DNA of 64,000 bases from Paraburkholderia phytofirmans PsJN (GTDB lineage: Bacteria; Pseudomonadota; Gammaproteobacteria; Burkholderiales; Burkholderiaceae), in assembly GCF_000020125.1 (NCBI RefSeq), contig NC_010681.1, positions 3,782,001-3,846,000 of the forward strand. Reading direction: 5' to 3'. Below, one piece after another: positions 1-64,000 of this stretch; within the stretch, counting starts at the first letter, position 1; each line of letters begins with the position of its first letter. The notes beneath the pieces are model-generated. The model saw nothing but the letters and a program-made list of their open reading frames with translations. It was not told the DNA's origin and searched no databases. The translations under genes were made by a program, and so were the position numbers.

Positions 1-531
1 CCACGCCATGATCTGCTCGTTCGTGTTCACGTCCGGCGCGGGAATGTCGGTATTCGGTCCGATGATGATGCCGATTTCGCTCGTGTAGCGGCGCGTCACG
101 CGCTCCAGCTCACCACGCGACAAGGTGCGCGGATCGACACGGATGCCGCCCTTCGCGCCGCCGTATGGCACGTTCACGGCAGCGTTCTTCACCGACATCC
201 ACGCCGACAGAGCCATCACTTCCGACAACGTCACGTCCTGGTGGTAACGCACACCGCCCTTGCCCGGACCGCGCGACACGTTGTGCTGCACGCGATAGCC
301 TTCGAAGTGAGCGACCGTGCCGTTATCGAGTTCGATAGGCACGTCGACGATCAGAATGCGCTTCGGGCGCTTCAGGGTTTCGAGCCAGCGGGACAGGGAG
401 CCGAGGTACGGCGCAACGCGATCGACCTGACGCAGGTAGTTGCCCCACGGGCCGAGATCGTCTTTATTCAGGTAGGAAGGAACCGACTGCAACGTTGATG
501 CGGATTGGACTGCTTGTTGCTGGGATGACAT
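1..531 (-). CDS. gdhA: Glutamate dehydrogenase, N-terminal part (runs off the window)
   Basis: The first 177 codons of a Glu/Leu/Phe/Val dehydrogenase are visible; the C-terminal NAD(P)-binding domain lies beyond base 1. The enzyme interconverts glutamate with 2-oxoglutarate and ammonia in the cytosol. The substrate-binding glycine-rich segment GPGKGG is at residues 88-93 and the family catalytic lysine is K127 in PYGGAKGGI. The start ATG at 531 gives a Gln/Ser-rich leader before the conserved fold. A LysR regulator lies 139 bp upstream on the same strand, and a T-N11-A type dyad sits about 80 bp before the start, so LysR control is likely (inference). Coenzyme preference cannot be told from this half. 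Confidence 0.93.
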
Positions 532-608
532 GAACGCTCCGGCGTTGAACGAATGACAGCATTGTCGAAAAACGCCGTTTTGAAATCCAATGCCGTTTCC
601 TTATCCGA

Positions 609-627
609 TTATGTTTTTTTTGCATAA
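609..627. promoter_or_regulatory. Candidate LysR-type binding dyad upstream of gdhA
   Basis: TTATG and CATAA form a perfect 5-bp inverted repeat separated by 9 bases, mostly T. The T-N11-A core is the usual LysR-family box. It lies about 80 bp before the gdhA start and just after the LysR gene end. Which regulator binds is inferred from adjacency only. Confidence 0.4.
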
Positions 628-670
628 CGATTAAGAAGCCGCAAATTGGTGTCGTCGGGAGCCAGGATTT

Positions 671-1627
671 TCAGGCCGTGCCTTGCGCCAGTTCCTCCGA
701 CACCACTTCCCACAATTGACGCGCGAGGATTTGCCGCGCGTCGTCGCTCTTCGCCGCGAGCTTGTCGCGATAGAGACGAATCTCCATGGTCAGCGTGAGC
801 TGGCCTTCCGGCGTACCGCGCGTGGCGCGGTCGAGGCGGATCAGCTTGCCATCGGCGACCGCGTCTTCCACCGCACTGTGCGGCAGGAAGGCGATGCCGT
901 GCCCGGCCAGCGCCATCGCCTTAAGTCCCTCGGCCATGTCGGTTTCGTAGAGGCGGTCGAGGTACAGGCGCTCCGGTGCGTTGGCGAGGATCACTTCGGT
1001 CATGCGGCCCAGGTACGCGTTCGGCGTGTACGACAGGTAAGGCGTGGGCGCCTCGGCCGTGCCCGGCAACGTGTGACGCGGCCGGCCGGCGCGGCCCGGC
1101 GCCGAGAACGGACTGATCGGTTCGTTGCCGAGCGTCAGCATGTCGTAGCGGCCCAGATCGAGCGCGACCGGATGGCTGGGATGGTGATAGCCCATCATCA
1201 GATCACAGCCGCCTTCCACGAGCGATAACGCCGCGTCGTGCACGTTCAGGGCTCGCAGACGCGTGTGGATCGGACCCAGATGGGCTTCGATCCGCTGCAG
1301 CCAGCGCGGGAAATAGGTCAGCGACAGCGTATGCGGCACGGCGAACTCGATGGTCGCCTGCGGCGTCGCCGTGTGACCGCGCAGCAGCGCGCGCGCTTCG
1401 TGGAACTGTGAGAGCATCGCGAGCGCCTGCTCGTTGAACACCTGGCCGGCCGCCGTGAGCCGCGTCGGATAGACCGAGCGGTCGATCAGCTCCGTGCCAA
1501 GCCATGCTTCGAGCGCCTGGATCCGCCGGGAGAACGCCGGCTGCGTGACGTGGCGCAATTCAGCCGAGCGGCTGAAACTACGCGTTTCCGCGAGCGAAAC
1601 GAAGTCTTCGAGCCATTTCAGTTCCAT
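671..1627 (-). CDS. LysR-family transcriptional regulator
   Basis: A 318-aa LysR-type regulator. The winged helix-turn-helix occupies about residues 1-60, with the family pattern FSRSAELRHVTQPAFSRRIQ as recognition region, followed by a linker helix and a periplasmic-binding-like effector domain (about 90-300). The N-terminus resembles the hypochlorite-responsive YjiE/HypT subgroup, which also starts with a MELKWLEDF-like segment; effector assignment by that similarity is weak. It is transcribed toward gdhA, 139 bp away, and a LysR-type dyad lies between them. The simplest reading is that it controls gdhA and nitrogen assimilation, but it could act on genes elsewhere. Confidence 0.9.
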   Translation of the reverse strand: MELKWLEDFVSLAETRSFSRSAELRHVTQPAFSRRIQALEAWLGTELIDRSVYPTRLTAAGQVFNEQALAMLSQFHEARALLRGHTATPQATIEFAVPHTLSLTYFPRWLQRIEAHLGPIHTRLRALNVHDAALSLVEGGCDLMMGYHHPSHPVALDLGRYDMLTLGNEPISPFSAPGRAGRPRHTLPGTAEAPTPYLSYTPNAYLGRMTEVILANAPERLYLDRLYETDMAEGLKAMALAGHGIAFLPHSAVEDAVADGKLIRLDRATRGTPEGQLTLTMEIRLYRDKLAAKSDDARQILARQLWEVVSEELAQGTA

Positions 1628-1680
1628 GCGGGGCCTGCTGCCGACGGGAGAGAGGAAGTCAGCATTCTAGTGGGTGTCGT

Positions 1681-3458
<1,778 letters not shown>

Positions 3459-3497
3459 GCGGTCTCGTTGCTGATTGCCTCGTTGAAGTCGAGGCGT

Positions 3498-3526
3498 AAA
3501 AAAACCGCTCCGTGGAGCGGTTTTTT
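3498..3526. terminator. Bidirectional intrinsic terminator between purB and gntK
   Basis: AAAAAACCGCTC-cgtg-GAGCGGTTTTTT forms a GC stem with A and T tracts on both sides, so it can stop transcription from purB and from the convergent gntK. Confidence 0.85.
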
Positions 3527-3547
3527 ATTTGCAGCAGCGAAACAAAC

Positions 3548-4045
3548 TCACTTGCGAGCTTCGACTTGCTTCAGCACTTCGACGACGATCTCTTCCGGCG
3601 ACAGCTCGATGCTCACCGTGATGGCTTCGTCCGGTCCCGGCTCTTCGAGCGTATCGAGCTGGCTTTGCAGCAGCGACGGATCGAAGAAATGCCCGGTGCG
3701 CGTGGTCAGCCTCTGCTCCAGCACTTCACGCGAACCCTTCAGATACACGAAGCACACGTCCTTGTCGCCGTCGCGCAAAACGTCGCGGTACGAGCGTTTC
3801 AGCGAAGAGCACGTGAACACCGCCGTTTCGCCCGCCTTCTGCTTCTCGACGATCGCCACGCGGATGGTTTGCAGCCACGGCCACCGGTCTTCGTCGGTAA
3901 GCGGAATGCCGTGGTGCATCTTCTCCTTGTTGGCGGCGCTGTGAAACGCGTCGCCATCCGTGAACGCGCAGTGCAGGCGTTCCGCCAGCATTTCGCCAAT
4001 TCTCGTCTTGCCGGCGCCCGACACGCCCATTGCGATCAGAATCAT
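3548..4045 (-). CDS. gntK: Gluconokinase
   Basis: A 165-aa cytosolic kinase that phosphorylates D-gluconate to 6-phosphogluconate, feeding the Entner-Doudoroff pathway. The P-loop GVSGAGKT is at residues 7-14, followed by the family motifs DGDAFHSAANKEKMHHGIPL and DEDRWPWL. The ATG at 4045 is preferred over a TTG at 4048, since the TAAGGAGT Shine-Dalgarno sequence stands at a normal distance from the ATG. The permease gene ends 10 bp upstream, so both are one operon. Length is typical of the GntK/IdnK family. Confidence 0.96.
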   Translation of the reverse strand: MILIAMGVSGAGKTRIGEMLAERLHCAFTDGDAFHSAANKEKMHHGIPLTDEDRWPWLQTIRVAIVEKQKAGETAVFTCSSLKRSYRDVLRDGDKDVCFVYLKGSREVLEQRLTTRTGHFFDPSLLQSQLDTLEEPGPDEAITVSIELSPEEIVVEVLKQVEARK

Positions 4046-4055
4046 CAAAAACTCC

Positions 4056-5453
4056 TTACACGACCGCCGCGAGTGCGAAGGTCAAACCCAAGCCCATCAG
4101 TGAAATGATGGTTTCGAGGAGCGACCATGTCTTGAAGGTCTGCCCCACTGTCATACCGAAGTATTCCTTGATCAGCCAGAAACCGCCGTCGTTCACGTGC
4201 GAGAAGATCAGCGAGCCCGAACCGGTGGCGAGCACCAGCAACTCCGGCTCGACATGCACGCCGCTAGCCGAAGCGATCGGCGCGACGATGCCGCATGCGG
4301 TCGTCATGGCGACCGTCGCCGAACCCGTGGCCAGACGAATCAATGCGGCCACCAGCCAGCCGAACAACAGCGGCGACAGATGCATGGCCGTCGCCACATT
4401 GACGATTTCCTTCGAAATGCCGCTATCCATCAGCACGCGCCCGAAACCGCCGCCTGCGCCGACGATCAGCGTAATGCCCGCGATCGGCGCAAGACAGTCG
4501 CCGCAGAATTTCTGAATCTGCTCGCGAGTGAAACCACGGCTCGCGCCGAAGGTCCAGAAGCTCACCAGCACCGCGATCAGCAGCGCGACGTCCGAATTAC
4601 CGGCGAAATGCAGCAGATCGTTCGGCAAGGTTTTCGGCGTGGTGAAGAGATCGGCCCAGCTTCCGACCAGCATCAGAATCACCGGCAGCAGAATCGTGAG
4701 CAGCGTGATGCCGAAGCTCGGCAGTTCGCGCTTAGGTGCTACGTTCTGTGCTGCGGTCTGCGCGCCGTTTTTGGTTTCGTCACCGTGACCCAGGAATTGC
4801 GCGGCGAGCGCGTTCTCTTTCGGCAGCTTGATGTAGCGGCTGATCATCAACGCGAACAGCGGACCCGCGACGATCGCGGTCGGCACACCGACGATCAGCC
4901 CATAAGCGATGGTCCGGCCGATATCCGCGTGATACGCCTGCACCGCGAGCATCGCGGCCGGATGCGGCGGAAGCAGGCCGTGCACGACGGACAGACCCGC
5001 GACCATCGGCAAGCCGACCAGCAGCAACGACTTGTTGGTGCGCTTTGCGACGTTGAAGGCGATCGGAATCAGCAGCACGAAACCGACTTCGAAGAACACC
5101 GGCAAGCCGACAATAATCGCCACGATCATCATCGCCCAGTGGATGTTCTTCTCGCCGAAGAAGTCGATCAACGTGGTGGCGATGCGCTCGGCGCCGCCCG
5201 ATTCGGCCATCATCTTGCCGAGCATCGTGCCGAGACCGACCACGATGGCGATGTGCCCAAGGGTATTGCCGTTACCCGTTTCGAACGATTTGACGATGGT
5301 CGCCATCGGCATGCCGGATGCAAGACCCAGCAGCAGCGACACGATGATCAGAACGAGGAACGGATAGACCTTGTAGCGTGTGATCAGCAGGATCAGCAAT
5401 GCGATGGCGATCACCGCGAAGACCAGCAGCGTGCTGCCGTGGACAGCTTCCAT
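4056..5453 (-). CDS. gntP: Gluconate:H+ symporter, GntP family
   Basis: A 465-aa inner-membrane permease with 12 or more hydrophobic helices. The N-terminus has the GntP-type pattern VFAVIAIALLILLI followed by YPFLVLIIVSLLLGLASGMP, and the protein ends in a hydrophobic helix. Family members import gluconate with protons. It is the first gene of the operon with gntK. Conserved blocks include FFEVGFVLLIPIAF and the glycine-rich LIVGAGGGFGRVL. The exact sugar acid could be a gluconate relative such as 2-keto- or 5-keto-gluconate, but the partner gluconokinase makes gluconate most likely. The upstream 259 bp probably holds its promoter; no clear operator was identified there. Confidence 0.94.
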   Translation of the reverse strand: MEAVHGSTLLVFAVIAIALLILLITRYKVYPFLVLIIVSLLLGLASGMPMATIVKSFETGNGNTLGHIAIVVGLGTMLGKMMAESGGAERIATTLIDFFGEKNIHWAMMIVAIIVGLPVFFEVGFVLLIPIAFNVAKRTNKSLLLVGLPMVAGLSVVHGLLPPHPAAMLAVQAYHADIGRTIAYGLIVGVPTAIVAGPLFALMISRYIKLPKENALAAQFLGHGDETKNGAQTAAQNVAPKRELPSFGITLLTILLPVILMLVGSWADLFTTPKTLPNDLLHFAGNSDVALLIAVLVSFWTFGASRGFTREQIQKFCGDCLAPIAGITLIVGAGGGFGRVLMDSGISKEIVNVATAMHLSPLLFGWLVAALIRLATGSATVAMTTACGIVAPIASASGVHVEPELLVLATGSGSLIFSHVNDGGFWLIKEYFGMTVGQTFKTWSLLETIISLMGLGLTFALAAVV

Positions 5454-5616
5454 GAAGCCCCTCCTTTTTGCGTTATTGATTTGAGTGCGTGCGGAACACA
5501 GCCAGCACCTTGTCTCATGGCGGCCTGTGCGGCACCTTGAAACCGGGCTGACCGCGCGGACGCTGAATTTTACTGTTTGTTATCTGCAAACGTGCGCCAA
5601 TTCTGCGCGCATATCG

Positions 5617-5668
5617 CAAAAGAGCCTCGCCAAGACAGCCTGAGCAGCTGTATCGACGAGGCTCCTTT
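5617..5668 (-). terminator. Terminator-like hairpin downstream of eda
   Basis: GAGCCTCG (5622-5629) pairs with CGAGGCTC (5657-5664), with an inner CAGC/GCTG pairing in the loop. Read on the minus strand the stem is followed by TCTTTTG. It lies 45-95 bp after the eda stop. The rest of 5454-5712 shows no gene. Confidence 0.6.
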
Positions 5669-5712
5669 GTGTCGGACCTTGGATAACGGGTTAACGAGCG
5701 CGCGGCTTGAAC

Positions 5713-6354
5713 TTAGTGAGCCGGTGCCGCCAACTGGCTCGCGGCACGCGCCAGACGCGTGACCTCGTCCCAGTTTTGCGCGGCGAGCGCGGCTTTCGGC
5801 GTGAGCCACGAGCCGCCCACGCACACCACGTTCGGCAGCGACAGGAAATGCGTCGCCGTTTCCGCCGTGATGCCGCCGGTCGGGCAGAACTTCAGATTCG
5901 GGAACGGGCCGTGGAATGCTTGCAGCATCGGCACGCCACCGGCTTGCTGCGCCGGGAAAAACTTCACGATCTCATAGCCGAGTTCCAGCGCCGTGATGAT
6001 GTCCGTCGGCGTCATCACACCCGGCAACAGCGGCAAGCCCGCATCCTGCGCGGCCTTGTGCATGTCTCTCGTCAAGCCAGGGGAGACGCCGAACTGCGCG
6101 CCCGCCTTCTTGGCCTGAGCGCAGTGCTCGGGCTTCGTAATCGTGCCGACACCGACCACGATATCTTCGGCCAACTGGCTCGCACGTTCGATCGCTTCGA
6201 GGCCTGCTGCGGTGCGCAAAGTAATTTCCAGCACCTTCACGCCGCCCGCATGCAGCGCTCGCGACACGTTCTCACCCTGCTCGACCGAATCGAACGCGAG
6301 CACCGGAATCACCGGGCCGAGGCGCACGATATCGCTTACTGTTTTCGACGTCAT
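5713..6354 (-). CDS. eda: 2-dehydro-3-deoxy-6-phosphogluconate (KDPG) aldolase
   Basis: A 213-aa class I aldolase that splits KDPG into pyruvate and glyceraldehyde-3-phosphate, the last step of the Entner-Doudoroff pathway. The Schiff-base lysine is K131 in VKFFPAQ; the general acid/base glutamate is E43 in VLEITLRT, and the phosphate-binding GGI motif follows in FCPTGGITAET. The open frame extends 55 codons upstream, but that part is arginine-rich and antisense-like; the ATG at 6354 (MTSKTVSDIV) matches family N-termini. edd ends 25 bp upstream, so edd-eda form one operon under the HexR-type site before edd. Length equals the E. coli enzyme. Confidence 0.96.
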   Translation of the reverse strand: MTSKTVSDIVRLGPVIPVLAFDSVEQGENVSRALHAGGVKVLEITLRTAAGLEAIERASQLAEDIVVGVGTITKPEHCAQAKKAGAQFGVSPGLTRDMHKAAQDAGLPLLPGVMTPTDIITALELGYEIVKFFPAQQAGGVPMLQAFHGPFPNLKFCPTGGITAETATHFLSLPNVVCVGGSWLTPKAALAAQNWDEVTRLARAASQLAAPAH

Positions 6355-6379
6355 AGTCAGACTCCTTGTTCTGCAGCAC

Positions 6380-8284
6380 TTAGCTGGCGTGAGTGGTGCT
6401 TGTGTGTTTTGCGGTGTGAGCTTTGGCTGCTTCGCCGTGATGAGCCGAACGCTCGCCCACCATCGCGCCGAATACCGACGCACCCTGCTCCGCCGGCGCC
6501 GCCGCCGCACGGAATACACTGAACAGTTCGCGGCCGAAGCCGACTTCGTTTTCCGCCTGATGCTGCGGCACGGCGTTAGGGCGGGCTGCCCATTCGGCTG
6601 CGTCGATCTCGATGTCGAGCACGCCGGCTTCGGCGTCGATCACCAGCATGTCGCCGGTGCGCACCTTGCCGATCGGCCCTTGCAGCAACGCTTCCGGCGA
6701 CAGATGAATCACCGCCGGCACCTTGCCCGACGCGCCGGACATGCGGCCGTCCGTGACCAGTGCAACATGGAAACCTTGATCCTGCAACACACCGAGCAGC
6801 GGCGTCAAACGATGCAGCTCAGGCATGCCGTTTGCCCGCGCGCCCTGGAAGCGCACCACGGCGATGAAGTCGCGCTTCAGCTCGCCCTTGTCGAATGCTT
6901 CCTGCACGGCTTCCTGCGAATCGAATACGATCGCCGGCGCCTTCACCTTGCGATGCTGCGCCGCCACCGCGGAAATCTTGATCACGCCGCGCCCGAGCTT
7001 GCCCTGCATCAAGCGCAAACCGCCGTCCGGCTGGAACGGTTCCTTGATGCCGCGCAGCACCGCCGTGTCTTCGCTGGCTTGCGCGCCCGGCACCCATTGC
7101 AGCTTGCCGTCGATCAGCTTCGGCTCTTCGGTGTAATGCTTCAGGCCCTTGCCCGCGACTGTGTTGACGTCTTCGTGCAGCAAACCGCCTTCCAGCAGAT
7201 TGCGCACCAGGAACGCGACGCCGCCGGCCGCGTGGAAGTGGTTCACGTCGGCCTTGCCGTTCGGATAAATCTTCGCGAGCAGCGGCACGGCTTGCGACAG
7301 TGTGTCGAAGTCGTCCCAATCGATCACGATGCCCGCCGCGCGTGCAATCGCGACCAGGTGCAGCGTGTGGTTGGTCGAGCCGCCCGTCGCCAGCAGCGCG
7401 ACGATACCGTTGACGATCGCTTTTTCATCGACCACGTGGCCGATCGGCGTGTAGTTGCCGCGTTCTACGGTCAGCTCCAGCACACGACGCGCGGCTTGCG
7501 CGGTCAGCGCGTCGCGCAGCGGCGTATGCGGATGCACGAAAGCCGAACTCGGCAGATGCAGGCCCATGACTTCCATCAGCATCTGATTGCTGTTCGCGGT
7601 GCCGTAGAACGTGCAGGTGCCGTGGCTGTGATACGCGGCGGCTTCCGCTTCGAGCAGCGCGCCGCGGTCGCACTGGCCAGTCGCGAAGAGCTGGCGCGTC
7701 TTGGCTTTGTCGTCGTTGGACAGGCCGCTGCCCATCGGGCCGGCCGGCACGAAGATGGTCGGAATATGGCCGAACTGCAGCGCGCCGATCAGCAGGCCCG
7801 GCACGATCTTGTCGCAGATGCCGAGGCACAGCGCCGCGTCGAACATGTTGTGCGTGAGCGCGACCGCAGTGCTCATCGCGATCACTTCGCGCGAGAACAG
7901 CGACAGTTCCATGCCGGCATTGCCCTGCGTGACGCCGTCGCACATGGCCGGCACACCGCCCGCGAATTGCGCGACGCCGCCGTTTTCACGCGCGGCCTGC
8001 TTGATGATGTCCGGGTAGTTTTTGTACGGCGCATGGGCCGACAGCATTTCGTTGTACGAGGACACGATGCCGATGTTCGGCTCGCGGATCTGCTTGATGA
8101 CGAGCTTGTCGTTGCCTTCGAGGCCGGCGAAACCGTGAGCGAGATTGGCGCAGGAGAGCGCGCCGCGCGCCGGAAACTTGCCCTGCGCCTGGTGGATGCG
8201 GGCGAGATACGCCTCACGCGTCGGCTTGCTGCGCTCGACCACACGTTGCGTGACCTTCAACAATTGCGAATGCGGGGAAACCAT
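6380..8284 (-). CDS. edd: 6-phosphogluconate dehydratase
   Basis: A 634-aa dehydratase of the IlvD/Edd family converting 6-phosphogluconate to KDPG. The family uses an iron-sulfur cluster; candidate cysteine segments are visible in [23 protein letters not shown] and the downstream MCDGVTQG context. The C-terminal swivelling domain carries [15 protein letters not shown]. It starts at ATG 8284 ([10 protein letters not shown]) and is first in the edd-eda operon. The divergent gene is hexR and the 296-bp gap contains two HexR-type operators, so repression by HexR with relief by KDPG is expected from the family. Confidence 0.97.
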
Positions 8285-8380
8285 CGGAGCTCCTTCGTCG
8301 CTGGCTGAAGAGGTGCGTGTGCGCGCACTGTGCCAGGTAGGTATCGCGGGGATGTCGAATCAGTTGACGACGCCATCTTA

Positions 8381-8394
8381 GTAGAAAAACTACA
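8381..8394 (-). promoter_or_regulatory. HexR-type operator facing edd
   Basis: On the minus strand this reads TGTAGTTTTTCTAC, with core palindrome GTAG-N5-CTAC. It differs at one base from the site at 8511-8524 in front of hexR and resembles the published proteobacterial HexR motif of the TGTARTN3AYTACA type. It lies about 100 bp before the edd start. Confidence 0.7.
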
Positions 8395-8510
8395 CGATCG
8401 CAATGTTCATTGCTGCTGCGCTGCGGCATATTCAAACTGCCTAAAACGCCCATGGGCTTTGACTTCGCGGGTTTCATTCGAAACCTAGGGATTACACCTA
8501 CGGGCTAAAA

Positions 8511-8524
8511 TGTAGTTTTTGTAC
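8511..8524 (+). promoter_or_regulatory. HexR-type operator in front of hexR
   Basis: TGTAGTTTTTGTAC matches the edd-side site at 13 of 14 bases. It overlaps the proposed hexR -35 box, which predicts negative autoregulation. Confidence 0.7.
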
Positions 8525-8547
8525 CTTTCCGGCAATCGGTATATAGT
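8519..8547 (+). promoter_or_regulatory. hexR promoter candidate
   Basis: TTGTAC (8519-8524) and TATAGT (8542-8547) are separated by exactly 17 bases. The predicted start site lies about 25 bases before the hexR ATG at 8581. Confidence 0.55.
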
Positions 8548-8580
8548 CCACGCATTCTTCAGCATAGTGCGAGTTTTCCA

Positions 8581-9426
8581 ATGATGCTGTCCCAGGTGGA
8601 AGAGATGCGCGAGCAGTTGCGGCCCTCCGAGCGCAAACTCGCCGACTACGTGATCGAGGCGCCACGCGAGGTGCTCGATCTGTCGATGACGGAAGTGGCC
8701 GCGCGCGCAGGCGTGAGTCAGCCAACCATCGCGCGGTTCTGTCATGCGCTCGGGTTTTCGGGGTTTCGCGAGTTCAAGATACGGCTGGCGCAGGGGATTG
8801 CGTCGGGCGTGCCGACCGTCTATCGGGATGTGCGGCCGGATGAAGGCGCGCCCGGACTGATTGCCAAAGTGTTCGATCGAACCATCGGCACGCTGATCGA
8901 GGTGCGCAACAGCCTGTCGCCGGATAGCGTGGAAGCGGCCGTTGAGTTGCTAGCGAACGCGGCGCGTATCGAATTCTATGGAGCGGGCGGATCGGGCATC
9001 GCCGCGCAGGATATCCAGCACAAGTTTTTTCGGCTCGGCATGCCGAGCGTCGCGTACTCCGATCCGCATACTTACTCGATGTCGGCGGCGCTGCTGGGGC
9101 CTGGCGATGTCGTGGTCACGGTGTCCAACACGGGTCGAACCCGCGACATCATCGAAGCGGCGCGCTCGGCGCTCGCTCGCGGCGCGAAAGTGATCGCGAT
9201 CACGCATGGCAGTTCGCCGCTTGCGCGTGTCGCGTCGATTTGCCTGTTCTCGAACGTGGTCGAGGAAAACGACGTGTTTTCGCCGATGACATCGCGCATG
9301 TCGCATCTGGCGATCGGCGATATTCTCGCGGTGGGCGTCGCGCTCAAGCGTGGGCCTGAGTTGGTGGAGCGGGTTGGGCAGGCGAAAGGGGTGATCGGCC
9401 GGTTGAGGATTGACGGCGAAGGTTGA
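8581..9426 (+). CDS. hexR: HexR/RpiR-family transcriptional regulator
   Basis: A 281-aa regulator with an N-terminal RpiR-type helix-turn-helix (about residues 1-80; AARAGVSQPTIARFCHALGF is the recognition helix region) and a C-terminal SIS sugar-phosphate-binding domain (about 120-260; EFYGAGGSGIAAQD and VTVSNTGRTRD are typical). HexR proteins bind KDPG and control glucose and gluconate catabolism. Here the gene is divergent from edd-eda, with a near-identical 14-bp site before each promoter. Two consecutive ATG codons open the frame at 8581 and 8584; either could be used. It ends at a bidirectional hairpin shared with the OmpA-domain lipoprotein gene. Confidence 0.93.
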   Translation: MMLSQVEEMREQLRPSERKLADYVIEAPREVLDLSMTEVAARAGVSQPTIARFCHALGFSGFREFKIRLAQGIASGVPTVYRDVRPDEGAPGLIAKVFDRTIGTLIEVRNSLSPDSVEAAVELLANAARIEFYGAGGSGIAAQDIQHKFFRLGMPSVAYSDPHTYSMSAALLGPGDVVVTVSNTGRTRDIIEAARSALARGAKVIAITHGSSPLARVASICLFSNVVEENDVFSPMTSRMSHLAIGDILAVGVALKRGPELVERVGQAKGVIGRLRIDGEG

Positions 9427-9440
9427 AGGGGTGCGGATAA

Positions 9441-9466
9441 AAAGGCCTGCGCGATGGCAGGCCTTT
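9441..9466. terminator. Bidirectional terminator between hexR and the OmpA-domain gene
   Basis: AAAGGCCTGC-gcgatg-GCAGGCCTTT is a perfect 10-bp inverted repeat with short A/T flanks, placed between two convergent genes. Confidence 0.7.
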
Positions 9467-9498
9467 GGGGTCGAACATCAAACGATGCGTGTCGCTGC

Positions 9499-10254
9499 TT
9501 ACTCGGCGAACACGCGGACATCGACGCGACGGTTCTGCGTGCGGCCCTCGGCCGTCGCATTCGGCGCCACTGGATCAGCGCTGCCGAGACCACGCGCGAC
9601 GAACTGATCGGCGTGGAGACCGCCGTCTCGCAGATATTGCATGACAGCCGCAGCGCGCGCTTGCGACAGTTTGAGGTTATGCGCTTCCAAACCTGTCTTG
9701 TCGGTATAACCCGTCACCGTCACGCGATGCAGGTTGACGCCCTGGTTCACGTTCATGAAGCGGTCGAGGTTTTCCTTCGCAACCGAGCTAAGCGCCGCGC
9801 TGTCAGTGGCGAAGTTGGCGTTGCCTTGCAGCAGTAGACGAACCTGCGGAACCACCGGCTTCACTTGCGACTGCGGAGCCGGTTGTGGCGGCGCTGCCTG
9901 CGGAGCAGGCTGTTGCGCGACCGGCTGCGGGGTCGGCTGTTGCATGACCGGCTTGCCACACATGAAGGTCCATTCGCGCGGATCTTGCTTCGGCGCGCCG
10001 CCGCTTACGCGATCGACTGCTTCCACCCACGTCACAGGCTGGGCCTTACAGGTTTCCTCGGCGACCCGCACACAGGTCTGCGAGCTTTGGAAGAGTCCTG
10101 AGCAACTCACCCGGTAGATCGGCGCCTGCTGATTCGGCACGCTGATCGCGTGAAGCGTATAAGTCGCCCCCGATTGGGCGGTACATGCAGCAAGGAATGT
10201 CACAAACGCGCCGAGCAACAGCGCGCGCAAGGATTTGAAAAGAGTTACGTTCAT
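9499..10254 (-). CDS. OmpA-domain outer-membrane lipoprotein downstream of the adhesin
   Basis: A 251-aa lipoprotein. The signal peptide ends in the lipobox LAAC with C24 as the lipidated residue. A proline/glutamine-rich spacer (roughly residues 120-145, PQPVAQQPAPQ-like) leads to a C-terminal OmpA/MotB peptidoglycan-binding domain (about 148-251) with FATDSAAL, TVTGYTDKTG and NRRVDVRV. The ATG at 10254 gives the signal peptide; the frame is open to 10368 but those residues lack a signal. It follows the giant adhesin gene by 126 bp with no terminator, so the two are probably co-transcribed. Small envelope proteins beside trimeric autotransporters can assist surface display (SadB in Salmonella); a similar helper role here is inference. 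Confidence 0.88.
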   Translation of the reverse strand: MNVTLFKSLRALLLGAFVTFLAACTAQSGATYTLHAISVPNQQAPIYRVSCSGLFQSSQTCVRVAEETCKAQPVTWVEAVDRVSGGAPKQDPREWTFMCGKPVMQQPTPQPVAQQPAPQAAPPQPAPQSQVKPVVPQVRLLLQGNANFATDSAALSSVAKENLDRFMNVNQGVNLHRVTVTGYTDKTGLEAHNLKLSQARAAAVMQYLRDGGLHADQFVARGLGSADPVAPNATAEGRTQNRRVDVRVFAE

Positions 10255-10380
10255 TTTCACGGATTCAGTCAATTGAAGCGGCGCCCTTGCCGCGTGCATT
10301 GCGGACAAGAGCGCGCTTGCAGTTAAGTCAGAGCAGACCCGGCTGACAGGACGAGGCTTGCGCCCCATCCGTCACACCAT

Positions 10381-13300
10381 TTACCACTGGTACGAAGCAC
10401 CCAGGCCCACCGTCGTGCCTTGCGAGCTCGTACCCGCACCGACCTTCATCTTCAAGTTCTCGGTGATACGTGCCGACACGCCGAGCGCGACAGCCTGCGA
10501 ACCCTTGTACGTGCCGCCGCCGACACCGACCGCGATCGTCTTGCCTTGATCGACATCCGGAATCATCGTCAGCGCGGTAGCTGCCGCGATACCTGCGTAG
10601 GCGTTCTTCGCGACCTGGCTGACGCTGTTCTGCACCGAATTGATCTGCTTATCGGTGTAGTCCTTTGCCGTCATGCCGGCCGGCAGATTGCCGAGCGACG
10701 AGCCGATTGCTTCGTTCAACTGGCCGACGTTGACTGCGTCGGTCGTTGCCGTACCGGCTGCCACATTGGTGACCTGGCGTTCGTTGCCCGCCGAGCCGAC
10801 CGACACCGTGTTGTCACGGTCCGCCACCGAACTCGCACCCAGTGCCACCGAGTTGGCCCCGGTCGCCTTCGCGTTCGCGCCCATCGCCGTGGAATGCGTG
10901 CCGCTGGCGACTGCTGCTTCCGTGTCACGGTTGCCGTCTGCTGCGAACATCGGGTTGCTCGCCGCGGTGGCAATGTTCGTGACGGCGGAGATCACCGCGT
11001 TCATCTGGTTGACGTTGACTGCATCGTCACCGGCCGTGCCTGCTGCCACGTTGTGGATCGTCGTACCGCCTGCAGCGCCGTTACCCATCGTGACGCTGTT
11101 GTAGTTGGTCGTACCGTCCGCCTTGCGGTCATAGGTCACGGCAGCATTGGTCGTGCCGTCCGGATTGATCACGCCCGACGCCTTCAACTGCGCGACGTTC
11201 ACCGCATCCGTATCGGCCGTTCCAGCCGCCACGTTGGTGATCTGGCGTTCGTTACCCGCCGAACCGACCGACACGGTGTTGACACGATTAGCCACCGAGT
11301 TCGAACCCAATGCAACCGAGTTCGCCGCCAGCGACTGGGCGTTACCGCCGATCGCTACCGATTCCATGCCCGTCGCCTGCGAATCAGCCAACGAGGAATT
11401 AGCGTGGAAGTATGTGACGCCCGAACCACTGTTGATGTTATTCAGCACGTTGTTGATGTTGCTGATTGCCGTGGTGTTCTGCGTCACGCGACCGTCGATG
11501 TTGGTGATCACCTCACCCACATTGTTGAAGGTCGAGCCACCGGCCACGTACGTCGGCGCCGAAATCGTGCCATCCGGGTTCACCGTCGAACCACCGCCAA
11601 GCGCATCCGCGGTCGACTGGCTCACGCCGTACAGTTGCGAACCGTTCACGGCGTCCACACTCATCGCGTTCACCGCGCCGGCCGTCAAACCCGTCAGAGT
11701 GCGCGTGCCTGCCGTGCCCGTGAAGTCCACCATCGCGCCGTCGGTATCCTTCGCCACCGTGATGTTGCGTGACGTCGAATCCTGCTGCACCAGACCCACC
11801 GAACCGTTGTTGATGTTCGTCGTCAGGTTCTTGATTTCAGTGGTGTTCTGCGTCGTACGGTTATCGATGTTCGTGACCACGTCGCCCACGTTGCTGAACG
11901 TCGAGCCGCCGGCCACGTACGTGGGGTTCGTGATTGTGCCCGTCGTCGTGTTGTAGGTCGACCCGCCGCCCAGCGACGAAGCCGTGCTCGTGCCGATCTG
12001 GTTCACCTTCGCGTCTTCCGACTGCAGTTGGCTCACGTTCACCGCGTCCGTCGCGTTCAGACCCGCTGCGACGTTCGTGAGGCGGCGTTCCTTGCCTGCC
12101 GCGCCGACCGACACTTCACCGCCAGTAGCGGTCGCTGCTGAGATTGCGCTGCCGCCCGGGTTGAAGCCTGCCGTGGTCAGCGTGGTTGAGTTCGCCACCG
12201 AGTTCGAGCCCAATGCCACCGAGTTCGCCGTCGTCGCTGATGCGTTGCCGCCGATTGCTACGGCATCCACGCCCGTTGCCGACGAGTCCGCCAGCGTCGA
12301 GTTCGTGTGGAAATACTTGATGCCGTTGCCACCGTTGGTGATGTTGTTCACCGTGTTGCTGATGTTCGTGACGTTGCCCGCGATGTTGCTGACATTGTTG
12401 CTCAGGTTGTTCACGTTGTTGTTGACCGTGTTCACCTTCGCGTCTTCCGACTGCAACTGGCTCACGTTCACCGCATCCGTCGCGTTAAGACCCGCTGCGA
12501 CGTTTGTCATGCGACGTTCCTTGCCTGCTGCGCCGACCGACACTTCACCGCCGACCGCCGTGGCTGCCGAGATCGCCGTGCCGCCCGCCGGCGTGTAGCC
12601 TGCCGTTGCCAGCGTCGCCGAGTTCGCCACCGAGTTCGAGCCCAGCGCCACTGAGTTCGCCGTCGTCGCCGATGCGTTGCCGCCGATTGCTACGGCATCC
12701 GTACCGGTTGCCGACGAGTCCGACAACGTCGAGTTCGCGTGGAAATACTTGATGCCGTTGCCACCGTTGGTGATGTTGTTCACCGTGTTGCTGATATTCG
12801 TGACATTGCCCGCGATGTTGCTGACGTTGTTGCTCAGGTTGTTCACGTTGTTGTTAACCGTGTTCACCTTCGCGTCTTCCGACTGCAACTGGCTCACGTT
12901 CACCGCGTCCGTTGCGGCCGAGCCGGCTGCAACGTTCGTGATGCGACGTTCCTTGCCTACGGAACCCATCGACACTTCGCCGTTTGCTGCCGAAGCCATA
13001 CCCGACAACGTGCCGCTGCCCGGGTTGTATCCCGCTGCCGACAGGTTCGCCGTCGTCGTCGAGTTCGAGCCCAGCGCCACCGAGTTCGCCGTCGTCGCCG
13101 AAGCATTGCCGCCGATCGCCACCGCATCCGCACCGGTTGCCGACGAGTCCGCCAGCGTCGAGTTCGCGTGGAAATACTTGATGCCGTTGCCACCGTTGGT
13201 GATGTTGTTCACTGTGTTGCTGATATTGGTGACGTTATTGCTCAGGTTCGAAACGTTGTTGCTGACGTTACTGACCTTCGCGTCTTCCGACTGCAACTGG

Positions 13301-16300
13301 CTCACGTTCACTGCATCGGTGCCGTTCAGGCCTGCTGCCACGTTCGTGATGCGACGCTCGCTACCCGACTTGCCCACCGACACTTCACCACCGACCGCCG
13401 TGGCTGCCGAGATCGCGCTGCCACCGGCCGGCGTGAAGCCTGCCGTCGCCAGCGTCGCCGAGTTCGCTACCGAGTTCGAGCCCAGCGCCACCGAGTTCGC
13501 CGTCGTCGCCGATGCGTTGCCGCCGATCGCCACTGCATCCGTACCGGTTGCCGACGAGTCCGCCAGCGTCGAGTTCGCGTGGAAATACTTGATGCCGTTG
13601 CCACCGTTGGTGATGTTGTTCACCGTGTTGCTGATATTCGTGACATTGCCCGCAATGTTGCTGACGTTGTTGCTCAGGTTCGAAACGTTGTTGCTGACGT
13701 TATTGACCTTCGCATCTTCGGACTGCAGCTGGCTCACGTTCACCGCATCCGTCGCGCTCAGGCCCGCTGCGACGTTCGTGATACGGCGTTCCTTGCCTGC
13801 TGCGCCGACCGATACTTCACCACCAGCTGCGGTGGCCGCCGAGATCGCCGTGCCGCCCGCCGGCGTGAAGCCTGCCGTTGCCAGCGTCGCCGAATTCGCC
13901 AGCGAGTTCGAACCCAGCGCCACCGAGTTCGCTGTCGTCGCCGAAGCATTGCCACCGATTGCCACTGCATCCGTACCCATTGCCGACGAGTCCGCCAGCG
14001 TCGAGTTCGCGTGGAAATACTTGATGCCGTTGCCACCGTTGGTGATGTTATTCACCGTGTTGCTGATATTCGTGACATTGCCCGCGATGTTGCTGACGTT
14101 ATTGCTCAGGTTCGAAACGTTGCTGGAAACGTTGTTCACCTTCGCGTCTTCCGACTGCAGTTGGCTCACGTTCACCGCATCGGCGCCGTTCAGGCCCGCT
14201 GCCACGTTCGTGATGCGACGCTCCTTGCCTGCTGCGCCGACCGATACTTCACCACCAGCTGCGGTGGCCGCCGCGATCGCCGTGCCGCCCGCTGGCGTGA
14301 AGCCTGCCGTCGCCAGCGTCGCCGAGTTCGCCACCGAGTTCGAACCCAGTGCTACCGAGTTCGCCGTCGTCGCCGATGCGTTGCCACCGATTGCCACAGC
14401 GTCCGTACCGGTTGCCGACGAGTCCGCCAGTGTCGAGTTCGCGTGGAAATACTTGAGGCCGGAGCCACCGTTGGTGATGTTGTTCACCGTGTTGCTGATG
14501 TTCGTGACGTTGTTGCTCAGGTTCGAAACGTTGTTGCTGACGTTACTGACCTTCGCATCCTCCGACTGCAACTGGCTCACGTTCACCGCATCGGTGCCGT
14601 TCAGGCCCGCTGCCACGTTCGTGATGCGACGCTCCTTGCCTGCTGCGCCGACCGATACTTCACCGCCGACCGCCGTGGCTGCCGAGATCGCCGTGCCGCC
14701 CGCCGGCGTGTAGCCTGCCGTTGCCAGCGTCGCCGAGTTCGCCACCGAGTTCGAGCCCAGCGCCACTGAGTTCGCCGTCGTCGCCGATGCGTTGCCACCA
14801 ATTGCCACTGCATCCGTACCCGTTGCCGACGAGTCCGCCAGCGTCGAGTCCGCGTGGAAGTACTTGATGCCGTTGCCACCGTTGGTGATGTTGTTCACCG
14901 TGTTGCTGATATTCGTGACATTGCCCGCAATGTTGCTGACGTTGTTGCTCAGGTTGTTCACGTTGTTGTTGACCGTGTTCACCTTCGCGTCCTCCGACTG
15001 CAACTGGCTCACGTTCACCGCATCGGTGCCGTTCAGGCCCGCTGCCACGTTCGTGATGCGACGTTCCTTGCCCGCCGCGCCCACCGACACTTCACCACCA
15101 GCAGCGGTCGCTGCCGAGATCGCCGTGCCGCCCGCCGGCGTGAAGCCTGCCGTCGCCAGCGTCGCCGAGTTCGCCACCGAGTTCGAACCCAGCGCCACCG
15201 AGTTCGCCGTCGTCGCCGATGCGTTGCCACCGATCGCCACTGCATCCGTACCGGTTGCCGACGAGTCCGCTAGCGTCGAGTTCGCATGGAAATACTTGAG
15301 GCCAGCACCGTTGGTGATGTTGTTCACCGTGTTGCTGATGTTCGTGACGTTATTGCTCAGGTTCGAAACGTTGTTGCTGACGTTACTGACCTTCGCATCC
15401 TCCGACTGCAACTGGCTCACGTTCACCGCATCGGTGCCGTTCAGGCCCGCTGCCACGTTCGTGATGCGACGCTCGCTACCCGACTTGCCCACCGACACTT
15501 CACCACCGACCGCCGTGGCTGCCGAGATCGCCGTGCCGCCAGCCGGCGTGAAGCCTGCCGTCGCCAGCGTCGCCGAGTTGGCCACCGAGTTCGAACCCAG
15601 TGCTACCGAGTTCGCCGTCGTCGCCGATGCGTTGCCGCCGATTGCTACAGCATCCGTGCCCGTTGCCGACGAATCCGCCAGCGTCGAGTTCGCGTGGAAG
15701 TACTTGATGCCGTTGCCACCGTTGGTGATGTTGTTCACCGTGTTGCTAATATTCGTGACATTGCCCGCAATGTTGCTGACGTTGTTGCTCAGGTTGTTCA
15801 CGTTGTTGTTGACCGTGTTCACCTTCGCGTCCTCCGACTGCAACTGGCTCACGTTCACCGCATCGGTGCCGTTCAGGCCCGCTGCGACGTTCGTGATACG
15901 GCGTTCCTTGCCTGCCGCGCCCACCGACACTTCACCGCCGACCGCCGTGGCTGCCGAGATCGCCGTGCCGCCCGCCGGCGTGTAGCCTGCCGTTGCCAGC
16001 GTCGCCGAGTTCGCCACCGAGTTCGAACCCAGCGCCACCGAGTTCGCCGTCGTCGCCGATGCGTTGCCGCCGATCGCCACTGCATCCGTACCGGTTGCCG
16101 ACGAGTCCGCCAGCGTCGAGTTCGCGTGGAAATACTTGAGGCCAGCACCGTTGGTGATGTTGTTCACCGTGTTGCTGATGTTCGTGACGTTATTGCTCAG
16201 GTTCGAAACGTTGTTCGAAACGTTGTTCACCTTCGCATCTTCCGACTGCAACTGGCTCACGTTCACCGCATCGGTCGCTGCCGAGCCGGCTGCCACGTTC

Positions 16301-19300
16301 GTGATGCGACGCTCCTTGCCTGCCGAACCCACCGACACCTCGCCATTGGCCGCCGATGCCGTGCCCGACAGCGCAGCCGTGCCCGGGTTGTACCCCGCCG
16401 CCGACAGGTTCGCCGTCGTCGTCGAGTTCGAACCGAGTGCCACCGAATTCGCTGCCGTCGCTTTCGCATTGCCGCCGATCGCCACTGCATCTGTGCCCGT
16501 GGCCGACGAATCCGCCAGCGTCGAGTTCGTGTGGAAATACTTGATGCCGTTGCCACCGTTGGTGATGTTGTTCACCGTGTTGCTGATGTTCGTGACATTG
16601 CCCGCGATGTTGCTGACGTTGTTGCTCAGGTTCGAAACGTTGTTCGAAACGTTGTTCACCTTTGCATCTTCCGACTGCAACTGGCTCACGTTCACCGCAT
16701 CCGTCGCGTTAAGACCCGCTGCGACGTTCGTGATACGGCGTTCCTTGCCTGCTGCGCCGATCGACACTTCACCACCAGCCGCGGTCGCTGCCGAGATCGC
16801 CGTGCCGCCGGCCGGCGTGAAGCCTGCCGTTGCCAGCGTCGCCGAATTCGCCAGCGAGTTCGAACCCAGCGCCACCGAGTTCGCTGTCGTCGCCGAAGCA
16901 TTGCCACCGATTGCCACTGCATCCGTACCCGTTGCCGACGAGTCCGCCAGCGTCGAGTTCGCGTGGAAGTACTTGATCCCCGTGCCGCCGTTGGTGATGT
17001 TGTTCACCGTGTTGCTGATGTTGGTGACGTTGCCCGCGATGTTGCTGACATTGTTGCTCAGGTTCGAAACGTTGTTGCTGACGTTATTGACCTTCGCGTC
17101 TTCCGACTGCAGCTGGCTCACGTTCACCGCGTCCGTCGCGTTCAGACCGGCTGCCACGTTCGTGATGCGACGCTCCTTGCCCGCGACACCCACCGACACT
17201 TCACCACCAGCCGCCGTGGCTGCCGAGATCGCCGTGCCGCCCGCCGGCGTGAAGCCTGCCGTTGCCAGCGTCGCCGAGTTCGCCACCGAGTTCGAGCCCA
17301 GCGCCACCGAGTTCGCTGTCGTCGCCGACGCATTGCCACCGATTGCCACTGCATCCGTACCCGTTGCCGACGAGTCCGCCAGTGTCGAGTTCGCGTGGAA
17401 GTACTTGATGCCAGCACCGTTGGTGATGTTGTTCACCGTGTTGCTGATGTTCGTGACGTTGCCCGCAATGCTCGTCACGTTGTTGCTCAGGTTGTTCACG
17501 TTGTTGTTGACCGTGTTCACCTTCGCATCTTCCGACTGCAACTGGCTCACGTTCACCGCATCGGTCGCTGCCGAGCCGGCTGCCACGTTCGTGATGCGAC
17601 GCTCCTTGCCTGCCGAACCCACCGACACCTCGCCGTTGGCCGCCGATGCCGTGCCCGACAGCGCAGCCGTGCCCGGGTTGTAGCCCGCTGCCGACAGGTT
17701 CGCCGTCGTCGTCGAGTTCGAACCGAGTGCCACCGAATTCGCTGCCGTCGCTTTCGCATTGCCGCCGATCGCCACTGCATCCGTACCGGTTGCCGACGAG
17801 TCCGCCAGCGTCGAATTCGTGTGGAAATACTTGATGCCCGTACCACCGTTGGTGATGTTGTTCACCGTGTTGCTGATGTTCGTGACATTACCCGCGATGT
17901 TGCTGACGTTATTGCTCAGGTTCGAAACGTTGTTGGAAACGTTGTTCACCTTCGCGTCCTCCGATTGCAGCTGGCTCACGTTCACCGCATCGGTCGTATT
18001 CAGACCGGCCGCCACGTTCGTGATGCGACGCTCTGCACCTGCCGAACCCACAGACACTTCACCACCAGCCGCGGTCGCTGCCGAGATCGCGGTGCCGCCA
18101 GCCGGCGCGAAGCCCGCCGTCGCCAGCGTGGTCGAGTTCGCTACCGAACTCGCGCCCAGTGCCACCGAGTTCGCCGCCGCCGCGATCGCGCCATTACCTA
18201 CCGCCACGGCCGAACCGGCGTTTGCCATGGAATAGCTGCCAATGGCCAGCGAATTGAAGCCAGTCGCCGTCGAAAAGCCACCTACAGCAGATGCATGTGC
18301 GGCGGTCGCCAGCGCGCCGGTGCCCACTGCAAGGGCGTCATAGTTTGAAGATGTTGCATTGAAGCCCAACGCAGTATTCTGGCCCCAAGCTCCCGCGACT
18401 GTCACCGCGTATGCGCCTTGGCCAATGGCGATTCCCTGTCCATTCGACATCCCATGATTACCGGCCTGAGCGCCGGTACCCATTGCTATTGAATTACCCA
18501 GGTTCGTGGTTGCGCCGGTGCCTATCGCGATCGAGTTACCCGAGCTTGCCATAGCTGCGTTCGTTTCGGCGCTCGCTCCCACTCCGATTGCGATATCGCC
18601 CGCATTACCTGATGCTGCGGCCGGACCAACTGCTATCGAATCTGTGCCCGTTGCCGATGAGTCCGCCAGCGTCGAGTTCGCGTGGAAATACCTGATGCCG
18701 CCACCGTTAGTGATGTTGCTCAGGATGTTAGAGACGTTAGTGACCTTCGCATCTTCCGACTGCAACTGGCTGACGTTCACTGCATCCGTTGCTGCCGAGC
18801 CGGCTGCCACGTTCGTGATGCGACGCTCCTTGCCTGCCGAACCCACCGACACCTCGCCATTGGCCGCCGATGCCGTGCCCGACAGCGCAGCCGTACCCGG
18901 GTTGTAGCCCGCCGCCGACAGGTTCGCCGTCGTCGTCGAGTTCGAACCGAGTGCCACCGAATTCGCTGCCGTCGCTTTCGCATTGCCGCCGATCGCCACT
19001 GCATCTGTGCCCGTGGCCGACGAATCCGCCAGCGTCGAGTTCGTGTGGAAATACTTGATGCCGTTGCCACCGTTGGTGATGTTGTTCACCGTATTGCTGA
19101 TGTTCGTGACATTACCCGCGATGTTGCTGACGTTATTGCTCAGGTTCGAAACGTTGTTCGAAACGTTGTTCACCTTTGCATCTTCCGACTGCAACTGGCT
19201 CACGTTCACCGCATCCGTCGCGTTCAGACCCGCTGCGACGTTTGTGATGCGACGCTCGCCACCCGAGGTGCCCATCGACACTTCGCCCGCAGCCGTGGCG

Positions 19301-21288
19301 GCCGAAATCGCCGTGCCGCCCACCGGCGTGAAACCTGCCGTTCCCAACGTTGCCGAATTTGCAACCGACTTGTAGCCCAATGCAACCGAGTTATTCGTCG
19401 AAGCGCTAGCGCCTTGCCCAACCGCTGTCGAGTTTGTGCCAGTCGCAGATGTGAACGCACCAACGGCCGTCGCCTGGTCGCCAGTTGCGCGAGCCTGCGA
19501 GCCCAACGCCGAGGAGTAGTTGCCCGAAGCCGTGGACCAGGCGCCAATCGCGTCAGTGGACCAGTTCGTCGCGGTCGCACTCGCGCCGAGCGCCAATGCT
19601 TGTGAAGACGTCGCGCCAGAGTTGCCCGCAACTGCGCTGGAGCCGATGGCAACGTTCGCGCCATACGCCACAGAGTTGCCGCCGTATGCGGTGGAATTAG
19701 CGCCAATGGCTATCGCACCGGCGCCGTTGCCCGCGCCTGCCCCAGTGGTTGCATTTAGACCCATCGCGATATCGTTCGCCATGGCTGTGGTTGCTAACGG
19801 ACCTATTGCAACGCTGTTGACGCCGACCGCCGACGAATCCGCCAGCGTCGAGTTCGTGTGGAAATACTTGATGCCGTTGCCGCCATTGGTGATGTTGTTC
19901 ACCGTGTTGCTGATGTTCGTGACGTTGCCCGCAATGTTCGTCACGTTGTTGCTCAGGTTGTTCACGTTGTTGTTAACCGTGTTCACCTTCGCATCTTCCG
20001 ACTGCAGTTGGCTCACGTTCACCGCATCGGTCGCGTTCAGGCCCGCTGCAACGTTTGTGATACGGCGTTCCTTGCCTGCTGCGCCGACCGATACTTCACC
20101 GCCGACCGCCGTGGCTGCCGAGATCGCGCTGCCGCCCGCCGGCGTAAAGCCTGCCGTTGCCAGCGTCGCCGAGTTTGCTACCGAGCTCGCGCCCAGTGCC
20201 ACCGAGTTCGCCGTCGTCGCGCTCGCGGCCTGGCCGATGGCGGTTGCCGAAGCGGCTGACGCGGTCGCTGCATCGCCCAGTGCCACTGATCTGATACCGC
20301 TCGCCAGCGCCCTGCCGCCCAACGCCTGCGAAAAGTCCGCCGTCGCGGTGGACAGATACCCGAGCGCTACAGAATTGGCGCCGGATACGTTAGCGAGATA
20401 GCCCACACCCGTGGAGTTGGCCCCAGAGGCAGTGGCGCTGTAACCCATCGCCTCACCATAGTTGCCCGACGCCAAGGCCCCGCCGCCCACAGCGGCGGAG
20501 CCGGTACCCGTCGCGGAGGCTTGGGTACCGAGTGCGGTTGCCCATGTACCTGCGCCCGAAGCCGTTGTCGAGGCACCGAGCGCAATGTCGCCCACGCCGC
20601 TAGCGACTGCGAGGTTACCCATCGCCTGACTGTAGTTGCCCAATGCTTGAGCGGTGGTGCCCATCGCGATCGAGCTCGTACCCGTAACGGTACTGGCACC
20701 CCCTATTGCGACGCCGCCGGCCTGGCTAACCAACGAGTTCTCACCGATGGCGATAGCGTAGCCTGTAGCACCGGTGCTTCCATTCGAAGCTGGTGTGGCG
20801 TGCGCGTTGCCGCCGATGGCGATGCTTGTGCCGTACGACGCGGAGGAATTGGCGCCGATGGCAATCAGATCTATGGAGTTCGCAAGACTGCCGCCGTTGA
20901 TACTGGCGTTGTAGCCAATAGCCACGCTGTTCTTAGCACCGTTGATATTGGAAAACCCGCCCACAGCCGTGTTTCCAGACGACATGGCGGTACCAGTGGC
21001 GGTGTCGACAACGGAGTTGTACCCGATTGCCGTGTCATAGCTGCCGCCTGGGCTGGTCGCGTTGCCTGTGATCGCGCCGGTGCCGTAGGCGATCTGTCCT
21101 GTACCTGTATTCACGGTACCGCCATCCAACGCGCCAGCATGAGCCTGCAGCGCAGTAGCGCCAGCCACAAGCGCCATGGCCAGCGCTTTCCCGCTGCTCG
21201 TTTTCTTCCCGCGCGCCTTCGCTGTTTCCGACGCTGCCACATAAGTACCTGTGGTTTCGTTCCAGACCGATTTATAAGACTTATTCAC
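10381..21288 (-). CDS. Giant trimeric autotransporter adhesin (YadA/Hia type)
   Basis: A 3635-aa trimeric autotransporter. The GTG at 21288 opens an extended signal peptide region (VNKSYKSVWNETTGTYVAAS) with a hydrophobic core ending near AHAGA; the frame reaches 21375 but the family motif fixes this start. Residues about 60-400 are YadA-like head repeats of the AIG/VALG-x-S-A type. From about 400 to 3070 come 18 necks of the ERRITNVAAG...DAVNVSQL type joined by Asn/Ser-rich coiled-coil stalks and KYFHANSTLADSSATGTDAV modules. Two modules near the N-terminus carry longer heads. About 3080-3540 has diverged necks and paired GGGST-YVAGGSTF segments; the last ~90 residues are the YadA membrane anchor ending in SYQW. 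No internal stop was found. The likely role is adhesion or aggregation. Confidence 0.95.
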   Translation of the reverse strand: MNKSYKSVWNETTGTYVAASETAKARGKKTSSGKALAMALVAGATALQAHAGALDGGTVNTGTGQIAYGTGAITGNATSPGGSYDTAIGYNSVVDTATGTAMSSGNTAVGGFSNINGAKNSVAIGYNASINGGSLANSIDLIAIGANSSASYGTSIAIGGNAHATPASNGSTGATGYAIAIGENSLVSQAGGVAIGGASTVTGTSSIAMGTTAQALGNYSQAMGNLAVASGVGDIALGASTTASGAGTWATALGTQASATGTGSAAVGGGALASGNYGEAMGYSATASGANSTGVGYLANVSGANSVALGYLSTATADFSQALGGRALASGIRSVALGDAATASAASATAIGQAASATTANSVALGASSVANSATLATAGFTPAGGSAISAATAVGGEVSVGAAGKERRITNVAAGLNATDAVNVSQLQSEDAKVNTVNNNVNNLSNNVTNIAGNVTNISNTVNNITNGGNGIKYFHTNSTLADSSAVGVNSVAIGPLATTAMANDIAMGLNATTGAGAGNGAGAIAIGANSTAYGGNSVAYGANVAIGSSAVAGNSGATSSQALALGASATATNWSTDAIGAWSTASGNYSSALGSQARATGDQATAVGAFTSATGTNSTAVGQGASASTNNSVALGYKSVANSATLGTAGFTPVGGTAISAATAAGEVSMGTSGGERRITNVAAGLNATDAVNVSQLQSEDAKVNNVSNNVSNLSNNVSNIAGNVTNISNTVNNITNGGNGIKYFHTNSTLADSSATGTDAVAIGGNAKATAANSVALGSNSTTTANLSAAGYNPGTAALSGTASAANGEVSVGSAGKERRITNVAAGSAATDAVNVSQLQSEDAKVTNVSNILSNITNGGGIRYFHANSTLADSSATGTDSIAVGPAAASGNAGDIAIGVGASAETNAAMASSGNSIAIGTGATTNLGNSIAMGTGAQAGNHGMSNGQGIAIGQGAYAVTVAGAWGQNTALGFNATSSNYDALAVGTGALATAAHASAVGGFSTATGFNSLAIGSYSMANAGSAVAVGNGAIAAAANSVALGASSVANSTTLATAGFAPAGGTAISAATAAGGEVSVGSAGAERRITNVAAGLNTTDAVNVSQLQSEDAKVNNVSNNVSNLSNNVSNIAGNVTNISNTVNNITNGGTGIKYFHTNSTLADSSATGTDAVAIGGNAKATAANSVALGSNSTTTANLSAAGYNPGTAALSGTASAANGEVSVGSAGKERRITNVAAGSAATDAVNVSQLQSEDAKVNTVNNNVNNLSNNVTSIAGNVTNISNTVNNITNGAGIKYFHANSTLADSSATGTDAVAIGGNASATTANSVALGSNSVANSATLATAGFTPAGGTAISAATAAGGEVSVGVAGKERRITNVAAGLNATDAVNVSQLQSEDAKVNNVSNNVSNLSNNVSNIAGNVTNISNTVNNITNGGTGIKYFHANSTLADSSATGTDAVAIGGNASATTANSVALGSNSLANSATLATAGFTPAGGTAISAATAAGGEVSIGAAGKERRITNVAAGLNATDAVNVSQLQSEDAKVNNVSNNVSNLSNNVSNIAGNVTNISNTVNNITNGGNGIKYFHTNSTLADSSATGTDAVAIGGNAKATAANSVALGSNSTTTANLSAAGYNPGTAALSGTASAANGEVSVGSAGKERRITNVAAGSAATDAVNVSQLQSEDAKVNNVSNNVSNLSNNVTNISNTVNNITNGAGLKYFHANSTLADSSATGTDAVAIGGNASATTANSVALGSNSVANSATLATAGYTPAGGTAISAATAVGGEVSVGAAGKERRITNVAAGLNGTDAVNVSQLQSEDAKVNTVNNNVNNLSNNVSNIAGNVTNISNTVNNITNGGNGIKYFHANSTLADSSATGTDAVAIGGNASATTANSVALGSNSVANSATLATAGFTPAGGTAISAATAVGGEVSVGKSGSERRITNVAAGLNGTDAVNVSQLQSEDAKVSNVSNNVSNLSNNVTNISNTVNNITNGAGLKYFHANSTLADSSATGTDAVAIGGNASATTANSVALGSNSVANSATLATAGFTPAGGTAISAATAAGGEVSVGAAGKERRITNVAAGLNGTDAVNVSQLQSEDAKVNTVNNNVNNLSNNVSNIAGNVTNISNTVNNITNGGNGIKYFHADSTLADSSATGTDAVAIGGNASATTANSVALGSNSVANSATLATAGYTPAGGTAISAATAVGGEVSVGAAGKERRITNVAAGLNGTDAVNVSQLQSEDAKVSNVSNNVSNLSNNVTNISNTVNNITNGGSGLKYFHANSTLADSSATGTDAVAIGGNASATTANSVALGSNSVANSATLATAGFTPAGGTAIAAATAAGGEVSVGAAGKERRITNVAAGLNGADAVNVSQLQSEDAKVNNVSSNVSNLSNNVSNIAGNVTNISNTVNNITNGGNGIKYFHANSTLADSSAMGTDAVAIGGNASATTANSVALGSNSLANSATLATAGFTPAGGTAISAATAAGGEVSVGAAGKERRITNVAAGLSATDAVNVSQLQSEDAKVNNVSNNVSNLSNNVSNIAGNVTNISNTVNNITNGGNGIKYFHANSTLADSSATGTDAVAIGGNASATTANSVALGSNSVANSATLATAGFTPAGGSAISAATAVGGEVSVGKSGSERRITNVAAGLNGTDAVNVSQLQSEDAKVSNVSNNVSNLSNNVTNISNTVNNITNGGNGIKYFHANSTLADSSATGADAVAIGGNASATTANSVALGSNSTTTANLSAAGYNPGSGTLSGMASAANGEVSMGSVGKERRITNVAAGSAATDAVNVSQLQSEDAKVNTVNNNVNNLSNNVSNIAGNVTNISNTVNNITNGGNGIKYFHANSTLSDSSATGTDAVAIGGNASATTANSVALGSNSVANSATLATAGYTPAGGTAISAATAVGGEVSVGAAGKERRMTNVAAGLNATDAVNVSQLQSEDAKVNTVNNNVNNLSNNVSNIAGNVTNISNTVNNITNGGNGIKYFHTNSTLADSSATGVDAVAIGGNASATTANSVALGSNSVANSTTLTTAGFNPGGSAISAATATGGEVSVGAAGKERRLTNVAAGLNATDAVNVSQLQSEDAKVNQIGTSTASSLGGGSTYNTTTGTITNPTYVAGGSTFSNVGDVVTNIDNRTTQNTTEIKNLTTNINNGSVGLVQQDSTSRNITVAKDTDGAMVDFTGTAGTRTLTGLTAGAVNAMSVDAVNGSQLYGVSQSTADALGGGSTVNPDGTISAPTYVAGGSTFNNVGEVITNIDGRVTQNTTAISNINNVLNNINSGSGVTYFHANSSLADSQATGMESVAIGGNAQSLAANSVALGSNSVANRVNTVSVGSAGNERQITNVAAGTADTDAVNVAQLKASGVINPDGTTNAAVTYDRKADGTTNYNSVTMGNGAAGGTTIHNVAAGTAGDDAVNVNQMNAVISAVTNIATAASNPMFAADGNRDTEAAVASGTHSTAMGANAKATGANSVALGASSVADRDNTVSVGSAGNERQVTNVAAGTATTDAVNVGQLNEAIGSSLGNLPAGMTAKDYTDKQINSVQNSVSQVAKNAYAGIAAATALTMIPDVDQGKTIAVGVGGGTYKGSQAVALGVSARITENLKMKVGAGTSSQGTTVGLGASYQW
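12000..20130 (-). repeat. Tandem neck-stalk-head repeats inside the adhesin gene
   Basis: Successive copies of the KYFHANS-coding segment start near 12297, 12728, 13157, 13567, 14000, 14432, 14844, 15277, 15685, 16117, 16528, 16961, 17389 and 17812, a spacing of 408-433 bp. The interval then widens where long head modules interrupt the array (18673, 19036 and 19848). Units differ by whether the stalk holds an extra SNIAGNV heptad and by the head end (TPAGGTAISAATA versus NPGTAALSGTASA). Copies are nearly identical at DNA level, including many third positions. Confidence 0.9.
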
Positions 21289-21675
21289 GTTCCAAATTCC
21301 AAAAAAAATTTCTGAACTCACCTGGCACAAGCCACGCGAAGAACTTTCGATGTCAGAGGTTCGGAAAGGAATCACGCGAGAACAATCGGGAGACCAACAT
21401 CACGAAGCGCTATCTCATTAACCCTCTGACGATGACGTAAATCTAAATTTCAGAAGGACCGAACTAAATAAGATGAATCCGAAACGGCCTGAAATGTACG
21501 GAAATCGCCCAAGACAAGCGAGATGGCATGGATTTAAAGCGAGGAATGTTCTACGTATCTTTGGGAATATTCTTGGCACCCCCCGTTAACTAAGAAAAGT
21601 CTTATTTTTCTTGGTAGCTCCACCAATCAAACTAAGAAATTAAACGTTAAGCGCGGTATGAAAGGAGCGGCTGAA
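21289..21675. promoter_or_regulatory. AT-rich divergent regulatory region of the adhesin
   Basis: This 387-bp gap is clearly richer in A and T than its surroundings and separates the adhesin from a divergent small gene. It holds an AT-rich inverted repeat at 21590-21614 (CTAAGAAAA...TTTTCTTGG). It probably carries both promoters; I could not place -35/-10 pairs with confidence. AT-rich adhesin promoters are often silenced by H-NS-like proteins (inference). Confidence 0.45.
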
Positions 21676-22116
21676 ATGAGAAAGCACTGTCTTGCAATAG
21701 TTTGGGGATTGGCGATGATTGGCTCTCACGCCCTTGCCCAGCCGAAGTCCGACGAGGACGTCATCACGGCAATGGAGCAAACGTGGGTCCGCGCAACGGC
21801 AGTCGGCGACAAGGAAACGGTGAGGGAACTGTTGGACGACAGCTATATCGAGCGCACCCCTACCGGCGCAACGCGCACCAAGGAGGATGTGCTGCAAGCG
21901 CCGCCGCCATCCATGACGTCCACTCAAGATCTGGACGACCTGATTGTCGTGGTTCGCGGAGATACCGCATCCGTGACCGGCACCAACAGGTATCGCGCCG
22001 CACCGGGCGTAACGCCGGTGGATTACGTGTTCGTCGATGCGTTTCAGAAACGTGAGGGTGTTTGGCGAATTGTCAGATCACAGATGGCCCGACGCGGTGG
22101 CGAATTGTCAAAGTAA
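21676..22116 (+). CDS. Secreted NTF2-like (DUF4440/SnoaL type) protein
   Basis: A 146-aa protein with a signal peptide (MRKHCLAIVWGLAMIGSHALA, cut near residue 21) and a compact alpha+beta domain. The pattern of a helix with EQTWVRATAVGD, then LLDDSYIERTPTGATRTKED, then strands ending in VWRIVRSQMAR is that of the DUF4440/SnoaL branch of NTF2-like folds. Function is unknown; relatives act as binding or isomerase scaffolds. The ATG at 21676 has AGGAG eight bases upstream; an earlier in-frame ATG at 21658 lies before that SD and is less likely. It is divergent from the adhesin gene, with no evidence of joint function. Confidence 0.8.
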   Translation: MRKHCLAIVWGLAMIGSHALAQPKSDEDVITAMEQTWVRATAVGDKETVRELLDDSYIERTPTGATRTKEDVLQAPPPSMTSTQDLDDLIVVVRGDTASVTGTNRYRAAPGVTPVDYVFVDAFQKREGVWRIVRSQMARRGGELSK

Positions 22117-22263
22117 CATCGCCAGCATAAAAGACGCCGTGATCGCAATTTGGACCGGTGCATAGCTTCGCATCCACGGGCGATCAAGACGAGGTTGTGG
22201 GATTTTTTTCTATGCCTGGCCCCGGTGCGGTTTCCCGCGCAGTTTCTTGGTAACCCGGCAAGA

Positions 22264-22291
22264 GGGCGGCTCGCCAACCGGCAAACCGCCC
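22264..22291 (-). terminator. Displaced copy of the hemJ terminator hairpin
   Basis: The stem GGGCGGCTCGCC-aacc-GGCAAACCGCCC pairs with G-U wobbles when read on the minus strand. It resembles the hairpin at 23327-23354 after hemJ and stands beside a second copy of the hemJ 3' end. The surrounding 22117-22535 holds no gene. Confidence 0.45.
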
Positions 22292-22349
22292 TTCCTCTGT
22301 AAAACAAATTGGAATCGAGCTATCAAACTGCGCAAAACCCAAAGCTCAG

Positions 22350-22381
22350 AACGGCTTGATCACCATCAACGCCACCGCCGC
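22350..22381 (-). repeat. Direct repeat: second copy of the hemJ 3' end (left)
   Basis: This 32-bp segment matches 23382-23413 at 30 of 32 positions. Read on the minus strand with its flanks it encodes LLAAVALMVIKPF and a stop, while hemJ ends MLAAVALVVIKPF. Homology stops abruptly upstream. The pair flanks about 1 kb and looks like the attL/attR footprint of an element inserted at the hemJ 3' end. Confidence 0.6.
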
Positions 22382-22443
22382 GAGCAGGCGTGGGCATGTC
22401 ATCCGTTGTAGAACGAGGCGCACATGGGGGCGGCACATAAGCG

Positions 22444-22496
22444 CGCACGCAACGTGCGGTATCGCCAAGTCCGAAGAGCCCTGATTCGATCGAATC
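22444..22496. repeat. Two short palindromes in the hemJ-flanked insert
   Basis: CGCACG-caa-CGTGCG (22444-22458) and the perfect 14-bp palindrome GATTCGATCGAATC (22483-22496) lie after the 145-aa gene. They may be a weak terminator and a protein site; nothing more is visible. Confidence 0.35.
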
Positions 22497-22535
22497 GCGT
22501 CTCTTCTTAGTTGCCGCAACGTATCTAAGCCCCTC

Positions 22536-22973
22536 TCAGTGCGAAGCCACAGCCAACGCGGGATCGGTTTTGCGTTCCGCCGGTTTGCGCGTCATCGCCG
22601 CACTTCTTGCAGAACCTGCCTCTTGCTTTTGCGCACCTGCAAGCAGTTTCGCCGCACCGCCAGCCGTAATCCGTCGATGAGCAATCCCACGCGCATCGAG
22701 CGCGATCACTTGATACAACTCGCGGTCGCATTCGACTTCCCGCTCATACTCCTCGCACGTTTCAACCAGCAACTCGAGCAGCACTTGACGGCTGCGTCGT
22801 TCGTGGTTCGTCAGTGCAGGATTCCTATATATCGAGGTCGCAAGTGTGGCCAGTCTGTTGAGTTGAGTCAGTTGTCGTTCGCACGAACCGAATGCCGACA
22901 TGGCGAGTTTTTCGTACTGCAAGGCATCGACTGGCGGACGTGAGGCGGGTTGCTTTTTGTTGGACTTGCTCAT
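22536..22973 (-). CDS. Unrecognised 145-aa protein inside the hemJ-flanked insert
   Basis: I do not recognise the family. The protein has a Lys/Gln/Pro-rich start (MSKSNKKQPASRPPVD), a central helical part (about residues 17-95; ERQLTQLNRLATLATSIYRN and LLVETCEEYEREVECD, likely amphipathic) and a basic, disordered tail. There is no signal peptide or membrane helix, so it is probably cytosolic. A GGGAGA Shine-Dalgarno sequence stands seven bases before the ATG, and codon use is normal for a gene. It follows a ~240-nt leader with a long inverted repeat and a TATAAT box, an arrangement recalling C4-type antisense control of phage genes. It and the leader lie between direct repeats of the hemJ 3' end. 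Confidence 0.7.
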   Translation of the reverse strand: MSKSNKKQPASRPPVDALQYEKLAMSAFGSCERQLTQLNRLATLATSIYRNPALTNHERRSRQVLLELLVETCEEYEREVECDRELYQVIALDARGIAHRRITAGGAAKLLAGAQKQEAGSARSAAMTRKPAERKTDPALAVASH

Positions 22974-23215
22974 GGTGCGATCTCCCTAAAACTTACCTGG
23001 ATCGCCCGACACTCGCTTGCAAAGAGGGTGAGCGGGCATGTAGCGAAGTTGACAGACCGGGCTTGAAACAATCCGGCGAGCCTTGCGGCTCCTCCACCAC
23101 AGCCCGCCCATAGAAAATACAGACGTGCAGAGATAGACGCACGACCCGCCTGGGCGGGTGTGCGGTTTCAAGCGCGGGCTGTCAAACCCGACCACCGGTT
23201 GGTGCCGATGGTGCG
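22974..23215 (-). ncRNA. Structured leader, possible C4-like antisense RNA
   Basis: Reading from the -10 box at 23224 toward the 145-aa gene there are several structures: a hairpin around ACCAACCGGTGGT, a strong GC hairpin at 23138-23164 (CGCA..ACCCGCC/GGCGGGT..TGCG), a GAGCC/GGCTC hairpin at 23078-23091, and two 21-base segments (23165-23185 and 23049-23069) complementary at 19 of 21 positions. In phage P1/P7 C4 and satellite P4 CI, a short RNA made upstream on the same strand pairs with the leader of the gene it silences; this layout is similar. A 69-codon frame runs through it (22986-23195) but reads like by-product sequence. Confidence 0.4.
23049..23185. repeat. Long inverted repeat in the 145-aa gene leader
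   Basis: TTGACAGACCGGGCTTGAAAC at 23049-23069 is complementary to 23165-23185 at 19 of 21 bases, with 95 bases between that hold two further hairpins. Confidence 0.85.
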
Positions 23216-23218
23216 GAA

Positions 23219-23224
23219 ATTATA
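23219..23224 (-). promoter_or_regulatory. -10 box for the structured leader
   Basis: A consensus TATAAT on the minus strand, placed just before the long inverted repeat. No matching -35 is seen at 16-18 bp. Predicted transcription begins near 23211. Confidence 0.5.
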
Positions 23225-23326
23225 AATCACCCCGCACGTGCATCGGCCGTCCCAATATAGGCTGGCAAGCGAACTAGCCATTCGGCCTAGAACGCCGCAT
23301 CGCGCCCCAGCGCCGCCCATAAAAAA

Positions 23327-23354
23327 GGCGGTTTGCCGAACCCGGCAAACCGCC
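23327..23354. terminator. Intrinsic terminator of hemJ
   Basis: GGCGGTTTGCC-gaacc-CGGCAAACCGCC forms a long perfect stem; on the minus strand it is followed by TTTTTTAT. It lies 24 bp after the hemJ stop. The interval 23225-23326 holds nothing else recognised. Confidence 0.85.
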
Positions 23355-23377
23355 TTCTATAAAATCAAAACCCCATC

Positions 23378-23794
23378 CTAAAACGGCTTAATCACCACCA
23401 ACGCCACCGCCGCCAACATCCCCAGCACCGGCAGTTCATTAAACATCCGATACCACTTATCCGAGCGACGATTCTCTCCCCGCTCGAACGTCCGCAGCAG
23501 CACACCGCAATAAGCGTGGTAAATCAAAAGCAGCACCACCACGCCGACCTTGGCATGAATCCACCCCTGCCCGCGCCCAATCCCGATCACCAGCCACAAC
23601 CACAACCCACAAGCCAGCGCCGGCACCGCAATAAACGTCATGAACCGGAACAGCTTACGCGCCATCGTCAGCAGACGCGCCGTCGCCGCGGGTTCCGTTT
23701 CCATCGCCAGATTGACGAAGATGCGCGGCAAATAGAACAGGCCGGCGAACCATGAAGCAATCAGAACGATGTGAAACGTCTTTACCCAAAGCAT
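23378..23794 (-). CDS. hemJ: HemJ-type protoporphyrinogen IX oxidase
   Basis: A 138-aa integral membrane protein with four predicted helices. HemJ oxidises protoporphyrinogen IX to protoporphyrin IX in heme synthesis. The family markers are present: an N-terminal histidine in KTFHIVLIASWFAGLFYLPR (H8) and the lysine-containing segment HAKVGVVVLLLIYHAYCG. The related CopD superfamily is the alternative label, but length and motifs fit HemJ. proA ends 15 bp upstream, so they are likely co-transcribed. The last 13 codons and the terminator have a diverged second copy at 22264-22386, which suggests that an element once inserted into this 3' end. Confidence 0.9.
   Translation of the reverse strand: MLWVKTFHIVLIASWFAGLFYLPRIFVNLAMETEPAATARLLTMARKLFRFMTFIAVPALACGLWLWLVIGIGRGQGWIHAKVGVVVLLLIYHAYCGVLLRTFERGENRRSDKWYRMFNELPVLGMLAAVALVVIKPF
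23382..23413 (-). repeat. Direct repeat: functional hemJ 3' end (right)
   Basis: This is the partner of 22350-22381 (30 of 32 identical). The differences are synonymous or conservative codon changes, as expected if an element brought its own version of the gene end. Confidence 0.6.
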
Positions 23795-23809
23795 CAGCGT
23801 TCCTCGTGT

Positions 23810-25081
23810 TTATTGCCGGCCTTCGCCGTGGCCCAGCACAACGTACTTGAGCGACGTCAGCCCTTCCAGTCCCACCGGCCCACGCGCATGCAGCTTGTCG
23901 TTCGAGATGCCGATTTCCGCACCGAGGCCGAACTCGAAACCATCCGCGAAACGGGTCGATGCGTTCACCATCACGCTCGCCGAATCCACTTCGCGCAGGA
24001 AGCGCATGGCGCGATCGTGGTCTTCCGTGACGATCGCGTCGGTGTGCTGCGAGCTGTACGTGTTGATGTGATCGATCGCGGCATCGAGGTTCTCGACCAC
24101 CTTGATCGCCAGCACCGGCGCGAGATATTCGGTGCGCCAGTCTTCCTCGGTGGCATCGACGAGCGGACCCACGCCCGCGTCCGCCAGCACCGCGCGCGCC
24201 GCCGCGTCCACGCGCAGTTCGACTTGCTTGTCGCGATACAGCTTGCCCAACGGCGGCAGCACTTCCGCTGCAATGCCGCGCGCGACCAGCAGCGTTTCCA
24301 TCGTGTTGCACGTGCCGTAGCGGTGCGTCTTGGCGTTGTCGCAGACGGTCAGCGCCTTGGCCAGATCCGCCCGATCGTCCACGTACACATGGCAGATGCC
24401 GTCGAGGTGCTTGATCATCGGCACGCGCGCTTCGTTCATCAAGCGCTCGATCAGGCTCTTGCCGCCGCGCGGCACGATCACGTCGACGTATTCCGTCATG
24501 GTGATCAGCTTGCCCACCGCTGCGCGATCGGACGTGGCGACCACCTGCACGGCTTCCTGCGGCAAGCCCGCTTTTTCCAATCCTTCGCCGATCAGCTTCG
24601 CCAGCGCCGCGTTGCATTCGAGCGCTTCGGAACCGCCGCGCAGAATCGTCGCGTTGCCCGACTTCAGGCACAGCGCGGCAGCATCGATAGTCACGTTCGG
24701 ACGCGATTCGTAGATGATTCCGATCACGCCCAGCGGCACGCGCATCTGGCCGACCTGAATGCCGCTCGGCCGGTACTTCAGATTGCTGATCTCGCCGATC
24801 GGATCCGCCAGCGCGGCGACTTGCCGCAAACCTTCGACCATCGTTTTCAGCGCTTTGTCCGACAGCGTCAGACGGTCGATAAATGCGGCGTCGTGGCCTT
24901 TCTCGCGAGCCCGCGCGACGTCGCGCGCGTTGGCTTCCTTCAGCAGCGCGGCATCGCGTTCGATACCCTGCGCAACAGCCGCGAGCGCGGCGTTCTTCGC
25001 CGCCGTCGACGCCCGTGCCATCGCCCGTGAAGCTTGGCGGGCGCGGCGGCCGAGGTCGGTCATGTACTGGTCGATATCCAT
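23810..25081 (-). CDS. proA: Gamma-glutamyl phosphate reductase
   Basis: A 423-aa enzyme of the aldehyde dehydrogenase superfamily that reduces glutamyl-5-phosphate to the semialdehyde in proline synthesis. The active-site cysteine is in [12 protein letters not shown] (about residue 260), and the N-terminal half carries [17 protein letters not shown], the ProA nucleotide-site hallmark. The start at 25081 ([11 protein letters not shown]) gives a length close to E. coli ProA (417); a GTG-type extension of eight codons upstream is not needed. It is followed 15 bp later by hemJ. proB is not adjacent here. Confidence 0.96.
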
Positions 25082-25181
25082 GGTGAGTCTCGTGATGCCG
25101 CGCACGTCGAGGTGCGGCGGACAGGCAGAATTAGCGAAAGATCAAGCGATTGTAAGTCGGGTGAAGGCGCTTTGCTTGCGG

Positions 25182-25226
25182 CGGCAGTGCCGGCGGCATC
25201 CAGGTAGCCTGAGCCGCCGACTGCCG
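25182..25226 (-). terminator. Hairpin between holA and proA
   Basis: CGGCAGT-CGGCGGC pairs with GCCGCCG-ACTGCCG with a two-base bulge. There is no U tract, so it may be a weak or factor-dependent terminator for holA. Confidence 0.35.
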
Positions 25227-25313
25227 AATGTCGCTCGCCTGAAAGCGGTTCGGCGCACTAGCGCCAGCAGTTCCGCACACTCCGCGCAGGCCAATCAAAC
25301 TAGCCGCTGCGGC

Positions 25314-26432
25314 TCAGACAGGCCTTCGCGCCGGCGCAGCTGTCAAGCTTCGAGGTCGTGGCGGCGGCACGGGCGCCGTCTTCGGCGAAGCCACCGTCAT
25401 GGCGAGTTCAAACAGACCGTCCCACGGATCAGGCGGAGGATCGTTGCGATGATTGCCCGGCGTTCCGCCCGACAACCCCTTCACCTGACGATCGAGCCGC
25501 GCCGCCAGCGCGAGCGCCTTTTCCAGCGCGCCTTCGCTCACGCGCGACAAGGCCGGGCCGATCAGCCGCTCACGCGGACCCCACACGCGGTTCTCGCGCA
25601 CCAGCATTGCAAGCGCCTTGCCGGCCGCTACGCCGCGCTTGATCCGCAGCAGCGTGCGCACTTCTTCGACCACGGCCCATAGCACCAGCACCGCGGCCTC
25701 GCCTTCGCCACGCAAGCCGTCGAGCATGCGCGACAAGCGGCCTACATCGCCCGCCAGCATCGCTTCGTTCAGCTTGAAAACATCGTAACGGGCGACGTTG
25801 AGCACGGCGTCCTGAACCTGTTCGAAGCTCAACGAACCCGCCGGATACAGCAGCCCGAGCTTCTGGATTTCCTGATGCGCGGCGAGCAGATTGCCTTCCA
25901 CGCGCTCGGCGATGAACGCCAGCGCGCGCCGCCCTTCTTCGCCTGCGGCGACTCGCTGGCCTTGCGCGGCGAGCCGCTGCCCAACCCAATTCGGCAACTG
26001 CGCGCGCTCGACCGGATCGATCTTCAACGCGACGCCCGCATCGGACAAAGCCGTAAACCACGCCGACTTCTGCGTGGCCACGTCGAGCCGCGGCAGCGTG
26101 ATCATGGTGAGCACGTCGTCGTTGACGGCAGCCGCGAGCGCTTTCAGCGCGTCCGCGCCTTCCTTGCCGGGCTTGCCTGATGGAATGCGCAGCTCGACCA
26201 GTTGCCGGTCGCCGAACAGCGACATCGACTGGCTCGCGCCCAGCAGCGAACTCCAGTCGAAACCGCGCTCCACCGTGAACACCGAACGATCGGTAAAGCC
26301 GGCCGCGCGCGCCGTGGCGCGAATGCGGTCGCACGCTTCCTGCGCGAGCAGGTGCTCGTCGCCGTACACGACGTACAGTCCGGCGAGTCCTTTGGCGAAA
26401 TGCGCTTCAAGCGCGTCAAGTCGCAGTTGCAT
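25314..26432 (-). CDS. holA: DNA polymerase III subunit delta
   Basis: A 372-aa clamp-loader delta subunit; it opens the beta sliding clamp during replication. The N-terminus MQLRLDALEAHFAKGLAGLY leads to the AAA-like domain with YGDEHLLAQEACDRIR, and the collar domain is in the second half (VARYDVFKLNEAMLAGD, then a helix with EEVRTLLRIKRG). The last ~30 residues are Pro/Arg-rich and not conserved. It follows lptE by 54 bp on the same strand, the usual lptE-holA pairing after leuS in beta- and gamma-proteobacteria. Confidence 0.93.
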   Translation of the reverse strand: MQLRLDALEAHFAKGLAGLYVVYGDEHLLAQEACDRIRATARAAGFTDRSVFTVERGFDWSSLLGASQSMSLFGDRQLVELRIPSGKPGKEGADALKALAAAVNDDVLTMITLPRLDVATQKSAWFTALSDAGVALKIDPVERAQLPNWVGQRLAAQGQRVAAGEEGRRALAFIAERVEGNLLAAHQEIQKLGLLYPAGSLSFEQVQDAVLNVARYDVFKLNEAMLAGDVGRLSRMLDGLRGEGEAAVLVLWAVVEEVRTLLRIKRGVAAGKALAMLVRENRVWGPRERLIGPALSRVSEGALEKALALAARLDRQVKGLSGGTPGNHRNDPPPDPWDGLFELAMTVASPKTAPVPPPRPRSLTAAPARRPV

Positions 26433-26486
26433 GGCTACCGATCGGCGAGGTTGAACAGGTGCAGCACATTGAACGAAGCACGACGC

Positions 26487-27038
26487 TCACAGTGGCGGCG
26501 GTGGCAACGGCGCGCGCGGCGCAACCGACGGCACTTCCTCGCCCGGCGCCGGATGCATCGAGCGCACGACGGCCAGACGGCGCGTGAGCTGGTCGATCGC
26601 GTCTCTTTCCATGTCGTCGAAGAGAATGTTGCTTTCGGAGGCTTTCGCTTGCGAGAACTGATCGCTATAGGTCATCGCGCGATTCAACGCGATCACGCTC
26701 GGCGGAATCAGCAGCGTGCCGTCTTTGGCCGTCAGCGAATAGTTCATGTTGAGATTCAGCTGATACTCTTCGACCACGCCCAACGAGTTCAGCGTCAGCG
26801 TGCCGATGCCGCGGCCTTCGGTGATCTGCAACGTGGCGTCGGCATTCGCGATCGACGTGACCACCACCGTGTCGCTGCCGCCTTCCACGATACGCGCGAG
26901 ACGCGCGCCCGCCGCCGCGGAACCGCCGGAGATATAGAGGCGTTTGAATGCGTAGTTCTGCTGGCCGCGCAACTGGAAGCCGCAAGCGGTCAACATCAAT
27001 ACGCTGCAAGCCAGCGTCAAAAACGATCTGCGAGTCAC
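26487..27038 (-). CDS. lptE: LPS-assembly lipoprotein LptE
   Basis: A 183-aa outer-membrane lipoprotein that plugs and supports LptD in delivering LPS to the cell surface. The signal peptide ends in LTAC with C19 lipidated, directly followed by GFQLRGQ, the standard start of mature LptE. The start is GTG at 27038, with GGAG five to six bases upstream; the overlapping ATG is out of frame. A proline-rich tail ends the protein. It lies 91 bp after leuS and before holA. Confidence 0.93.
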   Translation of the reverse strand: MTRRSFLTLACSVLMLTACGFQLRGQQNYAFKRLYISGGSAAAGARLARIVEGGSDTVVVTSIANADATLQITEGRGIGTLTLNSLGVVEEYQLNLNMNYSLTAKDGTLLIPPSVIALNRAMTYSDQFSQAKASESNILFDDMERDAIDQLTRRLAVVRSMHPAPGEEVPSVAPRAPLPPPPL

Positions 27039-27129
27039 ATTGGCTCCTGGTTCGCAGTAGATTCCGCAGCGCGGACAAGCGCCGCCACGCGCGGCGGCGT
27101 CCTGCCTGCTGTCATGTCTTCGTCGAAGC

Positions 27130-29994
<2,865 letters not shown>

Positions 29995-30426
29995 CTACGG
30001 CTTTGCAGCCGGCGGAGGCGGATCCGTCACGAAACCGATCCGCTCGAGACCGGCCTGCTGCGCCGCGCCCATCACCTGCGCAATCACCTCGTAGCGCGTG
30101 GAGCGCTCGGCGCGCAGCTGGATCTCCGGCTGATCGCTCTCTTTGCCCGCTTGCGCGAAACGCGCGCGCATCTGCTCGAGCGTGATCACGCTGCCGTCCC
30201 AATAGAGCTTGCCGGCGGCGTCGATGGAAAGGGAAATGGTTTGCGGCGTCTGGCGCGCCGGTGCGGCCGCGACTTTCGGCAAATCGAGCCGGATCGCGTG
30301 CGTGAATAAAGGCGCGGTAATGATAAAAATCACCAGCAGCACCAGCATGACGTCGATCAGCGGCGTCATGTTGATCTCGGCCATGGGCGCGGCCGTCTGC
30401 TTCTTCTCGAGTCCGCCGAATGCCAT
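29995..30426 (-). CDS. exbD: ExbD/TolR-family biopolymer transport protein
   Basis: A 143-aa inner-membrane protein with one N-terminal transmembrane helix (MTPLIDVMLVLLVIFIITAP, about residues 20-39) containing the proton-channel aspartate D25, and a periplasmic domain. With ExbB it forms the proton-driven motor that energises TonB or, in the Tol version, TolA. No tonB is nearby, so TolR-like use cannot be excluded. The ExbB gene ends 24 bp upstream, giving one operon. Confidence 0.92.
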   Translation of the reverse strand: MAFGGLEKKQTAAPMAEINMTPLIDVMLVLLVIFIITAPLFTHAIRLDLPKVAAAPARQTPQTISLSIDAAGKLYWDGSVITLEQMRARFAQAGKESDQPEIQLRAERSTRYEVIAQVMGAAQQAGLERIGFVTDPPPPAAKP

Positions 30427-30450
30427 ATCGCTCCTTCCGCCCGAGCGCGC

Positions 30451-31167
30451 TTAGTGGGTCGGGGCCTGCTGGACCCGCGCCGGCGCCTGCGTATGGCCCT
30501 GCTCCGCCGGCGCGCACACGTAGGCGTGCAGGTCGTGCGCGAAGCCGTCGAGTTCCTCCGACAACTGCCGCACCATCCGTCCAAGCACGTTGTAGGCAAG
30601 CACAGCCGGAATCGCGACCACGAGGCCGAAGGCGGTCATGATGAGCGCTTCGCCGACCGGTCCGGCGACGTTTTCGATCTGCGCCTGACCGCTCGCCGCG
30701 ATGCTGCCGAGCGCATGATAAATGCCCCACACGGTGCCGAGCAGGCCGACGAACGGCGCGGTGCTGCCCACCGACGCCAGCAGCACCTGGCCGAATTCGA
30801 GCCGCCGCTGCGAAGCGCTGAGCGCCTGACGCAGCGCCCGCAGCACCCGCTCGCCGCGTTCGACACGCGCGAGCAGCGCGCCCGGAATGTCCACTTCAGA
30901 CGCATGCAGCGCCGCTTCGGCCAGCGGCGTGAAGACGCGCTCGCGGTCCGCGCGCTTTAACGCCGCGACGCCTTCGGACAGCGTGGGCGCCTGCCAGAAC
31001 AGCGCAATGGCTCGCGTGGCTTGGCGCTTGGCGCGCGTAAGAATCCAGCTTTTGACGATCAGAAAGCACCAGCTCGCAATCGACATGGCCAGCAGCACGT
31101 ACGCGACGCCATGCGTGATGGCATCGCTGGTTTGCAGGTAATGGATGATGCCGCTGCTGCCTGCCAT
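30451..31167 (-). CDS. exbB: ExbB/TolQ-family proton-channel protein
   Basis: A 238-aa inner-membrane protein with three predicted helices: near residues 15-40 (VAYVLLAMSIASWCFLIVK), 130-155 (GSTAPFVGLLGTVWGIYHAL) and 172-195 (MTAFGLVVAIPAVLAYN). These are the MotA/TolQ/ExbB hallmark segments. The start at 31167 (MAGSSGIIHYL) has GAGG four bases upstream; the open frame 85 codons beyond is Cys/Ser/Arg-rich and antisense to dapB. It pairs with exbD. The C-terminal cytoplasmic tail is Gln/Ala/Pro-rich. Confidence 0.92.
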   Translation of the reverse strand: MAGSSGIIHYLQTSDAITHGVAYVLLAMSIASWCFLIVKSWILTRAKRQATRAIALFWQAPTLSEGVAALKRADRERVFTPLAEAALHASEVDIPGALLARVERGERVLRALRQALSASQRRLEFGQVLLASVGSTAPFVGLLGTVWGIYHALGSIAASGQAQIENVAGPVGEALIMTAFGLVVAIPAVLAYNVLGRMVRQLSEELDGFAHDLHAYVCAPAEQGHTQAPARVQQAPTH

Positions 31168-31243
31168 CTGACCTCGCCGTGGCGTTGTGATTTCAGGGGG
31201 CGAACGCGGGGCGCAATGCCACTTCGGTTCGCTCAGGACACGT

Positions 31244-32041
31244 TCAACGCAGACCGAGCACGTCCTGCATGTCGAAGAAGCCGGTTGCGTGGCTTTCGAG
31301 GAAACGCACAGCACGAAGCGCGCCTTGCGCGTACGACAGACGGCTCGCCGATTTGTGCGTGATTTCGATGCGCTCGCCGATGCCCGCGAACAGCACCGTA
31401 TGGTCGCCGACGATATCGCCACCGCGAATCGCCGAAAAACCGATCGTGGACGGGTCGCGTTCGCCGGTCACGCCTTCGCGGCTGTAGACCGCGCAGTCGT
31501 CGAGATTGCGGCCGAGCGCGTTGGCGATCACCTCGCCCATGACCAGCGCTGTGCCGGACGGCGCGTCGACCTTGTGACGATGATGCGCCTCGATGATTTC
31601 AATGTCGTAGCCGGTCGCGAAATGCTTGGCCGCAAATTCGAGCAGCTTCAGCGTGACGTTCACGCCCACGCTCATGTTCGCCGAGAACATGATGGCGATC
31701 TTGTCCGCCGCCGCGCGCAGTTGCGCCTTCTGCTCGTTGTCGAAGCCGGTCGTGCCGATCACCATTTTCACGTTGTGACGCTGCGCCGCTTCGAGATGCA
31801 TCAGCGTGCCTTCGGGGCGCGTGAAGTCGATCAGGTAATCGGATTCGGCGAACACGCGCTCGACGTCGTCGGTCAGCACGACGCCCGTCTGTTTGCCCAG
31901 AAATGCGCCGGCGTCCTGACCGAGTTGCGGGGAGCCCGCGCGGTCGAGCGCGCCGGACAACGTGGCGTCGGAATCGTTGAGGACTGTTTCGATGAGCATG
32001 CGGCCCATACGGCCCGATGCGCCAGCAATGGCAATTTTCAT
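31244..32041 (-). CDS. dapB: 4-hydroxy-tetrahydrodipicolinate reductase
   Basis: A 265-aa enzyme of the diaminopimelate/lysine pathway that reduces hydroxy-tetrahydrodipicolinate with NAD(P)H. The nucleotide-binding loop GASGRMG is at residues 7-13 and the catalytic/substrate motif [15 protein letters not shown] is near 153-167. The start [10 protein letters not shown] at 32041 matches the family; longer frames upstream are basic and unrelated. It lies downstream of bamE on the same strand and upstream of exbB-exbD. Confidence 0.96.
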
Positions 32042-32204
32042 GGCTACGAGGGTTCGAAAGGCAAAACCCGGCAAAGGGGCAAAAGCGGCGGCGGGCAGCA
32101 CACCCGGGCGCCGCGCATGACTGAAAGAACGACGAACCGGACGGACGCTTTGCACGGTGCGGTCGCCCGCGCGCAGCGCCCGTCTTAACACACGGACCGC
32201 GAGA

Positions 32205-33035
32205 TTAGCCGCCCGTTCCCGAAGCCGGAGTAGAGGTCAGCGGCGCGTTGTGCGTAGGGCCGCCGTTGCTGCTTTGCGGGCCCGTCGGTCCAACCGGATT
32301 GCTGTTGTCCGTACCCGGATTTTGCGGCGGCGGCGGACGGTGGAACTGGAACTGCGGCTGACCCGCGGCGGTCGGGCTTTGCTGCGGAATGCCGCCGCCG
32401 TTGGCGGTCGGCGCGCTCGGCACGCTCGGACGCACATTGGGCGACAACTGCACGGCATTGGTCGCACGATTGGCGGCTTGCGCGGCTTCGGCGTTGGCGT
32501 CCGTGGACGGAACGCCTGCTGCGGCAGCGCCGGCAACGGTCGGCGAACGCGTGGTGTCCGGCGTAGCCGGCGCTGCAACCGCCTCCGGTGCGCTTGCAGC
32601 GCTCGCACCACTTGCCACGGCCGCTGCGGCCTTCTTCTTGCCCAGCTTGTCGCCGTCGATTTCAGCCAGCAACTCGAGGTTGGACGGCAGATCTTCGCCA
32701 CCCGACCAGCTGGCGACGCGGTCGCCCGCGAACATGACTACAAAGTCGCGCTGCTGCACGACGCTAGTCGAGCCGCGCTTGAAATAGAACACGTAGTCCC
32801 AGCGATCCGCGTGGAACATGTCGGTCAGGAGCGGCGTGCCGAGCAGTTGTTTGACCTGCGCGCGGGACAAGCCGACCTGCATCTGTGCAGCCGCTTCTTT
32901 CGAGACGAAATTGCCTTGCACCACGGTAATGCGGTACGGCGTGATGCTTTGGGCAATACGCTGTGTCAGGCTGTCGTAAGTGGAACATCCGGCAAGAACC
33001 GCGACAGTCGCAACAGCGATCAAGGTACCCCGCAT
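32205..33035 (-). CDS. bamE: Outer-membrane assembly lipoprotein BamE, with long tail
   Basis: A 276-aa protein. Residues 1-17 form a lipoprotein signal ending LAGC. The BamE/SmpA core follows (about 18-130): [48 protein letters not shown]. BamE helps BamA-D insert beta-barrel proteins. The rest, about 140 residues, is a low-complexity Ala/Pro/Asn/Gly-rich tail absent from the ~113-aa E. coli protein. The ATG at 33035 has GGGGGAG four bases upstream; an ATG 13 codons earlier (33074) would spoil the signal. It is divergent from fur. Confidence 0.9.
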
Positions 33036-33193
33036 GCGGCTCCCCCGGTAGATCAATTGAGATTTTGAAATCATTTCACTCACCGTGCGGGCCCGCTGAC
33101 GAGCCGCGCGAGTTTCATTCCATCGAAGATGACCAGAACGGCAAAAACACATTACTATGAGAGCCCAGCATTGTACTCTAGGGATCCCTTGTC

Positions 33194-33622
33194 ATGACCA
33201 ATCCAACCGATCTCAAGAATATCGGGCTCAAGGCGACCCTTCCGCGCCTCAAAATCCTTGAGATTTTCCAGCACAGCCCGGTGCGCCACCTGACGGCCGA
33301 AGACGTGTACCGCAACCTGCTGCACGAAGAACTCGATATCGGTCTTGCAACCGTGTATCGCGTGCTGACGCAATTCGAGCAGGCGGGCCTGCTCTCGCGC
33401 AGCAATTTCGAGTCGGGTAAGGCTGTGTTCGAACTGAACGAAGGCTCGCACCACGACCACCTCGTGTGCCTCGATTGCGGGCTCGTCGAAGAATTTTTCG
33501 ACTCGGAAATCGAGAGCCGTCAGCAGTCCATCGCGAAGGAACGCGGCTTCAAGCTGCAGGAACACGCTTTGGCGCTGTATGGCGCCTGCACCAAGGAAAA
33601 CTGCCCGCATCGCAAGCATTGA
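33194..33622 (+). CDS. fur: Ferric uptake regulator Fur
   Basis: A 142-aa Fe2+-responsive repressor. The winged helix spans about residues 1-80 ([23 protein letters not shown] recognition region) and the dimerisation/metal domain follows, with HHDH at 86-89, CLDC at 92-95 and a C-terminal CTKENC pair for zinc. It binds Fur boxes to switch off iron-uptake genes when iron is replete. The divergent gene is bamE, a pairing conserved in Burkholderia relatives. AGGGA stands nine bases before the start. The gene ends before a strong terminator. Confidence 0.97.
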
Positions 33623-33661
33623 CGCGGTGTCGGCCGCGCTGGGGTGCGCGGTCAGGCGTGC

Positions 33662-33702
33662 AAAAAAAGACCCGGCCGATGCGAATCGGCCGGGTCTTTT
33701 TG
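33662..33702. terminator. Bidirectional terminator between fur and allA
   Basis: AAAAAAAGACCCGGCCGAT-gcga-ATCGGCCGGGTCTTTTT is a long perfect stem with A and T tracts on both sides, between convergent genes. Confidence 0.9.
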
Positions 33703-33740
33703 CATCCGCGGCGGTGTTTTTTGGGGGAGCGGTTGCGATC

Positions 33741-34253
33741 CTATTCCACCAGTTCGGCGCTGGCTTCGAACGTGAGCCGCCACGGCTCCGCCAATGACAA
33801 TTCGTCGCAATTAGGCTGCTCGCCGCCACGATCGACCACCACGAAATCGCTCACCCGATCGAGCGCGAGCAACGGGTGATGCCAGACGCCTTTCGCATAG
33901 TTCACGCCCTGCCACGCGTCGGTCCAGAAGGCGCGCATCTGCGCCGGATCGAACTCGCCGGCCTGCGCGACGACCACCAGATAACGCCCCGCAGTTAAGG
34001 GAATGAAAGCCTGACTGCCGAGCGGATGCCGCTCCATCATCGTGATCTCGACCGGCAGCGCGCGCGGCTGCGCGCGAAACAGGTTGATCAGCGGCCGGCC
34101 GCCGTTCTCCGTCACGTCGACGCTGGCCAGGTCGTGATAGCGCTCGGTGGTGCCGCCGTTGATGGCGAAATGCCGCGCGCCGTCCAGTTCGATCACATCG
34201 CCGAACGGCGCGAAGGCCGCGCGCGTGAGGCGTTTCATCTGCAATGTCTTCAT
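33741..34253 (-). CDS. allA: Ureidoglycolate lyase
   Basis: A 170-aa cupin-like enzyme that releases urea and glyoxylate from ureidoglycolate, the last step of allantoate breakdown via allantoicase. Family features are [17 protein letters not shown] near residue 28, [23 protein letters not shown] and [18 protein letters not shown]. The start at 34253 ([10 protein letters not shown]) replaces a 27-codon longer frame without conserved residues. It lies 13 bp after the allantoicase gene, which supports the assignment and common transcription. Confidence 0.94.
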
Positions 34254-34266
34254 CGACGCCACTCCG

Positions 34267-35277
34267 CTATGCGATTTCGCCCCACAGGCGCAGGCGCGAC
34301 ACGCCGCCGTCAGGAAAGATATTGAAACGAACATGCGTGACCGGGCCCAGCGCAGCGAGGTTGTCCGCGAAGGTGTGGACGTGGTCCATCTGCAATTTCT
34401 GTTCGCCGAGCAGTACCGGCCAGAACATCGCCTGCGTTACGAGCGAATCGTCTGTGCCGCCCGTCACCGATGCGGCTTGCAGCGAACAGCGGTCCGGGAA
34501 GTTGCCCTTGAAGTGCGCCGTATCCACTTCGATCTTGCGGATCACGCCCGGCCGCGCCAACGCGACGATCGCCCAGTCGTTGCCCGGCTCGCGACGGCGC
34601 CGGGTTTCCCAACCGTCGCCCATGTTGACGCCGCGGCCCGGCATCAGCATCTGCGAGGCCGGCCCGAAATGCTGGTTGTTCGCCGCGACCAGGTAGGCGC
34701 CGTTCTCGATCGCCGCCAGATCCAGCAGCGTACCGCGCTCCACGCGCTCCCAATCGCGCTTGGGTTGGCCGTACACGCGCAAGCGCGCGAGGCCGCCGTC
34801 CGGATACAGATTCACGCGCAGATGCGTGAAGGCGCGCGCGTCGCTCACGTCGACGTAGTGGTGCTGATTGCCCTGCAGCGTGGTGGCCGGCACGAGGGTT
34901 TGCCAGTCGGCGTTATCGGGCGGCGCGTCGCCGTCCACGTAGCAGGCGTCGATCGACGCCGCCGGTGGGAAGTTGCCGGTGAAGTGGCTCGTATCGAGAT
35001 CCACGCCGTGCACGACGCCCGGGTGCGCGAGGCGGATCACGCAGTAGTCGTGGCCGGTGGTGCGCTTGCGGCGGGTTTCCCAGCCGTCCATCCACTTGCC
35101 GTGGTCGTCGTATTTGCCGGGGATGAACACCGCAGGCTGCGGCTCCAGCATGCGTTCTTTCGGCGCGAAGAATTCGTCGCTGGCGAAAAGCGCCTTTGCG
35201 CCCAGACGCGGGTCGGCGAGGTTCATGTAGCGGCGCGTGAAAGCGGGAGCGTTGGGGTCGAGGATCGGATTAGCCAT
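34267..35277 (-). CDS. alc: Allantoicase
   Basis: A 336-aa enzyme hydrolysing allantoate to urea and ureidoglycolate. It consists of two homologous beta-sandwich repeats, as in the family: [20 protein letters not shown] with [10 protein letters not shown] in the first half and [20 protein letters not shown] with [10 protein letters not shown] in the second. allA follows 13 bp downstream, and dctA ends 113 bp upstream. This allows use of purine-derived ureides as nitrogen source; genes for uricase and allantoinase are not in the window. Confidence 0.96.
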
Positions 35278-35390
35278 AGTCTCTGGTCTCGGTCAGGCAG
35301 CGAAAAGTGAAGGGAAGCCGGCATTCTTCAGATCTGCCGGCGCCAGGAGCGCGCTGCAATGGCGCGCGGTTTCTATTGAGGTTCTCAGGT

Positions 35391-36716
35391 TCAGACAGCC
35401 GGAGCGTGCTCGCCGGCAGCCGCGGGTTCGGCATCTTCGCCGGCCGGCACGTAGCGCAAGGCTTCGTCGCGATTCAACACGCGATGCGCGCGCGCCCGGT
35501 CGATATCGTTTTCCCACACGGCCACCACCACCGTCGCCACGCAGTTGCCGATCAGGTTGGTCAGCGCGCGGGCAATGCCGACAAACCAGTCGACCGGCAA
35601 GATCAACACGAGGCCGAGTACGGGAATCGCCGGAATCGCAGACAAAGTGGCAGCCAGAATCACGATCGCCGAGCCGGGAATGCCGTGCGCGCCCTTGGAC
35701 GTCACCAGCGACACCAGCACCACCACGATCAGGTCATGCACCGACAACGGCGTGTTGGTGGCCTGAGCGATGAAGATGACCGCGAGCGTGAGATAGATGG
35801 AGAAACCGTCGAGATTGAACGAGTAGCCGGTCGGGATAACGAGCCCGACGGTCGAATCCTTGACGCCCATCCATTCGAGCTTGCGCATGATTTGCGGCAG
35901 CACGGCGTCCGAGGAAGCGGTGCCGAGCACGATCGACAGCTCTTCGCGCAGGTAGCGAATCAGCTTGAAGATGCTGAAGCCGGCGAGCCGCATAACGACG
36001 CCCAGCACCACAACCACGAACACGAAGCAGCTCAGATAGAACACAAGCACCAGCATGCCGAGCTGCTTGAGCGACTCGACGCCGTACGTGCCGGTGGTGA
36101 ACGCGATCGCGCCGAGCACGCCGAGCGGCGCGAGCTTGATGATGAAGCCCATCACGCGGAAAAACACTTGCGACAGTTCGTCGATCAGACTGCTCACGCG
36201 CTGCGCCTTATTGCCGAGCAGCGACAGCGCCGAGCCGAACAGCACCGAAAACACGAGGATTTGCAGAATGTCGCCGGTAGCGAACGCGTTGATCGCCGTG
36301 TCGGGGATGATCTTCAGCAGAAAGCCGGCCGTGTCCTTGAGGCTCTTCGCATGCTCGGTGTAGGTCGAGAGCGAGGCCGGATCCAGCGAGTGCAGATCGA
36401 TGTTCATGCCGACGCCCGGACGCGTGACGTACGCCAGGATCGCGCCGATCACGAGCGCGATCGTCGTCATCACCTCGAAGTAGATCACGGCCTTAAGACC
36501 GACGCGCCCTACCTTGCGCAAGTCGCCGGCATGCGCCATGCCGCTGACCACCACGCAAAAGACGATTGGGCCGATCACCATCTTGATCAGCTTGAGAAAG
36601 CCGTCGCCGAGCGGGCGCAGCGATTGGGCGAAGTGCGGAAAAACGGCGCCGACCACAATGCCCGCCACCAGCGCTATGACGACCCGGCCAAACAGCGAAT
36701 TGAAAAATTTCAACAC
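35391..36716 (-). CDS. dctA: C4-dicarboxylate:H+/Na+ symporter DctA type
   Basis: A 441-aa inner-membrane carrier of the DAACS family (DctA/GltP). Typical segments are LIKMVIGPIVFCVVVSGMAH, the serine-rich TASSDAVLPQIMRKLE, the substrate-site TGYSFNLDGFSIYL and TSKGAHGIPGSAIVILAATL. DctA proteins import succinate, fumarate and malate. AGGAGGA precedes the GTG at 36716 by an ideal distance, so I prefer this start; the frame also opens at GTG 36740. The promoter and a FadR-type operator lie just upstream, and the regulator gene is divergent. It precedes alc-allA on the same strand, so its substrate could be an intermediate of that pathway. Confidence 0.92.
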   Translation of the reverse strand: MLKFFNSLFGRVVIALVAGIVVGAVFPHFAQSLRPLGDGFLKLIKMVIGPIVFCVVVSGMAHAGDLRKVGRVGLKAVIYFEVMTTIALVIGAILAYVTRPGVGMNIDLHSLDPASLSTYTEHAKSLKDTAGFLLKIIPDTAINAFATGDILQILVFSVLFGSALSLLGNKAQRVSSLIDELSQVFFRVMGFIIKLAPLGVLGAIAFTTGTYGVESLKQLGMLVLVFYLSCFVFVVVVLGVVMRLAGFSIFKLIRYLREELSIVLGTASSDAVLPQIMRKLEWMGVKDSTVGLVIPTGYSFNLDGFSIYLTLAVIFIAQATNTPLSVHDLIVVVLVSLVTSKGAHGIPGSAIVILAATLSAIPAIPVLGLVLILPVDWFVGIARALTNLIGNCVATVVVAVWENDIDRARAHRVLNRDEALRYVPAGEDAEPAAAGEHAPAV

Positions 36717-36750
36717 GGCTTCCTCCTGGTTGCGATTCACATCTGTTCAG

Positions 36751-36765
36751 ACTGGTCCGACCAGT
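36751..36765. promoter_or_regulatory. GntR/FadR-type operator in the dctA promoter
   Basis: ACTGGTC-c-GACCAGT is a perfect 7-bp palindrome containing TGGTCNGACCA, the usual FadR-subfamily site. It lies just downstream of the predicted dctA start site, a position fit for repression. Confidence 0.75.
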
Positions 36766-36778
36766 ACTGTTATCTCGA

Positions 36779-36807
36779 ATAGTAGGAAGCCGATATACTG
36801 ACGTCAA
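36779..36807 (-). promoter_or_regulatory. dctA promoter
   Basis: On the minus strand TTGACG (36807-36802) and TACTAT (36784-36779) are separated by 17 bases. Transcription would begin near 36772, before the operator. Confidence 0.65.
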
Positions 36808-36905
36808 GGATTCGTAGAACGGTGTTTACCCGCTGTTTTTGCAGCGGTTTCAGGCCCGCTCAGCGGCGGCGCGCAGCAAGCCACACGAGCGTTGAGAGCG
36901 CGTAC

Positions 36906-36923
36906 TACAATGCTGGTCAGACC
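36906..36923 (+). promoter_or_regulatory. -10 box and FadR-type operator of the GntR gene
   Basis: TACAAT (36906-36911) is followed at once by TGGTCAGACC (36914-36923), the same core as the dctA-side operator. This predicts autoregulation. Confidence 0.6.
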
Positions 36924-36945
36924 GCGCCACCACAGTGAGACAACG

Positions 36946-37638
36946 ATGAAAAACGTCCCGCATACCGTTACCGATGCCGCCATCGCGACCATCCGCGAGC
37001 GGATCGAAGCGGGCGTCTATCCCGTGGGCAGTCTGCTGCCGGCGCAGCGTCAACTCTCCGAAGAACTCGCGATCAGTCGCGCGTCGTTGCGCGAAGCGCT
37101 TTCGACGCTCGAAGCGCTCGGTCTGCTGGTGATCCGGCCCGGTAAGGGTGTGTACGTGGAAAGCGCGCAGGCCTCGGCCGCGCATGCATGGCGGTTTGCA
37201 GAGCAGTCGTCGCTGCCGGACACTTATCAGATGCGCTTCGCGCTGGAAGGCTTTATCGCGCGCATGGCGGCGCTGGCGGTCAGCGATTCCGACCTCGCCT
37301 GGTTCGAAGACAACATCACAGCCATGCAAACGGCGCTTGCCTGCGACGAACTCGACGAAGCCGCCCGCCTCGACTACGACTTCCACATGCGGATCGTCAA
37401 CATTGCCGGCAACGCGGCGATCGAATCGATTCTGAGCAGCAGTGCGGAAATCATGAAGGAAAGCCAGCGCATGCCGTTCTACCGGCGCGAACTGGTGCTG
37501 TCCACGTACAACGAGCATCGCGTGATTCTGGATGCGCTCAAGGCGCGCGATTCGGCCGCGGCCGGCAAAGCAATCGAGACGCATATTTCGAACGCCGCGC
37601 AGCGCGCAGGCGTCTATTTCCCGACGCCGCAAGCGTAA
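36946..37638 (+). CDS. FadR-subfamily GntR transcriptional regulator
   Basis: A 230-aa regulator with an N-terminal winged helix (about residues 10-75; ERIEAGVYPVGSLLPAQRQL and ISRASLREALSTLEALGLL) and a C-terminal all-helical FCD ligand domain (about 90-220), with metal/ligand residues in DYDFHMRIVNIAGN and the late NEHRVILDAL. The start at 36946 follows a TACAAT box and an operator; the frame opens 18 codons earlier at 36892. It is divergent from dctA and matching TGGTCNGACC sites lie in both promoters, so it most likely represses dctA and itself. The ligand is probably an organic acid, not determined. Confidence 0.92.
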   Translation: MKNVPHTVTDAAIATIRERIEAGVYPVGSLLPAQRQLSEELAISRASLREALSTLEALGLLVIRPGKGVYVESAQASAAHAWRFAEQSSLPDTYQMRFALEGFIARMAALAVSDSDLAWFEDNITAMQTALACDELDEAARLDYDFHMRIVNIAGNAAIESILSSSAEIMKESQRMPFYRRELVLSTYNEHRVILDALKARDSAAAGKAIETHISNAAQRAGVYFPTPQA

Positions 37639-37663
37639 GCGCACGCGCAGGCGCAGGCGAAAA

Positions 37664-37687
37664 AAAACCGCTCCGAAGAGCGGTTTT
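37664..37687. terminator. Bidirectional terminator between the GntR gene and gapA
   Basis: AAAAACCGCTC-cgaa-GAGCGGTTTTT, nearly the same stem as the purB terminator, sits between two convergent genes. Confidence 0.85.
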
Positions 37688-37754
37688 TCTTTGCCCAGCC
37701 ACTGCCGGTTCGAAGCCGGCTTTGCAGGGCGTAATGCGCGCAAGGCGCAGTCGG

Positions 37755-38765
37755 TTACTTCGCGTTGGCCAGCGCCACAGCCGTGTCCAGCATGCGGTTC
37801 GAGAAGCCCCACTCGTTGTCGTACCAGCTCGACACCTTCACCAGACGGCCCGACACCTTGGTCAGCGTAGCGTCGAACGTCGACGAAGCCGGGTTGTGGT
37901 TGAAGTCGATCGACACCAGCGGTGCCTCGTTGTAGCCGAGAATGCCCTTCAGCGAGCCTTCCGACGCTTCCTTCATGATCGCGTTGACTTCTTCGACCGT
38001 CGTGTCGCGCGCGGCGATGAACGACAGATCGACCACCGACACGTTGATCGTCGGAACACGAATCGCGTAGCCGTCCAGCTTGCCGTTCAGTTCCGGCAGC
38101 ACCAGGCCAACAGCCGAAGCCGCGCCGGTCTTGGTCGGGATCTGGCTGTGCGTGGCCGAGCGCGCGCGGCGCAGGTCTTCGTGATACACGTCCGTCAGAA
38201 CCTGGTCGTTCGTGTAAGCGTGGATCGTGGTCATCAGACCGTTCACCAGGCCGATCTTGTCGTTCAGCGGCTTGACGAGCGGCGCCAGGCAGTTCGTCGT
38301 GCACGATGCGTTCGAGATCACCGTGTCCGATGCCTTCAGCACGTTGTGGTTCACGCCGTAGACGATTGTGGCGTCGACGTCTTTACCGCCCGGCGCCGAG
38401 ATGATCACCTTCTTCGCGCCGCCCTTGATGTGCGCGCTCGCCTTTTCCTTGGTCGTGAAAAAGCCCGTGCATTCCAGCACGACGTCGACATTCAGCTCGC
38501 CCCACGGCAGTTCAGCCGGGTTGCGGTTAGCCAGTACGCGGATCTTGTCGCCGTTGACAACGAGGTAGTCGCCGTCCACCGACACTTCGCCCGGGAACTT
38601 GCCGTGCGCCGTGTCGTATTGCGTCAGGTGAGCGTTGGTCTTGGCATCGCCGAGATCGTTGATGGCGACGATTTCGATATCGTGCTTCTTGCCGTTTTCA
38701 TAGAAGGCGCGCAGCGTGTTGCGGCCGATCCGGCCGTAGCCGTTGATTGCGACGCGAATCGTCAT
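37755..38765 (-). CDS. gapA: Glyceraldehyde-3-phosphate dehydrogenase
   Basis: A 336-aa type I GAPDH converting glyceraldehyde-3-phosphate and phosphate to 1,3-bisphosphoglycerate. The Rossmann start [14 protein letters not shown] and the active-site [12 protein letters not shown] with C155 are present, and the ending [15 protein letters not shown] is typical. The acidic residue after the second strand (VAINDLGD) fits NAD preference. It follows tkt by 95 bp on the same strand across a perfect 11-bp hairpin, an arrangement linking glycolysis to the pentose-phosphate branch. Confidence 0.97.
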
Positions 38766-38815
38766 GGTCTATCTCCTGAGGGCTAAAAAAATACGTCCAG
38801 GTTCGTCTGACTGAC

Positions 38816-38851
38816 AGCGTTGCCGCGCGTTCGCACGCCAGCGGCAACGCT
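38816..38851 (-). terminator. Intercistronic hairpin between tkt and gapA
   Basis: AGCGTTGCCGC (38816-38826) and GCGGCAACGCT (38841-38851) form a perfect 11-bp stem with a 14-base loop right after the tkt stop. No U tract follows, so it may be an mRNA processing or stability element, not a full stop. Confidence 0.55.
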
Positions 38852-38860
38852 TGCTCAGGA

Positions 38861-40882
38861 TCAGCCGAGGGCGGCTTTTGCCGTCTCTACCACGTGTTCG
38901 ACGGTGAAGCCGAAATGCTTGAACAGCACGCCCGCCGGGGCCGATTCGCCGAACGTGTCGATGCCGACCACGCCGCCTTCCAGACCCACGTACTTGCGCC
39001 AGAAATCCGTGACGCCCGCTTCGATCGCGACGCGGCGCACGCCTTGCGGCAGCACGCGTTCACGGTACTCGGCGTCCTGCTTGTCGAACACGGTGGTCGA
39101 CGGCATGGACACAACGCGCGCCGCGATGCCTTCGCGCGCCAGCGGCTCGATCGCGTTCAGCGCCAGTTCGACTTCCGAGCCGGTGGCGATCAGGATGACC
39201 TTGCGCGCGACGATTTCGTCGTTCCAGTCGCGCAGCACGTAACCACCCTTCTCGATGTTGGCGATCTGCGCGTCGGTACGCTCCGAGAACGGCAGGTTCT
39301 GACGGCTGAAGATCAGGGCCGACGGGCCATGATGCTCGACCGCGTGGGTCCAGGCCACCGCGGTCTCAACGGTATCAGCCGGACGCCACACTTGCAGGTG
39401 CGGAATCAGACGCAAGCTCGCAACGTGTTCGATCGACTGGTGAGTCGGGCCGTCTTCGCCGAGACCGATCGAGTCGTGCGTGAACACGAAGATCGACGGC
39501 GCTTTCATCAGAGCGGCCACGCGCAGCGCGTTGCGGCTGTAGTCCGAGAACGTCAGGAACGTGCCGCCGAAAGCCTTGAAGCCGCCGTGCAGCGCGACGC
39601 CGTTGATCGCGGCGCTCATGCCGAATTCGCGCACGCCATAGTTGACGTAGTTGCCGGCGGCCTGGCCTTCCGCGTTCACACGCACGGGCTTGGCGGCCTT
39701 CCAGTTGGTCAGGTTCGAACCGGTCAGGTCGGCGGAGCCGCCGAGCAGTTCCGGCAGCACGGCCGACAAAGCTTCGATAGCCTGCTGCGACGCCTTGCGA
39801 GTCGCGACGGTTTCAGCGCGTTCGTTCGCGCCGGCGATGATTGCCTTGGCCTTTTCTTTCCAGTCGGCGGGCAATTGCTTCGCGTCGCGGCGCTTGAATT
39901 CAGCAGCTTCCTGCGGATATTTGGCTGCGTACGCGGCAAACGCCTTGTCCCACTCGGACTCGTTGCGCGCGCCGGCTTCTTTCGCGTCCCACGCTGCGTA
40001 GACTTCTTGCGGGATCACGAACGGCTCCCACTTCCAGCCGATCTTTTCGCGCGTGGCCGCGACTTCCTTTTCGCCGAGCGCCGCGCCGTGCGAATCGTGG
40101 CTGCCGGCCTTGTTCGGCGAGCCTTCGCCGATCACCGTCTTGCAGCAGATCAGCGTGGGCTTGTCGGATTGCTTGGCTTGCTTGATGGCCGCGTCGACCG
40201 CTTCGACGTCGTGGCCGACCACGTTCGGGATCACGTTCCAGCCGTACGCTTCGAAGCGCTTGGGCGTGTCGTCGTGGAACCAGTGCACCACTTCGCCGTC
40301 GATCGAGATGCCGTTGTCGTCGTAGAACGCGATCAGCTTGTTCAGCTTAAGCACGCCCGCCAGCGAGCAGGCTTCGTGCGAGATGCCTTCCATCAGGCAG
40401 CCGTCGCCGGCGAACACGTACGTGTGGTGGTCGACGATCTTCGCGTCAGGCTTGTTGAATTCAGTGGCGAGCAGCGACTCGGCGAGCGCCATGCCGACCG
40501 CATTCGCCAGACCCTGGCCGAGCGGGCCGGTGGTCGTCTCGACGCCCGGCGTAATGCCGTATTCCGGGTGACCCGGCGTCTTGGAATGCATCTGGCGGAA
40601 ATTCTTCAGCTCGTCGATCGGCAGATCGTAGCCGGTCAGGTGCAGCAGCGAGTAGAGCAGCATCGAGCCGTGACCGTTCGACAGCACGAAACGGTCGCGA
40701 TCGGCCCATTGCGGGTTCTTCGGATTGTGGCGCAGATGACGCGACCACAAAGCCACGCCGATTTCGGCCATGCCCATCGGCATGCCGGGGTGGCCGGAAT
40801 TCGCTTTTTGAACGGCGTCCATGGACAACGCGCGGATTGCGTTGGCCATCAAGGAGGTGGGTGCGGGAGACGGGGTCGTCAT
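38861..40882 (-). CDS. tktA: Transketolase
   Basis: A 673-aa thiamine-diphosphate enzyme of the pentose-phosphate pathway. Markers are [20 protein letters not shown] near residue 14, the ThDP/Mg site [18 protein letters not shown] near 160, and [16 protein letters not shown] plus [19 protein letters not shown] in the pyrimidine domain. The ATG at 40882 ([10 protein letters not shown]) is the family start; 131 further open codons upstream are not conserved. It precedes gapA. The 278-bp gap to the divergent spermidine synthase-like gene holds no other gene. Confidence 0.97.
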
Positions 40883-41160
40883 GTCGAGTCCGGAGACAGA
40901 GTCAGAAAGCGGTGCGCGCTTGAGGCCCGGATGCTCGAATGCCGGTTCACTTTGGCGCACGGTGCGGCGCCAGGAGACGCGAAACGGGCAGAGCAAACGG
41001 ACAAGGCTGAAAGCGTGACATTCTAACAGAACGTTGCCTGCGCCCTGCTCCGAAAGCCGTCCGGCCATGTGGCTCGATGCGGCCGCCGAACCGCGCCGCG
41101 CTTCGGCCTTTACAATTGCCCAATCTCGACCTACCGCGCTCCGGACGGAGCCCGCCATCC

Positions 41161-42033
41161 GTGAGCGCTCCACTGCTGTTTCAACCGAGTCCCGACGCCG
41201 TCTACGGATTTCCGCACGCGAAACGCCTCGCGCGCGTCGATTCGCCTTTTCAGCGGATCGAGGTTTGGGACACACCGCAACTCGGCCGGCTTTTCACCCT
41301 CGACGGCCGCCCGATGACGTCCACCGGCGACGAGTTCATCTACCACGAATGCATGGTGCATCCGGCCGCGCTGGCGCATCCGTCGCAGCAAGCGGCGCTC
41401 GTGCTGGGCGGCGGCGACGGCGGGGCCGCGCGGCAATTGCTGAGGCATGCTGGAATCGGACGGATCGTGGTGGCGGAGTTGGATGCGCAAGTCGTACGTT
41501 TGACGCGCGAATATTTGCCCGAGGTGCACGGCGGCGCATTCGACGATCCACGCGTCGAACTGATAATCGGCGACGCCGCGCAATATGTCGAGGCAGCCGC
41601 GCCGGCGCAGTTCGATCTCGTCGTGTTCGACCTGACGCCGCCGGATTCACCCGCCGCCGGTCTTTACACGCAAGCCTTCTATCAGCGGCTCAAGAGGATC
41701 ATGAGGCCGATTGCCGCGGTCTCCGTGCATCTCGGCTCGCCGTATTTCCATGCTGAGCGCGTGGCCCGCCTGCTCGGCGATCTGCGCGCGACCTTCGCCG
41801 TGGTCCGCACCATGAGCGCGTTCGTGCCGCTGTACGGCTCGCTCTGGATGATGGCCACCGCCAGCGACACGCTCGACCCCGCCGCTCTTACCGTCGATAC
41901 ACTCACGGAGCGCATCGACGCGCGCGCAATCGGCAGCCTGAAACATTACGACGCGCTCATGCATGCCGGACTGTTCTCGGCATCGCCCGCTGTGCGCGAT
42001 AAACTAAGTCAATTCTTAAAGCCAGCAAGCTAA
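41161..42033 (+). CDS. speE: Spermidine synthase-like aminopropyltransferase
   Basis: A 290-aa protein of the SpeE family. The cofactor-binding motif [17 protein letters not shown] begins near residue 79 and the acidic substrate residue follows in [37 protein letters not shown] contains the catalytic aspartate region. Spermidine synthase moves aminopropyl from decarboxylated AdoMet to putrescine. The GTG at 41161 is chosen because a TACAAT -10 box lies at 41111-41116 and earlier codons are not conserved; the frame itself opens at 41077. No speD is adjacent, so the polyamine made is uncertain. Confidence 0.88.
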
Positions 42034-42147
42034 CGCGTGGGCAAAATGCACGGCTCCGTCGGATTGCGCGATTGCAATAGCGATACGCAAATTTCCGCTT
42101 GGACTCGCACCACGTGCCCCGCCAACCCCATCGATCCGGAGAATCGC

Positions 42148-42561
42148 ATGACCGCCTCCCGCCCAGCCGGTGTGCCCTGGTTGACCCCCTATCTGACGGT
42201 GCGCGACGCACGTGCCGCGTCCGCGTTCTTCACAGCGGCGTTCGGCTTTGAAGTGCGTGACAGTGTCCAGGACGACGGTGTCGTCATGCATGTCGAGATG
42301 ACCTATCAAGGCCAGTTGATTGTGATGTTCGCTCCGGAAGGCGCGTTCGGCTCGGCGGCGAAAACACCCAAAAGCGCGGGCGCAATCGCACCGCAATCGT
42401 TCTATGTCTATGTCGACGATGTCGACGCGATCTATGCGCGGGCGCTGGCCGCCGGCGCAAAGTCGCTGAGCGAGCCCCAGGATCAATTCTGGGGCGATCG
42501 CTTCGCCCAGGTCGAAGATCTGGACGGCTATCGCTGGGCGCTCGCTCGCCACCTTTCGTGA
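42148..42561 (+). CDS. VOC-superfamily (glyoxalase/bleomycin-resistance-like) protein
   Basis: A 137-aa single-domain VOC protein. It opens with WLTPYLTVRDARAASAFFTA, a typical first beta-alpha-beta motif, and ends with FWGDRFAQVEDLDGYRWALA, where the glutamate is a usual metal-ligand position. These proteins bind small molecules or metal-dependent substrates; the specific role is unknown. GGAG stands six bases before the ATG at 42148. The next gene, rsmE, starts four bases after its stop, so they are probably co-transcribed. Confidence 0.88.
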   Translation: MTASRPAGVPWLTPYLTVRDARAASAFFTAAFGFEVRDSVQDDGVVMHVEMTYQGQLIVMFAPEGAFGSAAKTPKSAGAIAPQSFYVYVDDVDAIYARALAAGAKSLSEPQDQFWGDRFAQVEDLDGYRWALARHLS

Positions 42562-42565
42562 ACCA

Positions 42566-43321
42566 ATGAGTATTTTTCTGATGCCTCGCTTTTTCGTCGG
42601 TACGCCTCTGCAGCCCGAGGACGTCTTGCCGCTTCCCGATGACGTCGTTCGGCACGTGCTCGTGCTGCGCCTGCAGCCAGGCGATTCGATCGTCCTTTTC
42701 AACGGCGAAGGCGGCGAATACAGCGCCGAACTCGTCGAAGTCGAAAGGCGCTCGGCCATGGTGAAAATCCGCGAATTCCGCGATATCGAGGTCGAGGCGC
42801 CCTATCGCCTTACGCTCGCGCAGGGCATTGCCGGCGGCGACAAGATGGACTGGCTGATCGAAAAAGCCGTCGAACTGGGCGCGTCCAGCTTCGTGCCGTT
42901 GACCACCACGCGCAGCGTCGTGCGCCTCTCCGGCGATCGCGCGCAGCGGCGCCACGCGCATTGGCAAGGCATCGTGCGGGCGTCGTGTGAACAGTGCGGG
43001 CGCAATCGCCTGCCGGAAGTGATGCCGGTGCGCGAGATCGCCACCTGGCTCGGCTCGATGCCCCGCACGCCCGAGGAAGGCGACCTGCGCATTCTGCTTT
43101 CGCCGCGCGCGAGCATCAGCTTTTCCGCGTTGCCCTCCGAACCGCCGAAAGGACGCGTGACGGTGCTGGTGGGCCCGGAAGGCGGCTTTTCAGCGACGGA
43201 AGAAGCCGCCGCGGCCGCGCACGGTTTCACCGCCGTCGGCCTCGGCCCGCGCGTGATGCGCACCGAAACCGCCGGCATCGCCGTTCTCTCGGCGCTGGCG
43301 GCCGGCTGGGGCGGCTGGTAA
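42566..43321 (+). CDS. rsmE: 16S rRNA (uracil-1498-N3)-methyltransferase
   Basis: A 251-aa SPOUT-family methyltransferase that makes m3U1498 in the 30S decoding site. The N-terminal PUA-like part (about 1-75) precedes the knotted domain, with KMDWLIEKAVELGASSFVPL, RASCEQCGRNRLPEV, VLVGPEGGFSATEE and LGPRVMRTETAGIAVLSAL, all family hallmarks. The start at 42566 is used; an ATG at 42581 (MPRFFVG) is equally plausible since no clear SD precedes either. It ends before a strong terminator. Confidence 0.95.
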   Translation: MSIFLMPRFFVGTPLQPEDVLPLPDDVVRHVLVLRLQPGDSIVLFNGEGGEYSAELVEVERRSAMVKIREFRDIEVEAPYRLTLAQGIAGGDKMDWLIEKAVELGASSFVPLTTTRSVVRLSGDRAQRRHAHWQGIVRASCEQCGRNRLPEVMPVREIATWLGSMPRTPEEGDLRILLSPRASISFSALPSEPPKGRVTVLVGPEGGFSATEEAAAAAHGFTAVGLGPRVMRTETAGIAVLSALAAGWGGW

Positions 43322-43393
43322 GCCGCTTGCGTGACGGGCTGGTCGCCTTGATTAAGAGCGGCAAGCCCAAGCCGACATTCGCACCAAAAGCAG

Positions 43394-43419
43394 AAAGGCC
43401 CGCCGATCGGCGGGCCTTT
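43394..43419. terminator. Bidirectional terminator between rsmE and the barstar gene
   Basis: AAAGGCCCGCC-gatc-GGCGGGCCTTT is a perfect 11-bp stem between convergent genes. Confidence 0.85.
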
Positions 43420-43456
43420 CTCACTTAGCCCAAGCGCGCAACGCGCGGGCAAAAAC

Positions 43457-44017
43457 TCAAGCGAACGAGTAAAACACGCGGAACGCCACTTTGCGCTCGG
43501 CCCAGAACTCCGCGGCCTCGCGGAACACGTCCAGCAGCGTCTCGCGCCCTTCCTTATCGAACTTCTGGGCGACCGGCAACTGCTCGAGCACGATCACGAA
43601 GCCCGGCTGCGCACCCGCCTTATGCACGAGATCGGTCAGGCAGTCGTATAGCGCGTCGTAATTCTTGCCGAAATGCTTCGGAAACAGGAACGAGGTCGCG
43701 ATAGTTTCGAGCACTTCCTGCTTCGACTGCGCGTTGGCGCAATACGCATAGAGAAAGTGCTGGCCGAGCTGGCTGGCCTCGTCGGCGAGATCCTGCACGC
43801 GGAACGCGCGGATCGACTGTACGATGTTCGGTCGTACGGTCTTGAAAAGACTCATGGGCTCCTCATTCGATGAAACCACAGTGCCTGCTTCGCTCTGGTT
43901 CTCGCGGCCCTGATCGCCGGCGCGCATCTGCATGACGCGTTGGAACAAATTGCCGTCGCCGGCCGCGAAAAGATCCGTCGCGACTCCGGAGTCGTGCGCG
44001 TAGACGTTGTCGCTCAT
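43457..44017 (-). CDS. Barstar-family ribonuclease inhibitor
   Basis: A 186-aa cytosolic protein whose C-terminal ~100 residues are a barstar domain: FGKNYDALYDCLTDLVHKAG matches the inhibitor helix that blocks barnase, with its acidic residues preserved, and LLDVFREAAEFWAERKVAF forms the later helix and strand. The first ~54 residues are polar and not conserved. Starts are possible at 44017 (MSDNVYAHD), 44026 or, with a strong GAGGAG SD, at 43855 (MSLFKTVRPN, 132 aa); the shorter form covers the whole fold. The RNase gene ends 16 bp upstream, so the pair is one operon in which the inhibitor protects the producing cell. Confidence 0.88.
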   Translation of the reverse strand: MSDNVYAHDSGVATDLFAAGDGNLFQRVMQMRAGDQGRENQSEAGTVVSSNEEPMSLFKTVRPNIVQSIRAFRVQDLADEASQLGQHFLYAYCANAQSKQEVLETIATSFLFPKHFGKNYDALYDCLTDLVHKAGAQPGFVIVLEQLPVAQKFDKEGRETLLDVFREAAEFWAERKVAFRVFYSFA

Positions 44018-44033
44018 GCCGTTCATCCCGATG

Positions 44034-44450
44034 TCATTCAACAATACGATTAAAACTGGTGTAGTGGTCGTCCGAGTAGTAACAATTGTCGGTTCGCTTC
44101 AGCGGACCTCCGCAGACGATGCGACGCGCCCCGCGATTACGTGAGCGAGGCGTGGGAACGGTGTATTCGTGGTAATAGCCGCGCCGATGGGCCGGCAGCA
44201 ACCGTTCGCGATTGCCGAATACGATGCCGTCCTTCTCATACGGGTAAGGCCCGCCTGCGGCAATCAAGTTCAATGTATTGACCGCTTCGCGCGGCAACTG
44301 CGCCAGCGCGATGGTGCCCTGCAACTGCGCGTTCGCGTCGACGGGTGCCGTGGAGTCGCGCGCGAACGCGCCTGGCACGGGGCCGGATAAAACGCACAGC
44401 GTAATAGCACCGATCAGCACGCCTTTCATGCGTTGCCACTTGCGTGCCAT
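44034..44450 (-). CDS. Secreted guanyl-specific ribonuclease (RNase Sa/barnase class)
   Basis: A 138-aa ribonuclease. A signal peptide (about residues 1-30, ending PGAFA) precedes a microbial RNase domain: LPREAVNTLNLIAAGGPYPY, FGNRERLLP, GYYHEYTVPTP, RGARRIVCGG and SDDHYTSF. By analogy to RNase Sa the catalytic residues are E95, R110 and H129, and C113/C123 may bridge. It would cut RNA after guanosine outside or in the envelope. The barstar gene follows 16 bp downstream. The longer start MARKWQRMKG at 44450 is preferred over M8; a GGGGAA-type SD lies nine bases upstream. Use in defence against competitors or RNA scavenging are both possible. Confidence 0.9.
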   Translation of the reverse strand: MARKWQRMKGVLIGAITLCVLSGPVPGAFARDSTAPVDANAQLQGTIALAQLPREAVNTLNLIAAGGPYPYEKDGIVFGNRERLLPAHRRGYYHEYTVPTPRSRNRGARRIVCGGPLKRTDNCYYSDDHYTSFNRIVE

Positions 44451-44609
44451 GTATCAGGGTTCCCCGCTGTTAGATCACGAGTTTGACGACCATGAAAGTC
44501 GTAAGGGTATCGCTAATGGCCCCCGGAATCAACGCTCGCCGGGCAGGCGAAATCCTTAGATGGGGCGCGAAACGGCCACCGGCGCCGCTTTGACGAGTTT
44601 TGACAGAAT

Positions 44610-44631
44610 GTTTAGCTTAGGCAAGCTAAAC
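44610..44631. promoter_or_regulatory. 9-bp palindrome next to a TTGACA hexamer
   Basis: GTTTAGCTT-aggc-AAGCTAAAC is a perfect inverted repeat placed right after TTGACA, as an operator would be. The regulator is unknown. Confidence 0.45.
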
Positions 44632-44810
44632 TTAGCTCAACGGCGCGAATCAAAGTGAGGGCGGGCAAGTGGGAGCGGTCGGCAAGCCGCTTTACACAAA
44701 TCTGCGGACAGTTCGATTTTCCCGTGGCAAGGGCAACGAGCCCTTGTGCGTTTCGAGGCGGAATTTTCTGACTTGTCGTTTTTCCTGGGTGGCAATCCCC
44801 GGTTCACCCT

Positions 44811-44843
44811 AAGGCGCGCCCGTTGCAGGCGCGCCTTTTTTTT
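44811..44843 (+). terminator. Strong intrinsic terminator left of the IS element
   Basis: AAGGCGCGCC-cgttgca-GGCGCGCCTT is followed by a run of eight T. It ends seven bases before the insertion sequence and terminates + strand transcription of no known gene. Confidence 0.85.
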
Positions 44844-44902
44844 GCATGGTGACCCGTCCTGAAATAGGTTGACACTTTTTCGACGAATCGAAGAGGTGCC
44901 AA

Positions 44903-45300
44903 GTGGAGCAAGGGGTCAAGCGGACGCAGCGGGATTACAGCCTGGCTTTTAAGCTGTCGGTGGTGGAGCAGGTAGAAAAAGGCGAACTGACTTACAAAGG
45001 GGCGCAGTTGCGCTACGGCATCCAGGTCGCTCGACAGTGCTGGTATGGTTAAGGAAGCACGGCTTGCAGGATTGGGCCGATCCATCCGGCCGTGCGCAAT
45101 CGGATTCCACCATGCCGAAGCGAGAATCGAAGCCGCTCACGCCGGAGCAGCGCATCAAGGAGTTGGAGACGCAACTGCGTGAAGCGCAGGAGAAAGCCGC
45201 GCTGTTCGAGGCCGTGCTCGACGTGATGCGCAAAGACCACGGAGTCGTCGTAAAAAAGCCTTCGGGCAGGTCGTCGCGCAAAGGCTCGTCAAGAAGCTGA
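44903..45300 (+). pseudogene. IS3 orfA, frameshifted by a one-base deletion
   Basis: OrfA starts at GTG 44903 with GAGG six bases upstream and encodes a helix-turn-helix protein (VEQGVKRTQRDYSLAFKLSV...). After YGIQ the frame runs into TAA at 45050. Adding one G near 45025 restores GRSTVLVWLRKHGLQDW and the remaining leucine-zipper-like part (LTPEQRIKELETQLREAQEK) to the stop at 45300, so a single base was lost. A AAA AAG at 45252-45258 is the usual -1 frameshift site for making the OrfAB transposase. Confidence 0.85.
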
Positions 45301-45323
45301 GCGTCGAGCGAGCCTGCCGATAC

Positions 45324-46124
45324 ATGGGCATCAGCCGCCAGGCGTATTACAAGCGTCGCCAGAGCGAGAACTGCCGCCGCTCAGAAGCCGAGACCGTGAC
45401 CACGCTGGTTCGTCACGTCCGACTACGCCAGCCGAAGCTCGGCACACGCAAGCTGCACCACGTGCTCCGCCCGGCGCTGGTCGAGCGCGGAATCAAGCTG
45501 GGCCGCGACCGGCTGTTCGACGTGCTGCGCGCGGCGCGTCTGCTGGTGGTGCCGCACCGGGCATATCACAAGACCACCAATAGCCATCACCGCTTCCGGC
45601 GCCATCCGAATTTACTGAAAATCGGGCCGGGGCAAGTCGTGCCGAGCGCACCCGAACAGGTCTGGGTCGCCGACATCACCTATCTGCCGACCGCCGGTCC
45701 GTTCGTGTACCTGAGCCTCGTGACCGATGCGTTCTCGCGCAAGGTCGTCGGCTATCACGTCCACGACAGCTTGCAGACCGAGCAGGTCAGTCAGGCACTC
45801 AAGATGGCGTTGCGTACCCGCCGGACCCGCCATCCGTTGATTCACCACTCCGATCGCGGAATCCAGTACTGCGCGGCGTACTACCAGGACATCCATCGCC
45901 GTCATGGCTTGCGCTGTTCGATGACGCACGGCTACGACTGCTATCAGAATGCCCTGGCCGAGCGGATCAACGGCATCCTCAAGGGTGAATTCCTGTTACA
46001 GCGTCCCGCCGACCTCGGGCAGGCGATCAAGATGGTCGAACAATCGGTGCGCATCTACAACCACGAGCGGCCGCATACCGCCCTCAAATACAAAACGCCC
46101 GATGCAGTGCATCGAGCGCTCTAG
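45324..46124 (+). CDS. IS3-family transposase OrfB (DDE integrase domain)
   Basis: OrfB is open upstream in frame to the slippery site (AFGQVVAQRLVKKLSVERAC), and 266 residues are counted from ATG 45324. The catalytic triad is visible: D117 in WVADITYLP, D177 in HHSDRGIQY and E213 in NALAERINGILKGE, with 35 residues between the last two. In IS3 elements the active transposase is an OrfAB fusion made by -1 frameshifting; since orfA is broken here, only free OrfB or rare double-shift product could form. Confidence 0.93.
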   Translation: MGISRQAYYKRRQSENCRRSEAETVTTLVRHVRLRQPKLGTRKLHHVLRPALVERGIKLGRDRLFDVLRAARLLVVPHRAYHKTTNSHHRFRRHPNLLKIGPGQVVPSAPEQVWVADITYLPTAGPFVYLSLVTDAFSRKVVGYHVHDSLQTEQVSQALKMALRTRRTRHPLIHHSDRGIQYCAAYYQDIHRRHGLRCSMTHGYDCYQNALAERINGILKGEFLLQRPADLGQAIKMVEQSVRIYNHERPHTALKYKTPDAVHRAL

Positions 46125-46207
46125 ACCAAAAATACTGTCAACCTATTCCAGGACTTGACATGGCACACGGTGTTCAAACCGGCGCCATGCTTCGTCTGGA
46201 ACGCCGA

Positions 46208-48502
46208 TTAACGGGCCGCGATCACATCCGCCACCAGCAGCGCCGTCATGTTGACGATCCGGCGTACCGTTGCCGAAGCCGTCAGCACGTGCACCGGCTT
46301 GGCCGCACCGAGCAGCATCGGACCAATCGCGATGTTGTTGCCCGCGGCGGTCTTCAGCAGGTTGTACGAGATGTTGGCGGCGTCGATGTTCGGCAGCACC
46401 AGCAGATTCGCGTCGCCTTCGAGCGTCGAGTCGGGCATCACTTCGCGGCGCAGATTCGCGTCGAGCGCGATGTCGCCGTGCATTTCGCCGTCCACCTGCA
46501 GGTCCGGCGCCCGTTCGCGCAGGATCGCCAGCGTGTCGCGCATCTTCTGCGCGGTCGGCGCGTTGCTCGTGCCGAAGTTCGAATGCGACAGCAGCGCGAT
46601 CTTCGGCTCGATACCGAAACGGCGCACTTCTTCAGCCGCCATGATCGTGATTTCGGCCAGTTGCTCCGGCGTCGGATCGACGTTCACGTGCGTATCAACG
46701 AGGAAAATCTGGCGGTTCGGCAACACCAGCGCGTTCATCGCCGCGTAGACTTTCGCGCCTTCCTTCTTGCCGATCACCTGATCGATGAAGTGCAGGTGGC
46801 GATGCGTGGTCGACACCGTGCCGCAGATCATGCCGTCGGCCTCGCCCTTTTCGACCAGCATCGCGCCGATCAGCGTGGTGCGGCGGCGCATTTCGAGCTT
46901 CGCCATCTGCGCGCTGATGCCCTTGCGCGACATCATCTTGTGATATTCCTGCCAGAAATCACGATAACGCTCGTCGTGGTCGGTGTTGACGACCGTGTAG
47001 TCCTGCCCTGCGATGAGACGCAGACCGTACCGCGCAATACGCTGCTCGATCACGGCCGGACGGCCGATCAGGATCGGCTTGGCCAGCTTTTCGTCGACGA
47101 TGATCTGCATCGCGCGCAGCACGCGCTCTTCTTCGCCTTCCGCGAACACAATGCGCTTCTTCTCCGGCTCGACGCCGCGCGCGAGCTGGAAAATCGGCTT
47201 CATGGTCGTGCCGCTGTGATACACGAACTGCTGCAGATGCTGTTCGTAGGCTTCCATGTCTTCGATCGGACGCTCGGCGACGCCCGAATCCATCGCGGCC
47301 TTCGCCACGGCCGGCGCGACCTTGACGATCAGACGCGGGTCGAACGGCTTCGGAATCAGGTATTCCGGCCCGAACGAGAGATCCTGAATGCCATACGCCG
47401 TCGCGACGATGTCGCTCTGCTCCTGGCGCGCCAGCTCGGCGATCGCGTTGACCGCCGCGATTTCCATTTCCCGTGTGACCGTCGTCGCGCCGGCATCCAG
47501 CGCGCCGCGGAACAGGAACGGGAACACCAGCACGTTGTTCACCTGGTTCGGGTAGTCGGTGCGGCCCGTGCACAGCACGGCGTCCGGACGCACTTCCAGC
47601 GCCAGTTCGGGCAAGATTTCCGGGGTCGGGTTGGCCAGCGCCAGAATCAGCGGCTTGTCCGCCATCTGCTTGACCATGTCCTGCTTGAGCACGCCACCGG
47701 CCGACAAACCGAGGAAAACGTCCGCGCCGCCAATCGCTTCAGCGAGCGTACGGGCATCGGTTTCACGCGCGAAGCGCTCCTTGTCCGGGTCCATCAGTTC
47801 GACGCGGCCTTTGTAGACCACGCCGGCCAGATCGGTCACGGTGATGTTTTCGAGCGGCAGGCCGATATCGACCAGCAGATCCAGACAGGCCAGCGCCGCC
47901 GCGCCCGCACCCGAGGACACCAGCTTCACCTCTTTAATGTCCTTGCCGACCACCTTCAAACCGTTGGTGATGGCCGCCGCGACGACGATCGCCGTGCCGT
48001 GCTGGTCGTCGTGGAAGACCGGAATCTTCATGCGCTTGCGGCATTCGCGTTCGACGATAAAGCAGTCCGGCGCCTTGATGTCTTCGAGGTTGATACCGCC
48101 GAAGGTCGGCTCCAGCGCCGCGATTACGTCGACCAGCTTGTGCGGATCGGACTCGTTCAGCTCGATATCGAACACGTCGATGCCGGCGAATTTCTTGAAC
48201 AGGACGGCCTTGCCTTCCATGACCGGTTTCGAGGCGAGCGGCCCGATGTTGCCGAGACCGAGCACCGCGGTGCCGTTCGTGACGACGCCGACCAGGTTGC
48301 TGCGCGCGGTAAACCGCGCGGCGTTCAACGGGTTCTCGACGATTTCCTCGCACGCGAACGCGACGCCAGGCGAGTACGCCAGCGCGAGGTCGCGCTGGTT
48401 GATCATCTGCTTGGTCGGGGCGATCGCGATCTTCCCGGGGGTGGGGAACTCGTGGTAATCGAGGGCGGCTTCGCGGAGTTTGCTATTGACGGGAGTCGAC
48501 AT
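46208..48502 (-). CDS. maeB: NADP-dependent malic enzyme with phosphotransacetylase-like domain
   Basis: A 764-aa MaeB. Residues about 1-430 are the malic enzyme: LALAYSPGVAFACEEI, FGGINLEDIKAPDCF, IPVFHDDQHGTAIVVAAA and LSAGGVLKQDMV. From about 440 the protein resembles phosphotransacetylase (RIVFAEGEEERVLRAMQI, HSNFGTSNAP, GPMLLGAAKPVHVL), a regulatory domain in this class. It decarboxylates malate to pyruvate, making NADPH. The start at 48502 (MSTPVNSKLR) is preferred over 15 further codons. An IS3 element inserted just beyond its 3' end; no terminator is visible in the remaining 47 bp. Confidence 0.96.
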   Translation of the reverse strand: MSTPVNSKLREAALDYHEFPTPGKIAIAPTKQMINQRDLALAYSPGVAFACEEIVENPLNAARFTARSNLVGVVTNGTAVLGLGNIGPLASKPVMEGKAVLFKKFAGIDVFDIELNESDPHKLVDVIAALEPTFGGINLEDIKAPDCFIVERECRKRMKIPVFHDDQHGTAIVVAAAITNGLKVVGKDIKEVKLVSSGAGAAALACLDLLVDIGLPLENITVTDLAGVVYKGRVELMDPDKERFARETDARTLAEAIGGADVFLGLSAGGVLKQDMVKQMADKPLILALANPTPEILPELALEVRPDAVLCTGRTDYPNQVNNVLVFPFLFRGALDAGATTVTREMEIAAVNAIAELARQEQSDIVATAYGIQDLSFGPEYLIPKPFDPRLIVKVAPAVAKAAMDSGVAERPIEDMEAYEQHLQQFVYHSGTTMKPIFQLARGVEPEKKRIVFAEGEEERVLRAMQIIVDEKLAKPILIGRPAVIEQRIARYGLRLIAGQDYTVVNTDHDERYRDFWQEYHKMMSRKGISAQMAKLEMRRRTTLIGAMLVEKGEADGMICGTVSTTHRHLHFIDQVIGKKEGAKVYAAMNALVLPNRQIFLVDTHVNVDPTPEQLAEITIMAAEEVRRFGIEPKIALLSHSNFGTSNAPTAQKMRDTLAILRERAPDLQVDGEMHGDIALDANLRREVMPDSTLEGDANLLVLPNIDAANISYNLLKTAAGNNIAIGPMLLGAAKPVHVLTASATVRRIVNMTALLVADVIAAR

Positions 48503-48737
48503 AAGGCGGGCTTCGGAGGGCGGATTAGAATAGACGTTCGACGGCATTGTAGCCCTAATTGCCGGCCCAATTCCTTCAATACGGGTACAACTGCCGCGAC
48601 TGAAACATAGCGAAAGGCCGACGTGGCATGCTGCGGACGGAGTGCGGCCCGAATCGGGGCTGCGGGCGGATCGAATGTTTACCCTTTGTTCGCTCCGTAC
48701 AATGCGCGCCGTTAGCCGAACTTCACGGCACTTGATC

Positions 48738-48769
48738 GTTCACCCTCGCGTTCACCCTCGCGTCCACCC
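48738..48769. repeat. 12-bp tandem repeat before thiL
   Basis: GTTCACCCTCGC occurs twice in full and a third time in part, ending ten bases before the thiL start. A TACAAT box lies just upstream near 48697. The remaining gap after maeB holds no gene. Confidence 0.8.
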
Positions 48770-48778
48770 ATCGCCACC

Positions 48779-49777
48779 ATGCTCTCCGAGTTTTCGCTGA
48801 TCGATCGTTTCTTTGCCCGCCGCGCCGCTGCCCGGCCATCCGATGCAGCCGCCGGTACGCTCGGCATCGGCGACGACTGCGCACTGCTCGCGCCGCGCGC
48901 CGGCGAAATGCTGGCGATTTCGACGGACATGCTGGTCGAAGGCCGCCACTTTTTCGCCGATGTCGATCCCGAGGCGCTGGGTCACAAAGCGCTAGCGGTG
49001 AATCTGTCGGACCTCGCCGCAATGGGCGCGCAACCGCAGGCGTTCACGCTGGCGTTTTCCCTGCCGAAGGCAGAAGAAGCTTGGCTCGCCGCGTTCAGCG
49101 AAGGGCTGTTCGCGCTGGCCGAACGCTACGGTTGCGAGCTGATCGGCGGCGATACGACTGGCGGCCCGCTCAATCTGTGCATCACGGTGTTTGGCAGCGT
49201 CCCACCGCAAGCGGCGCTGCGCCGCGACGCCGCGCAACCGGGCGACGACATCTGGATTTCCGGCACGCTCGGCGACGCCCGCGCCGGTCTCGGCGTGCAG
49301 CGCGGCGAATGGACCGCCGATGCCAGCGACACTGCGACGTTTCGTCGCGCCCTCGAACGCCCGGAGCCGCGGGTCGCGCTCGGCTTGGCCCTACGCGGCA
49401 TCGCCCACGCGGCGCTCGACCTCTCGGACGGCCTTGCCGGCGATCTGCTGCACATTCTGGAACGCTCGAAGCTGCGGGCCACGGTCGACGTCGACGACGT
49501 CCCGCGTTCCGCCGCGCTGCGCCGCCTCGCACCCGAAATCCAGCGACGCTGCACGCTCGCCGGCGGCGACGATTACGAACTCTGCTTCACCGCGCCAGTC
49601 GCGGCGCGTGCCGAAGTCGAAAAGGCCGGCCACGAGGTGGGCATCCAGCTCACCCGCATCGGTACAATAAGCGCTCTCGAAACGGCGGCCGACCGCCCGG
49701 CGATCGGCTGGCGCGATGCCTCCGGCGCGCCGCTCTCCCTGACGTTGCAAGGCTTCGACCACTTTCATGCAGACTGA
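48779..49777 (+). CDS. thiL: Thiamine-monophosphate kinase
   Basis: A 332-aa ATP-dependent kinase making thiamine diphosphate from thiamine monophosphate. Its fold is that of the AIR-synthase/ThiL family: GIGDDCALLAP at residues 29-39 and STDMLVEGRHFF provide Mg-ATP ligands, followed by VNLSDLAAMGAQP, GGDTTGG and DLSDGLAGDLLHI. pgpA starts 11 bp before its stop, so the genes are translationally coupled, an order common in proteobacteria. A 12-bp repeat occupies the leader, leaving no strong SD. Confidence 0.95.
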   Translation: MLSEFSLIDRFFARRAAARPSDAAAGTLGIGDDCALLAPRAGEMLAISTDMLVEGRHFFADVDPEALGHKALAVNLSDLAAMGAQPQAFTLAFSLPKAEEAWLAAFSEGLFALAERYGCELIGGDTTGGPLNLCITVFGSVPPQAALRRDAAQPGDDIWISGTLGDARAGLGVQRGEWTADASDTATFRRALERPEPRVALGLALRGIAHAALDLSDGLAGDLLHILERSKLRATVDVDDVPRSAALRRLAPEIQRRCTLAGGDDYELCFTAPVAARAEVEKAGHEVGIQLTRIGTISALETAADRPAIGWRDASGAPLSLTLQGFDHFHAD

Positions 49778-50348
49778 TCCCCCGCTCGGCCCGGCCGACA
49801 AACTTATCGCTGCCGAGCCGTCCCCGGTGCCGCGCGCGCCCGATCCGCGCCCGCCGGGCCGTCAACCGCGCCGCGCGACCGCGCGCTTCATGCTGTCGCA
49901 TCCGCTGCACATTTTGTCGTTGGGGTTCGGCAGCGGCTTGTCGCCGGTTGCGCCTGGCACGATCGGCACGTTGTTCGCGTGGGCGTCCTTCGCCGTGCTC
50001 AGCCGTTATCTGACCGTCATCGAGTGGGGTGTGCTGATCGTCGCGGGCTTTATCGGCGGCATTGCGATTTGTGGGTTCACCGCGAAGAAACTCGGCATCG
50101 ACGATCCGTCGCCGGTCGTGTGGGACGAAATCATTGCGTTCTGGCTGGTGCTGCTGATGGTCACGCCGGTTACGCTGACCGGGCAGTTCTGGGCGTTCAT
50201 CGTGTTTCGCTTTTTCGACATGGTGAAGCCGCCGCCCATCGGCTATTTCGATCGCCGTCTGAAAGGTGGCTTTGGCATCATGTTCGATGACCTGGTCGCC
50301 GCGTTTTTCACGCTGCTCGTCATTGCGCTCTGGCGCATGTCCGTTTGA
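49767..50348 (+). CDS. pgpA: Phosphatidylglycerophosphatase A
   Basis: A 193-aa inner-membrane phosphatase that converts phosphatidylglycerol phosphate to phosphatidylglycerol. The conserved GFGSGLSPVAPGTIGTLFAW (about residues 53-72) and VVWDEIIAFWLVLL with FRFFDMVKPPPIGYFDRRLK carry the active-site acidic and basic residues. The first ~40 residues are Pro/Arg-rich and extra relative to E. coli; the ATG at 49767 overlaps thiL, and a later start near MLSHPLHIL (49890) is possible. pncC follows 66 bp later. Confidence 0.94.
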   Translation: MQTDPPLGPADKLIAAEPSPVPRAPDPRPPGRQPRRATARFMLSHPLHILSLGFGSGLSPVAPGTIGTLFAWASFAVLSRYLTVIEWGVLIVAGFIGGIAICGFTAKKLGIDDPSPVVWDEIIAFWLVLLMVTPVTLTGQFWAFIVFRFFDMVKPPPIGYFDRRLKGGFGIMFDDLVAAFFTLLVIALWRMSV

Positions 50349-50414
50349 TTGCTGCCCGGCGCCCGCCGCGGCGCCGCGCGTTCATCGCCAGCCCACGTTT
50401 TCCGGATTGACGCC

Positions 50415-50915
50415 ATGCCTACCGATTCCGTCGTTCACCAGCTTGCGATTCGCGTGAGCAACCGTCTGCGCGACGAGCGCCTCATGCTCGTCACCGCTGA
50501 GTCCTGCACGGGCGGCATGGTGGCGACCGCGATCACCGATATTTCCGGCAGCAGCGGCTGGTTCGAGCGCGGCTTCGTCACGTATTCGAATCAGGCGAAG
50601 AGCGAGATGATCGGCGTGCCCGCCGAGTTGATCGACAAACACGGCGCGGTCAGCGAGCAGGTGGCGCGCGCGATGGCCGAAGGCGCGCTGCGCAACAGCC
50701 GCGCGCAGGTCTCGTTGTCGATTACCGGCGTGGCCGGACCGGGCGGCGGCACGGAGACCAAACCGGTCGGCATGGTCTCGTTCGGCTGGAGCAACCGGCT
50801 GCATACGTCGGTGGAAACGAAGGTTTTCAAGGGCGACCGCGAGAAGATTCGCGTGCAGGCGGCCGCGCATGCGCTGCGCGGTGTGCTCGCTTTACTCGAC
50901 GAACGCGAGCACTAA
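50415..50915 (+). CDS. pncC: Nicotinamide-nucleotide amidase (CinA C-terminal type)
   Basis: A 166-aa stand-alone CinA-C domain that deamidates nicotinamide mononucleotide in NAD recycling. The nucleophile region TAESCTGGMVATAITDISGS is near residue 28, followed by YSNQAKSEMIGVP and SITGVAGPGGGTETKPVG. The N-terminal molybdopterin-like half of full-length CinA is absent, as in many proteobacterial PncC. The ATG at 50415 (MPTDSVVHQL) is preferred over an open frame of 22 codons upstream. Confidence 0.95.
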   Translation: MPTDSVVHQLAIRVSNRLRDERLMLVTAESCTGGMVATAITDISGSSGWFERGFVTYSNQAKSEMIGVPAELIDKHGAVSEQVARAMAEGALRNSRAQVSLSITGVAGPGGGTETKPVGMVSFGWSNRLHTSVETKVFKGDREKIRVQAAAHALRGVLALLDEREH

Positions 50916-50938
50916 GCTTTATTCGAAGCGGGAAGCCC

Positions 50939-51457
50939 ATGCCTGATTCGCACGCAATCAAAGACGAACTGATCCGCCGCCTCGATCTCAAGCCGCATCC
51001 CGAGGGCGGATTTTTCAGCGAGACATACCGCTCAGTGGAGCGCGTGATTCGCGACAAAGACGTGAGCGGTTCCGCGGAAACGCGCTCGGCGTCGACCGCG
51101 ATCTATTACCTGCTGTGCGACGGCGCGCATTCGGCGTGGCATCGGATCAAATCCGACGAGGTCTGGCATTTCTACGCGGGCGAACCGTTGCTCGTCCACG
51201 TGCTCGACGAAACGGGCGCGCTGGTCACGCACAAGCTCGGCAACGCGCTGACGCACGCGGATGCCGTGTTTCAGGCCGTTGTGCCGGCTGGTTTGTGGTT
51301 CGCGGCGGAATGCGCCGACCCGGCGACCTTCGCGTTGGTCGGTTGCACGGTGGCGCCGGGTTTTGAATTCAGCGAATTCGAGCTGGCGGATGTCGGCACG
51401 TTGAAAGCACGGCACCCGCAGCATGCAGCGTTGATCGAGCGGCTGGGGCCAACTTGA
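50939..51457 (+). CDS. DUF985-family cupin protein
   Basis: A 172-aa single-domain cupin. HPEGGFFSETYRS near residue 20, AIYYLLCDGAHSAWHRIKSD near 58 and WHFYAGEPL carry the usual conserved residues; the later half has VPAGLWFAAECADP and CTVAPGFEFSEFELAD. The family (cupin_5) has no firmly known reaction; sugar or metal binding is suspected from the fold. It starts 23 bp after pncC, probably in the same transcript, with GGGAAG before the ATG. Confidence 0.88.
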   Translation: MPDSHAIKDELIRRLDLKPHPEGGFFSETYRSVERVIRDKDVSGSAETRSASTAIYYLLCDGAHSAWHRIKSDEVWHFYAGEPLLVHVLDETGALVTHKLGNALTHADAVFQAVVPAGLWFAAECADPATFALVGCTVAPGFEFSEFELADVGTLKARHPQHAALIERLGPT

Positions 51458-51587
51458 GTCCCAAGCGCTCATAGGCGGTCTTCAATGAAGGTTGCCTGCG
51501 CTTATGCCGACCTCGCAAATATCGACGTGTCGAGCCGCCAAGCCCAAACTAACCTCAACACGCTCCCGAACAACACCAGCCCGCCGA

Positions 51588-52403
51588 TCACCTAAACGCG
51601 TTGATCCGATCCCGCGTTTCCATCGCGGCCTTCGCCGCGGCTTCGGCGAAATCGTCGCCCTTGCCCGCGTAAATAATCGCCCGCGACGAGTTGATCAGCA
51701 TGCCCGTGCCGTTCGCGGTGCGGCCGGCGTTGACGGTCGCTTGCACGTCGCCGCCTTGCGCGCCGATGCCAGGAATCAGCAGCGGCATATCGCCGACAAT
51801 CCCCCGCACCACTTCGATTTCCTTCGGGAAAGTCGCGCCGACCACCAGACTCAGTTGGCCGCTCGCATTCCATTTCTCCGCCGCCAGTTGCGCGACGACC
51901 TGATACAGCGGACGGCCGCCCGTCTCCAGGAATTGCAGATCGGAGCCGCCCGGGTTCGACGTGCGGCACAGCACGATCACGCCCTTGCCTGCATGCTCCA
52001 GATACGGCTGGATCGAGTCGAACCCCATGTACGGATTCACCGTCACGGCGTCCGCCTGGTAGCGCTCGAACGCCTCGCGCGCATATTGTTCGGCGGTGCT
52101 GCCAATGTCGCCGCGCTTCGCATCCAGAATCACCGGCAGACCCGGATGATTCGCATGAATGTGGGCGATCAGCTGCTCGAGCTGGTCTTCCGCGCGATGC
52201 GCCGCAAAGTAGGCGATCTGCGGTTTAAACGAGGACGCATACGGCGCGGTCGCGTCGACGATCGTGCGGCAGAAATCGAAGATCGCCTCGGGACGGCCCG
52301 CGAGCGCGCCCGGGAATTTGCTCGGCTCGGGATCGAGGCCGACGCACAGCAGCGAGTTGGTGCGCTGCCAGGCGTCGTTGAGTGTCTGGATGAAATTGGG
52401 CAT
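51588..52403 (-). CDS. pyrF: Orotidine 5'-phosphate decarboxylase
   Basis: A 271-aa enzyme of the last step of UMP synthesis. The catalytic motif is [15 protein letters not shown] (about residue 95), with [19 protein letters not shown] and PGIGAQGGD in the barrel. It belongs to the longer bacterial group 2 form (about 270 aa), distinct from the ~230-aa E. coli form. A TAAAAT -10 box lies 41-46 bases upstream. The cupin gene ends 130 bp away, convergent, and no strong terminator is evident between them. Confidence 0.96.
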
Positions 52404-52650
52404 GGTGGGTCTCGCGGCGAGCGGGAAAACGGAAGAGGCGCGTATTTTACCCGTCCCGCGCGGCGGGCCGCGTCAAGGAGCGTGCGGCAGCGGCGGTCCG
52501 GCGCGAGGTGCGGACAGGCGCGGCTAGCGCCCGCAGCGCGCCCTGTGTGTGCTGATGCATTGGTCAGCCACTCGCGAAGCGTGCGAGCCCCGATTGTCCA
52601 CAGCGCATCGCGGGGTGCACGTGTCCGTCATGTCGCGCCGCCCTCGCCCG

Positions 52651-53712
52651 CTATTGCCGCCGCTTTGAGCCGCGCGCGCCCGGCATCGAGCGCAAACCGG
52701 TGCGTTCGACAGTGAAGCGGAATGTGCGTGTCAGTCGTTCACCACGTCCCAGCAAAGTCATGCCGTTTTCGCTCGCGCCGCCGGCCAGGTTCATCGCGTT
52801 GATCGGATGATCGACCGGTTCGAAGCAGAAAAAATCTTCGCCGGGTGGCGTGTACAGCACGTAGTAATCGGTGTCGGCGGCAATGTTCAGCGACAGGCGG
52901 CGCTTCGGCCACACCACCGCCGCTTGCCCGCTCCAGCCGGTAAAAGCGTGATTGACCATGGTTTCCGGCAGCGGATACGCCACGCCGAATTGCCAGGCGG
53001 GCGGCGCGGGCACATGCCGCACTGGCAGCCAGTCGTCGCCGGAGAGCCACAAACCGCCGGCCGCGGCAGACAACTCGGTGTCCGCGTCGCGCACGAAGAA
53101 GGGATGCACGCCCAGCCCGAAAGGCAGCGCCTCGCGGCCGGCATTTTCGATTTCGAGCGCGACGACGAGCGTCGGGCCGTCCAGCGTATAAGTTTGCGTC
53201 GCACGGTAGGCGTACGGCTTGCCGTCGCGGCGGTCGAGCGTGAGGCGGACGTTTTCACGATCCGACTCCGCGACCTGCCAAACCGATTGCCAGCCGTCGC
53301 CGTGAATCGGCAAGGGCTCGTCGGCGCGATTGCGCGGCACCTCGACGCGCCGTCCCGCCACGTTGAATTGCCCGCCGCCGATGCGGTTCGAATACGGCAG
53401 CAGCGGATAACAGGCCAACTGGTTCGGTTGCGTATCGGCCGCGACGTGGCGGCAGCGGCGGAAGATCGGCGTGAGTGCGCCGTCGTTGCGCCAGTCGAAA
53501 CGGGTGACGCCGCCGCCGAGCGTCGGCGCGACGTCGAGCCGCAAATGCGCGTTGGCGAGCGTGATGCATGCGACATCGCCGCCGCTGTCTTCGCCGACGG
53601 CCACCGCCGACGTGCTGGGACCCGGCAGCACCGGATTGGCCGCCGCGGCGAGCCGCGAGCGTCGACTCTGTGAGGTCTGAGGGGAGGAGGAAACAAGATT
53701 CGCAACAGTCAT
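52651..53712 (-). CDS. galM: Aldose 1-epimerase (galactose mutarotase)-like protein
   Basis: A 353-aa protein of the galactose-mutarotase superfamily. The beta-sandwich motifs are visible: LGGGVTRFDW near residue 68, YSNRIGGGQF near 107, PIHGDGWQSVW and a later conserved GVHPFF with a catalytic-type histidine; ENGMTLLGRGE near the end. It would speed alpha/beta interconversion of the sugar before the dehydrogenase. The start at 53712 (MTVANLVSS) has GGAG six bases upstream; four codons more are open to 53724. It is the last gene of the sugar locus. Confidence 0.88.
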   Translation of the reverse strand: MTVANLVSSSPQTSQSRRSRLAAAANPVLPGPSTSAVAVGEDSGGDVACITLANAHLRLDVAPTLGGGVTRFDWRNDGALTPIFRRCRHVAADTQPNQLACYPLLPYSNRIGGGQFNVAGRRVEVPRNRADEPLPIHGDGWQSVWQVAESDRENVRLTLDRRDGKPYAYRATQTYTLDGPTLVVALEIENAGREALPFGLGVHPFFVRDADTELSAAAGGLWLSGDDWLPVRHVPAPPAWQFGVAYPLPETMVNHAFTGWSGQAAVVWPKRRLSLNIAADTDYYVLYTPPGEDFFCFEPVDHPINAMNLAGGASENGMTLLGRGERLTRTFRFTVERTGLRSMPGARGSKRRQ

Positions 53713-53853
53713 ATCTGGCTCCATCGAGAGGCTTGGGACGTTGCCGTCATCGCTGACGGATGCTGTTGGGCGATTTTTTTTAAAACGGGTCGCCTCTGGG
53801 TCCGAACTGCATGCTGCCGATTTGCTGCCACTGGGATTGCACCATCCACTTGC

Positions 53854-53885
53854 GATTCACTTTCTGATTCACTTTCTGATTCACT
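53854..53885. repeat. 12-bp tandem repeat between the lactonase and epimerase genes
   Basis: GATTCACTTTCT occurs twice in full followed by GATTCACT. It would encode Ser-Glu repeats on the minus strand, but no gene is supported there. The rest of the 233-bp gap is plain. Confidence 0.85.
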
Positions 53886-53945
53886 GCCCGGCCGCGCTTC
53901 ATTTGCTTCATGGCTGCCTCGGGAGCGAGGCAGCGTCATTCTGCG

Positions 53946-54848
53946 CTAAGCGGGCGCGCCCTGGAACACCGGCTCCGGCAAACCTCGCCGTCCGAGTGTG
54001 GCGATAAACACGCCGCCTGCATGCGGATCGTTGGCGAGCGCCGCTGCATCGAGGTCACAGCGCGCGCTCGTAATGTACAGCGTGTCCAGCTGCGTGCCGC
54101 CCAGCGCGACGCAACTCGGCTGCGCGGTCGGCACGTCGACGCGCTCCGTTTCCATGCCGTCCGGTCCGTAGCGCACCACACGCCGGCCGCCCCATTGCGC
54201 GTTCCACAGGCCGCCGTCACGGTCGACGGTCGAGCCGTCGGGTTCGCCGGTGGCGTCGGTGAGCCGCGTGAAAAGGCGGTCGTTGGCGATGCTGCCGTCC
54301 GCGCGATAGTCGCAAGCGCGGATTTCGCGCGTCGGCGAATCGCAGTAGTACATCGTCGCGCCGTCGGGACTGAAAGCGATGCTGTTCGAGATCGCCGGCG
54401 CAGGCAACGGCAAACGCTCCAGCGACAAATCGTGACCGAGCCGGTAGAAGCCGCCGATTGCCTGCAACGGCGCGCCCTCATCTTTGGTGCCGAACACGAA
54501 GCGGCCCTGACGGTCGCAGCGGCCGTCGTTCACGCGAGTGTTCAAGCCGGCTTCGACGTCGATGATGCGCCGCGTTTCGCCGGTGGCCAACTCGAAAAAG
54601 GCGAGATGCGTGGCCAGGCCGAGCAACAGGTAACGCGGATCCGCGCACAACGCGAAGGTGGCGAGGCGTTCGGGCATGTGCCAGGACATGTTGCTACAGT
54701 CCCGCGGGTCGTAGCGCCACAGACGCGCGCCTTCGATATCCGTCCAGTAGAAATGGCCGGTCTGCGCGCACCATGTCGCGCCCTCGCCGAGCGTGCATTT
54801 CGTATCGAGCAGCAGCGCGGCCGTGCCTGGTGAACCGCTCGCGCTCAC
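53946..54848 (-). CDS. SMP-30/gluconolactonase-type sugar lactonase
   Basis: A 300-aa six-bladed propeller of the SMP-30 family. It carries LGEGATWCAQTGHFYWTDIE with a metal-ligand glutamate, TRVNDGRCDRQGRFVFGTKD, and FSPDGATMYYCDSPTREI, all typical; later EPDGSTVDRDGGLW supplies the last ligand. It should open the aldonolactone made by the sugar 1-dehydrogenase. The start is GTG 54848, whose first bases overlap the stop of the SDR gene (GTGA), so translation is coupled. Family members act on L-arabinono- or D-galactonolactone; both would fit. Confidence 0.92.
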   Translation of the reverse strand: MSASGSPGTAALLLDTKCTLGEGATWCAQTGHFYWTDIEGARLWRYDPRDCSNMSWHMPERLATFALCADPRYLLLGLATHLAFFELATGETRRIIDVEAGLNTRVNDGRCDRQGRFVFGTKDEGAPLQAIGGFYRLGHDLSLERLPLPAPAISNSIAFSPDGATMYYCDSPTREIRACDYRADGSIANDRLFTRLTDATGEPDGSTVDRDGGLWNAQWGGRRVVRYGPDGMETERVDVPTAQPSCVALGGTQLDTLYITSARCDLDAAALANDPHAGGVFIATLGRRGLPEPVFQGAPA

Positions 54849-55645
54849 GCCCAGCCTCCGTCCACGACGATGTCCTGCGCGGTGATCATGCGGCTGTCGT
54901 CGGCGGCGAGGAAGAGCGCCATGCGGGCGAGGTCGGCCGGTTCCAGCTCCGCGTCGATGCACTGCCCTTCCTTGATCGAACGACGGCCCGCGTCGTCGAG
55001 CCACAGCCGCTTCTGCTTCTCGGTCATCACCCAGCCTGGCACCAGCGTATTGACGCGAATATTGAAGTGACCGAGGTCGCGCGCGAGACCGCGCGTCAAA
55101 CCCTGCACCGCGGATTTCGACATCACATAGACCGGATAACCGCCGTTCTTCAGCATCCAGCTGATCGAGCCGAGATTGATGATCGAGCCGCTGTTGGCGG
55201 CTTTCATATCCTCCATCACCGCTTGCGCCGCGAAGAACTGGTGACGGATATTCACTGCTATGCCCGCGTCGAACGACTCGCGCGTGACTTCGCCGATCGT
55301 ATGGCGTTTGTCGTTCGCGGCGTTGTTCACCAGCACTTGGATCGGACCCAGCGCGGCCTTCACGTCGGCGATCGCTTTTTGCAGCGCGTCGATATCGGTC
55401 AGATCGCACGACAGGAACAGCGGCTTGTGCTTCGAATCGCCGAGCTCGTCGGCGAGCGCTTCACCGGCGCTCGCGTCGATATCGAAGAACGCGACGCGCG
55501 CGCCTTGCGCCGCGAAATGCTCGACGAACGATGCGCCGATGCCGGTCGCGCCGCCCGTGATCAACACCGTGCGGTCGACGAGGCTCGGATAACGTGCGAA
55601 AGCGCTGTCCGCGAGACGGACGTTTGCATTGGCCGGAGACGACAT
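54845..55645 (-). CDS. SDR-family sugar 1-dehydrogenase (galactose/arabinose type)
   Basis: A 266-aa short-chain dehydrogenase. The coenzyme loop is GGATGIG near residue 32, NNAAND marks the fourth strand, and the catalytic residues are S in LGSISWMLKN with YVMSK (Y and K). It ends with DIVVDGGWA. Its place between the AraFGH importer and an SMP-30 lactonase, with overlap to the latter, indicates it oxidises D-galactose or L-arabinose to the lactone. Related Burkholderia enzymes are annotated as such dehydrogenases; sugar specificity cannot be read from sequence. Confidence 0.87.
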   Translation of the reverse strand: MSSPANANVRLADSAFARYPSLVDRTVLITGGATGIGASFVEHFAAQGARVAFFDIDASAGEALADELGDSKHKPLFLSCDLTDIDALQKAIADVKAALGPIQVLVNNAANDKRHTIGEVTRESFDAGIAVNIRHQFFAAQAVMEDMKAANSGSIINLGSISWMLKNGGYPVYVMSKSAVQGLTRGLARDLGHFNIRVNTLVPGWVMTEKQKRLWLDDAGRRSIKEGQCIDAELEPADLARMALFLAADDSRMITAQDIVVDGGWA

Positions 55646-55684
55646 CGTTCGATTCCTTTTAGAGCAAGTGAGTGGGTCGCGGGT

Positions 55685-56701
55685 TTAGTCGCGCGAGCCG
55701 CGGTTCTTCAACTGGTCGAGCAGCACGGCGGCGAGCAGGATCGCGCCGCGCACGAGGTACTGGTAGAACGCGTCGATGTTCATCAGGTTCATCACGTTCT
55801 CGACCGTGCCCATGATCAGCACGCCGATCACCACGCCGGAAATCGTCGCGCGTCCACCGAGCAGCGAGACGCCGCCCAGCACGCAGGCCGAAATCACGTT
55901 CAGTTCGAAGCCCTGCGCCGCGTTCGGCTGACCCGACGTGATACGTGAGGCCAGAATCACGCCGGCCAGCGCGGTCACCGCGCCCTGAATCAGGAAGATG
56001 TAGACGCGCGTGCGTTCCACGTTGATACCGGCCAGACGCGACGCTTCCGGATTGCCGCCGATTGCGAGCGTATTGCGGCCGTACACGGTCTGGTTGAGCA
56101 TCACGCCGAACACGATGAAGCACAGCAGCGTGACCCAGATCGGCAGCGACACGCCGAAGAAGCTCAAACCGCCCAGCGCGATAAACGTATCCGACGACAC
56201 GCCCACCGCCTGACCGTGTGAAACGATAAAGCCGAGACCGCGGACGATTTCCATCGTGGCGAGCGTCGTAATCAGCGCGTTGATGCGCAGATACGCGATC
56301 ACCGCGCCGTTGACGAAGCCGATCACGCCGCCCGCCGCCACCGCCGCGACGATCGCGATAAAGGTGTTACCGGTGGCGTTGAGCACCATCGCACACAACA
56401 CGCCGGCGAACGCGACGGTCGAACCCACCGACAAGTCGAAGTCGCGCGAGGCGAGACAGAACATCATCGTGCACGAGACCATGCCGATCTGCGAGATCGA
56501 CAGCGCGAGGCCGAGCATGTTCTCGATCGAGAAGAAGTGATCGACGGTCAGCGACATCGTGGCGAACATCACGACGAAGATCACGATCAGGCTGTATTCG
56601 GTGATCTGCTGCCACCATTTGGCCTTGTCGTTCGACTGCGGAATCAGCGCTTCGGCCGCGCCCTTGGCGGCCTGTTGCGCGAGGTTTTCTCTGGCTTGCA
56701 T
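55685..56701 (-). CDS. araH: Sugar ABC transporter permease (AraH type)
   Basis: A 338-aa inner-membrane permease of the RbsC/AraH/MglC family. About eight to ten hydrophobic helices start near residue 30 (YSLIVIFVVMFATMSLTV). DFDLSVGSTVAFAGVLCAM and GGNPEASRLAGINVERTRVY (the cytoplasmic coupling loop) are family marks. It is downstream of the ATPase by 54 bp, and the SDR follows by 39 bp. With AraG and AraF it imports L-arabinose and probably D-galactose. Confidence 0.93.
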   Translation of the reverse strand: MQARENLAQQAAKGAAEALIPQSNDKAKWWQQITEYSLIVIFVVMFATMSLTVDHFFSIENMLGLALSISQIGMVSCTMMFCLASRDFDLSVGSTVAFAGVLCAMVLNATGNTFIAIVAAVAAGGVIGFVNGAVIAYLRINALITTLATMEIVRGLGFIVSHGQAVGVSSDTFIALGGLSFFGVSLPIWVTLLCFIVFGVMLNQTVYGRNTLAIGGNPEASRLAGINVERTRVYIFLIQGAVTALAGVILASRITSGQPNAAQGFELNVISACVLGGVSLLGGRATISGVVIGVLIMGTVENVMNLMNIDAFYQYLVRGAILLAAVLLDQLKNRGSRD

Positions 56702-56755
56702 GTTGAAGACTCCTCCCGTTCCCCACGGGTTGCCGGACTTTCGTCCGAATGATGT

Positions 56756-58294
56756 TCAGGCCGCCTGTTGGGCAGCGGCTTGCGTTCCGGGCAGTGCGGT
56801 CGAGCTTTGCGGCAGCGCGAGGCTCAGCACCGATTGTTCCGTTGCATCCTTGCGCGTCAGCTCGCCGGAAATCCGGCCTTGGCGCATCACGACGATGCGG
56901 TCGGACACGCCGAGCACTTCCGGCAGCTCCGACGAAATCATCACGATCGCGCAGCCGCGTTCGGCAAGCTGATAGATCACGTTGTAGATTTCGTGCTTCG
57001 CGCCGACGTCGATCCCGCGCGTCGGCTCGTCGAGAATCACCACTTTCAGATCCGGCTCGGCCAACCAGCGCGACAGAATCGCCTTCTGCTGATTGCCGCC
57101 TGACAGGAAGCGGATTTTCTGGCGGCGGCTCGGCGTCTTGATCTTGAGCAGCTTGATGAAACGGTCGGCGGTTTCCGCTTCCTTCTTGCGGTCGAGGAAC
57201 ATCCCCACCCGCAGATAGTGGCGGCGGCAACTGATATTGATGTTCTCCGACACGGTCGCCATCGCGACGATGCCCTCTTCCTTGCGGTCTTCCGGGCACA
57301 GCACGATGCCGTGGCGGATCGCTTCGCCCGCGCTGCGCACTTTGATCGGCTTGCCGTCGAGCAGCAACTCGCCGCCCTTCTTGTGATCGGCGCCGTACAC
57401 CAGATGCATCAGTTCGCTGCGGCCCGCGCCCACCAGACCGAAGAAGCCGACAATCTCGCCGCGCCGCACTTCGAAGCTGGCCGGCTGTGCGAGCGCATGG
57501 CCTTCGATGCCTTTCGCGGCGAAGCGCACTTCGCCGAGCGGTCGCGCCGAATAGTTATAGATATCCGAAATTTCCCGCCCCACCATCTCGCTGACGATGG
57601 TGTCGCGCGTCACGCCTTCGAGCGTGGGATGCGAGGCGATCTTGCGGCCGTCGCGGAAGATCGTGCAGGCGTCGCACAACTCGTAGATCTCGTCCATGCG
57701 GTGCGAGATGTAGATCATCGCGCGATTGTCGGCGCGCAAGTCGCGCACCAGCTTGAACAGCACTTCGGTCTCACGATGCGACAGCGAGCTGGTCGGCTCG
57801 TCCAGAGCGATCACGCGCGCGTTACGCAGCAGCGCCTTGCAGATTTCCACCATCTGGCGCTGCGCGATCGAGAGCTTGCGCAGTTTCGCGTTCGGGTCGA
57901 GCGCGACGCCCATCGCTTCGAGGCGTTCGCGCACGAAGCGTTTGGCTTCGCGCTTGTTGACCCAGCCGAGCGAGTTCGGCAGTTGTCCGAGCAGCAGATT
58001 TTCCGCGACCGTCAGATCGGGCACGTATTGCAGTTCCTGGTGAATCACCGCGATGCCCGCCGCGATCGACGACGCCGCGCTCGTGAAGCGCACCTCGTTG
58101 CCGTCGATCATCACGCGGCCCGAGTCGGGCTGATATTCACCACCGAGAATCTTCAGCAGGGTCGATTTCCCCGCGCCGTTTTCGCCCATCAGGCCGTGCA
58201 CCTGGCCGACGTTGACGTCGAAGGACACACCGTCGAGCGCGCGCACGCCTGGAAAGACTTTGCCGATATTGTCAAAACGTAGCGTCGCTGACAC
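56756..58294 (-). CDS. araG: Sugar ABC transporter ATP-binding protein (AraG type)
   Basis: A 512-aa double-domain ATPase. The first half has Walker [10 protein letters not shown] (residues 37-45), a Q-loop, [15 protein letters not shown] and the Walker [10 protein letters not shown]. The second half has the degenerate loop [10 protein letters not shown], signature [15 protein letters not shown] and [13 protein letters not shown]. One intact and one altered nucleotide site is the family pattern in the CUT2 group. The C-terminus ends in a Gln/Ala-rich tail. araF lies 133 bp upstream, separated by a stable hairpin. Confidence 0.95.
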
Positions 58295-58352
58295 TTCGCC
58301 TCCTAATGCTTCGAATGAACCGTCTGTCTCTACTGCTGATCTTTTATTGCTG

Positions 58353-58392
58353 CTGCCGGCGCGCCGATCTTTGGCAAAAGGCGCACCGGCAG
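58353..58392 (-). terminator. Attenuating hairpin between araF and araG
   Basis: CTGCCGGCGCGCC (58353-58365) pairs with GGCGCACCGGCAG (58380-58392) with one G-U pair on the minus strand and a 14-base loop. No U tract follows. Such hairpins after binding-protein genes usually protect the upstream mRNA so that more binding protein is made. Confidence 0.65.
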
Positions 58393-58427
58393 TTCACTTC
58401 ATTGCGCAGCGTACTGAATCACCCAGC

Positions 58428-59426
58428 TCAATTCGCCGCGAGGCCCATCTTCTGGCGTACGTCGGCGACGTTGTCACGCGTGGCCAGCATGCCGGTCGTC
58501 AGCGTGAGCGGCGGCGGTGCCTTGCCTTGCGTGATCCAGTCGTACATCAGCGTCGAAGTTTCTTCGCCGTGGCGTTTCGGGCTGATGATGACCGTGCCGT
58601 AGAAGCCCGTCGGCGACGGCTTCTTGAACTCGTTCAAAGCCGAGTCCGAACCGCCGATGCCGATACCGATCATGTTGTCCGCCTTGAAGCCGCGGCCTTC
58701 CGCTGCGCGCACGGCGCCGAGCACGCCTTCGTCGTTCAGCGCGTAAGCCACCCAGTGCTTGAACTGCGGATTCTTCGTCAGCGCGATGTTAGCCGCGTTG
58801 AACGCGTTTTCCGTGTCGGTCTTCGCTTGCGGCGCCATCACGATGTTCGCCTTCGGGAAGCCGGCTGCGATCAGTGCGTCGGTCGCCCCGCTGGTCCGGT
58901 CATGCGCGGTCGGCAGCTGTTCGTAGGTCACGTCGATCGCGCCCACGTCCTTCATGTCCCAGCCGCGCTTCTTGATTTCCGCGGCCAGGCCGTCGCCGAC
59001 CTGCTTGCCGATGTTGTACGCCGAGATACCCATATGCGGCACCGACGCGATCGGCTTGCCCGCGCCGTCGACCAGGCGGTCGTCCACCGTCATCATCTTC
59101 AGGCCGTCGGCCTTCGCTTTCGCGACGATGCCCGGTCCGAGCTTGACGTCAGGCGTGCAGATCACGAAGCCTTGCGCCTTTTGCGCCGATAGATTGTCGA
59201 TTGCGCTCATCACCTTCTCGCCCGACGGCGCGCCGATCTTCACCAGCGTGAAGCCCTTTTCCTTGGCGGCGATCTCGGCGAACTTCCACTCGTCCTGGAA
59301 CCACGGTTCTTCCGGCTGCTTCACGAGGAAGCCGATCTTCACCGGATCGGCGGCTTGCGCGACCGGTGCGTTGAAGAGCACACCCGTCGCCGCTGCTGCC
59401 AGCGTGAGGAAAATTCTACGTTTCAT
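58428..59426 (-). CDS. araF: Periplasmic sugar-binding protein (AraF type)
   Basis: A 332-aa secreted binding protein. A signal peptide (MKRRIFLTLAAAATGVLFNA, cut near AQAAD) precedes KIGFLVKQPEEPWFQDEWKF, almost the same as the start of mature E. coli AraF. FVICTPDVKLGPGIVAKAK and IGIGIGGSDSALNEFKK are further matches. E. coli AraF binds L-arabinose, D-galactose and D-fucose. The start at 59426 is the signal ATG; 23 further open codons are not conserved. It is upstream of araG across a hairpin. Confidence 0.95.
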   Translation of the reverse strand: MKRRIFLTLAAAATGVLFNAPVAQAADPVKIGFLVKQPEEPWFQDEWKFAEIAAKEKGFTLVKIGAPSGEKVMSAIDNLSAQKAQGFVICTPDVKLGPGIVAKAKADGLKMMTVDDRLVDGAGKPIASVPHMGISAYNIGKQVGDGLAAEIKKRGWDMKDVGAIDVTYEQLPTAHDRTSGATDALIAAGFPKANIVMAPQAKTDTENAFNAANIALTKNPQFKHWVAYALNDEGVLGAVRAAEGRGFKADNMIGIGIGGSDSALNEFKKPSPTGFYGTVIISPKRHGEETSTLMYDWITQGKAPPPLTLTTGMLATRDNVADVRQKMGLAAN

Positions 59427-59556
59427 GATGCGTGTCTCCTGACTAATTGATAACGAGAAGGTATTGGCCGCGTCTTCTTGTACCGGGTCTGACACACGCG
59501 GCCAGCGCGTCGTCCGGTGTACTCATTGCGCCCCTGCGCAATCCGAGTTCTGTAAA

Positions 59557-60333
59557 TCAGTCGTGATACAGCGCCGAGCGTCCGCCATCCACGGTGATGC
59601 AGGTAGCGTTGATGAACGGCGCTTCGTCCGAGGCGAGAAACACCGCCGTCATCGCCACTTCTTCCGGGCGGCCGATGCGTTTCATCGGCTGCAGATCGAG
59701 CGTCGCCTGTTGCGCGGCGGCCGGATCGGCCTGCTCGTTCCACCAGTCGTGCGTCAATTGCGTTTCGATGTAACCCGGCGCGATCGCGTTGACCCGCACA
59801 TTGCGCGGCGCGTATTCGATGCCGAGCGCGCGCGTCAGTCCGATCACGCCGTGCTTCGCCACCGGGTACGGAAAGCAGCCCGGAATGATCTTGAACGAAT
59901 GCGTCGAGGCGATATTCACGATGCTGCCCGCGCCGCGTTCGACCATGCCCGGCAATGCCGCGCGGCAACCGTTCCACACGCCGTCGAGATCCACTGCGAA
60001 GCAGCGGCGCCAGTCGTCGTCGGTCATCGTGAGCGGGTCGCAGAACACGTTGATGCCGGCGTTGTTCACCAATACGTCGAGCGCGCCGAATGCGCGTTCG
60101 GCTTCGCTCACCGCGTGCTGAACCGACGCGGACTGCGTCACGTCCGTGTGCACCGCGAGTACGCGCGCGCCGGTCTGCGCCTTGATGTGCTCCGCCGTCT
60201 GCCGCGCGGTCTCGATATCCAGTTCCGCCAGCACGACCGCCGCGCCTTCGCGCGCGAAAGCATGCGCGATCGCCGAGCCGATGCCGCGTCCGGCGCCGGT
60301 GACAAGAGCGACTTTGCCGGCGAGCCGCTTCAT
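59557..60333 (-). CDS. Second SDR-family dehydrogenase of the sugar locus
   Basis: A 258-aa short-chain dehydrogenase with GAGRGIG near residue 14, the NAG motif LVNNAGINVF near 88, the catalytic serine in IASTHSF and YPVAK for the tyrosine-lysine pair, ending in CITVDGGRSALYHD. It overlaps dgoA by 4 bp (ATGA) and is upstream of araF. It may be the L-arabinose or D-galactose 1-dehydrogenase, with the other SDR taking the partner sugar, or one may act on L-fucose-like sugars. Which is which is not decidable here. Confidence 0.87.
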   Translation of the reverse strand: MKRLAGKVALVTGAGRGIGSAIAHAFAREGAAVVLAELDIETARQTAEHIKAQTGARVLAVHTDVTQSASVQHAVSEAERAFGALDVLVNNAGINVFCDPLTMTDDDWRRCFAVDLDGVWNGCRAALPGMVERGAGSIVNIASTHSFKIIPGCFPYPVAKHGVIGLTRALGIEYAPRNVRVNAIAPGYIETQLTHDWWNEQADPAAAQQATLDLQPMKRIGRPEEVAMTAVFLASDEAPFINATCITVDGGRSALYHD

Positions 60334-61010
60334 TTCTTCGCACCCGCGCGAGCGATGCGCAAACCGTTGATGTACGCCTTCGCGTGCGAAGCCGTCACCG
60401 CCGCGCTCTGACCCGGCTTATACAGCGCCGAGCCGAGGCCGAAGCCATTTGCTCCCGCGCTCAGAAACGGGCCCATGTTGTCGGGCGTGATACCGCCGAC
60501 CGGGACCAGCGGCACTTCCGCCGCGATCACCGCGCGCCATGCTTTTACGACCTGGCAACCGAGTTGTTCGGCGGGGAACATCTTCAGCACATCCGCGCCG
60601 TTCTTCAGCGCAATGAACGCTTCGTTGGGCGTCGCGACGCCCGGCGCGCAGGCCATGCCTCGCGCCTTCGCCGCGCTGACGACTTCCGGATCGCTATGCG
60701 GCATGACGATCAGTTCGCCGCCCGCCGACTTCACGTCGTCGACGAAACTCGGATGCAGCACGGTACCCGCGCCGACGATCGCATCCGCCGGCAACACCTT
60801 GCGGATCGCGGCGATGCTGTCGAACGGCTGCGGCGAATTCAGCGGCACTTCGACGATCCGGAAGCCCGCTTCGTAGAGCGCCTGCCCATGCTCGGCTGCA
60901 TCGGCGGGCGTCACGCCGCGCATGATGGCGATCAGCGGGCACGCCTCGAAGGCCGCGATCAAACCCGCGTGCGGCATGTACGGAGCGGGCAGATTGATGT
61001 GAGGTTGCAT
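60330..61010 (-). CDS. dgoA: 2-dehydro-3-deoxy-6-phosphogalactonate (KDPGal) aldolase
   Basis: A 226-aa class I aldolase of the KDPG/KDPGal family splitting KDPGal to pyruvate and glyceraldehyde-3-phosphate. AFEACPLIAIMRGVTPADA, EVPLNSPQPFDSI with the active glutamate, and VLKMFPAEQLG with the Schiff-base lysine are DgoA-like; PVGGITPDNMGPFLSAGANG binds phosphate. It differs from eda in this window, whose motif is VKFFPA. dgoK lies 36 bp upstream and the SDR gene overlaps its end by 4 bp, supporting a galactonate role. Confidence 0.93.
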   Translation of the reverse strand: MQPHINLPAPYMPHAGLIAAFEACPLIAIMRGVTPADAAEHGQALYEAGFRIVEVPLNSPQPFDSIAAIRKVLPADAIVGAGTVLHPSFVDDVKSAGGELIVMPHSDPEVVSAAKARGMACAPGVATPNEAFIALKNGADVLKMFPAEQLGCQVVKAWRAVIAAEVPLVPVGGITPDNMGPFLSAGANGFGLGSALYKPGQSAAVTASHAKAYINGLRIARAGAKK

Positions 61011-61046
61011 GTCGGTTCCTTGTTTCGTGGGCGGCGGCGCTGCCGG

Positions 61047-62099
61047 TCAGGCGCGCGCCGTCTTGGCGGCCGGTTTGACGAGCCCTGCCTGCGACGCCAC
61101 GCGCCACAGGCCGCGCTCGGTGGCGTGCTTGACCAGTTCCGCCTGGGTGCAGCCGAATTGCGCGAGCGCGAGCCGATAACGCTCGCACAGCGCTTCGTTG
61201 CCGATCAGGCGCAGGCTCTGCCCGGCGAGCGCGCTTTGCTGTTGTGCAAGCACGGCGTCGAGGCCGGCGAGTTCGTGGCCGATCAGCAATCCCGACAAAT
61301 AGTCGGGCTGCTGTTCGCGCGAAAGTTGTCCGGTGAGGCCGAGCGTGCGCGAACTGAACACGGTCGCGAGGACACCCGCCTGGCCTTTTTCCCGCGCGAT
61401 GTTCACGCCATGCAGGAAGGCGCTGGTGTCCGGGCTATCGGGCGTCAGCATCGTGCGGCCGAGGATCGTGTGTTCGCGCAGTGCCGCAAATACTTCGCCG
61501 GTCATGAAGGTATGAAAACGTTCGATGCGGTCCGCCTGCACCACCGCCCATTTCGCGTGGGTGCCGGGGAGGCCGATCAACGAGCGCTTGCCGCTGTCGG
61601 CGGTGTTGGTTTCTTCGCCGAGTGCACCGAAGATTTGCGTTTCTTCGCCGCGCATGACGTTGGGCAATTCGCCGCGTTGCAGGACGCCCGGCACGATATG
61701 CAGCGTCACGCCGCACGCCGCCTTTACGCGGACGATGCCGGCCACCAGTGCATCGGCGCTTGCCGGCGTGTCCACGTACGGCGCTTCCAGCCAGCCTTGC
61801 GCGCTGCCGACCATGCCTGCCGCGATCACCGGCGCGGCGGGCGCGTGTGCGAGCCAGGCGCCGCAAGTGTCGTCGAAGGCCGCGTCGAAGCCGCCCTGCT
61901 CCGCGCTGCGCGGCAGATTCATGATGCCCGCCGTCGATGCGCGCGTCGCCAGCACGTTGCCGGACGCGTCGTACAGATAGGCGCGCAGCGACGTCGTGCC
62001 CCAGTCGAGGGCGATCAGCGCGGCGTGCTCGTGGCTCGCGTCGACCGCAACGGCTGCGGCATGGCCGGCCGCCTGGGTGGGAGAACCCGCTCGCTTCAT
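61047..62099 (-). CDS. dgoK: 2-dehydro-3-deoxygalactonokinase
   Basis: A 350-aa sugar kinase of the DgoK family that phosphorylates 2-keto-3-deoxygalactonate to KDPGal. The ATP-site start LIALDWGTTSLRAYLYD is near residue 28 and VIAAGMVGSAQGWLEAPYV near 90; VMRGEETQIFGAL and GLPGTHAKWAVV are family blocks. The start at 62099 overlaps the IclR gene stop (ATGA), so the two are translationally coupled. The first 27 residues are Ala-rich and may not be conserved; a later start is possible. Confidence 0.93.
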   Translation of the reverse strand: MKRAGSPTQAAGHAAAVAVDASHEHAALIALDWGTTSLRAYLYDASGNVLATRASTAGIMNLPRSAEQGGFDAAFDDTCGAWLAHAPAAPVIAAGMVGSAQGWLEAPYVDTPASADALVAGIVRVKAACGVTLHIVPGVLQRGELPNVMRGEETQIFGALGEETNTADSGKRSLIGLPGTHAKWAVVQADRIERFHTFMTGEVFAALREHTILGRTMLTPDSPDTSAFLHGVNIAREKGQAGVLATVFSSRTLGLTGQLSREQQPDYLSGLLIGHELAGLDAVLAQQQSALAGQSLRLIGNEALCERYRLALAQFGCTQAELVKHATERGLWRVASQAGLVKPAAKTARA

Positions 62100-63088
62100 C
62101 GTTTGATCCTGCGGGTTGCCGGCTGCGGAGCGCGCCAGCCGAGTTCTTCCGAGATCGCGCGCGCTTCGCGCTGCACTACCGGAATCAGTTCGTCCATGCG
62201 TTCGAGCGACATGTACGGGATCGTGCTCGCCACCGACAGCGCCGCCACCACCGCGCCCGACGCATCGCGCACGGGTGCCGCGACGCAGCGGATCGACGCT
62301 TCGTTTTCTTCGAGGTCGAAGGTGTAGCCGCCGGCCGCGTAGTTGGTCATGCGCTGCATGAAGGTCTGCGCATCGGGACGGTTGTCAGGCTTGAAGCTGA
62401 CGCCAGCGAGCGCGCGGCGCGATGCGTCGAAGAGCGACTGCCAGACGTCCGGCGTGAGGTCGAGCATCATGGCTTTGCCGATCCCCGTCGACGCCAGCGG
62501 CATGCGGTGACCGACGCGCGAGCGCATTTCGAGGCCACGGGTGCCGGGGATTTTGTCGATGTACAGGACGTCGTCGCCGTCGCGCACGCCGAGGTGGATC
62601 GTGTCGAGCGTTTGTTCCGCGAGCGATTCGAGATGCTGGCGGGCGACCGCGGTAAGCGGCATCTGTTCGAGCGCGATGGTGCCGAGTTCGATCAGCTTCG
62701 GGCCGAGCAGGTAGCCGCCTTGCACCTGGCGCAGGTAGCGGGCTTGCACGAGGCTGCTTACCAGACGATGCGTGGTGCTGCGGGTCGTGCCGAGCGCGGC
62801 GCCGAAGGTGCGCAGGTCGCGCACGCCGGCGGCTGCGGCTTCGAGGATCGCCAGGCCGCGCAGGAGCGTTTGCGTGCCGGCTTGCTGCGGGGTGATGTCG
62901 AGCAGCGTGCTGGGGAGCGCGATTCCGTCTACCGGGGCCGGGTGGATGCCGGCGTTCGCGCGCGGGGTTTTGGCGGCGGGCGGCAACGGACGTGGCGGCG
63001 TGGCGCTGGTTGCTTGGTCTGCGGACGGCTGCAGGTTGGCGTCGGATTCGGCTTCGCTCGCGGCGTGAGTAGGCATCGCTTTGTTCAT
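62096..63088 (-). CDS. IclR-family regulator of the galactose/arabinose locus
   Basis: A 330-aa IclR-type regulator. Residues about 1-70 are a Pro/Ala-rich, probably disordered extension; the winged helix is about 73-130 (RGLAILEAAAAGV, TTRSTTHRLVSSLVQARYL) and the effector domain about 145-325 (IDKIPGTRGLEMRSRVGHRM and SIRCVAAPVRDASGAVVAAL). It overlaps dgoK by 4 bp and heads the whole locus, so it probably responds to a pathway intermediate such as KDGal and acts on its own promoter. The palindrome at 63328-63358 is a likely operator. Confidence 0.92.
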   Translation of the reverse strand: MNKAMPTHAASEAESDANLQPSADQATSATPPRPLPPAAKTPRANAGIHPAPVDGIALPSTLLDITPQQAGTQTLLRGLAILEAAAAGVRDLRTFGAALGTTRSTTHRLVSSLVQARYLRQVQGGYLLGPKLIELGTIALEQMPLTAVARQHLESLAEQTLDTIHLGVRDGDDVLYIDKIPGTRGLEMRSRVGHRMPLASTGIGKAMMLDLTPDVWQSLFDASRRALAGVSFKPDNRPDAQTFMQRMTNYAAGGYTFDLEENEASIRCVAAPVRDASGAVVAALSVASTIPYMSLERMDELIPVVQREARAISEELGWRAPQPATRRIKR

Positions 63089-63327
63089 GGCGATTCGCTT
63101 TTCGGTGGTTTTTTTTGCGCTTACAGCGCGGGGCCGGAGAGTGGGCCTGGGTTGCTCGCCGTGCTGCGGGCGTGGGGGTGCTGCCTTTGGGTTTTAGGCA
63201 TGGTTGGGCGTTGTCTCCGGTTTTTTTGCTGTCGCAGGTGACGTCTTGCGGTGGGTGGGTCCCTTTTCTCGCGTGGCGCTTTTTGCGTGTTGGTGTGGAT
63301 TGTAGGGCGGTTTTTGAGAAAGCTCCA

Positions 63328-63358
63328 ATATGTGAGTTTTTGATTCATATAATGGGAT
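63328..63358. promoter_or_regulatory. Candidate IclR operator before the sugar locus
   Basis: CCAATATGTGA and TCATATAATGG form an imperfect palindrome around a 9-base spacer, in an AT-rich stretch about 250 bp before the IclR gene. IclR sites are AT-rich palindromes of similar size. The sequence between it and the gene is G/T-rich leader without visible gene. Confidence 0.45.
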
Positions 63359-63419
63359 TTTGGGCTGGCGCGGGGTTTTGGGGCTGTGTTCTGTCGGTGG
63401 TTGGCCTTTCCTTGAATTC

Positions 63420-63780
63420 CACGGTGGTCTATTGGCGCTGCCCCTGTGCGGGGCGGCACCTACTTTCTTTGCCGCGGCAAAGAAAGTAGGCAAAGAAAGC
63501 CGCTTCACACCGCCAGCTCATAAGCGGCTCCCTCGGCTTGGAGGGGGCAGTGGTCCATCTGGAATCTGTGTTCTCGCACATTCGGCGCGAGTGACAAGGC
63601 CGTCATACTTCCCGCCTCACGCTGCGCGCTCGCCGGAAGGGTCTGCTTCCATCAGTGGTTTTTTTGTTTGCGGTGGGCCGTGGGCTTTGCCTCGGCGCGG
63701 CGCTGAAGTGCCGGCGCTTAACAAGCGGTCGCTTGAAATTTGGATGGTCAACGAGCGTGGCAAGGTTTTGTCGCCACACC
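63420..63780. repeat. Dispersed Burkholderia-type repeat with 32-bp perfect palindrome
   Basis: At 63459-63490 lies a perfect 32-bp palindrome, arms CCTACTTTCTTTGCCG and its complement, with no spacer. The context (gcgctgcccc before, and an AAAGAAAG direct repeat after) is of a kind I recall from many Burkholderia/Paraburkholderia genomes, often misread as small genes. Limits are approximate. The rest of 63089-64000, including the last 220 bp, shows no supported gene. Confidence 0.6.
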
Positions 63781-64000
63781 CACGGTCGTCTCTTAGAAGT
63801 GGTGCCGTATTTCCTTGGGGAATTTGCTTAGCGCGATCACTGCGAATCGGAAGTAATGCCAGGGAAATTTCGGAAATGATGGCTGTGCGCGCCTTTTAGC
63901 TTGTACAGGTGATCACTCTCGGCGTGACGTGTCTAAACTTGGTTTGCCGTCGCGCTCGCGATGGTTCAGGTTCGACAGCCTGCACGTAGAGTAGAACCCG

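What the first reader, a model, noticed from the sequence alone, without database searches (positions are those of the whole stretch)
22350..23413. A ~1-kb element footprint flanked by direct repeats of the hemJ 3' end
A 32-bp segment encoding the last hemJ codons occurs at both 22350-22381 and 23382-23413 (30/32 identical), each next to a similar hairpin. The left copy translates as LLAAVALMVIKPF plus stop, the right as MLAAVALVVIKPF. This is how integrative elements look after inserting into a gene 3' end and restoring it. Between the copies are only a structured leader and one unknown gene, with no integrase, so this could be a minimal satellite moved in trans or a decayed remnant.
Basis: partly seen in the sequence, partly recalled or inferred. 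Interest (0 to 1): 0.72.

Follow-up and report, generated by a model that had tools for sequence, protein, structure and literature searches.

The report
Antisense-RNA-controlled gene beside hemJ
The stretch between the two hemJ-end copies is probably not a trapped mobile element but one of several resident gene units in this soil bacterium, each apparently switched by its own private phage-type antisense RNA, while the extra hemJ end looks like the edge of a small piece of foreign DNA.

Summary
The repeat is real (30/32; E=1.7e-7 within the genome), but its copies do not look like the ends of an element. The host is a Paraburkholderia. Between the copies lies a resident unit: TATAAT-like box, a1/b1-like target, C4 antisense RNA (RF01695, 62.8 bits, cut-off 45), a 145-aa gene of unknown function, a hairpin. 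At hemJ the unit occurs in 10 of 94 genomes examined; the other nine have no second hemJ end in the 2.3-10.8 kb scanned. The gene core is under purifying selection (dN/dS 0.04-0.11), so it is no decayed remnant. DNA without a counterpart in 143 congeners lies outside the repeats, to the left (21640-22345). The left copy is 34/42 to its own hemJ; 55 of 93 genomes score higher (best 39). I read it as the edge of a recombined foreign tract; no donor was found. The unexpected result: related units recur (five here), target and antisense covary in cis (302/315 pairs; maximum 260 in 5000 shuffles), and a target pairs best with its own antisense in 24 of 25 units of four genomes: private codes, as in phage heteroimmunity. 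Regulation and protein function are untested.

The parts
23378..23794 (-). hemJ (138 aa, UPF0093); its functional 3' end is the right repeat copy
   Evidence: Pfam PF03653 E=4.4e-40; a match in 144 of 144 genus genomes
23367..23418 (-). right copy of the repeat (hemJ 3' end)
   Evidence: its 42-nt hemJ end equals that of G008
23320..23361 (-). hemJ terminator-like hairpin
   Evidence: inverted repeat I4; a similar hairpin after hemJ in several relatives with the unit and in some without (G081, G076, by eye)
23219..23224 (-). TATAAT-like box just upstream of the target; a -10 by position only
   Evidence: sequence and conserved TTTATAAT in the unit alignment; the sigma-70 pattern scan found no promoter
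23165..23185 (-). antisense target in the leader (a1/b1 or seqA-like), complementary to 23049-23069
   Evidence: inverted repeat I3, 21 nt, 90%; RF03163 at 23171-23225, 26.6 bits, below its cut-off of 46.7; cis covariation
23124..23143 (-). terminator-like hairpin between target and C4; its 5' arm (GTGC) can also close the preceding hairpin, so the two exclude each other
   Evidence: 3 terminator-like sites found, shuffles 2.3 on average; stem pairs in 126 of 128 cells over 32 units
23024..23115 (-). C4 antisense RNA; pairing segment 23049-23069
   Evidence: RF01695, 62.8 bits, cut-off 45, E=5.2e-11; 5 copies in the genome, all over the cut-off
22536..22973 (-). 145-aa gene controlled by the leader (inferred); predicted helical, function unknown
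   Evidence: no Pfam or NCBIfam family; 391 proteins at E<=0.001; dN/dS 0.041-0.105; AlphaFold helices 17-50, 56-95, 104-126, mean pLDDT 69.7
22463..22516 (-). hairpin after the gene, probable terminator of the unit
   Evidence: inverted repeat I1; a similar sequence at the same place in several of nine relatives (by eye)
22387..22465 (+). possible remnant of the 3' end of the DUF4440 gene that follows the unit in relatives (weak)
   Evidence: alignment to G008 reached by 0 of 300 mononucleotide shuffles but by 1.7% of 20000 dinucleotide shuffles; the best of 9 relatives tested
22335..22386 (-). left copy: a second hemJ 3' end, not like the native one
22263..22293 (-). hairpin after the left copy, similar to hemJ terminators
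21640..22345 (.). DNA with no DNA-level counterpart in 143 congeners, holding the part downstream of the left copy and a divergent DUF4440 gene; I take it and the left copy as one foreign tract
   Evidence: short matches only (25-38 nt, best E 7.3e-5) in 17 of 143 other genus genomes, none in the rest
21658..22116 (+). DUF4440 gene (152 aa), divergent allele
   Evidence: Pfam PF14534 E=4.8e-16; two other proteins at E<=0.001, both from short JGI contigs; 33-58% identity in tblastn matches after hemJ in relatives

Best explanation
Two unrelated things lie side by side. (1) 22463-23225 is a resident transcription unit of a Paraburkholderia family. A leader carries a target; a C4-type antisense RNA lies in the same leader; then comes a gene for a small helical protein. 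Proposed mechanism, by analogy with P4 CI/seqA, P1 C4 and Gifsy IsrK: transcription starts upstream of the target; polymerase stops at the hairpin between target and C4 or reads through; C4, released from read-through RNA, pairs with the target of later transcripts and promotes stopping (or blocks translation), so the gene stays low until C4 is titrated or lost. Each unit has its own target/antisense code, so co-resident units are largely insulated from one another. Shown computationally: C4 family match, cis complementarity, compensatory covariation, own-pair preference, purifying selection. Inferred: transcription start, processing, attenuation, switch signal, protein function. (2) The second hemJ 3' end is the right edge of a tract of about 1 kb (DUF4440 and flanks) that this strain took up from an unsampled relative by recombination, joined just left of the unit (inferred).
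For: C4: RF01695 62.8 bits, cut-off 45; 5 of 5 own hits over the cut-off, 0 of 14 control genomes; 101 of 144 genus genomes. The 145-aa gene: 73 of 144; its five own places lie next to the five C4 hits. Covariation: 35 units extracted, 31 complete, 27 of these with 15/15 pairs; 21 distinct combinations give 302/315 pairs in cis, shuffled mean 233, maximum 260 of 5000. Own-pair preference: own duplex is the row minimum in 24 of 25 units of four genomes; 26 loci tried, one gave no hit. Selection: dN/dS 0.041-0.105 against five hemJ-site orthologs. No tblastn match in 50,697 phage or 72,556 plasmid records, none confirmed in an IMG/VR pattern scan. Foreign tract: 143 other congeners lack 21640-22345 at DNA level, while the 6446-8317 gene region matches in 7 of 7 and adhesin-like sequence in 6 of 7 relatives compared (not G099) and hemJ in all 144; the left hemJ end is 34/42 to its own hemJ, with 55 of 93 genomes higher (G034 39); 9 of 9 other genomes with the unit at hemJ show no second end.
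Against: No expression data. The a1/b1 model scores below its cut-off and no full promoter was found. Terminator-like hairpins are no more frequent than in shuffles (3 against 2.3, sd 1.5), and the mutually exclusive hairpins are too conserved for covariation to test them. Four of 35 units were incomplete at the pairing columns and four of the 31 complete ones pair at 10-13 of 15 (L012, whose target an insertion removed, L018, L029, L187). By column the own pair is the minimum in 22 of 25; in G000 only in 3 of 5, so cross-pairing is not excluded. C4 hits exceed gene hits in some genomes (G004: 9 and 0), so C4 is not tied to this protein. Foreign tract: no donor was found; the left hemJ end is only 42 nt, and unit carriers of the same site also score higher than the native end (for example G127 38, G122 37), so origin within the clade is possible; the DUF4440-remnant test is weak.
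Confidence: 0.66

Rival explanations
1. Integrative element footprint: an element with its own hemJ 3' end inserted into hemJ, restored it and displaced the original end to the left; 22387-23366 is the cargo.
For: Direct repeat in the right orientation, each copy followed by a terminator-like hairpin; genomes without the unit at hemJ exist (83 of 94, 16 of them with hemJ next to DUF4440).
Against: Nine other genomes have the unit at hemJ without a second hemJ end in the scanned stretch. The restored end should be foreign and the displaced one native; the right end equals that of G008 and the left is less native. No integrase seen between the repeats. The other own units lie in intergenic sites after different genes.
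Confidence: 0.1
2. Relic of a tandem duplication: hemJ 3' end, terminator and DUF4440 were duplicated long ago (two DUF4440 genes stand in tandem in several relatives) and only this lineage kept the second hemJ end.
For: Tandem DUF4440 matches in G095, G122, G105, G125, G089, G094 and G116; the left end sits beside a DUF4440 gene; some unit carriers have hemJ ends near the left copy (G127 38/42, G122 37/42).
Against: No hemJ end between the tandem DUF4440 genes in these seven (best 23/42); a 42-nt untranslated relic would hardly stay so close to functional hemJ ends; the neighbouring sequence has no DNA-level counterpart in the genus.
Confidence: 0.24
3. The C4 units are non-autonomous mobile cassettes still moving, and the hemJ copy is one recent landing.
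For: Five dispersed copies in the own genome, presence/absence at the hemJ and hemY-like sites, some units bracketed by inverted copies of a 250-bp repeat; an IS256-like transposase frame beside one own unit (L231) and a tyrosine-integrase-like frame about 5 kb from another (L230, by eye).
Against: The hemJ and hemY-like units are shared at matching places by several species, with 0.3-0.7 synonymous changes per site at hemJ, so they are old there; the window unit has no such flanking repeats (only window match 63400-63636).
Confidence: 0.2
4. The leader-C4 complementarity is only a long intramolecular hairpin of one mRNA leader (for example a thermometer or protein-binding leader), not an antisense RNA acting between molecules.
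For: Target and C4 lie on one transcript about 100 nt apart, and folding of the single leader forms the long hairpin.
Against: The C4 part alone matches the C4 family, whose phage members act as antisense RNAs (passages); the terminator-like hairpin lies between the two partners.
Confidence: 0.2

Closest known systems
C4 antisense RNA of phages P1/P7 (RF01695) and its a1/b1 targets (RF03163)
   Same: C4 family match over the cut-off; complementary target; specificity carried by a few bases and heteroimmunity of P1/P7 (passages of PMC12197685, and PMC5320573)
   Different: chromosomal, several copies per genome; controls an unrelated small helical protein instead of icd/ant (icd name recalled)
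P4 CI RNA / seqA-seqC immunity
   Same: target before the antisense RNA, terminator-like hairpin between them; P4 CI causes premature termination by pairing with seqA and seqC (passage in PMC4825925)
   Different: I recognised no second target (seqC) downstream, but made no systematic search; no replication gene or satellite genome seen
Gifsy-1 isrK-orf45-anrP locus with STnc1160
   Same: short leader RNA ending at a terminator, read-through transcript with a stable complementary RNA downstream (passages of PMC4825925); the isrK model matches the window weakly (21.4 bits, cut-off 50)
   Different: prophage locus driving an antirepressor; in that study the short IsrK activates translation, whereas I propose repression by C4
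Acinetobacter baumannii Group 1 C4-like sRNAs
   Same: many C4-like RNAs in one genome with variable specificity loops (abstract and passages of PMC5320573)
   Different: in the passages seen, mRNA targets are not established (two antisense sRNAs are reported); here each C4 has a cis target and a downstream gene of one family

Membership tests
Integrative element at a gene 3' end | direct repeats of the gene 3' end at both ends | tested here: met
Integrative element at a gene 3' end | integrase or recombination module inside | tested here: not met
   between the repeats the ORF list shows only the 145-aa gene and short overlapping frames (by eye)
Integrative element at a gene 3' end | repeats coincide with the inserted unit in other carriers | tested here: not met
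   9 of 9 other genomes with the unit at hemJ: best second end 21-26 of 42
Integrative element at a gene 3' end | displaced end native, restored end foreign | tested here: not met
   right end equals G008's; left end 34/42 to own hemJ, 55 of 93 genomes higher; only 42 nt compared
Integrative element at a gene 3' end | excised circle | not testable with these tools
   needs PCR or reads
C4 antisense RNA | match over the Rfam gathering score | tested here: met
   62.8 bits, cut-off 45
C4 antisense RNA | a1/b1 target upstream recognised by its model | tested here: inconclusive
   RF03163 26.6 bits, cut-off 46.7
C4 antisense RNA | antisense segment complementary to the target, with compensatory change | tested here: met
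   302/315 pairs in cis, at most 260 in 5000 shuffles; 24 of 25 row minima
C4 antisense RNA | RNase P processing and trans action | not testable with these tools
   needs RNA-seq and reporters
P4-like satellite or P1-like immunity locus | controls phage genes within a phage or satellite | tested here: not met
   protein: no Pfam family at E<=1, best PHROG E=0.11, no phage or plasmid match, no confirmed IMG/VR match; no phage structural genes noticed by eye, though L230 has an integrase-like frame about 5 kb from its unit
P4-like satellite or P1-like immunity locus | antisense-controlled termination or translation block | not tested
   only anatomy compatible with it

The most novel reading that the evidence does not exclude
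Paraburkholderia chromosomes carry a multi-copy family of domesticated, immunity-type RNA switches: each unit couples a C4 antisense RNA to its own leader target and a conserved small protein gene, and the codes of co-resident units have diverged by compensatory change so that each unit is privately controlled. This would be a natural set of largely insulated antisense/target pairs evolving outside phages, with code turnover even between units at matching sites (hemJ; hemY-like site in G000 and G007).
Probability: 0.5. Interest if true: 0.68.

Novelty: new variant of a known kind. Interest (0 to 1): 0.45.

Why it matters
C4-type RNAs set the immunity specificity of P1, P7 and P4, and C4-like RNAs had been predicted in Burkholderiales and seen as many orphan sRNAs in Acinetobacter, but in the passages I saw none was tied to a resident gene family with matched targets. 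Here the partners can be read off for many units, and the covariation makes it directly testable whether antisense codes diversify to avoid cross-talk. It also corrects a lead: a repeated gene 3' end need not mean an integrative element.

Tried and rejected
Rejected or down-weighted: site-specific integration footprint; recent duplication of the own hemJ end (the left copy is nearer to 55 of 93 genomes' ends than to the native one); the weak match at C3:2628824 as a third hemJ end (looks like a transporter gene); a phage home of the protein.

Led nowhere: structure searches with the helical model (no match at E<=0.001 in BFVD or PDB); NCBIfam and Pfam for the protein; a donor for the DUF4440 tract (398 family genomes, 144 genus genomes); a named-genome scan (3 loci). 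A regex extraction of the pairing segments missed 12 of 26 loci and mis-hit L232; the profile extraction replaces it. An off-by-one comparison of hemJ ends is replaced. The remnant test looked strong against mononucleotide shuffles and weak against dinucleotide shuffles; I rely on the weak value.

Not done: 50 of 144 hemJ downstream regions were not fetched; no tree was built; C4-bearing leaders without the 145-aa gene and a second target downstream of C4 were not searched for.
Full report
WHAT WAS CLAIMED AND WHAT IS THERE. The repeat is real: 52 nt at 22335-22386 and 23367-23418, 79% identical with a 30/32 core, E=1.7e-7 within the 8.2-Mb genome. Each copy is followed by a similar hairpin. 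The genome is a Paraburkholderia, judged from the named carriers of its proteins.

THE SEGMENT BETWEEN THE COPIES. On the minus strand it reads: TATAAT-like box (23224-23219), target (23185-23165), two overlapping hairpins of which the second is terminator-like (23143-23124), C4 antisense RNA (23115-23024; RF01695, 62.8 bits against a cut-off of 45), a 145-aa gene (22973-22536) and a hairpin. The C4 target model RF03163 (26.6 bits) and isrK (21.4 bits) match below their cut-offs. The protein has no Pfam or NCBIfam family and 391 homologs at E<=0.001; of the 120 listed, those given with an organism are hypothetical or uncharacterized proteins of Paraburkholderia or Burkholderia strains. It has no match in phage or plasmid records and none confirmed in IMG/VR, where only two peptide patterns were scanned. 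AlphaFold gives long helices with a low-confidence tail (mean pLDDT 69.7); no structural match reached E<=0.001.

THE UNIT IS OLD AND SELECTED. Gene relatives: 73 of 144 genus genomes, up to 11 copies; in a sample of 299 family genomes 16 had one, 15 of this genus and one of another. C4: 101 of 144, up to 11 copies. The own genome has five of each, side by side. Against five hemJ-site orthologs the 112-codon core has dN/dS 0.041-0.105; against the four own paralogs 0.10-0.25, with synonymous sites near saturation. The other own copies sit in intergenic places: after a hemC-hemD-hemX-hemY-like operon (with an integrase-like frame about 5 kb away), beside a phosphodiesterase-like gene, beside an IS256-like transposase, and beside an acetyltransferase-like gene (names by eye, not by a family search).

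PRIVATE CODES. From the fetched loci 35 units with the gene were extracted; 31 are complete at the 15 pairing columns (27 of them 15/15; L012 10, L187 11, L018 and L029 13), with 21 distinct target/C4 combinations. Over these 21, 302 of 315 positions pair in cis; with C4 parts dealt out at random the mean is 233 and the maximum of 5000 is 260. Three positions show all four Watson-Crick types. For four genomes I took 26 unit loci (5 of 5 from G000, 8 of 10 from G018, 8 of 8 from G009, 5 of 6 from G007); 25 gave a profile hit. The duplex of a target with its own C4 was the most stable of its row in 24 of 25 (5/5, 7/8, 8/8, 4/4; about 4 expected by chance). By column the counts were 3/5, 7/8, 8/8, 4/4, so two C4s in G000 bind the hemJ unit's target about as well as their own. 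Codes also change between units at matching places, with compensation (hemJ site; hemY-like site in G000 and G007). Caveats: energies are from a simple duplex model, and related sequences are not independent.

THE hemJ SITE. All 144 genus genomes have a hemJ match. I have the downstream region of 94 (2.3-10.8 kb). In 10 the unit follows hemJ, and in 9 of these a DUF4440 match follows the unit (G000, G007, G008, G026, G095, G121, G122, G127, G142; none detected in G099); G024 has a fragment; 16 have DUF4440 within about 150 bp of hemJ and no unit. In G026 and G008 the unit is interrupted by insertions of about 1.4 and 7.6 kb with transposase-like, and with reverse-transcriptase-like and recombinase-like frames (by eye). 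Best second hemJ end: G000 34/42, G021 33/42 (part of a second, broken hemJ-like copy), then 28 or less; 21-26 in the nine other unit carriers. So the unit probably came to this site once or a few times and the second hemJ end later, in this lineage (inferred; no tree was built).

WHERE THE FOREIGN DNA IS. The stretch 21640-22345, outside the repeats, has no DNA-level counterpart in the 143 other congeners beyond 25-38-nt words. Farther left the gene region 6446-8317 matches in 7 of 7 relatives compared and adhesin-like sequence in 6 of 7 (not G099). Its DUF4440 protein has two relatives at E<=0.001 besides itself, both on short JGI contigs, and 33-58% identity in tblastn matches at this locus in relatives. 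The left hemJ end, CTGCTC...TTCTGA, is 34/42 to its own hemJ; of 93 genomes 55 score higher, 17 others equal, 20 lower; best is G034 with 39; among unit carriers G127 has 38 and G122 37. I conclude that the left copy is the right-hand edge of a recombined tract from a donor in which hemJ and DUF4440 are neighbours, as in 16 of the 94; but 42 nt is little, no donor was found, and an origin within the clade is not excluded. A remnant of the native DUF4440 just right of the junction (22387-22465) is suggested by an alignment to G008 but is weak (1.7% of dinucleotide shuffles, best of nine relatives).

MECHANISM. From papers seen as passages: P4 CI RNA, processed from a primary untranslated transcript, causes termination by pairing with seqA upstream and seqC downstream (PMC4825925); IsrK is a structural homolog of SeqA, and a stable RNA (STnc1160) is thought to arise from isrK read-through, although there short IsrK activates translation in trans; C4 gives P1/P7 heteroimmunity (review, PMC12197685) and is matured by RNase P (PMC5320573). 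The anatomy here fits this scheme: target, terminator-like hairpin, C4, gene. The GTGC arm is shared by two hairpins that exclude each other (124 of 128 and 126 of 128 cells paired over 32 units), which would allow an attenuator. None of this is shown experimentally.

KNOWN AND NEW. C4 RNAs in Burkholderiales were predicted in 2010 (Weinberg et al., PMC2864571: table entry seen; the Burkholderiales statement is from PMC5320573), and a Mycetohabitans paper mentions C4 hits on chromids (PMC12696581, one passage). Searches for 'C4 antisense RNA' (17 papers, 15 listed), the same with Burkholderia (4 papers), and (13; 12, 10 listed; 3; 594, 8 listed) showed no paper on a C4-controlled resident gene family in Paraburkholderia, judged from titles and abstract starts; this covers open-licence papers only.

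VERDICT. Observation confirmed; element reading not upheld; the unit itself looks like a C4-type switch on a resident orphan gene, worth a bench test.

Noticed in passing
window 63400-63636 and L232 about 4530-4760: A dispersed repeat of about 250 bp (sub-threshold match to Rfam Bp1_684, 37.1 bits, cut-off 44); the query spanning it has 24-70 matches per genome in 12 relatives; inverted copies bracket several C4 units, including the own one that begins just beyond the window's right end (L231).
   Followed up: partly
G004, G085 (whole genomes): More C4 hits than copies of the 145-aa gene (G004: 9 and 0; G085: 8 and 2), so C4 leaders may control other genes too.
   Followed up: no
L230 (own genome C3:1206000-1217000): Another own unit lies directly after a hemC-hemD-hemX-hemY-like operon and is shared at that place by several of 12 relatives searched, so two of five own units sit beside heme genes; may be coincidence.
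   Followed up: partly
window 10381-21375: A 3664-aa repetitive protein that looks like a YadA-type trimeric autotransporter adhesin (NCBIfam matches all below their cut-offs), beside the DUF4440 gene.
   Followed up: no
L155 (G021): A second, broken hemJ-like copy directly downstream of hemJ.
   Followed up: no
L046, L047, L083, L095, L097, L098, L099: Two DUF4440 matches in tandem after hemJ or after the C4 unit in seven relatives.
   Followed up: partly
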